Below, piece after piece: positions 1-43,909 of a stretch of 43,909 nt of DNA (positions are counted from its first letter, which is position 1; every line of letters starts with the position of its first letter). A program made the position numbers and the translations under genes. Source of the stretch: Spirochaetales bacterium (GTDB taxonomy: Bacteria > Spirochaetota > Spirochaetia > JC444 > Marispirochaetaceae); the NCBI GenBank assembly GCA_016935695.1, contig JAFGQL010000124.1:1-43909 (forward strand), in the 5' to 3' direction. The notes below the pieces were generated by a model that did not search any database, was not told the DNA's origin, and saw only the letters and a program-made list of their open reading frames with translations.

Positions 1-58
1 CCGCGCTCGAAGGAAGTAAATTCCTTCTCGCTTTGATCTGCTCACATGTTCGCAGATC

Positions 59-98
59 ATGGTCGATTTCGGCCTTCGGCCTCTATCCCGCTCTGTCC
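59..98 (-). repeat. Dispersed hairpin repeat, copy C (downstream of nqrF)
   Basis: Read on the minus strand, this stretch starts with GGACAGAG, runs through a GGCC-GAA-GGCC hairpin and ends in CGACCAT. It shares these blocks, their order and their spacing with copies at 14536-14576 and 19141-19181. Just outside it are two more hairpins: GATCTGC/GCAGATC arms at about 35-58 and GAAGGAA/TTCCTTC arms at about 10-28. There is no long T-run, so a simple terminator is not obvious. Short open frames crossing it look like by-products of the repeat, not genes. Confidence 0.55.
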
Positions 99-131
99 TC
101 TGCACTCGGGGGAAGCCGTTTCACTCCCGCT

Positions 132-1232
132 TTACGCGAATTTATCATAAAAAATCAGGTCTTCGGGGACGCCTTTTTTGGTCAGGACATTTATGCAGGC
201 GTCGATCATTCCCGGGCTTCCGCACAGGTACGCCTCCACGTTGTCGCCCGAGGACAGATATGAATCAAGAACCTCGGTGATCAGACCGGTGGCACCGTCC
301 CAGTTGTCTTCCGGCTCCGGTTCCGACAGAGCGGGGATGAACGAGAACCGCGGAAGCTTTGCCTCCAGTTCCCGCATTTCATCTGCAAGAAACAGGTCCC
401 GTTTGCTCCGGGCACCGAAAAAATACATGGTTTCCCGGTCGATCCCCCTAACGGCCATGTCATTGAGGATGGACTTGATAGGCGCCATACCGGAACTGCC
501 GGCAATGCAGACGACTTTCCTGTCGCTGTCCCTGAGAAAAAACTCGCCGTAAGGCCCGTTGAGAATTACCTGGTCCCCTTCCTTGAGGTGCTTGTGGACA
601 TAGGTGGTGCAAATACCGTTAGGCACCAGTCGTATTTCGGTTTCTACCTGGTCTTTCACCGCCGGGTGGCTGGCCATTGAGTAAGCGCGGTAGACCGGTT
701 CATCGGTCAGTTCGTATTCAGGCACTTTCAGCTGAATGAACTGGCCGGCCTTGTAATCCATGGTTGCGGGGTCATCAAGCTTAAAGACCACTTCCTTTAT
801 GTCATGGGTAAGGTCCCTGATCCGGAGTACCGTAGTACGGAATTCCTTTACGTTGAACAGCTCTTCCGGTATCTCGATAGCGTAGTCGTTTTTTACCTTG
901 CATTGACAGGCAAGGCGTATACCGTTTTCTTTTTCCTCGTCTGAAAGCCACGGCAGCTCAGTGGGCAAGAACGCCCCGGCGCCGTCTTTGATTTTTACCT
1001 TGCACAAACCGCAGCTGCCCCGCCCGCCACAGGCGGAAGGAATGAACACCCCTTCATCCATAAGAGTGGCTAAAAGCGGCCGTCCGCCTTTCACATCGAA
1101 TTTTTTATCGCCGTTGATGGTCACCTTTACGGTGCCGTAATTGGCGATGGTCGCGTCGGCGATCACCATGAGTACCGCGAGAAAGCCGGCCAGACCCGAT
1201 ACAGCAGCAACACTTACAAAAAAACTCACCAT
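132..1232 (-). CDS. nqrF: Na+-translocating NADH:quinone oxidoreductase subunit F
   Basis: NqrF is the NADH-oxidising entry subunit of the Na+-pumping NQR complex. It takes hydride from NADH onto FAD and passes electrons through a [2Fe-2S] cluster towards the membrane subunits. The 366-residue product has one N-terminal membrane helix (about 5-27), a plant-type ferredoxin domain with the CGGRGSCGLC cluster motif and a fourth Cys in LACQC, then a ferredoxin-reductase domain with the FAD motif RAYSMAS and the nucleotide-binding GSSGMAPIKS segment. It is somewhat shorter than the gammaproteobacterial protein (about 408, from memory). The start is preceded by a GGGGAGGA ribosome binding site. It is the last gene of nqrBCDEF, 18 bp after nqrE. 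This FAD/2Fe-2S fusion separates NQR from the related RNF complex. Confidence 0.95.
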   Translation of the reverse strand: MVSFFVSVAAVSGLAGFLAVLMVIADATIANYGTVKVTINGDKKFDVKGGRPLLATLMDEGVFIPSACGGRGSCGLCKVKIKDGAGAFLPTELPWLSDEEKENGIRLACQCKVKNDYAIEIPEELFNVKEFRTTVLRIRDLTHDIKEVVFKLDDPATMDYKAGQFIQLKVPEYELTDEPVYRAYSMASHPAVKDQVETEIRLVPNGICTTYVHKHLKEGDQVILNGPYGEFFLRDSDRKVVCIAGSSGMAPIKSILNDMAVRGIDRETMYFFGARSKRDLFLADEMRELEAKLPRFSFIPALSEPEPEDNWDGATGLITEVLDSYLSSGDNVEAYLCGSPGMIDACINVLTKKGVPEDLIFYDKFA

Positions 1233-1250
1233 GCCGTCATTCCTCCCCTT

Positions 1251-1841
1251 TCATACACTGATCATGCCGGAAAAACCCATGAACGCCAGGGCCATCATGC
1301 CGGTGATGACAAGGGTGATGCCAGCGCCTTCAAGCCCCTTGGGTACCTGGGCTTTTTTCAGCCGCTGCCGGATGCCCGCCATGGCCATGATCGCAAGAAA
1401 CCACCCTATGCCGCTCCCCAGGCCGTACATAAAGGACTGCAGCATGCCGTACTCCCGTATGACCATAAAAAGACTCACACCCAATATTGCGCAGTTAACG
1501 GTTATGAGGGGCAGGAAAATCCCCAGGGCGGCGTACAAGGTTTCCGATACACGCTCTATCACCATTTCTACCAGCTGCACGAAGGCCGCGATGACGATGA
1601 TGAACACGATAAACCGCAGCGCCTCAAGACCCAGCGGAATGAGGACGAAGTGATAGACAATGTAGTTAAGAAAACTGGTGGACGCCATCACGAAAATGAC
1701 CGCCGCTCCCAGGCCGAGGGATGTTTTGATCTCCCTGGATACGCTCAAGAAGGAACACATTCCCAGATAATTGGTAAGAAGAATATTATTGGTAAAAATG
1801 GCCGCGAAAAAAATGGCGACCGCCGCGAAACCGGTATCCAT
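1251..1841 (-). CDS. nqrE: Na+-translocating NADH:quinone oxidoreductase subunit E
   Basis: This is an integral membrane subunit of the NQR complex, homologous to RnfA. The 196 residues form about six membrane helices. The conserved FTNNILLTNYLGMCSFL segment near residues 17-33 and VNCAILG near 115-121 carry the Cys residues thought to hold an iron centre between NqrD and NqrE. The length matches the family (about 198). I place the start at ATG 1841 because AGGAGG lies 7 nt upstream; a TTG one codon earlier is less well spaced. The start overlaps the nqrD stop, which points to translational coupling. Confidence 0.94.
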   Translation of the reverse strand: MDTGFAAVAIFFAAIFTNNILLTNYLGMCSFLSVSREIKTSLGLGAAVIFVMASTSFLNYIVYHFVLIPLGLEALRFIVFIIVIAAFVQLVEMVIERVSETLYAALGIFLPLITVNCAILGVSLFMVIREYGMLQSFMYGLGSGIGWFLAIMAMAGIRQRLKKAQVPKGLEGAGITLVITGMMALAFMGFSGMISV

Positions 1842-2467
1842 CAAGATGCCTCCTGTTCTTTGAGTATGACGCCTTTAACGATCCAGATAAAAACCGCCAG
1901 CATGAAAAACGCACCGGGAGCCATGACCATGATGGACCAGTTGGTCCAGGGTATGTTGAGCGCTTCGAATATCTTGAAACCCCATATCGTACCGGAACCC
2001 ATGAGCTCACGGAAAAATGCGATAATGAGAAGGACGTAGGAATACCCGATGCCCGACGCCAGACCGTCCACCAGCGAAAGTCCGGGGCCGTTGGAAAGGG
2101 CAAAAGCCTCGGCACGCCCCATGATGATGCAGTTGGTAATGATCAATCCAACGTATGGACCCAGCTGTTTGGAGATGTCCGGTAAATAGGCTTTCAGGAA
2201 CAGGTCCACAATTATTACATAGGTCGCGATAATGAGGGTTTCCGCCATCATCCGGACCCTTGCCGGAATGTGCTTCCTCAATAATGAAACGGTAAAATTC
2301 GAGAGGGTGGTCGTGAAAACCACGCCGAGAGTCATAACGAGGGTGTTTTTGAACACGTTCGTTACCGCGAGGGTTGAGCATATACCGAGGATCTGGGCAA
2401 ACACCGGATTGTCGGTGCCGATCGCCGAGGTGAATATCTTCCTTACTTTAGCTGTAGTTGCCGACAT
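1841..2467 (-). CDS. nqrD: Na+-translocating NADH:quinone oxidoreductase subunit D
   Basis: NqrD is the membrane partner of NqrE and homologous to RnfE. The 208-residue protein is almost entirely hydrophobic, with about six helices. It contains the family segments NPVFAQILGICSTLAVTN near the N-terminus and LIITNCIIMGRAEAFA in the middle, whose Cys residues match the inverted-repeat topology shared with NqrE. ATG 2467 is preferred over the adjacent GTG 2470 because AGGAGG is spaced 7 nt from the ATG. It shares one base with the nqrC stop codon and overlaps nqrE at its own end. Confidence 0.94.
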   Translation of the reverse strand: MSATTAKVRKIFTSAIGTDNPVFAQILGICSTLAVTNVFKNTLVMTLGVVFTTTLSNFTVSLLRKHIPARVRMMAETLIIATYVIIVDLFLKAYLPDISKQLGPYVGLIITNCIIMGRAEAFALSNGPGLSLVDGLASGIGYSYVLLIIAFFRELMGSGTIWGFKIFEALNIPWTNWSIMVMAPGAFFMLAVFIWIVKGVILKEQEAS

Positions 2468-3078
2468 CACTGTCCTCCTGTCACAAGTTCTTTGATCTGC
2501 TCGGCGCTTGTATTGATAAGGTCCCGTACATAGCGCGATGTAAAAGTCGCCCCGGTAATCGCATCAATTTTTCCGGGGTCGCTGCTTCGGGTACCTTCAT
2601 CGACAAGCACGAAGGGGGGATTTTTCCCTTTGAACTGGCGCTTGAACCAGTCCTCGGAAATGCGGGCGCCAAGACCAGGCGTCTCATTCTGCTCGGTGAA
2701 ATCAACGGCAATGAGGGTTTCGAGGTCCGACTCATAGCCGATAACCGCCTTGATCTCACCCCAGACTCCCGGCCCCTCGGCAGGAAGGACAACCGCCGAT
2801 ACAGCATTGCCGGATTCGGCTATCACTGTATAATATGCACCGTCATCTTTGACCTGCACCCGCTGGCTGAAGAGAGCCTCTGCCTGCCGCGGATCCTCTG
2901 GAACATCAAGTCCTGCCGCGAAAAGAACCGCCTTTTTCATAAACAGGTCCGCGTTGATCCGCACCAGATCCATGGTTGCCACAGAAATTCCCGACACCAG
3001 GGAAATGCACACTGCAGTGAGTATGATCATAAACAGGACAGGATACACCCTGTCCCGGTAAAAACCGCCTTGTTTCAT
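2467..3078 (-). CDS. nqrC: Na+-translocating NADH:quinone oxidoreductase subunit C (FMN-carrying)
   Basis: NqrC carries a covalently bound FMN on the outer face of the membrane and passes electrons within the NQR complex. The 203 residues start with one membrane helix (about 12-33), followed by an FMN_bind domain. The flavinylation motif is visible as DAITGATFTSR near residues 170-180, where the second Thr of TGAT is the expected phosphoester attachment site. A flavin transferase (ApbE/Ftp) would be needed and is not in this window. The protein is shorter than the Vibrio one (about 257, from memory). Its ATG overlaps the nqrB stop as ATGA. Confidence 0.93.
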   Translation of the reverse strand: MKQGGFYRDRVYPVLFMIILTAVCISLVSGISVATMDLVRINADLFMKKAVLFAAGLDVPEDPRQAEALFSQRVQVKDDGAYYTVIAESGNAVSAVVLPAEGPGVWGEIKAVIGYESDLETLIAVDFTEQNETPGLGARISEDWFKRQFKGKNPPFVLVDEGTRSSDPGKIDAITGATFTSRYVRDLINTSAEQIKELVTGGQ

Positions 3079-4040
3079 GCATCTGCTCCTTTCCGGGAAC
3101 GTCTGCTCTTTTTGATCTCTGTAATAATGTAGTTCAGGAGGGGAGCAAACATGTTGGCCGTCAGAATAGCAAAAGTGATTCCTTCCGGCCAGATGGAAAA
3201 GGTCCTGATGAGGCTGGTGAGGATGCCTATGAACGCCCCGTATATCCAGCGTCCGATATTGGTTGTCTGGGCAGCGGTGACAGGATCTGTCGCCATGTAC
3301 ATCATGCCGAACAGCACACTGCCGCTTACCAGGGCATAATGGGGAGCGGGAACACCGTCTATTCCCGTAAGCCAGAACAGGGACTGAAAAACAAGGAATC
3401 CGGCGAGACCGGGCAGCACGATATGGTGGCTCGCGGTTTTCCTGAACATGAGCCAGACCCCGGTAATGATGATCAGAAGGGCGCTCGTTTCCCCCATGGA
3501 GCCCGACACGTTTCCGAGCAGGAGCTCCAGGAACGATATATCCACCCCTTCTTTCAGTTGAATCAGGGGGGTAGCTGCGGTAAGGGAATCAAGGCCGGGC
3601 GACCATCGGCCAAGGCCGCCTAAAAGGCCTTGTGCAGGCTGCACAAACCTGGAGGACAGATGATATCCGAAACTTGCATAAATAAAGGCTCTGCCGGAAA
3701 TCGCCGGATTGAAGATATTTTTGGAAAAACCGCCAAACACCATCTTTCCGAATACAATTCCGAAAGCTATACCCACCCCGGCTATCCACAGAGGGATTGT
3801 CGGCGGAAGGGAAAGCGCGAAAAGGAAATTCGTGACAAATACCGCCATCGACACTTTCTTGCCGTATACCCTGGCAAAGATGTATTCACTTAAAAAACCT
3901 ACCGCGTTCACCACCCCGAGGACCGCCAGGGCCCTCCATCCGAAAAAATACACCGAGGCCGCCACAAGGGGCAAAAGCGCGTACAATACGGCATTCATGG
4001 GGGCCTGTTTCATAATGACTGGCTGTTTCAGTAATTTCAT
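3075..4040 (-). CDS. nqrB: Na+-translocating NADH:quinone oxidoreductase subunit B
   Basis: NqrB is the largest membrane subunit of NQR; it binds FMN covalently plus riboflavin and is thought to form much of the Na+ channel. The 321 residues contain about eight or more helices and the segments FNPAISGRAF and MYMATDPVTA typical of the NqrB/RnfD family. The candidate flavinylated Thr is in DSLTAATPL, a variant of the usual SGAT motif. It is shorter than gammaproteobacterial NqrB (about 415, from memory), mainly at the N-terminus. It is the first gene of the operon: nqrA, normally next upstream, is absent, and a divergent gene begins beyond a 233-bp spacer. The ribosome binding site is weak. Confidence 0.92.
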   Translation of the reverse strand: MKLLKQPVIMKQAPMNAVLYALLPLVAASVYFFGWRALAVLGVVNAVGFLSEYIFARVYGKKVSMAVFVTNFLFALSLPPTIPLWIAGVGIAFGIVFGKMVFGGFSKNIFNPAISGRAFIYASFGYHLSSRFVQPAQGLLGGLGRWSPGLDSLTAATPLIQLKEGVDISFLELLLGNVSGSMGETSALLIIITGVWLMFRKTASHHIVLPGLAGFLVFQSLFWLTGIDGVPAPHYALVSGSVLFGMMYMATDPVTAAQTTNIGRWIYGAFIGILTSLIRTFSIWPEGITFAILTANMFAPLLNYIITEIKKSRRSRKGADA

Positions 4041-4071
4041 AGCATGTCCGTTACCTGTTTTTTTTGACCAC

Positions 4072-4089
4072 AGGGAACATACGTTCCCT
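4072..4089. promoter_or_regulatory. Inverted repeat in the nqrB leader
   Basis: AGGGAACATACGTTCCCT is an inverted repeat with perfect 7-bp arms and a 4-bp centre. It lies 32 bp upstream of the nqrB start, in the spacer shared with the divergent binding-protein gene. Its position between the likely nqr promoter (TATACT-like hexamer near 4095-4115 on the minus strand) and the start codon suits an operator or an mRNA hairpin. The regulator is unknown. Confidence 0.4.
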
Positions 4090-4182
4090 CATGATTTCCA
4101 TTGTAGTATAGATTCTATAATATTCCACCCGTGGTTAATATAGAAGCCGGGGTATTTGCTGGTCAAATGTTTTTCCGACAAT

Positions 4183-4210
4183 TTGCAATATTTTCGCGTC
4201 ATACTACAAT
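4183..4210 (+). promoter_or_regulatory. Probable sigma-70 promoter of the binding protein-kinase-pdh operon
   Basis: TTGCAA (4183-4188) and TACAAT (4205-4210) are separated by 16 bp and lie 64 bp upstream of the start codon at 4274. Transcription would begin near 4217, just before the stem-loop at 4222-4262. Confidence 0.5.
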
Positions 4211-4221
4211 GTATAGAGAAA

Positions 4222-4262
4222 GGTTCCTGCTTCCGTGTAAAAAAACAAGGAAGCAGGCAACC
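4222..4262 (+). promoter_or_regulatory. 5' UTR stem-loop abutting the Shine-Dalgarno sequence
   Basis: GGTTCCTGCTTCC (4222-4234) can pair with GGAAGCAGGCAACC (4249-4262), giving 13 bp with a single bulged C and a 14-nt A-rich loop. The 3' arm ends exactly where the GGAGG ribosome binding site (4263-4267) begins. Such a hairpin could tune translation or stabilise the mRNA. No ligand-binding riboswitch fold was recognised. Confidence 0.45.
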
Positions 4263-4273
4263 GGAGGAAGCTC

Positions 4274-5392
4274 ATGAAACACGCCTTTCCCGGCATCCGC
4301 CAATGGACTCTGGCAACGCTTATATGCGTTCTGGCTGTCGGCTGCGGTTCTCCGCGGCAGACGGTACGGGTGGGTTTCATCAGCGGACTGTCCGGAGGAA
4401 ACGCCGACACCGGGGAAGCAGGCCGAAACGGAGCCATGATAGCCGTAGAGGAATTCAATGAGCATAACACCGTGAAAGCCCAGCTGATCATACGGGATGA
4501 CGGTAATGATGTTGAACAGACCCGTCAGGCAGCCGAGGATTTGACGGCACGGAAGGTCGACGTGATCATCGGGGCATTCACCACGACAACAACCGAAGCC
4601 ATTGTATCTGTGGCAGGTCCCAAAAAGGTCCTGGTCCTGACACCTTCTGCTTCGGCCTTTCATTTATTCGGCAAGGATGACGAGCTCATACTCCTTAACT
4701 CCAGCACCAAAGACAATGCCGGAGACTATGCCATGTACATGCACAAGCGAGCAGGCCTGACCCGGGTTTCAATTGCCCGGGACACCCAGAATGACGCCTT
4801 CTCCAGAAGCTGGCTGACCTTTTTTGAACAGCGGCTTTCTGAAGAAGGTGGGATAATTACTGCAATAGCAGAATTTGATTCCAGGGAACTGACCGATTAC
4901 CGGCACCTGGTGAAAACCCTCCTGCATGACAGTCCGGATACCGTCCTGTTCATTGCTAATTCCGTGGACACAGCCCGGATTGCCCAGCAATTGAGAAAAG
5001 CCGATCAGCACATTCCCCTCTTCGCCGCTGAATGGGCGGGTACCGAGCAGCTCATCGAATTGGGGGGCGCCTCGGTCGAGGGAATGAGGCTGCTGCAGAA
5101 CGTGAATCTATTCGATGAAGGCCCGGACTTTGTTCGTTTTCGCGGGGAATATTATAACCGTTTCGGCAGGAACCCAAGCTATTCAAGCGTAATGGCTTAT
5201 GAGGCCGTGAATGTGGTCCTTACCGCCTATCTGAAGAAAACACCCCGTCAGAGCATGAAAAACGCGGCCCTCCACAACGGCCCGTACAAAGGCCTGACCC
5301 AGATGATCAGCTTTAACAAATGGGGCGACATGAAACGGGAATCCCATTTCGTCATGATCAGGAACAAAACCTTCCTGCCGGCACAGGACTGA
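4274..5392 (+). CDS. Periplasmic-binding (type 1, Leu/Ile/Val-like) lipoprotein
   Basis: The 372-residue product is a Peripla_BP_6 family solute-binding protein anchored as a lipoprotein. The signal ends in a LAVGC lipobox with Cys at residue 24. The mature part opens with the family-typical VRVGFISGLSGGNADTGEAGRNGAMIAVEEFN and continues through two alpha/beta lobes, including VIIGAFTTTTTEAIVSVA and YSSVMAYEAVNVVLTAY. In LivJ-type systems such proteins deliver branched amino acids or amides to an ABC importer, but no permease or ATPase gene is nearby. It is followed 2 bp later by a membrane histidine kinase, so it may instead present its ligand to that sensor. GGAGG sits 6 nt before the start. 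The ligand is unknown. Confidence 0.85.
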   Translation: MKHAFPGIRQWTLATLICVLAVGCGSPRQTVRVGFISGLSGGNADTGEAGRNGAMIAVEEFNEHNTVKAQLIIRDDGNDVEQTRQAAEDLTARKVDVIIGAFTTTTTEAIVSVAGPKKVLVLTPSASAFHLFGKDDELILLNSSTKDNAGDYAMYMHKRAGLTRVSIARDTQNDAFSRSWLTFFEQRLSEEGGIITAIAEFDSRELTDYRHLVKTLLHDSPDTVLFIANSVDTARIAQQLRKADQHIPLFAAEWAGTEQLIELGGASVEGMRLLQNVNLFDEGPDFVRFRGEYYNRFGRNPSYSSVMAYEAVNVVLTAYLKKTPRQSMKNAALHNGPYKGLTQMISFNKWGDMKRESHFVMIRNKTFLPAQD

Positions 5393-5394
5393 CC

Positions 5395-7344
5395 ATGCGG
5401 CCGATACCTTTCCGCCTGTTTCTGTTGTATCTCGCTTTCCTAGTCACTCTGACAACCACGCTTATCTCGGGCGTGTCCATTTTCATGATACGCTACAAGG
5501 GCATAGGCGAGCGGTCGCGGAAGGCCGCCGAAGAAGCGGTCGATGTCCTTGCGTCCAGCGCGGAAGACATTTTAAGCGCGGTAGAAAACAGCATTTTCCT
5601 GCTTGCCCGTTCAAGCCTTCAGATGGAACACGGCGCCTTCGGGGAGCTTCTGGACGGCTCCGTGGCACTCACGCCCATGATCCGTGCGGTATACCTCCTT
5701 GATGAGCGGGGCATGTCCATTGCCGTAGGGACCCATGACCCCCGTCCTTCACTCCATGAGGATTTTGTCGGGATCGATTTCTCCAACATGCCTCTTTTTA
5801 ATGCACTGGACCATGACGATATGTTCGTATGGAGCGATAAATTTCTGTCCATACTCTCGGGAGACACATCAATCGGTCTTGGGTTCAAAACCGGCACAGC
5901 GGTAGTCATTGCCGAGCTGTCCCTCGATGCCCTGATGCGTACCTTCGGAAGCATTTCCCAGACATCCACCCGTGTCTGGGTCATAGACAGACTCGGTGAA
6001 CTGGTCGCGGACTCCGGAATGAGCAGCGAATCGGGTATCATTAACGTAAGGACCATTGATTTCATGAGCAAGGCGATGGAACAGAAAGAACTTGATACGA
6101 TTGTCCAGTTTAACGGAACCCAGTACCATCCGGCATGGGCCTTTTCCGAAAAACTCGGATGGCTGTTCATCATCGGCGTGCCGGCAGGTTCCGATAACAT
6201 CCTGATAAAAAGCACCATCACCGACCTTATTCTGTTCTCCCTTTCATTTATCATTGTAGCCCTCATTCTGATCCCCATTTTATCCATGCAGATTTTCCGC
6301 GATGTTCAGGATCTGAGGAACCTCGCCCTGAACCTTGCGGAAAACGGGGAAATACCGGCACAGAAACAAAACCGCATCAGGGAATTCAACAGCATCCGCC
6401 TTCATCTGCATGATATGCATGCCCAGATACGTGAAAGGGAAGATAAGCTGAAACTGGTGAACCAGACCCTCGAGAAAATGGTGGATGACCGGACAAGGGC
6501 ATTAACGGACCGCAACAACGAGCTGCAGGCGACTCTCGGAAACCTCAAACAGGTGCAGGAAGTGGCCATGCGGTCAGAAAAACTGGCGGCTCTTGGGCGC
6601 CTCGTGGCCGGAATCGCCCATGAACTGAACACGCCCATAGGAAACACCCTGATGGCGGTCACCAGCATTAAGGACAGACAGGAGGCCCTGGAACAGGAAA
6701 AGGCATTTTCGGACCGCGAACGCTTTGAGAAGTTTACCCGGCATCTGAAAACCGGCCTTCAGATAGCCGAGTTGAACATCCAGAAAGTGGCTGAACTGGT
6801 AAACGGCTTCAAGCATGTGGCGAACGACCAGACAAGCTCGGTTCGAAGGACGTTTGATTTGAATGACACCATTGACGATGTGCTGTTGACCCTCTCACCA
6901 ATGCTCAAACGCAGCCCCCATTCCCTCAAAACCAGGATTGCCGAGGGGATTATCATGGACAGCTTTCCGGGAACAATCGGCCAGATCCTTACCAACCTCA
7001 TCACCAATGCCCTGACCCACGCCTGGGACGAGGGCCAGAAAGGCAAAATTTTGGTACGCGCCGAACCTGTCATACCCGGCACCACCAACGGAGACACAGC
7101 TGCATGCGACTGGGTTCGGGTATCGGTTCAGGACAACGGCAGGGGGATACCCGAATCCATCGGTCAACAGGTATTCGAACCCTTTTTTACCACCAGGATG
7201 GGAAAAGGTGGGACTGGTCTCGGCTTGAATATTGCCCATAACGGCGCCAGGAACATTCTTGGCGGTATCCTTGATTTTCACTTAAACAAGGACGGTGGGG
7301 TAACGTTTTTTCTGGACATGCCTGTTCGGGCGCCAGAGCTTTGA
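5395..7344 (+). CDS. Membrane sensor histidine kinase with extracytoplasmic Cache-like domain
   Basis: This 649-residue kinase has a first membrane helix (about 8-30), an extracytoplasmic sensor of about 250 residues resembling a double-Cache fold, and a second helix (about 283-308). A coiled-coil linker follows, then a HisKA domain whose H-box contains GIAHELNTPIGNT (phospho-acceptor His near 410). The ATPase domain shows NLITNALTHAW (N box), VQDNGRGIPE (G1), EPFFTTRMGKGGTGLGL (F and G2 boxes). The start at 5395 is two bases after the upstream stop; a longer reading would enter the binding-protein gene. No response regulator is adjacent. Its position between a binding lipoprotein and the pdh genes suggests it reports an external carbon source. 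Confidence 0.9.
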   Translation: MRPIPFRLFLLYLAFLVTLTTTLISGVSIFMIRYKGIGERSRKAAEEAVDVLASSAEDILSAVENSIFLLARSSLQMEHGAFGELLDGSVALTPMIRAVYLLDERGMSIAVGTHDPRPSLHEDFVGIDFSNMPLFNALDHDDMFVWSDKFLSILSGDTSIGLGFKTGTAVVIAELSLDALMRTFGSISQTSTRVWVIDRLGELVADSGMSSESGIINVRTIDFMSKAMEQKELDTIVQFNGTQYHPAWAFSEKLGWLFIIGVPAGSDNILIKSTITDLILFSLSFIIVALILIPILSMQIFRDVQDLRNLALNLAENGEIPAQKQNRIREFNSIRLHLHDMHAQIREREDKLKLVNQTLEKMVDDRTRALTDRNNELQATLGNLKQVQEVAMRSEKLAALGRLVAGIAHELNTPIGNTLMAVTSIKDRQEALEQEKAFSDRERFEKFTRHLKTGLQIAELNIQKVAELVNGFKHVANDQTSSVRRTFDLNDTIDDVLLTLSPMLKRSPHSLKTRIAEGIIMDSFPGTIGQILTNLITNALTHAWDEGQKGKILVRAEPVIPGTTNGDTAACDWVRVSVQDNGRGIPESIGQQVFEPFFTTRMGKGGTGLGLNIAHNGARNILGGILDFHLNKDGGVTFFLDMPVRAPEL

Positions 7345-7346
7345 CT

Positions 7347-7466
7347 ATGAGGTTTTTAATGTTGACTATTATGATCATATTTAACATTTTAGTAATGCAG
7401 ACAGCCGGATTCATACATGGCGATGACAAACCGACAGCGCTGGCTGCCACAAGGAGAGTAATGTGA
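7347..7466 (+). CDS. Possible 39-residue small hydrophobic peptide
   Basis: An ATG three bases after the kinase stop opens a 39-codon frame. Its N-terminal half is strongly hydrophobic (MRFLMLTIMIIFNILVMQTA) and its stop overlaps the start of the next gene. It reads like a signal or membrane peptide, but there is no convincing ribosome binding site, so it may be only a spacer with a chance frame. Confidence 0.2.
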   Translation: MRFLMLTIMIIFNILVMQTAGFIHGDDKPTALAATRRVM

Positions 7467-7915
7467 AGATTCCGCAATTCATGGAAATTCTTTCCGAAAC
7501 CCTGGAAAATTCCCGGACAGGAGTTCTTGCCACCACAGATGCGGAGGGCAGACCTTCCATGCGGTGGATGACGCCGACCATTCTGGGCAGCCAACAGGGG
7601 CTTTTGTATGCAGTGACTTCAAGGCGGTTTGCAAAAAAGCAGGACCTGGAGAACAACCCTCACGGACACTGGCTGATCCAGACAAAAGCCCTGAACAGGA
7701 TTATCAACATAAGCGGTGTCATAAACCTGATTGACAATCCCAGTCTCCGTGCCGAGGTCATTGAGGCAATTGGCCCCCATTTGCGTGTGTTCTGGAAAAT
7801 CAATGAACAACCGGAAGACCTGATTGTTTTAGAAACGATCATGGAACGTGGGTCGGTATTCACTCCCCTGTCCGGCGAACGTCTGGAGATCGAGTTTCCG
7901 GGAGGTACAGCATGA
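7463..7915 (+). CDS. Pyridoxamine 5'-phosphate oxidase-like FMN-binding protein
   Basis: The 150-residue product matches small split-barrel flavin-binding proteins of the PNPOx-like or general stress protein 26 type. The pattern RTGVLATTDAEGRPSMRWMTP followed by LLYAVTSRRFAKKQDLENNP is the typical flavin-contacting strand pair. These proteins bind FMN or F420 and often have unknown substrates. It starts at GTG 7463, preceded by AAGGAG at 7451-7456, and its stop overlaps the pdhA start as ATGA. Tight coupling to pdhA suggests co-expression with pyruvate oxidation. A catalytic role there is not shown by the sequence. Confidence 0.8.
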   Translation: MKIPQFMEILSETLENSRTGVLATTDAEGRPSMRWMTPTILGSQQGLLYAVTSRRFAKKQDLENNPHGHWLIQTKALNRIINISGVINLIDNPSLRAEVIEAIGPHLRVFWKINEQPEDLIVLETIMERGSVFTPLSGERLEIEFPGGTA

Positions 7916-8895
7916 ACGGCAGGGTAAAAAAACTCGGTAAGAAACTGGCAACAAAACTCCTGCACGACATGGTGCTGATGAGGCGTTTCGAAGAAAAGGC
8001 CGGGCAGATGTACGGACTCAAAAAAATTGGCGGATTCTGCCACCTGTATATAGGCCAGGAAGCCTCGGCTGCCGGTTCCATAGGCGCCCTTGATATGAAG
8101 AAAGACTATATCCTCGGGGCCTACCGGGACCACGCCTACGCCCTTGCCGCGGGAATGACGCCCAGGGAAATAATGGCCGAATTGTACGGAAAAGCCACGG
8201 GCTGCTCAAAAGGAAAGGGCGGTTCCATGCACATGTACAGCAACGAAAAGCACATGTTCGGCGGCAACGGCATAGTTGGAGGCCAGATTCCTGTCGCCAC
8301 CGGGGTGGCTTTGAAAATTCGGTACATGGAGGAAGACGGGGTGGTCATCTGTTATTTCGGCGACGGCGCCATCCATCAGGGGGCCTTCCATGAGAGCCTT
8401 AACCTCGCCTCGATTCATAAACTGCCCATCATCTACGTGTGCGAAAACAATCAATACGGAATGGGTACAGATTTCCGGCGGGTATCCTCAGTGGATGATT
8501 TCTCTATCATGGCAGCCTCCTACGGCATGGAAGGACTTCAGGTAAACGGTATGGACGTGGGCGAAGTATACGAAACCTTCTCCCGGACCGTTGATGAAAT
8601 CAGGCATAATCCGAGTCCAAAACTCTTCGAAGTAAAAACCTACCGCTACCGGGGCCATTCAATGTCCGATCCAGCAAAGTACCGGACCAAAGAAGAACTG
8701 GAAGGATACAAAAACCAGGATCCCATCCTCATTTTCCTTGAGGCCATGAAAAAGGAAGATTTCATTACTGACAGTGCCTACGAAAAAATGGACAAGGACA
8801 TAAAGGAAATCTGCGAGGATGCAGTAGCGTTTGCCGAGGATAGCCCGCAACCCGCTTTGGACGAGTTATACACCGACGTATTCGCCCAGGTGTAG
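7912..8895 (+). CDS. pdhA: Pyruvate (or acetoin) dehydrogenase E1 component, alpha subunit
   Basis: E1 alpha and E1 beta form the thiamine-diphosphate decarboxylase of the 2-oxoacid dehydrogenase complex. The 327-residue protein has the thiamine motif GDGAIHQGAFHESLNLASIH starting at residue 150 and ending in ENN (178-180), plus YRDH near 71-74. The phosphorylatable-loop region YRYRGHSMSDPAKYRTKEE follows. Order and size match alpha2beta2-type PDH of Gram-positives and acetoin dehydrogenase. Sequence alone does not fully separate pyruvate from acetoin, but the absence of acoX-like genes and the full E1-E2-E3 set favour pyruvate. The start overlaps the preceding gene by 4 bp. Confidence 0.92.
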   Translation: MNGRVKKLGKKLATKLLHDMVLMRRFEEKAGQMYGLKKIGGFCHLYIGQEASAAGSIGALDMKKDYILGAYRDHAYALAAGMTPREIMAELYGKATGCSKGKGGSMHMYSNEKHMFGGNGIVGGQIPVATGVALKIRYMEEDGVVICYFGDGAIHQGAFHESLNLASIHKLPIIYVCENNQYGMGTDFRRVSSVDDFSIMAASYGMEGLQVNGMDVGEVYETFSRTVDEIRHNPSPKLFEVKTYRYRGHSMSDPAKYRTKEELEGYKNQDPILIFLEAMKKEDFITDSAYEKMDKDIKEICEDAVAFAEDSPQPALDELYTDVFAQV

Positions 8896-8917
8896 GAAAT
8901 TAAGGAGGAGACAAAAG

Positions 8918-9916
8918 ATGGCGGTTATAACCATGAGAGAGGCCCTGCGGCAGGCAATGGATGAGGAAATGGCCCGGGACCCTTCTGTATTTCTTATGGG
9001 CGAGGAAGTAGCCCAGTACAACGGCGCCTATAAGGTGAGCCAGGGGCTTTGGGAAAAGTACGGCGACAAGCGGGTCATTGACACACCCATTACAGAAGAA
9101 GGATTCGCCGGTATGGGGATAGGAGCAGCAATGGCGGGGTTACGGCCAATCGTCGAAATGATGACCTTCAATTTTTCACTGATGGCCTTTGACCAGATCA
9201 TCAATAATGCCGCGAAACAGCGTTATATGTCGGGTGGACAATTCAGCCTGCCACTGGTCATCCGCGGGCCGAACGGCCCCGCCGAATATCTGGGGGCCCA
9301 GCATTCACAGGCCCTGCAGTCACTTTTTGCCCACGTGCCGGGACTGAAAGTGGTGTCGCCCTCCACTCCCTACGACGCAAAGGGCCTGTTAAAAACCTCG
9401 ATCAGGGATAACGATCCGGTAATTTTCATGGAAGGCGAGCTGTCCTACGCGTGGAAGGGAGAGGTACCGGAAGAAGAATACCTCATTCCCCTGGGAAAGG
9501 GTGACATTAAAAGAAAAGGGTCCGACGTAACCCTGGTCAGCTTTTCCAAACCCGTAAGGTACTGCCTTGAGGCGGCTGAACAGCTTGCCAGCCAGGGAAT
9601 AGAGGCGGAAGTGATAGACCTGCGCTCCATCCGGCCCCTGGACGAGGAACTTGTTTACGCGTCGGTACGAAAAACCAACCGCTGCGTCGTCGTCGACGAA
9701 GCCTGGCCTTTTGCAAGCGTGGGATCACACATCGGATGGCTTGTTTCATCACAATGCTTTGACCACCTGGACGCGCCGGTGGAACTGGTATCATCAGAGG
9801 ATGTTCCAATGCCCTATAACCACAGCCTTGAACTGGCTGCCCAGCCCTCGGCAGACAAAATCGTTAGAGCAGTACAGAAGGTCTGTTATCTGGACCCTGA
9901 CGGGAAGGAAGCATAA
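8918..9916 (+). CDS. pdhB: Pyruvate dehydrogenase E1 component, beta subunit
   Basis: This is the transketolase-like beta subunit that completes the E1 active site. The 332 residues begin MAVITMREALRQAMDEEM and include MGEEVAQYNGAYKVSQGL, DTPITEEGFAGMGIGAAMAGLRP and the C-terminal transketolase domain (VIDLRSIRPLDEE, VVVDEAWPFASVGSHI). The start at 8918 is chosen because a strong AAGGAGGAG (8902-8910) lies just upstream; longer readings run into pdhA. It is separated from pdhA by 22 bp and from pdhC by 1 bp. Confidence 0.94.
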   Translation: MAVITMREALRQAMDEEMARDPSVFLMGEEVAQYNGAYKVSQGLWEKYGDKRVIDTPITEEGFAGMGIGAAMAGLRPIVEMMTFNFSLMAFDQIINNAAKQRYMSGGQFSLPLVIRGPNGPAEYLGAQHSQALQSLFAHVPGLKVVSPSTPYDAKGLLKTSIRDNDPVIFMEGELSYAWKGEVPEEEYLIPLGKGDIKRKGSDVTLVSFSKPVRYCLEAAEQLASQGIEAEVIDLRSIRPLDEELVYASVRKTNRCVVVDEAWPFASVGSHIGWLVSSQCFDHLDAPVELVSSEDVPMPYNHSLELAAQPSADKIVRAVQKVCYLDPDGKEA

Positions 9917-9917
9917 C

Positions 9918-11264
9918 ATGGCAGAAAAAATACTCATGATAGCACTGTCCCCCACTATGGAGCAGGGAACCATTATTACCTGGAACAAGAAAGTCGGCGA
10001 CACCATATCATCCGGCGACATCATCTGCGAAGTGGAAACCGACAAGGCGAGCATGGAATACGAGTCGATCCAGGAAGGGACCCTCCTGAAAATCCTGGTA
10101 GATGAAGGAGGCCAGGCGGTTGTCGGCCGCACCATCGCGGTAATCGGTAAAAAGGACGAGGATATATCCGGCCTCCTTGAACAGATTGCATCAGAAGAAA
10201 AGGAAAAGCCCGGCACAGACACACCGGAAGAAAAGACAAAACAGGAAAAAAATGCTGCCGAGGAAGATGAAAAACCGAAGACCTCCTCTGGCGGGGACAA
10301 AAAAGCCGATGAACCGGATAAACCCCAGGCTTCACAAAAGGACGTCCCGCCCCCTCCTTCTGATTCCCGACCGGAGGATCCGGAAGAACGGGTGTACGCT
10401 TCGCCTCTGGCCAGGGAAATGGCACGTCAGGCGGGGCTGGATATAGTAAAGATACCAGGCTCAGGGCCCCGGGGCAGGGTTGTACAGCGGGATGTAAAGG
10501 AAGCCCTTAAACGTCCGGGTGAATACTCCCAGGCACTTGTTGCCGGAGCCCATGCTTCCGCGGTTTCGGGCCAAACGGAAGAAGACCGGCGTATTCCCAT
10601 AAGCGGCATCCGGCGTACCATAGCCCAACGTCTTGCCGCGTCCAAGTTCAGCGCGCCCCATTTCTACCTGAAAGTGAATGTCCGCGGGGAGGGCCTGGTA
10701 CGGGCACGACGGAGTTTGAATGAAACATTGAAAGATACAAAAGTATCGGTTAACGCATTTCTGATAAAGTTCGCAGCCGAAGCACTGGCCCGCCACAGAA
10801 ACATAAACGCGGGATGGACCGATGAGGCAATAATCGAGTTCAGCTCAATCGATATCGGTCTCGCGGTGTCGGTACCCGGAGGACTCATAACCCCGATAGT
10901 CAGAAACTGCGGCGTCAAGGGAGTCAAAGCCATTGACGACGAATTATCGGCACTGATCGAAAAGGCGAAAAACGGTTCCCTCAAACCCGGGGATTATTCC
11001 GGAGCGACCTTTACCATAAGCAACCTGGGGTCTTTCGGCATTGATGAATTTACTGCTATCATAAACCCGCCGGGCTCCGCAATCCTCGCAGTAGGGGCAT
11101 TGAAAGCCGAACCGGCCGCGGCCCCAGACGGCAGCGTACAGGTGGTGCAACAGATGGCACTCACCCTGTCCTGCGACCACCGGGTAATCGACGGGGCCGC
11201 AGGAGCAGAATTCCTCAACACCCTGAAACGGTTTATGGAGGACCCTGTGCAGATACTGTTTTGA
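9918..11264 (+). CDS. pdhC: Dihydrolipoamide acetyltransferase (E2) of the pyruvate dehydrogenase complex
   Basis: E2 is the structural core of the complex and transfers the acetyl group from lipoamide to CoA. The 448 residues hold one lipoyl domain (1-78, with lipoyl Lys43 in VETDKASME), a charged Glu/Lys/Pro-rich linker (about 95-150), a peripheral subunit-binding domain (about 157-195, YASPLAREMARQAGLDI) and the catalytic domain (about 225-448) ending with the active-site CDHRVIDGA (His near 421). The start at 9918 directly follows the pdhB stop; earlier in-frame starts lie inside pdhB and lack the lipoyl domain context. Confidence 0.95.
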   Translation: MAEKILMIALSPTMEQGTIITWNKKVGDTISSGDIICEVETDKASMEYESIQEGTLLKILVDEGGQAVVGRTIAVIGKKDEDISGLLEQIASEEKEKPGTDTPEEKTKQEKNAAEEDEKPKTSSGGDKKADEPDKPQASQKDVPPPPSDSRPEDPEERVYASPLAREMARQAGLDIVKIPGSGPRGRVVQRDVKEALKRPGEYSQALVAGAHASAVSGQTEEDRRIPISGIRRTIAQRLAASKFSAPHFYLKVNVRGEGLVRARRSLNETLKDTKVSVNAFLIKFAAEALARHRNINAGWTDEAIIEFSSIDIGLAVSVPGGLITPIVRNCGVKGVKAIDDELSALIEKAKNGSLKPGDYSGATFTISNLGSFGIDEFTAIINPPGSAILAVGALKAEPAAAPDGSVQVVQQMALTLSCDHRVIDGAAGAEFLNTLKRFMEDPVQILF

Positions 11265-11298
11265 CAGACACCACACAACGACACATGGAGATATCATA

Positions 11299-12702
11299 AT
11301 GAGTACCTATGATTACGATGTAGCAATTCTCGGGGCAGGCCCCGGCGGTTACGTGGCGGCCATCCGGGCCGCCCAGCTGGGACTGAAAGCAGCGGTAATA
11401 GAAAAAGACAAACCGGGCGGCGTGTGCCTCAACATCGGATGCATACCGTCCAAGGCTATCATCCACCAGGCGGAGATCTTTACCCACGCCCTCGCGGCCG
11501 CAGACCTGGGGCTCACTGTCGATACCGCGGGGTTTGACTATGGCAAGGTATTTAACAAGTCCCGCGCTGCAGCAGACCGTCTCTCCAAGGGCGTTTCCTT
11601 CCTTCTGGACAAGAACAAAGTGGACATCATTTACGGAACCGGCGTTTTGAACTCGGGCACCAGTATTTCCGTCAGTGGAAGTGACGGCAGTGAGAAAACC
11701 GTCACCGCTGCCAACATCATTGTAGCGACCGGTTCATCGCCGCGGCCCATTCCCGGATTTGAGTTTGACGAGGAAACAATCCTTTCATCCACAGGCATTC
11801 TGATGCAGAAAACCCTGCCGGCATCAGTAGTCATTTTAGGCGCGGGGGCAATCGGCTGCGAGTTTGCCCATGCCTTGAACGCCTTCGGCTCAAAAATTAC
11901 CCTGGTTGAGATGATGGACAATATTCTTCCGAATGAAGACCCTGCCGCATCGGCGGTCCTGTCCTCGTCTTTCAAAAAACGGAAAATAGCCATACACACC
12001 TCCACGAAAGCCCTTAAAGCAGAGAAGACGGCTGCGGGAGTAACGGTGCATTTGCAGGACGCAAAGGGGAAGACATTCACCGCCGAGGGTGAAAAACTCC
12101 TGGTGGTTGTCGGCAGGGTACCGAACACCGCGGGTATCGGGCTTGAGAACATCGGCGTGGAGACTGACCGGGGATTCATAAAAACAGGGGACTATTACCA
12201 GACCTCGGTTCCCAGTGTGTATGCCGTCGGTGATGTGATCCCTTCTCCCCTCCTTGCCCATGTGGCCTCCGCAGAAGGGGAACTTGCCGTGGAGCATATA
12301 GCCGGTCATGACACCCCGGTCAAGATCGATCCGCTGCTTATTCCCGGAGCCGTCTACACCGAACCCCAGATAGCAAGCTTCGGGTACACCTATGAAAAAG
12401 CGGTGGCAAACGGCCATGAAGCAGTCCGGGCGGTATTCCCCTACCGGGGCGCAGGCAAGGCGGCGGCTATCGGGCATACCGACGGCCAGGTAAGCCTTAT
12501 CTACGACAAGAAAACCAGGGAAGTACTGGGGGCCTCCATAGCCGGCGCCCAGGCAACCGAACTGATACACGAATTACTGCTGGCCCGGGCAGGAGAACTG
12601 TTGACAGAAGATGTGGCCCGGATGATACACGCGCATCCAACTCTTTCTGAAACTGTCATGGAAGCAGCAAAAGAAGCAGCCGACGGCGCGATCCACATAT
12701 AG
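11299..12702 (+). CDS. lpd: Dihydrolipoamide dehydrogenase (E3)
   Basis: E3 reoxidises dihydrolipoamide on E2 and reduces NAD+. The 467-residue flavoprotein has the FAD-binding GAGPGGYVAAIRAAQLG (12-28), the redox-active disulfide GVCLNIGCIPSK (Cys43 and Cys48), the NAD-binding VVILGAGAIGCEFAHALNAFG, the second FAD motif VYAVGDVI, and the C-terminal interface HAHPTLSE bearing the catalytic His-Glu pair. It lies 34 bp after pdhC with GGAG upstream and is the last gene of the pdh operon. A weak G-rich/C-rich hairpin at 12714-12740 follows and may contribute to termination. Confidence 0.96.
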   Translation: MSTYDYDVAILGAGPGGYVAAIRAAQLGLKAAVIEKDKPGGVCLNIGCIPSKAIIHQAEIFTHALAAADLGLTVDTAGFDYGKVFNKSRAAADRLSKGVSFLLDKNKVDIIYGTGVLNSGTSISVSGSDGSEKTVTAANIIVATGSSPRPIPGFEFDEETILSSTGILMQKTLPASVVILGAGAIGCEFAHALNAFGSKITLVEMMDNILPNEDPAASAVLSSSFKKRKIAIHTSTKALKAEKTAAGVTVHLQDAKGKTFTAEGEKLLVVVGRVPNTAGIGLENIGVETDRGFIKTGDYYQTSVPSVYAVGDVIPSPLLAHVASAEGELAVEHIAGHDTPVKIDPLLIPGAVYTEPQIASFGYTYEKAVANGHEAVRAVFPYRGAGKAAAIGHTDGQVSLIYDKKTREVLGASIAGAQATELIHELLLARAGELLTEDVARMIHAHPTLSETVMEAAKEAADGAIHI

Positions 12703-12744
12703 GGGGAAGGACACAGGGGGAGGATCACACTCTCCCGTTTCGTC

Positions 12745-12936
12745 TCAATTTCCGTATTTCCTCATCTGTATGGACAGGTATTCAGTCAGTACCTGGATAG
12801 TAATGACCCCCATAGAGATGAGGATCTCTCCTATAGGCTCCTTGACTTCCTGGTCTTTCTGGATTTCAAGGGCCCGCTTGAGATCTTCCGGGGTTAACAG
12901 ACTGTTTTCCACCAGCAATTCACCGATTTTTTTCAT
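12745..12936 (-). CDS. Small GspE/MshE N-terminal-domain-like protein
   Basis: This 63-residue protein (MKKIGELLVENSLLTPEDLK at its start) resembles the three-helix domain at the N-terminus of type II secretion or type IV pilus ATPases (T2SSE_N-like), in which GELLVE, L(T/S)PEDL and GEILISMGVIT are typical. Here the domain stands alone with no ATPase attached. Related domains can bind c-di-GMP in MshE, but whether those residues are present here was not established. AAGGA lies 7 nt upstream. It is 47 bp after the chemotaxis transducer gene on the same strand and is probably co-transcribed with it. Confidence 0.6.
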   Translation of the reverse strand: MKKIGELLVENSLLTPEDLKRALEIQKDQEVKEPIGEILISMGVITIQVLTEYLSIQMRKYGN

Positions 12937-12983
12937 AGATATCCTTCTACACCTGTTTCCCCATGAAACCGGCGACTCTCATA

Positions 12984-14348
12984 TTAGACTTTGTACTCAC
13001 GTATAAAATCATAAACACCCTGGACAGCGGATTCAAGAGCACCGGCATGGGAAAAGGTCTCTGTGGTGATACTGCGGATGCGTTCCGAACCCTCGGTCAT
13101 GGATGCGACCTTGCCTTTTATACTGGTAGAAGATTTCTCCAGTTCTTCCAGGTTCCGGACCGTCGTAGTGGTAGTGGTATCCAGAGTATCGAGGCTTTTG
13201 CGTATTTGTCCGAGCATACGGGAAATGTCTTCATAGGCCCCGCGGACATTGTCGGTGTCCGCCTTTATACCGCCGACATGGTTTGTAACCTGGGCAACCG
13301 ACGCGGCGGTTTTTTGAAACAGGGTTACATAACTCTCCTTGGAAGAATGTATGATCGACATGGACTTCCGTATCTCCTCATCGGTAGATCCGATACTTTG
13401 ACGCACCGCCTTGATGAGGGATTCCTGTTCCAACGCGAGTTTCTGAATCTGGGCGGCGATGACCTTGAAGCCGCTGCCGGCACTGCCCACCCGCGCCGCC
13501 TCTATGGAAGCGTTGATGGCAAGAATGCCGGTCTTGCTGAGGATATCCTCAATCCCTGTAATAAAGGTGTTTATCTGTCCCAGATGATCCTGGGATTTAT
13601 CCAGCTGGACCTGGGTATTGCGCATGAAATCGCTGCTCACCGAGGACAGGCTTTCCTCCCTGGAAACACTGCCGCTTCCGATGATGCGGCTGGTTTGTCC
13701 GGCCGCAGCTATGATATCATCTATTGCCTTTGACTGGGCAACCAGACGCTTCATCAGGGAATCCATCTGGGAAAACAGCTCAAGCACGTGGGTAATAACA
13801 GAAAGGACCGCCTTGTTCAGGCTCTTGAGGGCTTCCTTTGTTTCGTGCATGTCTTCATACTGCCGCTGGGTCTCCTGCGAAACATAATCAATGCTCGCCG
13901 TGATGTCCTCAATGGAGTGGGAAACCTTTTCCATTGACCCGCTGAGGGACTTTGAAAAGCTGTTAGAGTCAGCAGCGCTGCGCTGGGTAAGAGCGACCAG
14001 GGTGCGAATGCGGTCCAAAAACTGATTAAACCGCCTGACCAGCTCGCCTATGGCATCGGTGCTGTCAATACGGATCTGGCGGGTCAGGTCTGCTTCCCCG
14101 TCGGCGATGGCGCCCATTTCCCGGGAAACCATCGACACCGTTTTGAGGATAGTCAGTCTGGTAATCAGGAATGATATGCCGCCTACAGCAATCCCCGCGC
14201 ACACACAGCCCAGAGTGAAAATGGCCATCATCGCCGGACTCTTGAACACCACAAAAAACCGGGCGTACACAGGAAACAGAATACCCATAAGAATACCGAA
14301 CCCCATTGAAATAATGAAATTCATACGAACTATGCTTTTTCTTCCCAT
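12984..14348 (-). CDS. Methyl-accepting chemotaxis protein without a periplasmic sensor domain
   Basis: The 454 residues begin with two membrane helices (about 10-32 and 38-62) joined by a very short loop, then a HAMP domain (about 62-115, IADGEADLTRQIRIDSTDAIGELVRRFNQF) and a long signalling coiled coil. The hairpin tip is recognisable as ILAINASIEAARVGSAGSGF followed by KVIAAQIQKLA, the CheA/CheW-contacting region. Because no external domain is present, the protein probably senses an intracellular or membrane state. It is preceded by GAGGCGG and followed by the 63-residue gene. Neither cheA nor cheW is nearby. Confidence 0.9.
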   Translation of the reverse strand: MGRKSIVRMNFIISMGFGILMGILFPVYARFFVVFKSPAMMAIFTLGCVCAGIAVGGISFLITRLTILKTVSMVSREMGAIADGEADLTRQIRIDSTDAIGELVRRFNQFLDRIRTLVALTQRSAADSNSFSKSLSGSMEKVSHSIEDITASIDYVSQETQRQYEDMHETKEALKSLNKAVLSVITHVLELFSQMDSLMKRLVAQSKAIDDIIAAAGQTSRIIGSGSVSREESLSSVSSDFMRNTQVQLDKSQDHLGQINTFITGIEDILSKTGILAINASIEAARVGSAGSGFKVIAAQIQKLALEQESLIKAVRQSIGSTDEEIRKSMSIIHSSKESYVTLFQKTAASVAQVTNHVGGIKADTDNVRGAYEDISRMLGQIRKSLDTLDTTTTTTVRNLEELEKSSTSIKGKVASMTEGSERIRSITTETFSHAGALESAVQGVYDFIREYKV

Positions 14349-14535
14349 ATTCCCGCCTCATTGCAGTGGTATCTCACAAAACCCTTACATCCTACATACT
14401 ACAATAAAGTGACGCCAAATACCAAAAGATAATCCTCCACTCCGGCAAAAATAGAAAACCACAAAGAAAAACACCACGACACACCTTTTGTTTAGTATTT
14501 TTGTAATATATAGGAACGCCAACTCCGAGCGCGGC

Positions 14536-14576
14536 GGACAGAGGGAGACGGCGTCCGAAGGACACCGGCGACCATA
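14536..14576 (+). repeat. Dispersed hairpin repeat, copy A (tpx leader)
   Basis: This 41-bp element matches the copy at 19141-19181 (minus strand) at 34 of 41 positions by hand alignment, with no gaps. Its middle forms an 8-bp stem with one mismatch and a GAA loop (CGGCGTCC/GGACACCG). It ends 6 bp before the AAGGAG ribosome binding site of tpx. Weaker similarity extends a further 12 bp upstream to the copy at 59-98. Confidence 0.7.
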
Positions 14577-14591
14577 CAAAAGGAGTTACAA

Positions 14592-15101
14592 ATGAAAGAA
14601 CGAACCATAACAGACAGTAAAGGAGAATCCCGCACCCTGCTTGGGCCGGAACTTGCCATCGGAGACAGGGCACCTGAGTTTTCGGTCCTCGCGGGAGATC
14701 TTTCTCCCCGGACCCTTGCGCATTATGCCGGGAAGAAAAAACTCATAAGCGTTGTCCCGTCCCTGGATACAGGAGTGTGCGATCTGCAGACAAAGCGTTT
14801 CAATACAGAAGCGGCGGCCCTGGGCCCTGATGTTGCCATCCTGACCATCAGTGTTGACCTTCCTTTTGCCCAAAGCCGCTGGTGCGCTTCGGCGGGAGTT
14901 GAGGCGGTAGAGGTACTTTCTGATCACCGGGACACGGATTTCGGCCTCACCTACGGAGTATTAATAAAAGAATTGCGCCTGTTGAACCGGGCCATCTTTG
15001 TTCTGGACAGGGAAAATGTCATCCGCTACAAGGAAATTCTCCCGGACCTGGGAAACCACCCCGACTACGACGCTGCCCTGGCAGCAGTACGCAACCTTTA
15101 A
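14592..15101 (+). CDS. tpx: Thiol peroxidase (atypical 2-Cys peroxiredoxin)
   Basis: Tpx reduces hydrogen peroxide and preferentially lipid or alkyl hydroperoxides, using thioredoxin as reductant. The 169 residues carry the peroxidatic Cys63 in [15 protein letters not shown] and the resolving Cys98 in [11 protein letters not shown], a spacing very close to E. coli Tpx (61 and 95). The usual DTPVC is DTGVC here. The length is standard for the family. AAGGAG precedes the start by 7 nt, with the dispersed 41-bp repeat immediately upstream. It is monocistronic and ends at the bidirectional terminator shared with the hydrogenase operon. Confidence 0.95.
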
Positions 15102-15117
15102 TACCAACGGACAATAA

Positions 15118-15152
15118 AAAAGACCGTCTCCTAAAAGGGGACGGTCTTTTTT
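15118..15152. terminator. Bidirectional intrinsic terminator between tpx and hydA
   Basis: AGACCGTCTCC (15121-15131) pairs with GGGGACGGTCT (15137-15147) around a TAAAA loop, flanked by an A-run before and a T-run after. It therefore works as a Rho-independent terminator in both directions, for tpx (plus) and the convergent hydrogenase operon (minus). Confidence 0.9.
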
Positions 15153-15169
15153 GCATGGTAGCAATACTT

Positions 15170-16921
15170 TTATTTACGGTATAAAGGCCGTGGAACATAT
15201 TCGGTATGCAGATACTGATGAGCCGTATGGCTGTTGGGTGAGCCCAGAAAATCCTTGTAGATTTCGATAATTTCCGGGTTCTCGTGGGAACAGCGCACTG
15301 TTGAGGCCTCATCATCCTTGTAGATGCCTTCGACCCGTTTCCGGCGAACCTCATCGGTAGTGAAATACGGCTGTCCGCCGCCGGCAATACAACCGCCGCG
15401 GCAGGCCATGACTTCGATAAAGTGATAGGGCGGCTCCTTGCCTTCTTCCCGGGCCTGCTGTACTTCTTTCATGAGGTCCCGGACGTTGGCCATGCCGTGA
15501 GCGACAGCCACTCTTACTTCGGTGCCGTCTACATTGATTGCACCCCGCTTCACACCTTCCATTCCGCGGACCGCGTCCACCTCGACTTTTTCAAGGTTCT
15601 TGCCGGTAATAAGGTTATAGGCAGTCCGGATTGCCGCTTCCATAACACCGCCGGTATTCCCGAAAATTGTACCCGCTCCCGAATACATACCGATGGGAGA
15701 GTCCGCTTTTTCATCGGGAAGTTTTGTAAACTCGATACCCTGTGCCTTGATCAGACGGGCAAGTTCCCTGGTAGTGAGGACAAAGTCCACGTCGTTGTAG
15801 CCGGAGGACTGCATGTTATCGCTTCTTCTGGTCTCGTATTTTTTAGCCGTACAGGGCATGATGGCTACTGAACAGATTTTAGCGGGATCGATGTTCGCTT
15901 TCTGTGCGTAATAGGTCTTGGTAACCGCGCCCTGCATCATCATCGGCGACTTGGCCGTCGAGAAATGAGGTATCATGTCCGGAAAATATTTCTCCATATA
16001 ATCCGTCCAGGCAGGACAGCAGGAGGTAATAAGGGGGATGGCCCCGGTTCCCTTGGTCAATCTGCTTACAAACTCGGTACCTTCCTCCATGATGGTAAGG
16101 TCGGCTGCAAAGTTGGTATCGAACACGGCATCCACACCCAGCCGCCGTAAGGCCGCATAGATTTTACCAGTAGTGATTTCACCAGGTTCCATACCGAAGG
16201 CCTCACCGATGGCCACACGGACCGCGGGGGCAATCTGCACCGCCACATGAAGATCAGGAGTGTGAATGGCCTCAAGCAGCTTGTGGGTTTCGTCCACTTC
16301 ATAAATTGCCCCCACAGGACAGTGGGCTGAACACTGGCCGCATTTGATACACGGTGTTTCGTTCAGCACTACGTCGCCGGCTCCGGCCATTCTGGTGCCG
16401 TCTCCGCGGCCTATGAACTCCAGCGCCCAGACATCCTGAAGCTGCTGGCAGACATTTACACAGCGGCCGCATTTGATGCATTTCTGGGGATTGAACACTA
16501 TAGAGCAGCTTGACTCGTCCCGGGGGATTTCCTGAACACGGGCCTCGAAAGGCACCTCGCGGATACCGAAGTCCGCCGCCATGGTCTGCAGTTCGCACTG
16601 GCCGTTTCGCAGACACTGGAGACAATCATTGGGATGGGTCGACAGGATAAGTTCCAGAACGGTTTTCCTGATCTCGTGGATCTCAGGGTCCTGGGTAATG
16701 ACACTCATGCCTTCCGAAACTGTCGCGGCGCAGGCCCTGAGCATTTTCGGAGAACCTTCAATCTTGACGACACAGATTCCGCAGGATGCCCATGCGGGCA
16801 AATCCGGATGATAACACAGAGTCGGGATCTTGAATCCTGCTTTGCGCGCGGCGGTAAGTATCGTCGAACCGGCTTCAACTTCTGCCGGAATGCCGTTTAT
16901 TTTTATGTTGACAGTACTCAC
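15170..16921 (-). CDS. hydA: [FeFe]-hydrogenase catalytic subunit (HydA/HndD type)
   Basis: This 583-residue subunit evolves or consumes H2 at the H-cluster. The N-terminus has a [2Fe-2S] ferredoxin domain (Cys36, 47, 50, 64), a His/Cys3 [4Fe-4S] site (His96, Cys100, 103, 109) and two ferredoxin-type [4Fe-4S] clusters (Cys148-158 and Cys191-201). The three H-cluster signatures are all present: TSCCPAW (299-305), MPCTAKKYE (355-363) and EVMACRGGCIAGGGQP near 507. The start is GTG 16921 with GAGGAG upstream. Together with the NuoF- and NuoE-like subunits it forms a multimeric, probably electron-bifurcating NAD(P)H/ferredoxin enzyme. The maturases HydE/F/G are not in this window. Confidence 0.95.
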   Translation of the reverse strand: MSTVNIKINGIPAEVEAGSTILTAARKAGFKIPTLCYHPDLPAWASCGICVVKIEGSPKMLRACAATVSEGMSVITQDPEIHEIRKTVLELILSTHPNDCLQCLRNGQCELQTMAADFGIREVPFEARVQEIPRDESSCSIVFNPQKCIKCGRCVNVCQQLQDVWALEFIGRGDGTRMAGAGDVVLNETPCIKCGQCSAHCPVGAIYEVDETHKLLEAIHTPDLHVAVQIAPAVRVAIGEAFGMEPGEITTGKIYAALRRLGVDAVFDTNFAADLTIMEEGTEFVSRLTKGTGAIPLITSCCPAWTDYMEKYFPDMIPHFSTAKSPMMMQGAVTKTYYAQKANIDPAKICSVAIMPCTAKKYETRRSDNMQSSGYNDVDFVLTTRELARLIKAQGIEFTKLPDEKADSPIGMYSGAGTIFGNTGGVMEAAIRTAYNLITGKNLEKVEVDAVRGMEGVKRGAINVDGTEVRVAVAHGMANVRDLMKEVQQAREEGKEPPYHFIEVMACRGGCIAGGGQPYFTTDEVRRKRVEGIYKDDEASTVRCSHENPEIIEIYKDFLGSPNSHTAHQYLHTEYVPRPLYRK

Positions 16922-16938
16922 TGTTTACTCCTCGTTTC

Positions 16939-18726
16939 CTATTTCTTGCTCACTGCTTCGAACTTACAGACGCTGTAACATTCGCCGCACTTGATGCATT
17001 TTTCCTGGTCGATTACATGGGGCTGACGTTTCTCACCGCTTATGCAGCTGACAGGACAGCGCCGGGCACACAGACCGCATCCGATACACTTGTCAGAAAT
17101 GATTTCATATACTGTAAGGTCTTTGCACTTGCCGGCGGGACAGCGTTTTTCCTGTATATGGGCAAGGTACTCATCCTCAAAATAACGGAGAGTGGACAAT
17201 ACAGGATTTGGAGCTGTCTGCCCAAGACCGCACAAGGATGCCTTACTCATACCGAGGGCGATCTTCTTCATCTTTTCGATATCATCCATGGTACCTTTAC
17301 CCTTGGTGATACCTTCAAGAAGGTGCAGCATGGTCTTGCCGCCGACACGGCAGGGAGCACATTTTCCGCAGGATTCATCCACCGTGAAATCCAGATAGAA
17401 CTTTGCCACGTCCACCATACAGTCGTCCTCATCCATGATGATCATTCCCCCGGATCCCATGATGGAACCGAGCTTCTGAAGACTTGCGTAATCAATGGGC
17501 GTATCTATATAGTCGGCAGTTATCACACCGCCCGAAGGACCGCCGGTCTGGACCGCTTTGAACTTCTTGCCGTCTTTGATACCACCGCCGATGTCGTAGA
17601 CAATTTCCCGGAGGGTGGTACCCATGGGGACTTCAACCAGCCCTGAGTTATTGATCTTTCCGGTAAGGGCGAAGACCTTGGTACCCTTTGAGTCCTCGGT
17701 ACCGATGGACGCGAACCACTTCCCGCCTTTATGAAGAATCACCGGTACATTGGCCCAGGTTTCCACGTTATTGATGACCGTCGGTTTCCCGAACACACCT
17801 TTTACAGAGGGAAAAGGCGGCCTTGGACGGGGCATACCCCGCTCCCCTTCGAGAGACGCAATGAGTGCCGTTTCTTCACCGCAGACGAAAGCTCCTGCGC
17901 CGAGGCGGATTTCCAGGTCAAAATTGAATCCGCTGCCGAGGATGTCCTTACCGAGGAGGCCGTAGCCTCTTGCCTGCTCCATGGCGATTTTCAGGCGGTT
18001 AATTGCAAGGGGGTATTCGGCACGGATATAGATGTAGCCGTAATCTGCGCCGATGGTGTAGGCGGCGATAGCCATGGCCTCTATAAGGGAATGGGGATCT
18101 CCCTCAAGGGTGGAACGGTCCATATAGGCGCCCGGATCCCCTTCATCGGCGTTACATACAACGTATTTTTGATCGCTTTCCACCTCTTTGGTGAGGTTCC
18201 ATTTCAGCCAGGTCGGGAAACCGGCGCCGCCGCGTCCCCGTAAACCGGAAATTTTAAGCTCTGCGATGACATCATCGGGAGTCATTTCCGACAAGACCTT
18301 GCTCAAGGCCGCATAACCGTCCCGGGCGATGTACTCGTCAATATCCTCAGGGTTGATGACTCCGCAGTTGCGCAGCACGATCCGGAACTGCTTCTGGTAG
18401 AAATCGAGGTTTTCCATGGCCTTGTTGGCCTTGGAATCGGAGGTATCGTACAAAAGACGCTTAACTTCCCGCCCCTTGATCACGTGCTCTTCAATTATTT
18501 CCGTGGCATCCTCCGGCTTCACATGAACGTAAAAGGACTCATCGGGAAGTACCTTTACAATGGGGCCTTTCTCGCACAAGCCGAAACAGCCGGTCTTGAG
18601 GATCTGCACGTCGGATTTGACGTCTTTGCTTTCCGCAGCACTCAGCAAATTACGGTAGATTTCGTCGGACTTAGAGGATTCACACCCCGTACCTCCGCAG
18701 ACAAGTATATACTGCTTGAAGTTCAT
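16939..18726 (-). CDS. hydB: Hydrogenase NAD(P)H-binding flavoprotein subunit (NuoF-like, HydB/HndC)
   Basis: The 595-residue subunit binds FMN and NAD(P)H and is the flavin site of bifurcating hydrogenases. From the N-terminus it has a thioredoxin-like [2Fe-2S] domain (CGGTGCESS, LKTGCFGLCEKGP), the NuoF core with FMN and nucleotide motifs (GLRGRGGAGFPTWLKW, CNADEGDPGAYMDR), an SLBB region, the [4Fe-4S] motif ESCGKCAPCRVG, and a C-terminal two-cluster ferredoxin domain (CIGCGLCARRCPVSCI, CIKCGECYSVC). The extra ferredoxin domain distinguishes it from Complex I NuoF. Its ATG shares one base with the stop of the preceding gene, and hydA follows after 17 bp. Confidence 0.94.
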   Translation of the reverse strand: MNFKQYILVCGGTGCESSKSDEIYRNLLSAAESKDVKSDVQILKTGCFGLCEKGPIVKVLPDESFYVHVKPEDATEIIEEHVIKGREVKRLLYDTSDSKANKAMENLDFYQKQFRIVLRNCGVINPEDIDEYIARDGYAALSKVLSEMTPDDVIAELKISGLRGRGGAGFPTWLKWNLTKEVESDQKYVVCNADEGDPGAYMDRSTLEGDPHSLIEAMAIAAYTIGADYGYIYIRAEYPLAINRLKIAMEQARGYGLLGKDILGSGFNFDLEIRLGAGAFVCGEETALIASLEGERGMPRPRPPFPSVKGVFGKPTVINNVETWANVPVILHKGGKWFASIGTEDSKGTKVFALTGKINNSGLVEVPMGTTLREIVYDIGGGIKDGKKFKAVQTGGPSGGVITADYIDTPIDYASLQKLGSIMGSGGMIIMDEDDCMVDVAKFYLDFTVDESCGKCAPCRVGGKTMLHLLEGITKGKGTMDDIEKMKKIALGMSKASLCGLGQTAPNPVLSTLRYFEDEYLAHIQEKRCPAGKCKDLTVYEIISDKCIGCGLCARRCPVSCISGEKRQPHVIDQEKCIKCGECYSVCKFEAVSKK

Positions 18727-19127
18727 TAATTGCCTCCACCTTCAACAATATCGATCGCGGGACGGTCGAATACATGGTCGTTTACAAGAATCTTTCCAAG
18801 AACATGTTTCCGAACGATATCCCTGGCAACCTGGGCATTCACGTTGCCGTAAATAATCCGGGGCATTTCCGGCATTATCACTTCCACCGTCGGCTCGGCA
18901 TGGCACAAGCCCATACATCCGGTCTGCTTGACTGTCACGTTGCCGAGGTTATGAGCGGCCAGTTCATCTACAAAGGCCGAATAGGCATCTTTTGCGCCTG
19001 CTGCGATTCCGCAGGTTCCCATTCCGATAATAATGTGTACGTTTTTATCGGAGGTGTCACGAAGGGACATCTCCTTCTGCTTTGATTCACGGAGCTTTTT
19101 CAGTTCCTCAAGTGTTAATTTCCCCAT
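18726..19127 (-). CDS. hydD: Hydrogenase-associated thioredoxin-like [2Fe-2S] protein (HndB/HydD-like)
   Basis: The 133-residue protein has an N-terminal helix rich in Lys/Glu, then a thioredoxin-like ferredoxin fold with Cys in GMGTCGIAAGA and VKQTGCMGLCHAEP, the expected four-part [2Fe-2S] ligand pattern. It corresponds to HndB of Desulfovibrio and, from memory, to HydD of the Acetobacterium-type cluster. It is likely an electron-transfer subunit or accessory of the complex. AAGGAG sits 7 nt before the start, and directly upstream is the dispersed 41-bp repeat shared with tpx. Confidence 0.88.
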   Translation of the reverse strand: MGKLTLEELKKLRESKQKEMSLRDTSDKNVHIIIGMGTCGIAAGAKDAYSAFVDELAAHNLGNVTVKQTGCMGLCHAEPTVEVIMPEMPRIIYGNVNAQVARDIVRKHVLGKILVNDHVFDRPAIDIVEGGGN

Positions 19128-19140
19128 AAAATCTCCTTTA

Positions 19141-19181
19141 TACAGTCGCCGGCGTCCCTTGGCCGCCGTCTCCCTTTGTCC
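19141..19181 (-). repeat. Dispersed hairpin repeat, copy B (hydD leader)
   Basis: On the minus strand this 41-bp element runs from GGACAAAGGG to GCGACTGTA. Its stem CGGCGGCC/GGACGCCG has an AAG loop and one mismatch at a different position from copy A, so pairing is preserved although the bases changed. It ends immediately before the TAAAGGAG ribosome binding site of hydD and lies inside the hydrogenase operon, between the ATPase gene and hydD. Confidence 0.7.
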
Positions 19182-19211
19182 TCATTATGAAACTGCTGCC
19201 GAACTCCGGAT

Positions 19212-19748
19212 TTATCCCTGTTCCAGGGATGTCAGATATGCCTTTAAGAGTTCATGGGAACCTGCTGTTTCCAGTTCGCCCAAGGCATCAATCAGTTCGG
19301 AGCGCTTCATCTCGTAGGTGCTGCCGTCCTGTTTTTTCCGCAGGACAGTCAACTCGTACGGGCCGTCCATGGTATACAGGCTCAAGAGAGCCGCTACCAT
19401 ATCCCCCTCAGGGGGTGTATCTATATGATCAAGCCGGAAAGTACAGTCAAGCTGCGTGCCTGTACCCGGCTGTGATTCGACGGAAAAACTGCCGCCGGTA
19501 AGCTCGAGGGTCTGAACCAGGAAGGGTATTCCCAGTCCGGCCTTCCGCTTTATATGCTTCCGTCCGTCGGTAAAGTACGGATCGGAAAGTCTTTTTATTT
19601 CTTCCTGTGTCATTCCCCTGCCGTTATCACAAACCCGCATATGAAGGGTATCTCCTTCCTGCAGCCACAAAACCTCGACCAGGGTAGCATCGGCTTCCAG
19701 GGAATTCCCCACGATTTCGATGAGGAAATCACAGAGCCCCCTGTGCAC
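19212..19748 (-). CDS. Stand-alone histidine-kinase-type ATPase domain in the hydrogenase operon
   Basis: The 178-residue protein is essentially a HATPase_c (GHKL) domain without a dimerisation/His domain. It shows the N box (EIVGNSLEADATLVEV), the G1 box (VCDNGRGMTQEE), an F-box-like PYFTDGR and a G2-like KRKAGLGIPFL, followed by an extra C-terminal segment of about 70 residues. Comparable genes occur in several bacterial multimeric [FeFe]-hydrogenase operons (from memory, hydE of the hydCEDBA order), where the role is unclear. The start is GTG 19748, 9 bp after the NuoE-like gene. It could be an anti-regulator or an assembly ATPase. No phospho-acceptor His is evident. Confidence 0.75.
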   Translation of the reverse strand: MHRGLCDFLIEIVGNSLEADATLVEVLWLQEGDTLHMRVCDNGRGMTQEEIKRLSDPYFTDGRKHIKRKAGLGIPFLVQTLELTGGSFSVESQPGTGTQLDCTFRLDHIDTPPEGDMVAALLSLYTMDGPYELTVLRKKQDGSTYEMKRSELIDALGELETAGSHELLKAYLTSLEQG

Positions 19749-19757
19749 GGCAGGAAC

Positions 19758-20243
19758 CTAACGGTTTCTGAATTTGGCAATGATTTCCGGAAGCTGCTGC
19801 TTTTCAACTTTTCCGAAGACCTCATCACCAACGACCATTACCGGAGCCAGGCCGCAACAGCCGACACAACGGACGGTTTCAATGGAGAACTCGCCGTCAT
19901 CGGTCACCTCTTCCAGTTCAACCCCAAGGAGACTCTGCAGTTCCTCTACCAGGTCCTGGCCGCCTTTGAGATAACAGGCAGTACCCATGCACACCTGGAT
20001 ATTGTGCTTCCCGGGTTTTTTCAGTTTGAAAAAATGATAGAAGGTAGCAACCCCGTAAATTTTCGCCAGGGGTACGTCGAGGAGTTCGGAAACCTTCATC
20101 GCCGCCTCCCGGGGGATGAACCCGAATTCCTGTTGCACCTTGTGGAGAATCATGATCAGGTTACCGGGTTTTTCTTTCCACTCTGTAATAAAATCAGTCA
20201 GTTCGCTGGAGAACTCAATATCGGCAATCGCATTAACAGACAT
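19758..20243 (-). CDS. hydC: Hydrogenase NuoE-like [2Fe-2S] subunit (HydC/HndA)
   Basis: This 161-residue thioredoxin-like ferredoxin subunit pairs with the NuoF-like protein. The N-terminal helical part (ITEWKEKPGNLIMILHKVQQ) is followed by the [2Fe-2S] ligands in CMGTACYLKGG and VRCVGCCGLAP, the NuoE pattern. I place the start at ATG 20243 because AAGGAG lies 7 nt upstream; the ATG 36 bp earlier has no ribosome binding site. It is the first gene of the operon, read divergently from rex, with a promoter at 20298-20326. Confidence 0.93.
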   Translation of the reverse strand: MSVNAIADIEFSSELTDFITEWKEKPGNLIMILHKVQQEFGFIPREAAMKVSELLDVPLAKIYGVATFYHFFKLKKPGKHNIQVCMGTACYLKGGQDLVEELQSLLGVELEEVTDDGEFSIETVRCVGCCGLAPVMVVGDEVFGKVEKQQLPEIIAKFRNR

Positions 20244-20297
20244 GCAACTACTCCTTCGCTTTGAGATGAATTGTCCCATCAGTGATTGGATGCCGAT

Positions 20298-20326
20298 ACT
20301 GTAGTGAATTCACCCGATTAGTTCAA
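20298..20326 (-). promoter_or_regulatory. Hydrogenase operon promoter with palindrome in the spacer
   Basis: On the minus strand TTGAAC (20321-20326) and TACAGT (20298-20303) are 17 bp apart, a good sigma-70 arrangement 55 bp upstream of hydC. The spacer contains the perfect palindrome GTGAATTCAC (20304-20313), an ideal position for a repressor. It shares the GTGAA/TTCAC half-sites with a Rex box but lacks the 4-bp centre. Confidence 0.55.
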
Positions 20327-20376
20327 TACAATGAGGCACAAATATCTTTACAAAACCAAAAAATAATATTTTATTA

Positions 20377-20405
20377 TTGCCAATACAGGCTTTATTCTGT
20401 AGTAT
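20377..20405 (+). promoter_or_regulatory. rex promoter
   Basis: TTGCCA (20377-20382) and TAGTAT (20400-20405) are separated by 17 bp. The start of transcription would fall near 20412, directly before the Rex operator at 20416-20435. Confidence 0.55.
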
Positions 20406-20415
20406 TTTGGTAGTT

Positions 20416-20435
20416 TATGTGAAAGGTTTCACATA
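20416..20435. promoter_or_regulatory. Rex operator (autoregulatory)
   Basis: TATGTGAAAGGTTTCACATA has perfect 9-bp arms. Its core TGTGAA-N4-TTCACA fits the Rex consensus TTGTGAA-N4-TTCACAA. It covers the predicted transcription start of rex, so Rex should repress its own gene when NADH is low, with NADH binding releasing it. Confidence 0.8.
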
Positions 20436-20460
20436 TTACCCGTTTTTTTTCGAGGTTAAC

Positions 20461-21129
20461 ATGAATAAGGAACTTCTTTTACGGCTGACAAAGTACAAAC
20501 GCCTTTTACATAAACTGAAGGCCCTTGGTCTGGAACGCGTGTTTTCCAACAACCTGGGCGATGCCATCGGTGTTGCTCCCGCATTGGTACGGAAGGACTT
20601 CTCCAATTTGAACCTTCCGGGGAACAAACGCGGAGGCTATAACATAGACGATCTGATCCACCGGCTGGACAAGGTTCTGGGAAGGGATCTGCCCCAGCGC
20701 ATCATCATTGCCGGCTGCGGTAAAATCGGCACGGCACTCATGAAATTCGAAGAGTTCTCCAGGGAAGGCATATCCATTGTCGCCGGCTTCGATATCATGG
20801 CCGACCACATGGAAAATACATCTGAGATCCCCATATATCACATTGACAAGATGGCGGATTTTATCCGCGAGCAGGAAATTCAGGTAGGCATTATCGCCGT
20901 ACCCGATACTGCAGCCTCGGCTGTCTTTGAAACCATGATCAAGGCAGGCATCAAGGGGATACTCAATTTCGCGGCAGTCGAGCTCAAATGCAACGCGTCC
21001 GATCCCCAGGACTGCGCGACCAGATGCACCATCCATAATGTCAATATCGGTCTGGAAATTGAACACATATTCTACCAGGTCAACCTGAAACATCCAGGCA
21101 GCGGCTGTTTTGAAGACGAAGCGGTATAA
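20461..21129 (+). CDS. rex: Redox-sensing transcriptional repressor Rex
   Basis: Rex senses the NADH/NAD+ ratio and represses fermentation and hydrogenase genes. The 222 residues contain an N-terminal winged helix (LGDAIGVAPALVRKDFSNL, recognition region), a Rossmann fold with the dinucleotide loop IIAGCGKIGTALM, and the C-terminal swap helix. The start at 20461 is supported by GAGG 5 nt upstream; longer readings would swallow the operator. It is divergent from the hydrogenase operon, a likely regulon member, and 24 bp before rmuC. Confidence 0.95.
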   Translation: MNKELLLRLTKYKRLLHKLKALGLERVFSNNLGDAIGVAPALVRKDFSNLNLPGNKRGGYNIDDLIHRLDKVLGRDLPQRIIIAGCGKIGTALMKFEEFSREGISIVAGFDIMADHMENTSEIPIYHIDKMADFIREQEIQVGIIAVPDTAASAVFETMIKAGIKGILNFAAVELKCNASDPQDCATRCTIHNVNIGLEIEHIFYQVNLKHPGSGCFEDEAV

Positions 21130-21153
21130 CAATACATCAGGCAGGCAGGATAC

Positions 21154-21978
21154 ATGATCAGGCTGGAACCCCAATCCTGGATACTGACCTTTTCACTTGT
21201 TCTGAACGGGGCACTTTGCATCACCGCCCTCATTCTGGTCTTCACTCTGCTTTTCAAGAAAAAAAAGCCGGGCAGCGACCTGTCGGTACTGACAGGGGAA
21301 CTTCGGCAGCTGAATGATCTGTTTCTCAAACCCAAACTCAGGGGCGGGCTGGGAGAACGGTTTCTGTATCAGCTGCTGGAAGACGCCCTTCCGGGAAAAT
21401 ACTGGCAGCGCCAGTACCGGTTTTCTTCCGGGGCTGTGGTGGACGCAGTCATACGGCTGGGACAGTTTCTGGTTCCCGTTGATTCCAAATTTCCGAAAGA
21501 AGGCACCGACGCCCTTTTGCACAATCCGGCCCTCAAGGACCAGCTCCAGGCCACAAAGGACATCCGCCGTCATATAGACACCATACGGGAAAAGTATATT
21601 TGCCCACAGGAAGGAACTCTTCAGTTTGCCCTCATGTACCTGCCTTCGGAAGGACTGTACCACAGTCTGTTCATTGAAGAACCCCTTACTCTTTTTGATT
21701 ACGCCCTTAAATCCAGGGTTATCCCCGTGAGTCCGGGCAGCCTGTTCATCTACCTGCAGACCGTCTCCTACGGCCTTCGGGGGCTCACCCTCCATGAAAA
21801 AGGAGAAGCCATTCTGAAAACCCTGTCCCAGCTGTCAGTGGATTACGGCGACTGCATGCGGCTTCTGGAAAAAACCGAACAGCACGCCCGGAATATGAAC
21901 GGCTCCCTCATGGAAGCAAAACAGCGGATGGCCCGCCTGGGTATAAGCCTGGAAGGGCTGTCATCTCTTGAGCCGTAG
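21154..21978 (+). CDS. rmuC: RmuC-family protein (short form)
   Basis: RmuC proteins limit inversions at short repeats and are predicted nuclease-like. This 274-residue version has an N-terminal membrane helix (about 10-35), then the RmuC core: RGGLGERFLYQLLEDALP, GAVVDAVIRLGQFLVPVDSKFP and QFALMYLPSEGLY, in which the VDA and PVDSKFP motifs are diagnostic. The long coiled coil usually found between membrane anchor and core is nearly absent, making it much shorter than E. coli RmuC (about 475). Its 3' end overlaps the convergent phosphodiesterase-fold gene by 18 bp. Confidence 0.85.
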   Translation: MIRLEPQSWILTFSLVLNGALCITALILVFTLLFKKKKPGSDLSVLTGELRQLNDLFLKPKLRGGLGERFLYQLLEDALPGKYWQRQYRFSSGAVVDAVIRLGQFLVPVDSKFPKEGTDALLHNPALKDQLQATKDIRRHIDTIREKYICPQEGTLQFALMYLPSEGLYHSLFIEEPLTLFDYALKSRVIPVSPGSLFIYLQTVSYGLRGLTLHEKGEAILKTLSQLSVDYGDCMRLLEKTEQHARNMNGSLMEAKQRMARLGISLEGLSSLEP

Positions 21979-23085
21979 CACCACCGGCAGGTGATCGGAA
22001 CATCCCGCCGTCCGGCCCGGCCGGTAGGCAACAGGCACCATTTCGGCATTACAGTAAGCAGCACTCACATGGGGCCCGAAACTGTCAAAACGCCACCGCC
22101 CGTCACGGCCTTCCAACAGTTCCCAGGACAGAAAACAATGATCGATAGCCTCCCACTCTCCCCGGTACCAGTAGGAACCCTGTGGTACAGCATCCCCCGT
22201 TTCCCATGGATTGAACAAAAGCCTGGGCAGACGGCGGTCTGCAACAAGGCCGGCATCGCCTGTTATCCAAAGAGGGGAAGCTGATCCGGGGAGGCCAAGG
22301 GCGGGAGCACAGTCACCGGGACCGAAACCCTCGTCTTCCCCATAGGTTGCAACTGTACGGGTGTCCCAGTTCAAATCTCCGCACACAAGCGAGGGCATTG
22401 TCAGGGTGCTGATCCGGTGGACAATAAAGGCCGCCGCCTGGCTGCGGAGAGGTTCAGTTGCAGCAACTCCGCCAAGCCGGGATTTCCAGTGGTTGACAAA
22501 CACGGTAATGCCCCCGCCCTCAGGAGGAATGAGGAGGAATTCAAGGACGGCCCTGCCTTCCGTACCCGGTGAATGGCAGTACAGGGAGCTGACAGGCACC
22601 CGGGAGAGAACCCCGACGTGAACACTCTGCCCTTCCCTGACCGCCACGTGGCAGAAACGGTACCCGAGATCCGGCAGGAATTCCGTGTTGAGGGTTTTCA
22701 GTACACCGGCTTTTTCCAGTTCCTGGAAAACCGCGACATCAGGCCCCTTGCCTGAGTTTATCTCCCTCAACACAGAAGAAATGCTCTTGAGCTTATGATA
22801 ATAATCCCCCACACCCCAGTTTCCTTCGCCGGGATCGAATTCAGGGTATTCGGCTCCGTCATCGACGCCGTCAAAAAGGTTCTGTACATTATAACTGACA
22901 AGGACGAGTTCATCGGAGTCCCAGGGCAGCAGATTTCCGGCGAGGGGGATGTCCGAAAGAGAGCAGGAACCGCACGCGCAGAAACACACCATGAACAGGA
23001 CCTGTATCAGGAACAAGGGAAAAAGACAAAAAAAAGACCGCTTCATGTCATGTACAGACACAAGCGGCCGCGGCGGTGCATTCAT
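21961..23085 (-). CDS. Endonuclease/exonuclease/phosphatase-fold lipoprotein
   Basis: The product (up to 374 residues) has a signal-like hydrophobic N-terminus with Cys-rich lipobox candidates (FCACGSC) and then an EEP-superfamily domain. The metal and catalytic motifs are SYNVQNLFD, AVFQELE, VNHWKS, CGDLNWDT and the terminal SDHLPVVL, all in order. Family members cleave phosphodiesters in DNA, RNA, sphingomyelin or inositol phosphates; the export signal suggests an extracytoplasmic substrate. A second start at 23046 (MKRSFF) would give a cleaner signal peptide, but only the first has a nearby purine-rich sequence. It is the last gene of clpP-purC-EEP. Confidence 0.82.
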   Translation of the reverse strand: MNAPPRPLVSVHDMKRSFFCLFPLFLIQVLFMVCFCACGSCSLSDIPLAGNLLPWDSDELVLVSYNVQNLFDGVDDGAEYPEFDPGEGNWGVGDYYHKLKSISSVLREINSGKGPDVAVFQELEKAGVLKTLNTEFLPDLGYRFCHVAVREGQSVHVGVLSRVPVSSLYCHSPGTEGRAVLEFLLIPPEGGGITVFVNHWKSRLGGVAATEPLRSQAAAFIVHRISTLTMPSLVCGDLNWDTRTVATYGEDEGFGPGDCAPALGLPGSASPLWITGDAGLVADRRLPRLLFNPWETGDAVPQGSYWYRGEWEAIDHCFLSWELLEGRDGRWRFDSFGPHVSAAYCNAEMVPVAYRPGRTAGCSDHLPVVLRLKR

Positions 23086-23118
23086 TCCGCCTTCATTTTC
23101 AGGAAGATCAGGACGTTT

Positions 23119-24069
23119 TCAGGGCAGGAATTCCCCAATTGCCGCCATTTCACTTTCTGCGGTGGATAATTCCCCGTAAAAAGTTCTTCCGGTAATGCCT
23201 TCGTAGGCGGCAATGTATTTTTCCGCCACATCGATCCGGGTGTCATCGGGTATCACTGGCGGCAGGCCGTCACCCATCCAGCCCCGGTCCATGAGCCATT
23301 TACGAAGGAACTCCTTGTCCACCTTGCGCTGCTCCACGCCCTTATCGAACAGTTCCCTGTAGGTATCGGCGTACCAGTACCGGCTGGAATCAGGGGTGTG
23401 GATTTCATCGACAATGCGGAGTTCTCCGTCCTTGAGGCCGAACTCGTATTTGGTGTCCACCAGGATAAGGCCCTGTTTTCGGGCGATTTCGGTACCCCGG
23501 GCAAAGAGGGATAAGGCCTTTTCTTCTACCTGCGCCCACACATCAGCAGCCACCAGGGACCTGGACACAATTTCCGCGCTCGAGATCGGCATATCATGCT
23601 CACCCTGTTCCGCCTTGGTGGATGGGGTAATCAGGGGGGTGTCGAACGCCTGGTCCATTTTCATGCCGGCGGGCAGTTCTATCCCTGAGACCGGATTGCC
23701 CTTTTCATAGTCCCGCCAGGCTGAGCCCGTCAGATACCCCCGGACAATAACCTCGACAGGGAGAACCTCGCATTTATCCACAAGAACAGTGCGGGGAGTG
23801 ATTTCCTTGACAATGTGGTTTTTCAGGATATCTGCTGTAGATGAAAACCAGAACAGAGCCATCTGGTTCAGGACCTGGCCCTTGAAGGGGATGGTGGCAA
23901 GCACATGGTCAAAGGCGGAGATCCGGTCCGATGTCGAAATGATGAGTTTGTCACCTATGTCGATAATGTCCCGCACCTTGCCTTTGTAAAAGGGCCTTCC
24001 GCCTGCTTTGTCTTCCGGGATTCCTTCAAAAACCGATCCAAGGGCCTTTAACAGAAGGTCTCTGTTCAT
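23119..24069 (-). CDS. purC: Phosphoribosylaminoimidazole-succinocarboxamide synthase
   Basis: PurC joins aspartate to CAIR with ATP hydrolysis to form SAICAR in purine synthesis. The 316-residue protein shows the N-terminal YKGKVRDIIDIGDKLIISTSDRISAFD, VEVIVRGYLTGSAWRDY, the substrate loop STKAEQGEHDMPIS and ILVDTKYEFG with DEIHTPDSSRYW. It belongs to the longer form of about 300 residues rather than the 240-residue bacterial form. The start overlaps the clpP stop by 4 bp, so purine synthesis and proteolysis genes are translationally coupled here. Confidence 0.96.
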   Translation of the reverse strand: MNRDLLLKALGSVFEGIPEDKAGGRPFYKGKVRDIIDIGDKLIISTSDRISAFDHVLATIPFKGQVLNQMALFWFSSTADILKNHIVKEITPRTVLVDKCEVLPVEVIVRGYLTGSAWRDYEKGNPVSGIELPAGMKMDQAFDTPLITPSTKAEQGEHDMPISSAEIVSRSLVAADVWAQVEEKALSLFARGTEIARKQGLILVDTKYEFGLKDGELRIVDEIHTPDSSRYWYADTYRELFDKGVEQRKVDKEFLRKWLMDRGWMGDGLPPVIPDDTRIDVAEKYIAAYEGITGRTFYGELSTAESEMAAIGEFLP

Positions 24070-24641
24070 TTGTCCAGCTCCGTCCGTTTTACGATGACTT
24101 TAGAAAGAAGACCGTACTGCTTGGCTTCATCCGCGTTCATCCAATAGTCCCTGTCAGTGTCTTTCTCCACCTTATCCAGGGGCTGGCCTGTTTCCTTCGC
24201 GATGAGTTCATTGATCTTTATACGGGTGCGCTCAAGTTCCCTGGCGTGTATTTCGATCTCGGTGGCCACGCCACGCATGCCGCTCAAGGGCTGGTGAATA
24301 AGGTAATGGGAATTGGGAAGCCCGAGCCGCTGTGCTTTGGGCGCCGCGAGCAGTATGAGTGCCCCCGCGCTGGCAACAAGCCCCATGCCGATGGTATACA
24401 CCTTCGGTTTCACAAACCTGATCATGTCAAAAATCGCGTACCCGGCATCCACGTCTCCCCCGGGGGAATCGATGAATACCCTGATCGGATCGTCACCCAT
24501 GGCTTCCAGAAGCAAAAGCTGTTTGACAACCTTTTCTGCCAGCTCCTTGTTCACCTCTCCCGATAAGAGGATAGACCTGGTTTCCAGCATTTTCTCACTT
24601 ACATCGGGTGAGTTTTCTCCCTTCTTCTTTTCTTCGCTCAT
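24066..24641 (-). CDS. clpP: ATP-dependent Clp protease proteolytic subunit (ClpP-like)
   Basis: ClpP is a serine protease that forms a tetradecameric chamber fed by Clp ATPases. In the 191 residues the triad is visible as the Ser in GLVASAGALIL, the His in SHYLIHQPLSG and the Asp in EKDTDRDYWM; the oxyanion loop IDSPGGDVDAG is also present. The GLVASAG variant of the usual GQAASMG and the divergent N-terminus suggest a second ClpP paralogue rather than the housekeeping copy. ATG 24641 is chosen because GGAG is 5 nt upstream; a GTG two codons earlier is too close. It is the first gene of clpP-purC-EEP. Confidence 0.92.
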   Translation of the reverse strand: MSEEKKKGENSPDVSEKMLETRSILLSGEVNKELAEKVVKQLLLLEAMGDDPIRVFIDSPGGDVDAGYAIFDMIRFVKPKVYTIGMGLVASAGALILLAAPKAQRLGLPNSHYLIHQPLSGMRGVATEIEIHARELERTRIKINELIAKETGQPLDKVEKDTDRDYWMNADEAKQYGLLSKVIVKRTELDK

Positions 24642-24798
24642 TGTCACTCCAGAATTGACGTGTTTCGCGTTAAAATATACTCATTGTACCTTGATTTGTA
24701 CACCGCCGGGCAATACCTTTCCCGACAGAAGACCGTTCGAAATGAATAAACAACCAGCGGAAGGCAGCAACACCACCCCCCTTGCCTTAAAAGTCAGA

Positions 24799-25638
24799 CT
24801 AGACAAGAAACCACATTGCCACAGCCGCCAGGAACGACAATCCCGACAGGACTATTGACACCCAGGTGCGTTTCTTCGGCCTGCCGAGATCATGTACCTC
24901 GTTCATCGCAGCCCAAAGAAACAGGAACAAAAAATACAGCCCCGCACACAACAAAGGGGCGGAACCGGGAATGAGGTCACGGGAAACGGTTCTGAAAATA
25001 ATGCTGCGCTCAACTGCCCCTTTCAGCAGGAAAGGAAGAATTACCAGCGGCGAATAGAATACTGCATTCACTATATGGTGCAGCTTGTGAGCTCGCATCG
25101 CTTTTACCACTCTGCTGTTTCTTTTGAGCATCCGGCCCTTCCGTGTCGTCACATCAAAGCGTACCGGCCCCGCTGTTCTGTTCAGACACCTGTTTTCCAG
25201 TTCCCGCTCATGGGCCCGATTATCCGGCCGGACTGCACCCGGGTGGGCAGGATCTACCGCCGCACAGATCCCGTCGGGCTCCCATTGCAGATGAATGAAG
25301 CGGTACATATCCTCAGCGACCGTCTGTGGCGTGTTCCCGATTGCGTACAGCCGGTCTGCATCCCTGTCGTAATAGCCAAATTTCCTAATCCCATCAATCC
25401 ACACAAAAAGACCGACAGGAGAACGGCTTTCACAGGTTTTTACAAGGTCCACTACCGGCAGGTATACATACGCGCCGCCCTCCTTTGAGCGGACATACGA
25501 AACCTTCAATTCGTCATCCTCAAACAGGGTAACCGGCCCCACCGGATACCCCAGGGAAGAACGCTGCTTTAAGCGGATGGTGTGGAGGATAGAAGAAAGA
25601 TAATGGGGTACTGTCTCTCTGGCGGTATCAATGCCCAT
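24799..25638 (-). CDS. Membrane protein of unknown function
   Basis: I do not recognise this 279-residue protein. The first half is soluble (start MGIDTARETVPHYLSSILHT, with strand-rich LGYPVGPVTLFEDDELKVSY). The C-terminal third has three hydrophobic segments: around HHIVNAVFYSPLVILPFLL, GSAPLLCAGLYFLFLFLWAA and WVSIVLSGLSFLAAVAMWFLV. The start at 25638 avoids running into the divergent nucleotidyltransferase gene; there is no strong ribosome binding site. It is not followed closely by another gene on its strand. Confidence 0.6.
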   Translation of the reverse strand: MGIDTARETVPHYLSSILHTIRLKQRSSLGYPVGPVTLFEDDELKVSYVRSKEGGAYVYLPVVDLVKTCESRSPVGLFVWIDGIRKFGYYDRDADRLYAIGNTPQTVAEDMYRFIHLQWEPDGICAAVDPAHPGAVRPDNRAHERELENRCLNRTAGPVRFDVTTRKGRMLKRNSRVVKAMRAHKLHHIVNAVFYSPLVILPFLLKGAVERSIIFRTVSRDLIPGSAPLLCAGLYFLFLFLWAAMNEVHDLGRPKKRTWVSIVLSGLSFLAAVAMWFLV

Positions 25639-25738
25639 GCAGTTGAATACACCCTGAACCGTCAAATTATTCACGACATTCTGTCCTGGTGATGATACAC
25701 TGGTGCTTTGTACACATAAAGCACAAAGGGAGACCCCC

Positions 25739-26509
25739 ATGTATCCACACCATCAGGAGACCATCAACAGGGTCACGCAAAAACTGAAAGCAGACCCGCA
25801 CACACAGGCCCTCATAATCGCCGGATCCATCGCCCACGGGTTCGCCCTTCCCGGATCCGATGTGGACATACTGGTGGTGGTTTCGGAACAGGAGTACGAG
25901 GTACGAAAGAAAGAAAACCGCCTCCTGTACTGGGAAAAGGAAAGCGCTTCCTACGAAAGCGGCTACGTGGACGGAAAATACATCACCCTCGATTTCATTA
26001 AAAACCTTTCTCCCGGAGGCAGCGAACCGGAAAAATTTGCCTTTACGGATGTATATGCTGCTTTCTCGCATGTTCCGGAACTCGACGAGCTTATAAAAAA
26101 AGCCTGTGAATACCCTGTTCAATACAAAAACGCCCGGATTCGCAGGCTCTATGCCCGATTCAACGAATGGGTGTATTTTTACGAGGAATCGCGTAAAAAA
26201 AGCGACAGATATCTGGAGACGAAGGCGATCGTCAACCTCATCCATTACGGATGCCGGGCGCTTTTAGCCTATAATGAACGACTCTATCCGTTTCATAAAT
26301 GGATGCTGAGGGTACTGGAAACAGCCCCGGACAAACCTCAAGGGATAATGGCCCTCATACAGGCATGCCTTGATAGCCGGGAAGAAAGCCAGATAAGGGC
26401 CTTCATCCAGATGATTAATGATTTTACCGATTGGGGCTTTCCCTATAAAGACTGGGTGAAAGTACTGACGGCAAATGAAGAACTGGGCTGCTGGGATTCG
26501 GATTGGTGA
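25739..26509 (+). CDS. Nucleotidyltransferase-domain protein
   Basis: The 256-residue protein has an N-terminal Pol-beta-type nucleotidyltransferase motif, IIAGSIAHGFALPGSDVDIL at about residues 27-46, with the GS and two catalytic Asp residues (SDVDI). A third acidic position is likely in KYITLDFI. A helical C-terminal region follows (about 120-256), similar in layout to aminoglycoside adenylyltransferase-like or substrate-binding domains. The substrate is unknown. The start is ATG 25739 with AGGGAG upstream; earlier in-frame codons lie in the promoter region. It is divergent from the membrane protein gene. Confidence 0.82.
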   Translation: MYPHHQETINRVTQKLKADPHTQALIIAGSIAHGFALPGSDVDILVVVSEQEYEVRKKENRLLYWEKESASYESGYVDGKYITLDFIKNLSPGGSEPEKFAFTDVYAAFSHVPELDELIKKACEYPVQYKNARIRRLYARFNEWVYFYEESRKKSDRYLETKAIVNLIHYGCRALLAYNERLYPFHKWMLRVLETAPDKPQGIMALIQACLDSREESQIRAFIQMINDFTDWGFPYKDWVKVLTANEELGCWDSDW

Positions 26510-26517
26510 TGATGCGC

Positions 26518-26543
26518 CTTTTTCTTTTTTGAAAAAGAAAAAG
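26518..26543. terminator. A/T-rich palindrome after the nucleotidyltransferase gene
   Basis: Two 12-bp arms (one C/T-only, the other A/G-only) form a perfect palindrome with a 2-nt centre, 9 bp after the nucleotidyltransferase stop. It could act as a weak terminator in either direction. It lacks a GC-rich stem, so efficiency is doubtful. Confidence 0.4.
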
Positions 26544-26567
26544 AGCTTTGCCAAAAAGAAAACCCGC

Positions 26568-26624
26568 ACGCTTCGGACTTCCCTGTCCTCAGAGTGCTCC
26601 GTTATCTTGGTGCATCCATGCACC
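26568..26624. repeat. Degenerate repeat and palindrome in the 26.5-26.8 kb spacer
   Basis: CTTCGG...CCCTGTCCTC...GTGCTCC (26568-26602) resembles, in diverged form, the plus-strand reading of the dispersed repeat at 59-98. It is followed by the perfect palindrome GGTGCATCCATGCACC (26609-26624). No gene is supported in the 26510-26773 spacer, which marks the change from compact housekeeping genes to the accessory region. Confidence 0.3.
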
Positions 26625-26773
26625 GCTTAAGAAAACATTGCATCAATTTAACCCGCACCTTATTGTTTTCCCCGGCAGGTGCGCAGCTGCCTCTGCCATA
26701 ATAATTTAAAAGAATACTGTTATCTTGAAATATCAGTAATCAGACATATTTCTATATAGTGTCTAGATAGTTT

Positions 26774-28063
26774 CTATGCTTTTTTCTTCTTATCTAAAAT
26801 GCCTTTCAGCATCCCTGCCAGATCCTCTTTCGAAATCCAACGGCCGTCTCTCACCACCCCCGCGATAGTGCGGGTATTCCGGATATCCTCAAGCGGATTC
26901 TTCTCAAGCAGTACAAGATCGGCCTTTTTCCCGACTTCAATTGAACCGGAAACAGTGTCTTCGCCCATCATGGCCGCAGCATGCACCGTGGAGCACTTTA
27001 GCACCTCATACGGCGTAAGTCCTGCGTCATGCATGTATTCGAACTCATCATGAAGGGAGAAGCCGGGGACGACATATGGATTACCAACGTCGGTACCGGA
27101 TACCAGTTTTGCGCCCTTTTGATGCAGGTTAAGGAGCAGCGTCTTTTTCTTTTCAAACTCCATGTTCCAGGGTTGTGCTTCGCTCCACCATCCCATTGCA
27201 GCCGGGGACAGATACTGCATGCCCTCCGGCGGCGCCTCGGTTTTGATACGTTCCAAATTCTCATAATTGTGCAGCACAATGAGCGTCGGGCAGTTCCATA
27301 CTCCCTTCTCAAGGGTAAGCGCGATCTCTTCCTCAAGCGTGTTACCGCTGTTTTCATCTCCGTTTACACTATATCCCGTTAGATGTTCGTTGCTGAACAA
27401 TCCGGCCTGCACGGTATTCTTGAACCCGACATTCCAGGGTACATGCCCGACGACGGGGATATGTTCTTCCTTCGCCGTCTTCATAATTTCGTCAAAAACA
27501 TCAGGTTTCAACCTGTCATATATCTTAACCGCCGAATAACCTTTCTTTTTCGTATCGCGAACGGCTTTCCTGGCATGGGGAAGCGTTTCCACTATTTGAG
27601 CGAATGGCCAGATCGATCCTTCGCCGTCGAGAAGCGGCCCGACAGTAATGAATGACGGCCCGAGAAGTCTTTTCTGCAAAATGAGTTTCCGAATCATCAG
27701 ATACCACGGGAAACCCACCATTGCGCGTATCCTCGTAACGCCGTTCGCAAGATACAGCTTAAGCTCATCCAGATGGGTGAAATGTACATGCATATCGGAA
27801 AACCCGGGCAAGAGATACTTGCCAGTGGCATCGATAATGCGCATACCGTCGGGAATTGACATTTCTTCAAAGGGACCTATCGCTGCAATTTTCCCGTTAC
27901 AGATAAAGACACTTGTTTGACCGACCGTTATTTCTATATTTCCGGCTTCCGTCATCGGTATCAGGGTTACGTCTTTAATAACGAAACTGGCCGCTTTTAG
28001 TTTTCTCAGGCTTAATGAGTAGAAAAAGAATTGTACATACTCAGGAATTTCTGTCAGTTTCAC
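26774..28063 (-). CDS. Amidohydrolase-family metal-dependent hydrolase
   Basis: The 429-residue protein is an amidohydrolase with a beta-sandwich flank (TSVFICNGKIAAIGPFEEM) and a TIM barrel. Metal-binding motifs are visible: DMHVHFTHLDE (HxH), KIYDRL (bridging Lys), VVGHVPWN, LFSNEHLTGY and SGTDVGNPYVVPG (Asp). The C-terminal sandwich (GSIEVGKKADLVLLEKNPLEDI) is typical of imidazolonepropionase or prolidase-like members. The substrate is not determinable. No signal peptide is evident. The start is GTG 28063 with a G-rich sequence upstream. It lies 14 bp after the DUF6326-like gene and was probably co-transcribed with it. Confidence 0.87.
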   Translation of the reverse strand: MKLTEIPEYVQFFFYSLSLRKLKAASFVIKDVTLIPMTEAGNIEITVGQTSVFICNGKIAAIGPFEEMSIPDGMRIIDATGKYLLPGFSDMHVHFTHLDELKLYLANGVTRIRAMVGFPWYLMIRKLILQKRLLGPSFITVGPLLDGEGSIWPFAQIVETLPHARKAVRDTKKKGYSAVKIYDRLKPDVFDEIMKTAKEEHIPVVGHVPWNVGFKNTVQAGLFSNEHLTGYSVNGDENSGNTLEEEIALTLEKGVWNCPTLIVLHNYENLERIKTEAPPEGMQYLSPAAMGWWSEAQPWNMEFEKKKTLLLNLHQKGAKLVSGTDVGNPYVVPGFSLHDEFEYMHDAGLTPYEVLKCSTVHAAAMMGEDTVSGSIEVGKKADLVLLEKNPLEDIRNTRTIAGVVRDGRWISKEDLAGMLKGILDKKKKA

Positions 28064-28077
28064 CCGTTACCCCCGTA

Positions 28078-28602
28078 TCAATGTCTGGTCAGGATAAACG
28101 ACCCGGTGAAATGATGATAGGGAGAAAACGAATGCAATTCAATTGAATCCGAATTAATGTGGTATCGGATTATGAGTTCTGCTGTCGGCCATCTCCACGC
28201 TGTCCAGATGATATAAACGAGAAACAGCGCCTCCAATGCCTCGTAGAATCTCCAGTAAACCCAGCTATCCGTTTCACCCATGAACTGGGTCGCAACTAAA
28301 ACGAGAATATAAAAGAAGCCGAAAACTATGTTTACGATACGATTTACACCGGCTTTGAGAATTAACGACAAAAGAACCATGAATCCGGGCAGCGTCATCA
28401 ACGCGGCTGCGGAGAAAAGCATTGCCTGGTTGAAGGTAATGCCGCCGATACTTCCGCCTACCGGTTCCGCCACGTGGCCGGGTTGAAACATGGACAGGAT
28501 ATCATTGTAGATATACAGAAACATCAAAGCTACCTACAGCAATGCAAGCTTTACTTTTACATTCACTTTCCGATCGTCACGGACGGTTTTGGTTTTTTCC
28601 AT
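28078..28602 (-). pseudogene. DUF6326-like small membrane protein, interrupted by a stop codon
   Basis: Reading from ATG 28602 gives 174 residues (MEKTKTVRDDRKVNVKVKLA...) with four membrane helices, resembling small DUF6326-type proteins. Codon 23 is TAG (28534-28536) where the partial copy at 33416-33418 has TGG (Trp), so a single G-to-A change has interrupted the frame. Downstream of the stop the frame is intact to 28078, and re-initiation at TTG 28527 could still make the last 149 residues. The function of the family is unknown. The recognition of the family rests on memory of its pattern. Confidence 0.7.
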
Positions 28603-28709
28603 TTTTTTGTCATCAAAGAATTACTTACCTCGAATTGGGAAATCTGTTACAGAACATTAACGGAATCAATATTATATTTAAAGTGATAACTGGATATAAC
28701 AAACCCTTC
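28475..28709. repeat. Direct repeat flanking the polysaccharide cassette, left copy
   Basis: About 235 bp are alignable by eye to 33357-33596 in the same orientation, with scattered substitutions and small indels. The segment covers the first 43 codons of the DUF6326-like gene, its leader, and the last codons of a GNAT gene: on the minus strand EGFVISSYHFKYNID is still readable next to 28680-28709. The GNAT gene itself is missing here. Confidence 0.75.
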
Positions 28710-28748
28710 ATTCATTTGCTCATGTAACCGGCGTTTAAGCTTTTTAGG

Positions 28749-29083
28749 TTCAATATTGAACCGGAAATTTTGATTGACAGAAATTATAGATATTCCTATC
28801 ATTTATCAAACTGGCTTGTAGACAGGGAAAACAGCTGGCTTTCAGAATACAGTTCGGATAATGTATTTGCGTTCAATTACTAAAATGTGCTGACAGACCC
28901 TGAAAATCATTACCATGTAAATGATGACGGACAGGAGGAGAATATCGTCTCCGGAAATCCCGAAGGTACAGGCAATATCCATGGTCTCTTCTATATCCCA
29001 TGGGGACAGGCCATGACCATCCCAGCAGCCAGGGACACATGAAAGCTGTGGATGAATTTATTCTGCTTCTGAACGCCTGGTAA
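28749..29083 (+). pseudogene. Remnant of an SGNH/GDSL-hydrolase-like protein, C-terminal end
   Basis: The plus strand encodes NWLVDRENSWLSEYSSDNVF AFNY, a TAA stop at about 28881-28883 where a Tyr codon would fit, then NVLTDPENHYHVNDDGQEEN. After a frameshift near 29005 comes HDHPSSQGHMKAVDEFILLL NAW and a stop at 29083. This order (FxFDYYNVLTDPENHH..., then DDHP-S-GN-KA-EFxxLLNxW) is the C-terminal pattern of secreted SGNH-type hydrolases, with the DHP His as catalytic residue. At least one nonsense change and one frameshift make it a pseudogene. The 5' part of the gene is missing. Confidence 0.6.
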
Positions 29084-29110
29084 AAACTGTGGAAAAATAA
29101 AGCCGGCAGG

Positions 29111-30778
29111 ATGAGTAAACCTGATATGAAAGTAGTAAAAAGGATAGTATTGTTTTTTGCCGCAGTTCTGATATTTTCCTGCAGCATACAGTTGGGATTG
29201 CCGGATGATGATTCCGGGAGTACTTCCTGGGAACCTGATTCGGAAATCGATTATTCCCTGCTGCCTTCAGGAAGCGCGGGCGACTGGACCAGCGCCGGAG
29301 TGGAGGGCGGAATCCCCGACTATCCCTTTAGCGTGGATGTTCGCGGGTACGGGGCGGTTGGCGACGGATCCGCAGATGATACCGCAGCCATTCAGGCGGC
29401 CATGGCCGCATGCGTTCCGGGTCAGGCTGTCTATTTCCCTCAAGGCAGTTACCGAACCACATCGACGCTTCGAATCACCGCTTCCATCGTGTTAAGAGGA
29501 GAGGGACCGGAACTTTCCCATATTATATCGAACCATTCCGGTGCGGCCGTTTTAATTCTTTCGGATTATGCGGGGATTGAGGATGTTCATGTGCATACCG
29601 AAGGTCAGACTTTTGTCGGCTACAGCGGAGAAAAGATAACCTTCACCGATGTTTCCAATTCATGGGTCCGAAATATTGAAACCAGCGGATACACAGGCAT
29701 GCATGTTTTGCTGAACGGAACAACTCACTGCGAAGTGCGTGACAGCTACCTACACAACAGCCTGGAAGATACTTCCATCTGGTTTGATGATGGTGAATAT
29801 TTCAGCTCTTATGGAATCCATATTAATGGAGGCGGGGCAAGCTATAACCTGGTGGAAAACAATATAGTTGACTGGTTTCGTCACAATATGCTGATTCAGG
29901 AATTCGATAATACAGATATGCTTCACAATGTTTTCGCCTATAATTTCTGCTGGTATACTTTTACCCACTCAGATACTTCACCATATTCATCTACTACCTC
30001 AATGGAATTCCATAACGGGGCTGTACAGTTTTCCCTTGTGGAAGGAAATGTGTACGAGCAGGGAGGATTCCAGGGGAGCGGAAATCATCAGAAGAATTCC
30101 ATATTCAGAAACAGAATCAACAACGGCGGCCAGGGAACGGGAAGCGCGTCTTCACATATTTACGTAATCGGAAACGAATTTACAGAGATAAAACATCCAG
30201 ACTCCTCTTCCGCGCGATACGGAAATACTGCACAAGATATAGATGCCTCCGAATCGGACATCGGGCACGGCAATTATTCGATAAATCCGTCGAGAGGGAT
30301 CGAATGGGATCCCGCAATCGCCAATCACAGAATACCCGCTTCCTGGTATCTGCATGAACGGCCGGAATGGTTCGGCGATCTGGACTGGCCCTGCTACGGC
30401 GGCGACCTGATGGAAGCGACATCGGGTAATAATATGAGACGTAATCCCGCGGAAGTGCGTTACTGGTCCATGCTGTTCCCTGAAAACGTTCCCAGCGATT
30501 TACAGATAAGTGCAGCCGGAAACGACATAACTCTGAGCTGGAACCACAGCCCTTACCAGGCGGGAAGCGGTGTCGATTATATAATCGTCCGCAGCAGAGA
30601 TAATGAGAATTTTCATCGTGTTGGAGAGACCTCGATTACAACTTTTCACGACTCAAACCTGGATCCGGGAAGTTATCATTATTATGTACGAGCGCGGAAT
30701 AATTACGGCGGAATTGACGGAAGCGGCCCCGGCGGTGAATCCTCTGCGTCTGATACGGTAACGGTAACGTTGCCGTGA
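29111..30778 (+). CDS. Secreted beta-helix (pectate-lyase-3-like) lipoprotein with Fn3 domain
   Basis: The 555-residue lipoprotein has a signal ending in LIFSC. The core starts with the pectate-lyase-superfamily opening FSVDVRGYGAVGDGSADDTA and FPQGSYRTTSTLRITASIVL, then a right-handed beta-helix with N/G-rich turns (about 75-430). The C-terminal about 90 residues (VPSDLQISAAGNDITLSWNH ... SGSYHYYVRARNNY type) form a fibronectin III module. Such proteins bind or cleave acidic polysaccharides; the substrate is unknown. It is the first of three lipoprotein genes on the plus strand (29.1-33.0 kb) that may act on the same glycan. Confidence 0.8.
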   Translation: MSKPDMKVVKRIVLFFAAVLIFSCSIQLGLPDDDSGSTSWEPDSEIDYSLLPSGSAGDWTSAGVEGGIPDYPFSVDVRGYGAVGDGSADDTAAIQAAMAACVPGQAVYFPQGSYRTTSTLRITASIVLRGEGPELSHIISNHSGAAVLILSDYAGIEDVHVHTEGQTFVGYSGEKITFTDVSNSWVRNIETSGYTGMHVLLNGTTHCEVRDSYLHNSLEDTSIWFDDGEYFSSYGIHINGGGASYNLVENNIVDWFRHNMLIQEFDNTDMLHNVFAYNFCWYTFTHSDTSPYSSTTSMEFHNGAVQFSLVEGNVYEQGGFQGSGNHQKNSIFRNRINNGGQGTGSASSHIYVIGNEFTEIKHPDSSSARYGNTAQDIDASESDIGHGNYSINPSRGIEWDPAIANHRIPASWYLHERPEWFGDLDWPCYGGDLMEATSGNNMRRNPAEVRYWSMLFPENVPSDLQISAAGNDITLSWNHSPYQAGSGVDYIIVRSRDNENFHRVGETSITTFHDSNLDPGSYHYYVRARNNYGGIDGSGPGGESSASDTVTVTLP

Positions 30779-30902
30779 ACAAAGGGATTTATGATTTCCG
30801 GCATAGCAGCAATAATAGCAGCAATAGTTAAGGCAGGATGTATGATTGGCGGGGCGGAAAGAAGTACCCCGAATTATTAGAAATCAGGGAGATGAGTTTA
30901 CA

Positions 30903-31763
30903 ATGAATAAAGTTACATTAACTACGATTATGGCTGTCCTTTTTCTGACTATTTCCTGTCTTTTGGACGGCGGTATCAAATCCGGCGATACAGAGGGCTC
31001 TGAGCCCGGGCGACAGGATATTACAATTGACGAAACAGGTTTTGAAAATGGCGCGGACGAATCGCCCTATACCCAAAACTCCTGGATAGCGGACGGTTTT
31101 GCAGTTCCCTGGGTGCAGGGCTTCGGCGAGGGCCGCGCGCACGTAGATACCGCCCAGGCATACACGGGGAACAAATCGCTCAGGATCACCTATCCCGCCG
31201 GCACTTACCTGCCTGGCCCCAACGGTGCCCAGGCCCCGTTAACCTTTACGCCGCGTGATGAAGTATATATTTCCTACCGCCTGAGGTTTTCCGACAACTT
31301 CGACTGGGGCGGCACAAATGAAGGTGGAAAACTTCCCGGGTTGGCAGGAGGCGACTATTGCAGCGGCGGGGATTCATGCAACGGAACCAACGGGTTCTCG
31401 GCCAGATTCATGTGGCGGCCTGGCGGAAGGGCGGTACTCTATCTCTACCATATGGACAAGCCGCATACCTATGGAGAAGATATGCAGCTTACAACCGGCA
31501 GCGGCGATGTGTATTTCCAGAAAGGACAATGGTACCAGATAATCGAAAGGGTGAAAATCAATACGGGCAATAATTATGACGGAGAGGTGCAGGTCTGGAT
31601 TAACGGCGAACAGGCGCTTCTCCGCACCAATATCAGATTCGTAAATAACGGGGACCAGGTGGATACCCTTTATTTCTCCACATTTCACGGAGGCAATGAC
31701 GCAAGTTGGGCTCCGTCTGTGGATTGCCATGTCTGGTATGACGATATGCGAATTTACTATTAG
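30903..31763 (+). CDS. Polysaccharide lyase family 14-like lipoprotein
   Basis: The 286-residue product has a LTISC lipobox and a jelly-roll lyase domain. VYISYRLRFSDNFDWGGTNE, GGKLPGLAGGDYCSGGDSCN and FSARFMWRPGGRAVLYLYHM are the hallmark stretch of PL14 (alginate or glucuronan lyase-like) proteins, and the end DCHVWYDDMRIYY is also typical. It should cleave a uronic-acid polymer by beta-elimination outside the cell. The start is ATG 30903 with GGGAG upstream; an earlier in-frame start would extend into the signal and remove the lipoprotein layout. The deacetylase gene follows after 9 bp. Confidence 0.82.
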   Translation: MNKVTLTTIMAVLFLTISCLLDGGIKSGDTEGSEPGRQDITIDETGFENGADESPYTQNSWIADGFAVPWVQGFGEGRAHVDTAQAYTGNKSLRITYPAGTYLPGPNGAQAPLTFTPRDEVYISYRLRFSDNFDWGGTNEGGKLPGLAGGDYCSGGDSCNGTNGFSARFMWRPGGRAVLYLYHMDKPHTYGEDMQLTTGSGDVYFQKGQWYQIIERVKINTGNNYDGEVQVWINGEQALLRTNIRFVNNGDQVDTLYFSTFHGGNDASWAPSVDCHVWYDDMRIYY

Positions 31764-31772
31764 GTGTAAAGC

Positions 31773-33035
31773 ATGAAAAAAATAATAACCCGGTTCCGGT
31801 TGATTGCTTGTTGCGTGTTTTATTTGTGCGCTTGCAGCCTTGGAAATAACACAGACAAAACAGGCGGCAATCTTCCGGTCACAGTAGTTCCCGGAGAATA
31901 TCCCGATACTGAAGCCATTGTGTCTTTCAGTTATGATGACGGCTCTGACAGCTGGTACAATACAGGGTATCCGCTGTTCAATGAATACGGGTACAAAGCT
32001 ACTTTTAACGTAAACGCAGCCTGGACCCTGTACCGCAGCGACTGGGTTCTTGAAATGCATAATAACGGGTTTGAATTTGCCAGCCATTCCTATTATCACG
32101 AAACAGGGGTAACCGACGAAAACGTGGAAAACATGAAATTGCTGCTTGATGGAATGGGCATCTCGCCAACAGGATTTGTCGGGCCCGGCGCCGCCGCAAC
32201 ACCCGCATGGGGGCATGATGAAGTGAATATTGTGAAACAATACCACAGATATTATTCCCAGGGATATTCCCACACAAATGTACCGGAAGGTTTGTCACTT
32301 CCTTTCGACAAATACCTTCTGGGTCGGTGGGGTTTGTCGAACAGTATTACAGCGGCCAGAATTACCCGGGCGCTTGAGGATTCCGCAGCAAACAACACCT
32401 GGATAATTTTCAGCGGGCATACGATCGGAGGCATCTGGATCGAAGATGACCCGGTCAATGGCGGCGGAAGCGATCAAAGCCCGGCGTTGATTGAATTCGT
32501 GTTTTCCGAAATCGAGCGCTTGGGAATAGCTGTTAAGACAGTGGAAGAGGTTGTTGATATGTATCATCCCCGGGGAGCGGTAATTGATTGCTCATCCAAT
32601 GAGCATCAGGAACCCGATTTAACTTATTTCGAGGAAGGGGATCCGCAAAGCATGGATCCTGCAGTCTGGAACGAATACTGGCATACAACTACCTGGTCGG
32701 GACCGCGATTCGTCGGGAATCCTGCGGTTTATTGCCACACCTCCAATGACAGCCTGCCTCTGATGCGATTCACCCTGTCAATTCCGAACGGAACATACCG
32801 GGTGCGCGCCGAATTAATACCGTATGACACAGGAAGGACCTACCGGGTTTTCTATTCCTTTGATTCATCCAATCCATCACAGCTTTCTGTGGACATTTCA
32901 GAAAAAACCGACGCCGATCTGGGAACAGTCACGGTGACAGACGGCGAACTCAATCTGTATACGCAAAACGCTGACGTGGTATCCGGCGCCGAAGGATTCG
33001 TGGGATGGGCTTACGTAAAGCTATTTCATTTTTAA
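31773..33035 (+). CDS. NodB-type polysaccharide deacetylase lipoprotein
   Basis: The 420-residue lipoprotein (YLCAC lipobox) has a polysaccharide-deacetylase domain with metal and catalytic motifs IVSFSYDDGSDSW (SxDDG) and FASHSYYHET (HSxxH), and a later FSGHTIGG. The last about 130 residues form a beta-rich module (GPRFVGNPAVYCHTSNDSLP ... EGFVGWAYVKLFHF) that looks like a carbohydrate-binding domain. It would remove N- or O-acetyl groups from a glycan, helping the adjacent lyase. It ends the plus-strand cassette. Confidence 0.85.
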   Translation: MKKIITRFRLIACCVFYLCACSLGNNTDKTGGNLPVTVVPGEYPDTEAIVSFSYDDGSDSWYNTGYPLFNEYGYKATFNVNAAWTLYRSDWVLEMHNNGFEFASHSYYHETGVTDENVENMKLLLDGMGISPTGFVGPGAAATPAWGHDEVNIVKQYHRYYSQGYSHTNVPEGLSLPFDKYLLGRWGLSNSITAARITRALEDSAANNTWIIFSGHTIGGIWIEDDPVNGGGSDQSPALIEFVFSEIERLGIAVKTVEEVVDMYHPRGAVIDCSSNEHQEPDLTYFEEGDPQSMDPAVWNEYWHTTTWSGPRFVGNPAVYCHTSNDSLPLMRFTLSIPNGTYRVRAELIPYDTGRTYRVFYSFDSSNPSQLSVDISEKTDADLGTVTVTDGELNLYTQNADVVSGAEGFVGWAYVKLFHF

Positions 33036-33339
33036 GCAAATGTTTTTATTTTAACTATAGCTGACGTTTTAATTTTCTATATTACAAATAAAGGCACGAA
33101 GCGCTTTCCTCTTAACATAAACAAGATGAGCAATGTGACACAAAACCATCCAGCACTGATGTGGCCTGACTTCTTTGGCTGCTATAATGTTTCCCTTTTG
33201 GTTTTACGCAATTTAACAGCCGCAGGCCATTTCTGATTTCTATTTTCTTTGTTCCAACTGTTTGATAACGCCTCCAAATCCGTCCCAAAGGATTTGCCTG
33301 GTGCTTGTTTATGCTATCTTGCAATCCCTTCTTTCATAT
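33036..33339. other. Spacer without a supported gene
   Basis: This stretch contains a 70-codon minus-strand frame (33112-33324) with no recognisable domain, no good ribosome binding site and an unusual Ser/Arg-rich composition. It could be a remnant of something inserted here. No terminator hairpin was recognised after the deacetylase gene. Confidence 0.3.
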
Positions 33340-33484
33340 TCTTTTTCAGCCATGGATGGCCGGGCTGAAACATGAACAGGATATCATTGTAGATATACAG
33401 GAACATCAGGGCCACCCACAGCAGGGCCAGTTTGACTTTTACATTCACTTTCCTATCGTCACGGACGGTTTTTGTTTTTTCGAT
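33340..33484 (-). pseudogene. N-terminal fragment of a DUF6326-like membrane protein gene
   Basis: The minus strand encodes EKTKTVRDDRKVNVKVKLAL LWVALMFLYIYNDILFMFQPGH, almost identical to the start of the gene at 28078-28602, then unrelated residues. The initiation codon is ATC (33482-33484) where the other copy has ATG, and the last three of its four membrane helices are missing. Trp23 is intact. It sits directly downstream of an intact GNAT gene, which appears to be the ancestral gene order. Confidence 0.7.
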
Positions 33485-33596
33485 TTTTTACTCCCCAAAG
33501 AAATGCTATCGCATGAGAAGGAAAAACTGTTACAGAAAATTCACGGAATCAGTCTATCTGATACTTGAAATGATAACTTGAAATGACGAACCCTTC
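33357..33596. repeat. Direct repeat flanking the polysaccharide cassette, right copy
   Basis: This segment aligns with 28475-28709 in the same orientation. It comprises the head of the DUF6326-like fragment and the 3' end of the GNAT coding sequence. The two copies lie about 4.88 kb apart and bracket the SGNH remnant and the three polysaccharide-active lipoprotein genes. Confidence 0.75.
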
Positions 33597-34001
33597 GCGG
33601 AAATAGAACTTATGGGCACCTTCACGCTGTACCCCGGAATCCAGATGGACTTCCCCGCAGCCCTCTTCTTTTGCATGTTCAATCAAAAACCTCAAGAGGT
33701 TACCGCCGGCACCCTTCGACCGGAATTCAGGAACCGTCACCAGATCATCGATGTACAGGTGCCTGCCCCACGCCAGCTTCGACTGGATGCGGAAGCCGGC
33801 AGCGGCAAGAATAACCCCGCCTGCTTCTGCGTACGCGACCTGGAATCCCTCCTGTATCTGTTCGTCAATACGGCGTTTGAGCTCTGCAGGTTCAATGTTC
33901 GGCCTCAAATACCTGTAGACCGAGACGATTGCGTCCCAATCGCTGGAATTGTCCGCGATATTGTTGTTCATTGTAAGAATATACTTTCGGAGCAGTTGCA
34001 T
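33549..34001 (-). CDS. GNAT-family N-acetyltransferase
   Basis: This 150-residue protein has the acetyl-CoA-binding motif A as LYIDDLVTVPEFRSKGAGGN LLRFLIEHA and the motif B region EVHLDSGVQREGAHKFYFRE GF, standard for small GNAT enzymes. The acceptor substrate is unknown. A second possible start at 33971 (MNNNIADNS) would be equally close to the family length; neither has a clear ribosome binding site. Its last 16 codons are duplicated at 28680-28709. It likely once formed an operon with DUF6326 and the amidohydrolase gene. Confidence 0.85.
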   Translation of the reverse strand: MQLLRKYILTMNNNIADNSSDWDAIVSVYRYLRPNIEPAELKRRIDEQIQEGFQVAYAEAGGVILAAAGFRIQSKLAWGRHLYIDDLVTVPEFRSKGAGGNLLRFLIEHAKEEGCGEVHLDSGVQREGAHKFYFREGFVISSYHFKYQID

Positions 34002-34128
34002 GGAGAAGCGCTATCGTATGAGTTTTAGGTGAGAAGCACCGGCCGGTCACGTAAATGAGTGGGAACGTAAAGTACATAGAACATAGGATTAACCGATTGG
34101 GAGGTTGTCGGATGCCGATTGAGGGGAG

Positions 34129-34147
34129 TTATGCGAAATTCGCATAA
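34129..34147. promoter_or_regulatory. Operator-like palindrome upstream of the GNAT gene
   Basis: TTATGCGAAATTCGCATAA has perfect 9-bp arms around one base, 128 bp upstream of the GNAT start. No second copy was seen in the window, and the binding protein is unknown. Confidence 0.4.
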
Positions 34148-34208
34148 AATGCCGCCGGCAGTATCTGTATATATAACTCACCTTAACTGGTCAATGAAGC
34201 ATAAACTT

Positions 34209-34372
34209 TCAGGATTCACATGGTGACTTCAGGGCCATCATCACTTGAGCGGTCAGATCCCAGGAACCCATGCTGTACACATACAACAGTAGTGCTGAGA
34301 CGGAATACCACAGTAGCCACAAGACGCGCACAAAAACATCAGAAGCCTTTTTCTGAATAACCTCTTGCTGCG
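34209..34372 (-). pseudogene. Possible remnant of a membrane protein
   Basis: An open stretch on the minus strand, without a start codon, encodes a hydrophobic sequence (VRVLWLLWYSVSALLLYVYS followed by MGSWDLTAQVMM) and a stop at 34209-34211. It looks like coding sequence with one membrane helix rather than random DNA, but I do not recognise the family. The remainder of the 34002-34428 spacer shows only the palindrome at 34129-34147. Confidence 0.25.
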
Positions 34373-34428
34373 TAATTCATATCACATCAGGTTGCCAGGA
34401 CTCCCTATGCCCTTATATGGTCTTGGCT

Positions 34429-36243
34429 TTACGGTACTAAAGCCAGCAGATACGGATACCCGCCGTTCGTAACGCTGCCGATGCCCCAGACATCGGTAAA
34501 ATCCCAAGCCGAAAAATTAGTCTGGGTGGTCATTTTTACACTTGTCCTGGCCAAAGCACCGTTTGTACCGGTTTTTCCACTTGTATCACTGTCGTAATAA
34601 CAACCAGTGCATGTCCCGCTGAAATTGTACCCGAGGAACCCGTTTGCATTGGATGCACCACTTACCAAGCCTGTCGAGTAACAATAGGTAACCGCAGCAT
34701 CCTGGCCAAATCCGTAAAAACCGCCTGAATAAGTACCGGTTGCAGTGACGCTGCCCCGTGCATAGCAGTCAGTCGCACTCGTATCTTCCAGCCGCCCGGA
34801 AAACCCTCCGACTTCCCCGCTGCCGCTTACCGATCCGCTCGCGTAACAGCGGTTTACACTGCCGTTTCGGATGGTGCCGGCCAGACCGCCGGTATCAGAA
34901 CCACCGGTAACATCGCCGGTTGCAAAACAGTCGCTTACATATACTTGTACCGTGGTACCGGTTGAACCGCATAGACCGATAAGCCCGCCGACATCACTTG
35001 ATGTGCAATTTATGGTACAACTTGAGGAACAGTTGCCTACCGTCCCGGTGTACATAACGCCAACAAGGCCACCGGCAGAACCTGTTCCGGTCAACGTACC
35101 TGACACACTGCAGTCGGAAATTGTTCCGGCGTAATTATCTCCGACCAGACCGCCGGTTGTGGTGGCTAAACCTGTAACCGTACACTGCAAAACGGTACAC
35201 CGGGAAACAGTTGCATTGTTTCTTATCTCGCCAGCCAGACTGCCAGTATAGTAATATCCGGTGACAGAAGGAGCTGAAAGGATGACACCCTGAACCTCTC
35301 CACCTGTAATGCTCCCGAAAAAACCATGATAATAGTCGGATGTGCGGTAGATATACAAATTGCTTATCGTATATCCCCCGCCGTACAGCACTCCGGTAAA
35401 AGCGGTTGTTCCATCGCCGATTGGTTCCCAGCCTTCCGTAGGGTCACCATAACCTGTCAAATCTATGGATGCAGCAAGAATATAACCGCCCGAAAGATTA
35501 TCCCTTATCGCATCCAGTTCATCCGCCGTGTGTACAGCGGCTAATGTCACTTCTCCGGATGTTCTTGTAAATACGGAAATTACGGTATCGTCGGAATCGT
35601 TACCCGATGTATCCACCGCGGTGAGTGTAAGCGTATATTCGGTATCTGCATCGAGTCCGCTTATCGAGCCGGTTTCAACACCGAAAATGTCCGAACTTGA
35701 TCCGTCCGAACAACTAAGTACCGCATGATCGAAATCGCCGGCAGCTGATGCCTCCCAGGTGATGCCGATATGGTCTGTTCCAACCGTAACCAGGCTGATT
35801 ATGAGAGGATCCGGAGGCGTCGAATCAGGCGTTGGTGCGACGGTTGGCGTCGGGGTCGGCGCGACGGTTGGCGTCGGGGTTGGTGCGACGGTTGGCGTCG
35901 GTGTTGGTGCGACGGTTGGCGTCGGTGTTGGTGCGACGGTTGGCGTCGGTGTCGGTACGACGGTTGGCGTCGGTGTCGGTGCGACGGTTGGCGTCGGTGT
36001 CGGTGCGACGGTTGGCGTCGGTGTTGGTGCGACGGTTGGCGTCGGCGTCGATTCCGGTGTTACTGTTGGTGTAGCCGTCTGTGTCGGAGTCGCAGTTGGC
36101 GTTGGCGAAGGCGTTGGTGCGACGGTTGGCGTCGGCGTCGCTTCCGGTTCTTCATTATTCGTACCAGTTAGATCGCAGGACCCGATATAAAAAACACAGA
36201 GCAACAAGAAGAGAAACGCAATAGCCAATCTTGCATTTTTCAT
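34429..36243 (-). CDS. GLUG-repeat surface lipoprotein on a Thr-Pro linker
   Basis: The 604-residue lipoprotein has a signal ending in FYIGSC. A linker of about 110 residues of Thr/Pro/Val/Ala follows, including nine tandem PTPTVAPT octapeptides, then an Fn3-like domain ([20 protein letters not shown] ... [12 protein letters not shown]). The rest is a long array of GLUG-type repeats ([50 protein letters not shown] and similar) with conserved Cys, ending in the usual GYPYL. GLUG arrays form beta-solenoids in adhesins and surface proteins. The start is ATG 36243 with AAGGAG 6 nt upstream, rather than an ATG 15 bp earlier that overlaps that site. Confidence 0.82.
35831..36046. repeat. 24-bp minisatellite encoding PTPTVAPT
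   Basis: Nine near-identical 24-bp units in tandem encode the octapeptide linker of the GLUG lipoprotein on the minus strand. Units differ only at wobble positions and one Ala-to-Val change. Because the unit is a multiple of three, slippage would lengthen or shorten the linker without a frameshift. Confidence 0.85.
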
Positions 36244-36356
36244 TATGTCTCCTTCCAATCAGTTTTAGTATACATCACAGTTCGCTTTAGCAACTATTCC
36301 AATAGACACAGCACTCGAAGGCAAACCAGATCGTCGTATCAGGCAAAACGAAACAC

Positions 36357-37952
36357 TTAATCAGAAATTTTCCACCAGGCAATATCATCGTCCGTTATTG
36401 CGGCACCCAAGATATCAGGGTTTCCGTCATTGTCTATATCAGCGGCAAATACACCGATAGCACCGTCAAAACCGGTTGCTACGGCATGTTTGGTAAAGAC
36501 TCCATTTCCGTCATTTTCAAACCAGGAAACTTCATCCCCGCTGTTTGCGCAGCCGACAATATCGATGTCGCTGTCCCCATCCAAGTTCAATGCAAAAACG
36601 TCCTCTGCACCGGAAAATCCGGTTACCACAGAATACCTTGTAAAATTTTCGGAACCATCATTTTTCCACCACGCTATGGCATTACTCTGGTAACCAGAAG
36701 CAATAATATCTATCTCGGTGTCGCCGTCCAGATCCGCAGCATAAACCGCATTTGCAGTTGTGAAAGCGGTATCTATGTTATGTGCCGTGAAAATCTCAGA
36801 ACCATTGTTCTCCCACCAGGTGACTGAATTTTCATATGAAGATACCCCGACAATATCCATGTCACCATCCTTGTCCAGGTCGATGGCGAATGCATCACGT
36901 GCAGAATAAAACTGTGTCGGGTTTATTAGGGTATGTTGTGTAAATACCCCGGTTCCGTCATTTTCCCACCATAAAATATCACCATCGAAGCTTGCAAGGC
37001 TTATGATGTCTATATCCGCGTCACCGTCTATGTCGGCCACAGAAACACTATTGGACCAGGTAATGGATGTTGAAATCAAATGCTTTGTGAAAGTCTCGTC
37101 GCCATCATTTTCATACCAGGCAACTGCACTGTCATTGCGCGCTGTACCGACAATATCTATATACGTATCACCGTTCAGATCAGCCGCGGCAACAGAATTG
37201 GCAGCGTTAAATGCTGCATCCACAGTATGGGCAGATAGATTACCGGTACCGTCATTTTCCCACCAGACAATCATGTTTTCCATTTGTGAGGAACCAACTA
37301 CATCAATATCTCCATCACTATCAACGTCAGTCGCAAAAAGGCCAACTGCCCCATCAAAATCGGCGTCAATAATATGTTCAACTGGAGTAATGAGTGTCGG
37401 TGTTGCTGTCGGCGTGGGTGTCGGAGTCGCAGTCGGCGTCGCAGTCGGAGTCGCAGTCGGAGTCGCAGTCGGCGTCGCAGTCGGTGTCGCAGTCGGTGTC
37501 GCAGTCGGTGTTGGAGTCGGAGTCGCAGTCGGAGTCGCAGTCGGTGTCGCAGTCGGTGTTGGAGTCGGTGTTGGAGTCGGTGTTGGAGTCGGTGTCGCAG
37601 TCGGTGTCGCAGTCGGTGTCGCAGTCGCAGTCGGTGTCGCAGTCGGTGTTGGAGTCGGTGTCGGTGTCGGAGTGGCTGTCGGAGTCGGAGTGGCTGTCGG
37701 AGTCGGCGTGGCTGTCGGAGTCACCGTTGGAGTAGCGGTCGGCGTCAACGTAGGTGTTGCCGTTGGTGTAGAGGTCGGCGTAGGCGTTGGTGTCGCAGTC
37801 GGTGTCGGTGTTGGCGTCGGTGTCGGGTGCTCAGTGGGTAATGGTGTTGGGCTTTCTTCCTCTTGCCCGGAAACAAGATCACAACTATGAAGAAAAAGAA
37901 TGCTGGAAATTACAATTGAAAAAACAAACCAGAGTCGCGAGTTATTTGTCAT
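36357..37952 (-). CDS. Seven-bladed FG-GAP/VCBS propeller lipoprotein on a Thr-Pro linker
   Basis: The 531-residue lipoprotein has a signal ending in FLHSC, then about 150 residues of almost pure Thr-Pro-Ala linker (residues about 36-185). Seven tandem repeats of about 46 residues follow, each with a calcium-type loop such as [24 protein letters not shown] or [10 protein letters not shown] and a strand ending in WWENDGTG. Seven such FG-GAP/VCBS units predict a complete seven-bladed beta-propeller, similar to integrin-alpha heads. No catalytic motif is seen; ligand or surface binding is likely. It is a near neighbour of the GLUG lipoprotein and shares its linker design. GAGGG precedes the start. 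Confidence 0.85.
37391..37845. repeat. Short-period minisatellite encoding a (TPTPTA)-type linker
   Basis: About 450 bp of imperfect 6-, 12- and 18-bp repeats (GTCGGT, GTCGCA, GTTGGA units on the plus strand) encode the Thr-Pro-Ala linker of the propeller lipoprotein on the minus strand. All visible units keep the reading frame. Confidence 0.85.
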
Positions 37953-38055
37953 ATGTTTCCCTCACAAGCATAGAATTATTGGATGCTGTATGTATCCATA
38001 AAGAACAGGACAACCACAATTGTTTCAGTTACTGCACATTAAAAAAGATTTTTCA

Positions 38056-38073
38056 ATCATACTTTTGTATGAT
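38056..38073. promoter_or_regulatory. Shared palindrome upstream of the propeller lipoprotein gene
   Basis: ATCATACTTTTGTATGAT has perfect 7-bp arms and a TTTT centre, 104 bp upstream of the gene at 36357-37952. A 19-base match including it recurs at 40659-40677, upstream of another lipoprotein gene. The surrounding 37953-38251 spacer is AT-rich and shows no gene. Confidence 0.6.
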
Positions 38074-38251
38074 CTCGTAATTATTTAATAGCTTTTTAGT
38101 TTTTGTTGGAATTATTGTACATCTTTCACGTGAGTGAATACTGTCTATAAATTTGACAATCCGGTTGAATCGATTTTTCTGCTCATTTATAAAATCCATT
38201 GATCAATAAAAATTGCAATTTATCTGTTTGAAGGAGTATGCCACGAATCGG

Positions 38252-39046
38252 CTATTTTTTTAGCTGCTTTCTCGCATTATATAAAGAGTCCGCAACGGCC
38301 TTTTCCGGTAGGCACTTTAAAAGACATTTTAATAAGCGCAATTTCATCTTTGGAATAATTAGTCGCTTGCCGTTCATGAATTCTTTATAGGCAATAACCG
38401 CTAATTCTTTCGGTTCCATCATTCTCAGTTTTGAACTTTCTATTCCTGCCGTTTTCTGAAAACCCGTCCTTACATCTGCCGGACACAGCACACTAACGGC
38501 TACCCCTTTTGGCTTCAACTCGCTTGCAATCGCCTGCGAAAAAGAATACACATATGACTTTGAAGCTGCATAAACCGGAATATACGGACCAGGCAACAAG
38601 CCTGCCATAGAGGATACATTGAGAATGCGGGCACCTTCTGTATCATTCAGTTGATTCAAGAACATCCAGGTCATGAAAGTAAGACTTTTTACATTCAGAT
38701 CGATCAGTTCCATTTGTTTTTGTATGTTAACATTCATAAACTCGCCATAATTTGCAAAACCCGCATTATTGATCAATATACGGGGTGATATGTTTTCATT
38801 TTTTAATATGCGGAAAATGTATTCTATATTTTCAATATTTTGTAAGTCATATGCAAAGATACGAACGTCTGTATGATGCTCAGCTTCAATCTCATTTCGT
38901 AAAAGGGCTAAGGCATGTTCTGTTCTGGAAATTAAAAGCAGATTGAAACCATTCTTCGCAAAAACTTTTGATAATTCCAGTCCGATCCCGCTTGAAGCAC
39001 CGGAAATCATTACGAAATCTTTCTTACTCATTCTTCTGGTTACCAT
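38252..39046 (-). CDS. Short-chain dehydrogenase/reductase
   Basis: The 264-residue SDR has the cofactor motif SGASSGIG near residue 15, the NNAGFANYG motif, the catalytic Ser in ILNVSSMAG and the active-site pair in YAASKSYV (YxxxK). The length and the C-terminal segment (KRLIIPKMKLRLLKCLLKCL) match the DltE/YqjQ-like group of membrane-associated classical SDRs. The substrate is unknown. A start at 39031 (MSKKDF) is as plausible as the one given. It stands alone between two lipoprotein genes. Confidence 0.88.
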   Translation of the reverse strand: MVTRRMSKKDFVMISGASSGIGLELSKVFAKNGFNLLLISRTEHALALLRNEIEAEHHTDVRIFAYDLQNIENIEYIFRILKNENISPRILINNAGFANYGEFMNVNIQKQMELIDLNVKSLTFMTWMFLNQLNDTEGARILNVSSMAGLLPGPYIPVYAASKSYVYSFSQAIASELKPKGVAVSVLCPADVRTGFQKTAGIESSKLRMMEPKELAVIAYKEFMNGKRLIIPKMKLRLLKCLLKCLPEKAVADSLYNARKQLKK

Positions 39047-39082
39047 CTACAGACCATCATGTGCGTTCATAATGTGTATCCA

Positions 39083-40417
39083 TTAAAACCAGTTCATCTC
39101 AAGTGTTTGCATGGCAACGCCATCAATGCCGTCTTCTCCCGCATTGGCGTGCATCCCGCCCAGTCCTGCAGACCCCGGTACATAGATAACGGTATCGATA
39201 ACAGGGATGGTCCCGTAATAGAGTATACCCACAGAGATACCGCCTGCGGCGCCGCCGGACGCCCCGCCGGTTCCTCCGCGACCTCCATTACCTCCGTATG
39301 TTGCGACAAATCCCGCACCAAGGCCTCCGGAACCGCCGTATTGACCAGATTGCCCGAAAACGCCGTTTCCGCCATTTCCCGCGATACCGGTTTCGAGTAT
39401 GGAATCGGATATTTGTATGTCCGACTGATAGGAACAAACCGCGATACTGGCGCCTCCGCCCTGAGACGGTCCCGCACCTGCGCCGCCGCCTCCACCTGGA
39501 GCTCCGCTGCCACCGCCGCCGCTTGAGTCTCCGGAACAGCCTCCCCCTCCGCCCTGGCCGACTGTGCCGTCCTCTCCCGCTCCGCCGGGGGCTGCGGTCC
39601 AGCCGGTTGCTGACATCGTGCCCGGGACTGTCGCCGAAACGCCGTCTGAGCCGTCGCTGCCGTCGGCTCCGTCGGAACCCGGAAGACCGCTGCCTGCCGT
39701 GCTTCCCTGGCCGCCAGCTCCAGCGGGAAAACCGTTCAGTCCGTTTTCGCCGCCTGCGGCGGGGTCACCTCCTGCTCCACCTGTACTAGTTTCCCCGTTT
39801 ACGGAAGTGTATGTAACTGCTGCTCCGCCAGTCGATGCGTCGCCATCATTTCCGTCGGGAACCGTCCCGAACACATAACCCGAGAGCTGTGAAACGGCGC
39901 CGTTGACACCGTTTCCTGTAAACACTGTAACTCCCTGCAGAACAATATTGTTTGAGTTCGCAACCAAAAGCCCGATGCTGTTTTCACCGGCTGCACTGCC
40001 GGATGCCACTTCCAATGAAAGGTTTAATAATTCGAAACCGTCTATCTCGCTGAGTACAAAACCCGTGGAGTCCGTTATTATCAAGCATGCAGTCGCTGAA
40101 GCATCTTCATCCCATTCCGCATTGTATCCGCCGGTAATTACCAGATTGTCAGCCGTGATGGTCAATGTTGAATCGTATATATCTTCAGTCGTGTCCAGGA
40201 AAATTGAGTCGCCCTCCGCGGCAATGGACAGGGCCATTGTCAGTGTCGCAAAAGGCAAGGCTTGCGAGCCGTTGCCCGAGGTATCGCTGCCGGAAGCAGA
40301 TACAAAAATACCATCAAGATCGCCGTCTACTGAATCCTTTGAAGAATTGCTACAAGCGAAGAAAAGTGAACCGATAAGTAGGGATAGACTCATAACAAGA
40401 CCGAACCATTTTCTCAT
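39083..40417 (-). CDS. Glycine-rich beta-helix-like lipoprotein
   Basis: The 444-residue product has a lipobox (LFFAC), then the opening of a DUF1565-type parallel beta-helix (IFVSASGSDTSGNGSQALPF ATLTMALSIAAEGDSIFLDT). From about residue 190 to 410 it is dominated by Gly, Ser and Ala (GGAGGDPAAGGENGLNG, GGGGSGAPGGGGGAGAG), with embedded beta-helix turns such as SDIQISDSILETGIAGNGGN. It resembles secreted Gly-rich proteins with polyglycine-type regions and is probably a surface or matrix protein. No enzymatic motif is seen. GGAGG lies 8 nt before the start. A copy of the shared palindrome lies about 240 bp upstream. Confidence 0.78.
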   Translation of the reverse strand: MRKWFGLVMSLSLLIGSLFFACSNSSKDSVDGDLDGIFVSASGSDTSGNGSQALPFATLTMALSIAAEGDSIFLDTTEDIYDSTLTITADNLVITGGYNAEWDEDASATACLIITDSTGFVLSEIDGFELLNLSLEVASGSAAGENSIGLLVANSNNIVLQGVTVFTGNGVNGAVSQLSGYVFGTVPDGNDGDASTGGAAVTYTSVNGETSTGGAGGDPAAGGENGLNGFPAGAGGQGSTAGSGLPGSDGADGSDGSDGVSATVPGTMSATGWTAAPGGAGEDGTVGQGGGGGCSGDSSGGGGSGAPGGGGGAGAGPSQGGGASIAVCSYQSDIQISDSILETGIAGNGGNGVFGQSGQYGGSGGLGAGFVATYGGNGGRGGTGGASGGAAGGISVGILYYGTIPVIDTVIYVPGSAGLGGMHANAGEDGIDGVAMQTLEMNWF

Positions 40418-40848
40418 GCCACCACCTCCAAAACCATATAAAGTTAAACACGGATAAAAAAATATAAGCGATCAATTCTGCGCTAATCCATCAGCCCGTC
40501 TCAAGGCAGGTGCCGAAAATCATATCAGAGGTTCCTATAAGTTCTAACCTGATCCACAACCCACCCGCTCAGATCATTGTCTGAAAAATCAAATGCCTTA
40601 TAACCTATAAAGTGCATGGGAAATAATGTAAAAAAATATATTACACAAGCTGTGTTATCAATCATACTTTTGTATGACTATGATAAAATTTCACTGTATT
40701 TTAATATTTATAAAAATTACTGACCTTTCTTTTTGTGGAACTTCAGTTTTTTATTAGGCAGTATTAATTATCCGTCCTTTACATGGCTGATCAACTCAAG
40801 ATTTTTTACTCTCGTAAAGAACCCTTTATATGAAGTATTTCTAAACAT
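40418..40848. other. AT-rich spacer with regulatory palindrome
   Basis: No gene is supported in this 431-bp spacer between the Gly-rich lipoprotein gene and the GH26-like gene. It is markedly AT-rich and holds the palindrome at 40659-40677. No terminator hairpin with a T-run was recognised. Confidence 0.5.
40659..40677. promoter_or_regulatory. Shared palindrome upstream of the Gly-rich lipoprotein gene
   Basis: The 19-mer CAATCATACTTTTGTATGA is identical to 38054-38072 and contains TCATAC-TTTT-GTATGA. It is about 240 bp upstream of the gene at 39083-40417. On the minus strand it is followed by AT-rich hexamers (TTGATA, TATATT) that could be a promoter. Confidence 0.6.
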
Positions 40849-41847
40849 TCATTCCACTACCCATAATTTCTTATAATTGCTTTTAAAATTCTCTTCATTT
40901 AATATCTGCTTCCATGCAAGAGCGCTTTCCCTTGTTGCGGCTACTCTTAAATCTTCTTCTTTTATTACATCAAACCAGGCTATAGCTTTGATATTTGGAA
41001 ATTTATTTAACTGCTTCGGTAAATGACGGATCCATTCTGCACGGTTTCCTCCGTGGTTAAAGCAGGAAAACTCAGGAATCATAATCGGTTTGTCAGGGAT
41101 CTTTTTGGAAAGTAAATTATACATAGGCATGAATATCTGTTCGAACTCAGTCCATGAACTCCATTCGTAATACGTTCCCCAGTTGTATCCGTCTATTCCC
41201 AACCAATCAACATATTCATCACCGGGATAGGAAAGTATTGGATTATTCCATGGCTCGTCCGGGAAGCTGTTCTGTCCGGGTGTCCATATATATTTGACAT
41301 TTTTCACACCATTTTCCGATAGAAGATCATGGATATGCCGCCATGCACATATATATCGCGAAGGGTCCTCATTATTGTTTGCAATCCCCCAATCATACCA
41401 GTTCCCGTTAAATTCATGCATCAGTCTTATAAACAGAGGATTACCGTATTTCTTGATTCCTTCTGCCCAAGCCAGAATGTAATCATCATGATCGCCATTA
41501 ATGATGTCAACAAGAGTAATCTTTTCATCACTAAACCAGTAGTGCGGCTCCCAGGTTATGTGTGGAATTATGCCCGCGGAATAGAGATCACTGCAAACCT
41601 CCAGCGGAAATGGCTGATCCCATCCAAGGAACCAGACAGCCATGCTTATATCTTTGCCACTCTGCTTTTCAAAAATCGCGATTTTATCTGCATCAGGTGC
41701 GCCGAAGCCCAATGAAGCACCAATAAAGACAGGATGCTCAAGTATATTACCCGGCACTGCCACATTTAAAGAATCATCAGTTGGCATTCCCGTGCATGAT
41801 ATGAAAAGACAAACCACACTAAACCAAGCTGTAATTCTGTATTTCAT
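40849..41847 (-). CDS. GH26-like (beta-mannanase-type) glycoside hydrolase lipoprotein
   Basis: The 332-residue lipoprotein (LFISC lipobox) is a GH26-type TIM barrel. The acid/base Glu lies in LFIRLMHEFNGNWYDWG (about 150) and the nucleophile Glu in KPIMIPEFSCFN (about 258), both in the family's context; YVDWLGIDGYNWG is also typical. GH26 enzymes mostly cleave beta-1,4-mannan, though xylan or mixed-linkage glucan activity exists. The partial GH130 gene at the window end supports a mannan or manno-oligosaccharide role. The ribosome binding site is weak (GAGTGG). It is transcribed alone. Confidence 0.85.
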   Translation of the reverse strand: MKYRITAWFSVVCLFISCTGMPTDDSLNVAVPGNILEHPVFIGASLGFGAPDADKIAIFEKQSGKDISMAVWFLGWDQPFPLEVCSDLYSAGIIPHITWEPHYWFSDEKITLVDIINGDHDDYILAWAEGIKKYGNPLFIRLMHEFNGNWYDWGIANNNEDPSRYICAWRHIHDLLSENGVKNVKYIWTPGQNSFPDEPWNNPILSYPGDEYVDWLGIDGYNWGTYYEWSSWTEFEQIFMPMYNLLSKKIPDKPIMIPEFSCFNHGGNRAEWIRHLPKQLNKFPNIKAIAWFDVIKEEDLRVAATRESALAWKQILNEENFKSNYKKLWVVE

Positions 41848-41959
41848 ACACCACTCTTTATTTATTTCGTCTCAACACATTAATGCGATTCTAACTAATC
41901 TATGTTAATCTGGTATTGGTTCTTTCATAAAATGTGACAAGATATCAATTAATTCCAAA

Positions 41960-42850
41960 TCATGGATTTTGTTGAATAAGTTGCACCAGTTTTATCCTGC
42001 TTCCTGTATGTGTTTTCTTGTAGATGTTTGAAACATGTGTCTTAACGGTAGGCATGGTGATCTTTAGTTCATACATAATTTCCCTGTAACTGTTGCCTTT
42101 GATCAGCAATTCTGTAATCTCTTTCTCTCGACTGGAGATTTGATATTTCACAATGAAGCTTGATGATATTTGAAATCCCGGTTCATCCTTGTGCAACGGG
42201 ACCCTTATGGAGCTCCGGATGAATAACAAGTTCCAGATCATGAAAAAAAAAGGCATTATTACTGGAAGGTTTCTAAGTCTCTGTGTCAGGATGATTATCT
42301 TGAAAAAATCGAAAACAACAAACCCCGGGAACATCACAAGAAATACAATCGCCGTTGGTTTCATGAAATTGAACAGCTTTTCTTCATATGTGCTTCGGAA
42401 TGTATACAACACCGCAAATATCGAATAGAGCCCCGCCAGACTCAGCATGCTCATGATTATGTAATGGATATACGGAAAATGAAATATGAAGGCAGTAATC
42501 AATGCTGCAACTGAAAGTATTGCAAGGAATAAAAACACATTGCGGGAAAGTCGTGCAAACTGGCACTGCGTGAAGTCATTGACGAACGTGGGCAGCAGAT
42601 ACACAATGGCTATGGAACACAGATAAATGGTGAAACTAAGGATATTCCCAAGAACAGTGATATTGTCGTCCCAGAAAAAATAGTATGCAATTATGCTTAA
42701 GGTTATCACAGTCATCATGTTCGCCATGACAGCTATGTATTTTTTCAATACACCCGATTTCTCGATATGATAAAGAAAGACGGCATAAAAAATAGCAGCA
42801 ATGCCGGTGGAATACGATGCGGCATATAAGAAAAAAATGATATCTTTCAT
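41960..42850 (-). CDS. LuxR-type transcriptional regulator with seven-TM N-terminus
   Basis: The 296-residue protein has about seven hydrophobic segments in the first 215 residues and a C-terminal LuxR-type helix-turn-helix (ISSREKEITELLIKGNSYRE followed by IMYELKITMPTVKTHVSNIY). It has no receiver domain, so it is probably a membrane-bound one-component regulator that senses a signal through the helices. Such 7TM-LuxR proteins are, from memory, common in spirochaetes. It lies 112 bp from the GH26-like gene and is a candidate regulator of the lipoprotein and glycan genes. Its target site is unknown. Confidence 0.83.
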   Translation of the reverse strand: MKDIIFFLYAASYSTGIAAIFYAVFLYHIEKSGVLKKYIAVMANMMTVITLSIIAYYFFWDDNITVLGNILSFTIYLCSIAIVYLLPTFVNDFTQCQFARLSRNVFLFLAILSVAALITAFIFHFPYIHYIIMSMLSLAGLYSIFAVLYTFRSTYEEKLFNFMKPTAIVFLVMFPGFVVFDFFKIIILTQRLRNLPVIMPFFFMIWNLLFIRSSIRVPLHKDEPGFQISSSFIVKYQISSREKEITELLIKGNSYREIMYELKITMPTVKTHVSNIYKKTHTGSRIKLVQLIQQNP

Positions 42851-43106
42851 CAGTCAGACCCCAATGCCGGTTGCTGTTTCTTATTTGTATTTTGGCCGCG
42901 GTCATTCAATAGACGTCTCATCACAACCTGAGACAGAATACAGTTTAAGCGACCAAGATGCATCTAATAAAAATTTACAATATGAGTTATTTTGTAACTT
43001 CATTGTTTAATTTGTATTAGGTTCACCACAAAACCTGAGATTTCTTTGGGTTCCCTGGTGTACTGTTTTTTAAAATGGATAAGCATGCGGAGTCGTACAC
43101 CGAATA
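42851..43106. other. Spacer upstream of the LuxR-type gene
   Basis: No gene was recognised here. The stretch is AT-rich and probably carries the regulator's promoter. No clear -35/-10 pair or palindrome stands out. Confidence 0.4.
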
Positions 43107-43481
43107 TTGCCCGGAACCGAGGATTACCACAAGGCTGTCCTCATGCGCTACGAAGCCCTCATAGAAGACGGCTGGGCACAACCGGTGAAAGTATCCGTAC
43201 GGCAGCTGGCCAAAGGTACCGACACAGTGGACATCATTTTAGGATTCTTTCATAGGACGAAAACAGGAAAGCGGGCAATGGGTATTCTTTTGGATACCGC
43301 AGAAATCCTGTGCAGAGGAATGAAACTGGGCGGACTCGCGGGGAGAATCCCCCGGCAGGCAGAAGCCGGAGGCGCCCCTGAAGGTTTCACGAAAGTACAC
43401 CCTGAAGCAGCAACGGATCCCTCGTTGCGTGAATTATCCCAACCCCTCAAAAAATCGGCCGCCCCGGACAATACCCTGTAA
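43107..43481 (+). other. Unrecognised plus-strand reading frame (possible gene fragment)
   Basis: A 124-codon frame opening at TTG 43107 encodes a protein-like sequence (YHKAVLMRYEALIEDGWAQP followed by VKVSVRQLAKGTDTVDIILG). The amino-acid composition looks like real coding sequence, at least to about residue 75, but I do not recognise a family and there is no ribosome binding site. Its end overlaps the LysRS remnant on the other strand. It may be a decayed fragment. Confidence 0.25.
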
Positions 43482-43690
43482 AGCTGTTTTTTCTTCCGGA
43501 CTCACTTCAACCGGCTGTTCACTTCCGGTTTTCACCGCAAACCGAAAATCCTCGGGGGCAAACTGACGTATCCAGTTCCAAGCACAGGCCGCCTTCCAAG
43601 TGATGCCCCTTGCCTGCTGGTTCAAAATCCACTCCTTCCGACTGGGTAAAAACCTTGATGAACGGCGAAGAGCTGGGCTTCCGGGACGCA
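43434..43690 (-). pseudogene. lysS: Remnant of class I lysyl-tRNA synthetase
   Basis: On the minus strand one frame reads FIKVFTQSEGVDFEPAGKGH H (about 43685-43600), matching the VDFEPAGKDH motif of class I LysRS. A second, overlapping frame reads WKAACAWNWIRQFAPEDFRF AV, resembling the C-terminal anticodon-side region of the same enzyme. The two pieces are joined with a frameshift and a large internal deletion, and the frame stops at 43434. Class I LysRS is typical of spirochaetes and archaea. A functional gene must lie elsewhere. The identification is from motif memory. Confidence 0.5.
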
Positions 43691-43756
43691 GACTGGTAAA
43701 GAGGAACAGCTGCGCCCTCCTGCGGTTGTAAAACCGGCCTATATGTTACCCGTCAT

Positions 43757-43909
43757 CTACTCACTCTCCAGCATGGCGCCAAGTAGATCGTCCAGGTTCA
43801 CTGTCACCATGGTGGTCGTCCGATCGCTCATTGCGTAGGGCAGAATCAGGTCTTTTCCGTGGAGGATAGAGCCGCAACTGTAGACCACGTTCGGGACATA
43901 TCCTTCCCG
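43757..43909 (-). CDS. GH130-like glycoside phosphorylase, C-terminal end (partial)
   Basis: The minus strand enters the window inside a gene whose last 50 codons encode GYVPNVVYSCGSILHGKDLI, then LPYAMSDRTTTMVTVNLDDL LGAML, and a stop at 43757-43759. The pattern VPNVVxSCG...LPYxxSD is characteristic of the C-terminus of GH130 beta-1,4-mannosylglucose or manno-oligosaccharide phosphorylases. These cytoplasmic enzymes split mannosides with phosphate. The gene continues beyond the window end. Its presence next to a GH26-like gene fits mannan use. Confidence 0.7.
   Translation of the reverse strand, partial: REGYVPNVVYSCGSILHGKDLILPYAMSDRTTTMVTVNLDDLLGAMLESE

Follow-up and report, generated by a model that had tools for sequence, protein, structure and literature searches.

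The lux box of quorum-sensing LuxR is a 20-bp palindrome centred at -42.5, and GerE DNA-binding domains of the LuxR/FixJ/NarL type have inverted-repeat operators. Transmembrane transcription regulators (TTRs), which follow the one-component principle of ToxR and CadC and combine a DNA-binding domain with membrane segments in a single polypeptide, are enriched in Spirochaetota (Demey et al. 2023, PMC10269533), and the main text of that survey names no LuxR, GerE or operator. A literature search, largely without subscription papers, returned no description of the palindrome TCATAC-N4-GTATGA or of spirochaete membrane GerE regulators. Membrane transcription regulators and GerE operators are already known, while the operator and the recognition-helix signature reported here are apparently undescribed.

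The locus lies in the window, which is the whole stretch of 43,909 nucleotides of DNA from an uncultured spirochaete (Spirochaetales bacterium) that was analysed. A minus-strand gene at 41960-42850 codes for a membrane LuxR protein, the candidate regulator. Its GerE helix-turn-helix is located at the C-terminus (residues 238-291, helix TMPTVKTHVSNIYKK) and matched PF00196 at 1.3e-11, with 44.4 bits against a Pfam cut-off of 23.5. The hydropathy profile placed about seven hydrophobic segments within residues 4-215 (predicted topology); an earlier note on this DNA had called the protein a 7TM-LuxR. A DNA-binding domain and predicted membrane segments are thereby present in one chain, as in the TTRs; the present case differs from the TTR survey in having a multi-pass membrane part with a GerE domain attached, and in coming with a proposed DNA site. 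The solved chains nearest to the GerE domain were response-regulator DNA-binding domains such as 4wt0, VraR, GerE and NarL. Unlike the NarL and LuxR types, the protein showed no receiver (no Response_reg match) and no autoinducer-binding domain (only GerE at E 0.01), which sets it apart from NarL-type response regulators and quorum-sensing LuxR proteins, respectively; a receiver is present in the response regulators at C37 in the same genome and in genomes G206 and G212. The proposed site would resemble the lux box in being a dyad of 16-20 bp near -42 with a weak -35 (here from predicted promoters), and differs from it in sequence and in having a membrane sensor instead of an autoinducer-binding domain. 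No ligand domain was recognised in the window protein, and a polysaccharide or envelope cue is no more than a reasonable guess for its signal, because the neighbouring genes have GH26, polysaccharide deacetylase and pectate-lyase-like folds.

The minus-strand order, from longest-ORF gene calls, was membrane LuxR, GH26-like lipoprotein, palindrome 2, Gly-rich lipoprotein, short-chain dehydrogenase, palindrome 1, FG-GAP lipoprotein and GLUG lipoprotein (to 34429). The GH26-like lipoprotein gene (40849-41847, minus strand; PF02156 5e-16, lipobox FISC) lies between the LuxR gene and palindrome 2 and has no palindrome in its own upstream region; its homologues were found in other phyla only and were uninformative on the palindrome. 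The Gly-rich lipoprotein (39083-40417, minus strand; lipobox FFAC) matched no Pfam or NCBIfam family, and no useful homologues were found in relatives. The short-chain dehydrogenase gene (38252-39046, minus strand; PF00106 3.8e-41) follows 36 bp after it and is possibly co-transcribed with it. The FG-GAP (beta-propeller) lipoprotein (36357-37952, minus strand; PF13517 4.6e-45, lipobox LHSC) contains a Thr-Pro repeat linker. Thr-Pro coding repeats of 12-bp units, at 35817-36150 and 37380-37850, are common to two neighbouring lipoprotein genes and are likely extended linkers.

The two palindromes, described in the earlier note as an identical 19-bp element, are both exact as the 19-mer CAATCATACTTTTGTATGA at 38054-38072 and 40659-40677, and the identity reaches one base further to the left, giving the 20-bp exact repeat TCAATCATACTTTTGTATGA at 38053-38072 and 40658-40677. 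Palindrome 1 reads TCATACAAAAGTATGATTGA on the minus strand with the core TCATAC-AAAA-GTATGA at 38057-38072, and palindrome 2, also operator-like and on the minus strand, equals it over the 20 bp with its core at 40662-40677. Both copies precede minus-strand lipoprotein genes as the note had stated: the distance from 38053 to the start of the FG-GAP gene (37952-36357) is 101 bp, and that from 40658 to the start of the Gly-rich gene (40417-39083) is 241 bp. The surrounding intergenic regions (299 and 431 bp, 31% and 33% GC, respectively) share nothing else. The chance expectation of a 20-mer common to both was about 2.5e-6, 2,000 Markov shuffles produced no match longer than 16, and dinucleotide-shuffled versions of the window yielded 0.01 sites with up to 3 mismatches against the 2 seen. 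Identical direct repeats 2.6 kb apart with a cassette of dehydrogenase and Gly-rich lipoprotein between them could also be a duplication remnant or a recombination site, and this is extremely unlikely, given that the similarity ends sharply at 20 bp and that the motif recurs beside GerE genes of other genomes in unrelated settings that lack such repeats.

The genome of the window (2.98 Mb, 182 contigs, 82% complete) contained no third copy of the repeat within 3 mismatches. A search of it for TCATAC-N4-GTATGA, as the note had proposed, gave a single further exact match, and the motif is therefore not scattered. This match (C37:963) is flanked by the divergently oriented genes of a NarL-type response regulator and a histidine kinase. 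One-mismatch matches to the palindrome were near control level (14 against 9), and all eleven extra ones whose setting was resolved or listed were in or overlapping coding frames.

The exact palindrome was scanned in 393 Spirochaetota genomes with the reversed palindrome as control. Matches were found in 47 genomes for the palindrome and 48 for the control, which means that there is no bulk enrichment of the motif. Across the phylum, the majority of exact matches occur at background frequency and half are inside coding sequence, which counts against the operator reading. The 19-mer with 1 mismatch was near chance across the phylum, with 4 other genomes, one of which was G165. The difference appeared in the contexts of the distinct sites that were read: 32 of 64 palindrome sites were intergenic against 6 of 29 control sites (Fisher 0.006), and 9 of the 64 (8 independent) were within 101 bp of a GerE gene against none of the 29 (Fisher 0.029, all sites). 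With the window left out, 29 intergenic sites remained, and their 8 independent GerE neighbours correspond to p about 7e-10 at a base rate of about 1.1%, a rate taken from the 15 GerE genes in the genome of the window and an assumed total of ~2,700 genes, and to 8e-8 at 2%. Pfam found GerE in all of these neighbours, and HisKA_7TM, PAS or receiver parts in some.

The order of membrane LuxR, palindrome and lipoprotein was found in G010 (L096) and G083 (L166) as in the window; the relatives available for comparison are distant. In G186 (L163) the palindrome lies between divergent membrane GerE and FG-GAP lipoprotein genes, the same kind of target as that of palindrome 1, and the FG-GAP gene (L163:3871-5196, minus strand) is divergent from two tandem membrane GerE genes. 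The link with lipoproteins outside the window was modest: the intergenic sites added 5 distinct lipoprotein genes downstream, and the lipobox rate was 6% of genes generally. G165 contained five palindrome copies (control none). Two of them form a tandem pair with a spacing of 37 bp ahead of a lipoprotein gene, and a related lipoprotein had its own copy. The spacing of 37 bp was seen at L092:8666/8703, L093:6642/6679 and L094:9181/9218, often with one mismatch in the second copy (TCATACCTTTGTACGA). The tandem arrangement suggests paired operators, and this resemblance also speaks against the reading of the palindromes as recombination sites. The genes behind the palindromes at L092:8783-10511 and L094:8402-9172 in G165 belong to a paralogous lipoprotein family with no Pfam match. 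At L309:812-1762 (plus strand) and L299:1525-2499 (minus strand), ABC-transporter ATPase and GerE fusions are followed by a palindrome-like site and a gene for a substrate-binding lipoprotein; the ABC-type ATPase-GerE proteins are an unusual sensor-regulator fusion.

In a survey blind to the motif, membrane-LuxR genes were found by protein profile and the flanks of 86 genes were read; sites with up to 2 mismatches were counted in the 145 bp that follow the stop codon, with the four discovery loci omitted from the count. Results showed 7 sites in the 3' flanks against a mean of 0.66 over 90 arm orders of the same letters (Poisson 6e-6); the TCATAC arms ranked above the 89 permuted-arm palindromes, the best of which gave 4 sites. 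The 5' flanks contained no site with up to 2 mismatches. No exact site occurred in the survey outside the discovery loci, so the motif is degenerate there. An earlier set of 40 GerE genes gave three sites, with 0, 1 and 2 mismatches, respectively, while eight control palindromes gave none at up to 1 mismatch beside the same 40 genes. Generic palindromes beside GerE genes showed no clear enrichment.

The frequent position 3' of membrane-LuxR genes would also suit an RNA hairpin acting as a terminator or leader element, and both palindromes do fold with 6-8 pairs around a four-base loop at predicted energies of -7.4 and -10.6 kcal/mol, better than shuffles. Such a hairpin is very unlikely as the explanation of the repeat: neither copy was called a terminator, the stem being AT-rich with no T-run, as opposed to an intrinsic terminator, and the palindromes matched no Rfam family. 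The arm sequence, and not pairing alone, is kept between loci. In several linked sites one half-site is retained although the pairing is disrupted, and some copies (L163, L065, L092) have a GerE gene downstream of them or none nearby.

A signature in the recognition helix accompanied the sites. Lys at alignment position 36 was present in 14 of 14 site-linked GerE domains against 44 of 84 unlinked ones (p 6e-4), position 37 was Thr, Ser or Gly in all 14 linked domains, and Asn at 37 was found in none of the 14 against 37 of the 84; the list of linked domains was drawn up by hand once the motif had been seen, and the helix class was also hand-chosen. Within the survey, a site was present in 6 of 30 genes of the Lys-[Thr/Ser/Gly] class against 1 of 51 others (p 0.009, which is somewhat optimistic as some survey members had gone into the definition of the class), with a mean of 0.27 for control palindromes. 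Helix alpha-9 and the preceding loop set specificity in the GerE family (PMC3246441).

The window LuxR has the recognition helix MPTVKTHVSN and belongs to the Lys-Thr class, as do three further GerE proteins among the 15 GerE genes of the genome (C182:21813, C29 and C93). The second membrane LuxR at C182:21813-22733 has a 2-mismatch site (TCAATCCAAAGTATGA) 17 bp after its stop codon, the C29 gene has a 3-mismatch 3' site, and C93 has none close. The other eleven GerE genes had no 3' site with up to 3 mismatches. At C37, beside the third exact site of the genome, the helix of the response regulator carries Asp in place of Lys at position 36, which counts against the operator reading. The immediate flank of the window LuxR gene, including its 3' side, lacks a palindrome copy, the two palindromes being 1.3 and 3.9 kb downstream. 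The proposal of the earlier note that the 41960-42850 protein is the regulator is thus favoured by the matching helix and the position in the cluster and weakened by the bare flank and by the rivals of the same class. The palindromes could instead be operators of another GerE protein, either one of the C182, C29 or C93 membrane LuxR proteins or a response regulator, with the window LuxR acting elsewhere. We consider this unlikely, as both perfect sites belong to the gene cluster that begins with the window LuxR, and at other loci (L096, L164, L166) the pattern is one of local control. The window LuxR is the leading candidate reader of both sites.

The position of the palindromes was compared with that of predicted promoters. 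Of 21 oriented sites, which were hand-chosen after the motif was seen, 12 have a -10-like hexamer that begins 29-33 bp from the palindrome centre when read along the strand of the downstream gene, while other 5-bp windows over the same 21 sites gave a mean of 2.6 and a maximum of 7. An earlier unoriented count of -10-like hexamers gave 11 against 3.1. With a standard -10, the spacing of 29-33 bp places the palindrome centre at about -41 to -44 of the predicted starts, and a position near -42 would fit that of a class II activator. Palindrome 2 is abutted by promoter-like hexamers at 40633-40661 on the minus strand (TTGATA at 40661-40656, 17 nt, then TATTTT, predicted by pattern scan), and an alternative predicted -10, TATATT at 40640-40635, is 30 bp from its centre. 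Palindrome 1 had no good -10 at the expected distance.

An overlap of palindrome and promoter would also suit a GerE protein acting as a repressor, whose binding switches the lipoprotein genes off. At L087, in a Treponema-like genome, the palindrome is just downstream of a good promoter as expected of a repressor site; that site may belong to another regulator or be due to chance, because no GerE gene was present within the 3 kb examined. The centre at about -41.5 to -44.5, with a -35 box that is weak or absent in most linked promoters, fits activation, and repression is judged quite unlikely.

The palindromes are probably operators of membrane-anchored GerE one-component activators that drive lipoprotein genes, with the window LuxR as first candidate, and the site is probably the one through which spirochaete membrane LuxR regulators turn on surface-protein genes. 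The idea of the earlier note that the palindrome is the operator of a shared regulator gained support from the association with GerE genes, the helix signature and the promoter-like position in other spirochaetes. The computation shows the identity of the two repeats, their rarity, the association of the motif with GerE genes across the phylum, the helix signature and the -10 spacing; from these we infer that a GerE dimer binds, which protein is the regulator, that binding activates and does not repress, and what kind of signal is sensed. Each palindrome would be an operator to which GerE (LuxR-family) DNA-binding domains bind as a dimer. The roughly seven-helix membrane part of the 41960-42850 protein would sense an envelope or external signal, and its cytoplasmic GerE domain would bind TCATAC-NAAA-GTATGA. 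The bound dimer, ~42 bp upstream of the transcription start, would replace a good -35 box and recruit RNA polymerase; palindrome 2 would switch on its predicted target, the Gly-rich lipoprotein gene, and probably the dehydrogenase gene, while palindrome 1 would switch on the FG-GAP lipoprotein gene, its predicted target.

A wider proposal, to which we give an even chance, is a code across the spirochaete phylum, in which GerE domains with Lys-[Thr/Ser/Gly] at positions 36-37 on varied sensors (seven-helix membrane domains, HisKA_7TM, PAS, ABC-type ATPase and receiver) read TCATAC-NAAA-GTATGA directly 3' of the regulator gene and activate a neighbouring surface-lipoprotein or transporter gene. 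Lipoproteins and membrane-bound transcription regulators are abundant in spirochaetes, and with a 16-bp site and a helix signature the target genes of GerE-type membrane regulators would become predictable from sequence. How a membrane-fixed protein activates a promoter would become testable in a small defined set of loci.

Two further features of the window were observed. At 29111-42850, successive lipoprotein genes code for folds related to carbohydrates (pectate-lyase-like, polysaccharide deacetylase, GLUG, FG-GAP and GH26), and a 151-nt direct repeat, mostly non-coding, occurs at 28475-28625 and 33357-33507 with 86% identity, 4.9 kb apart.
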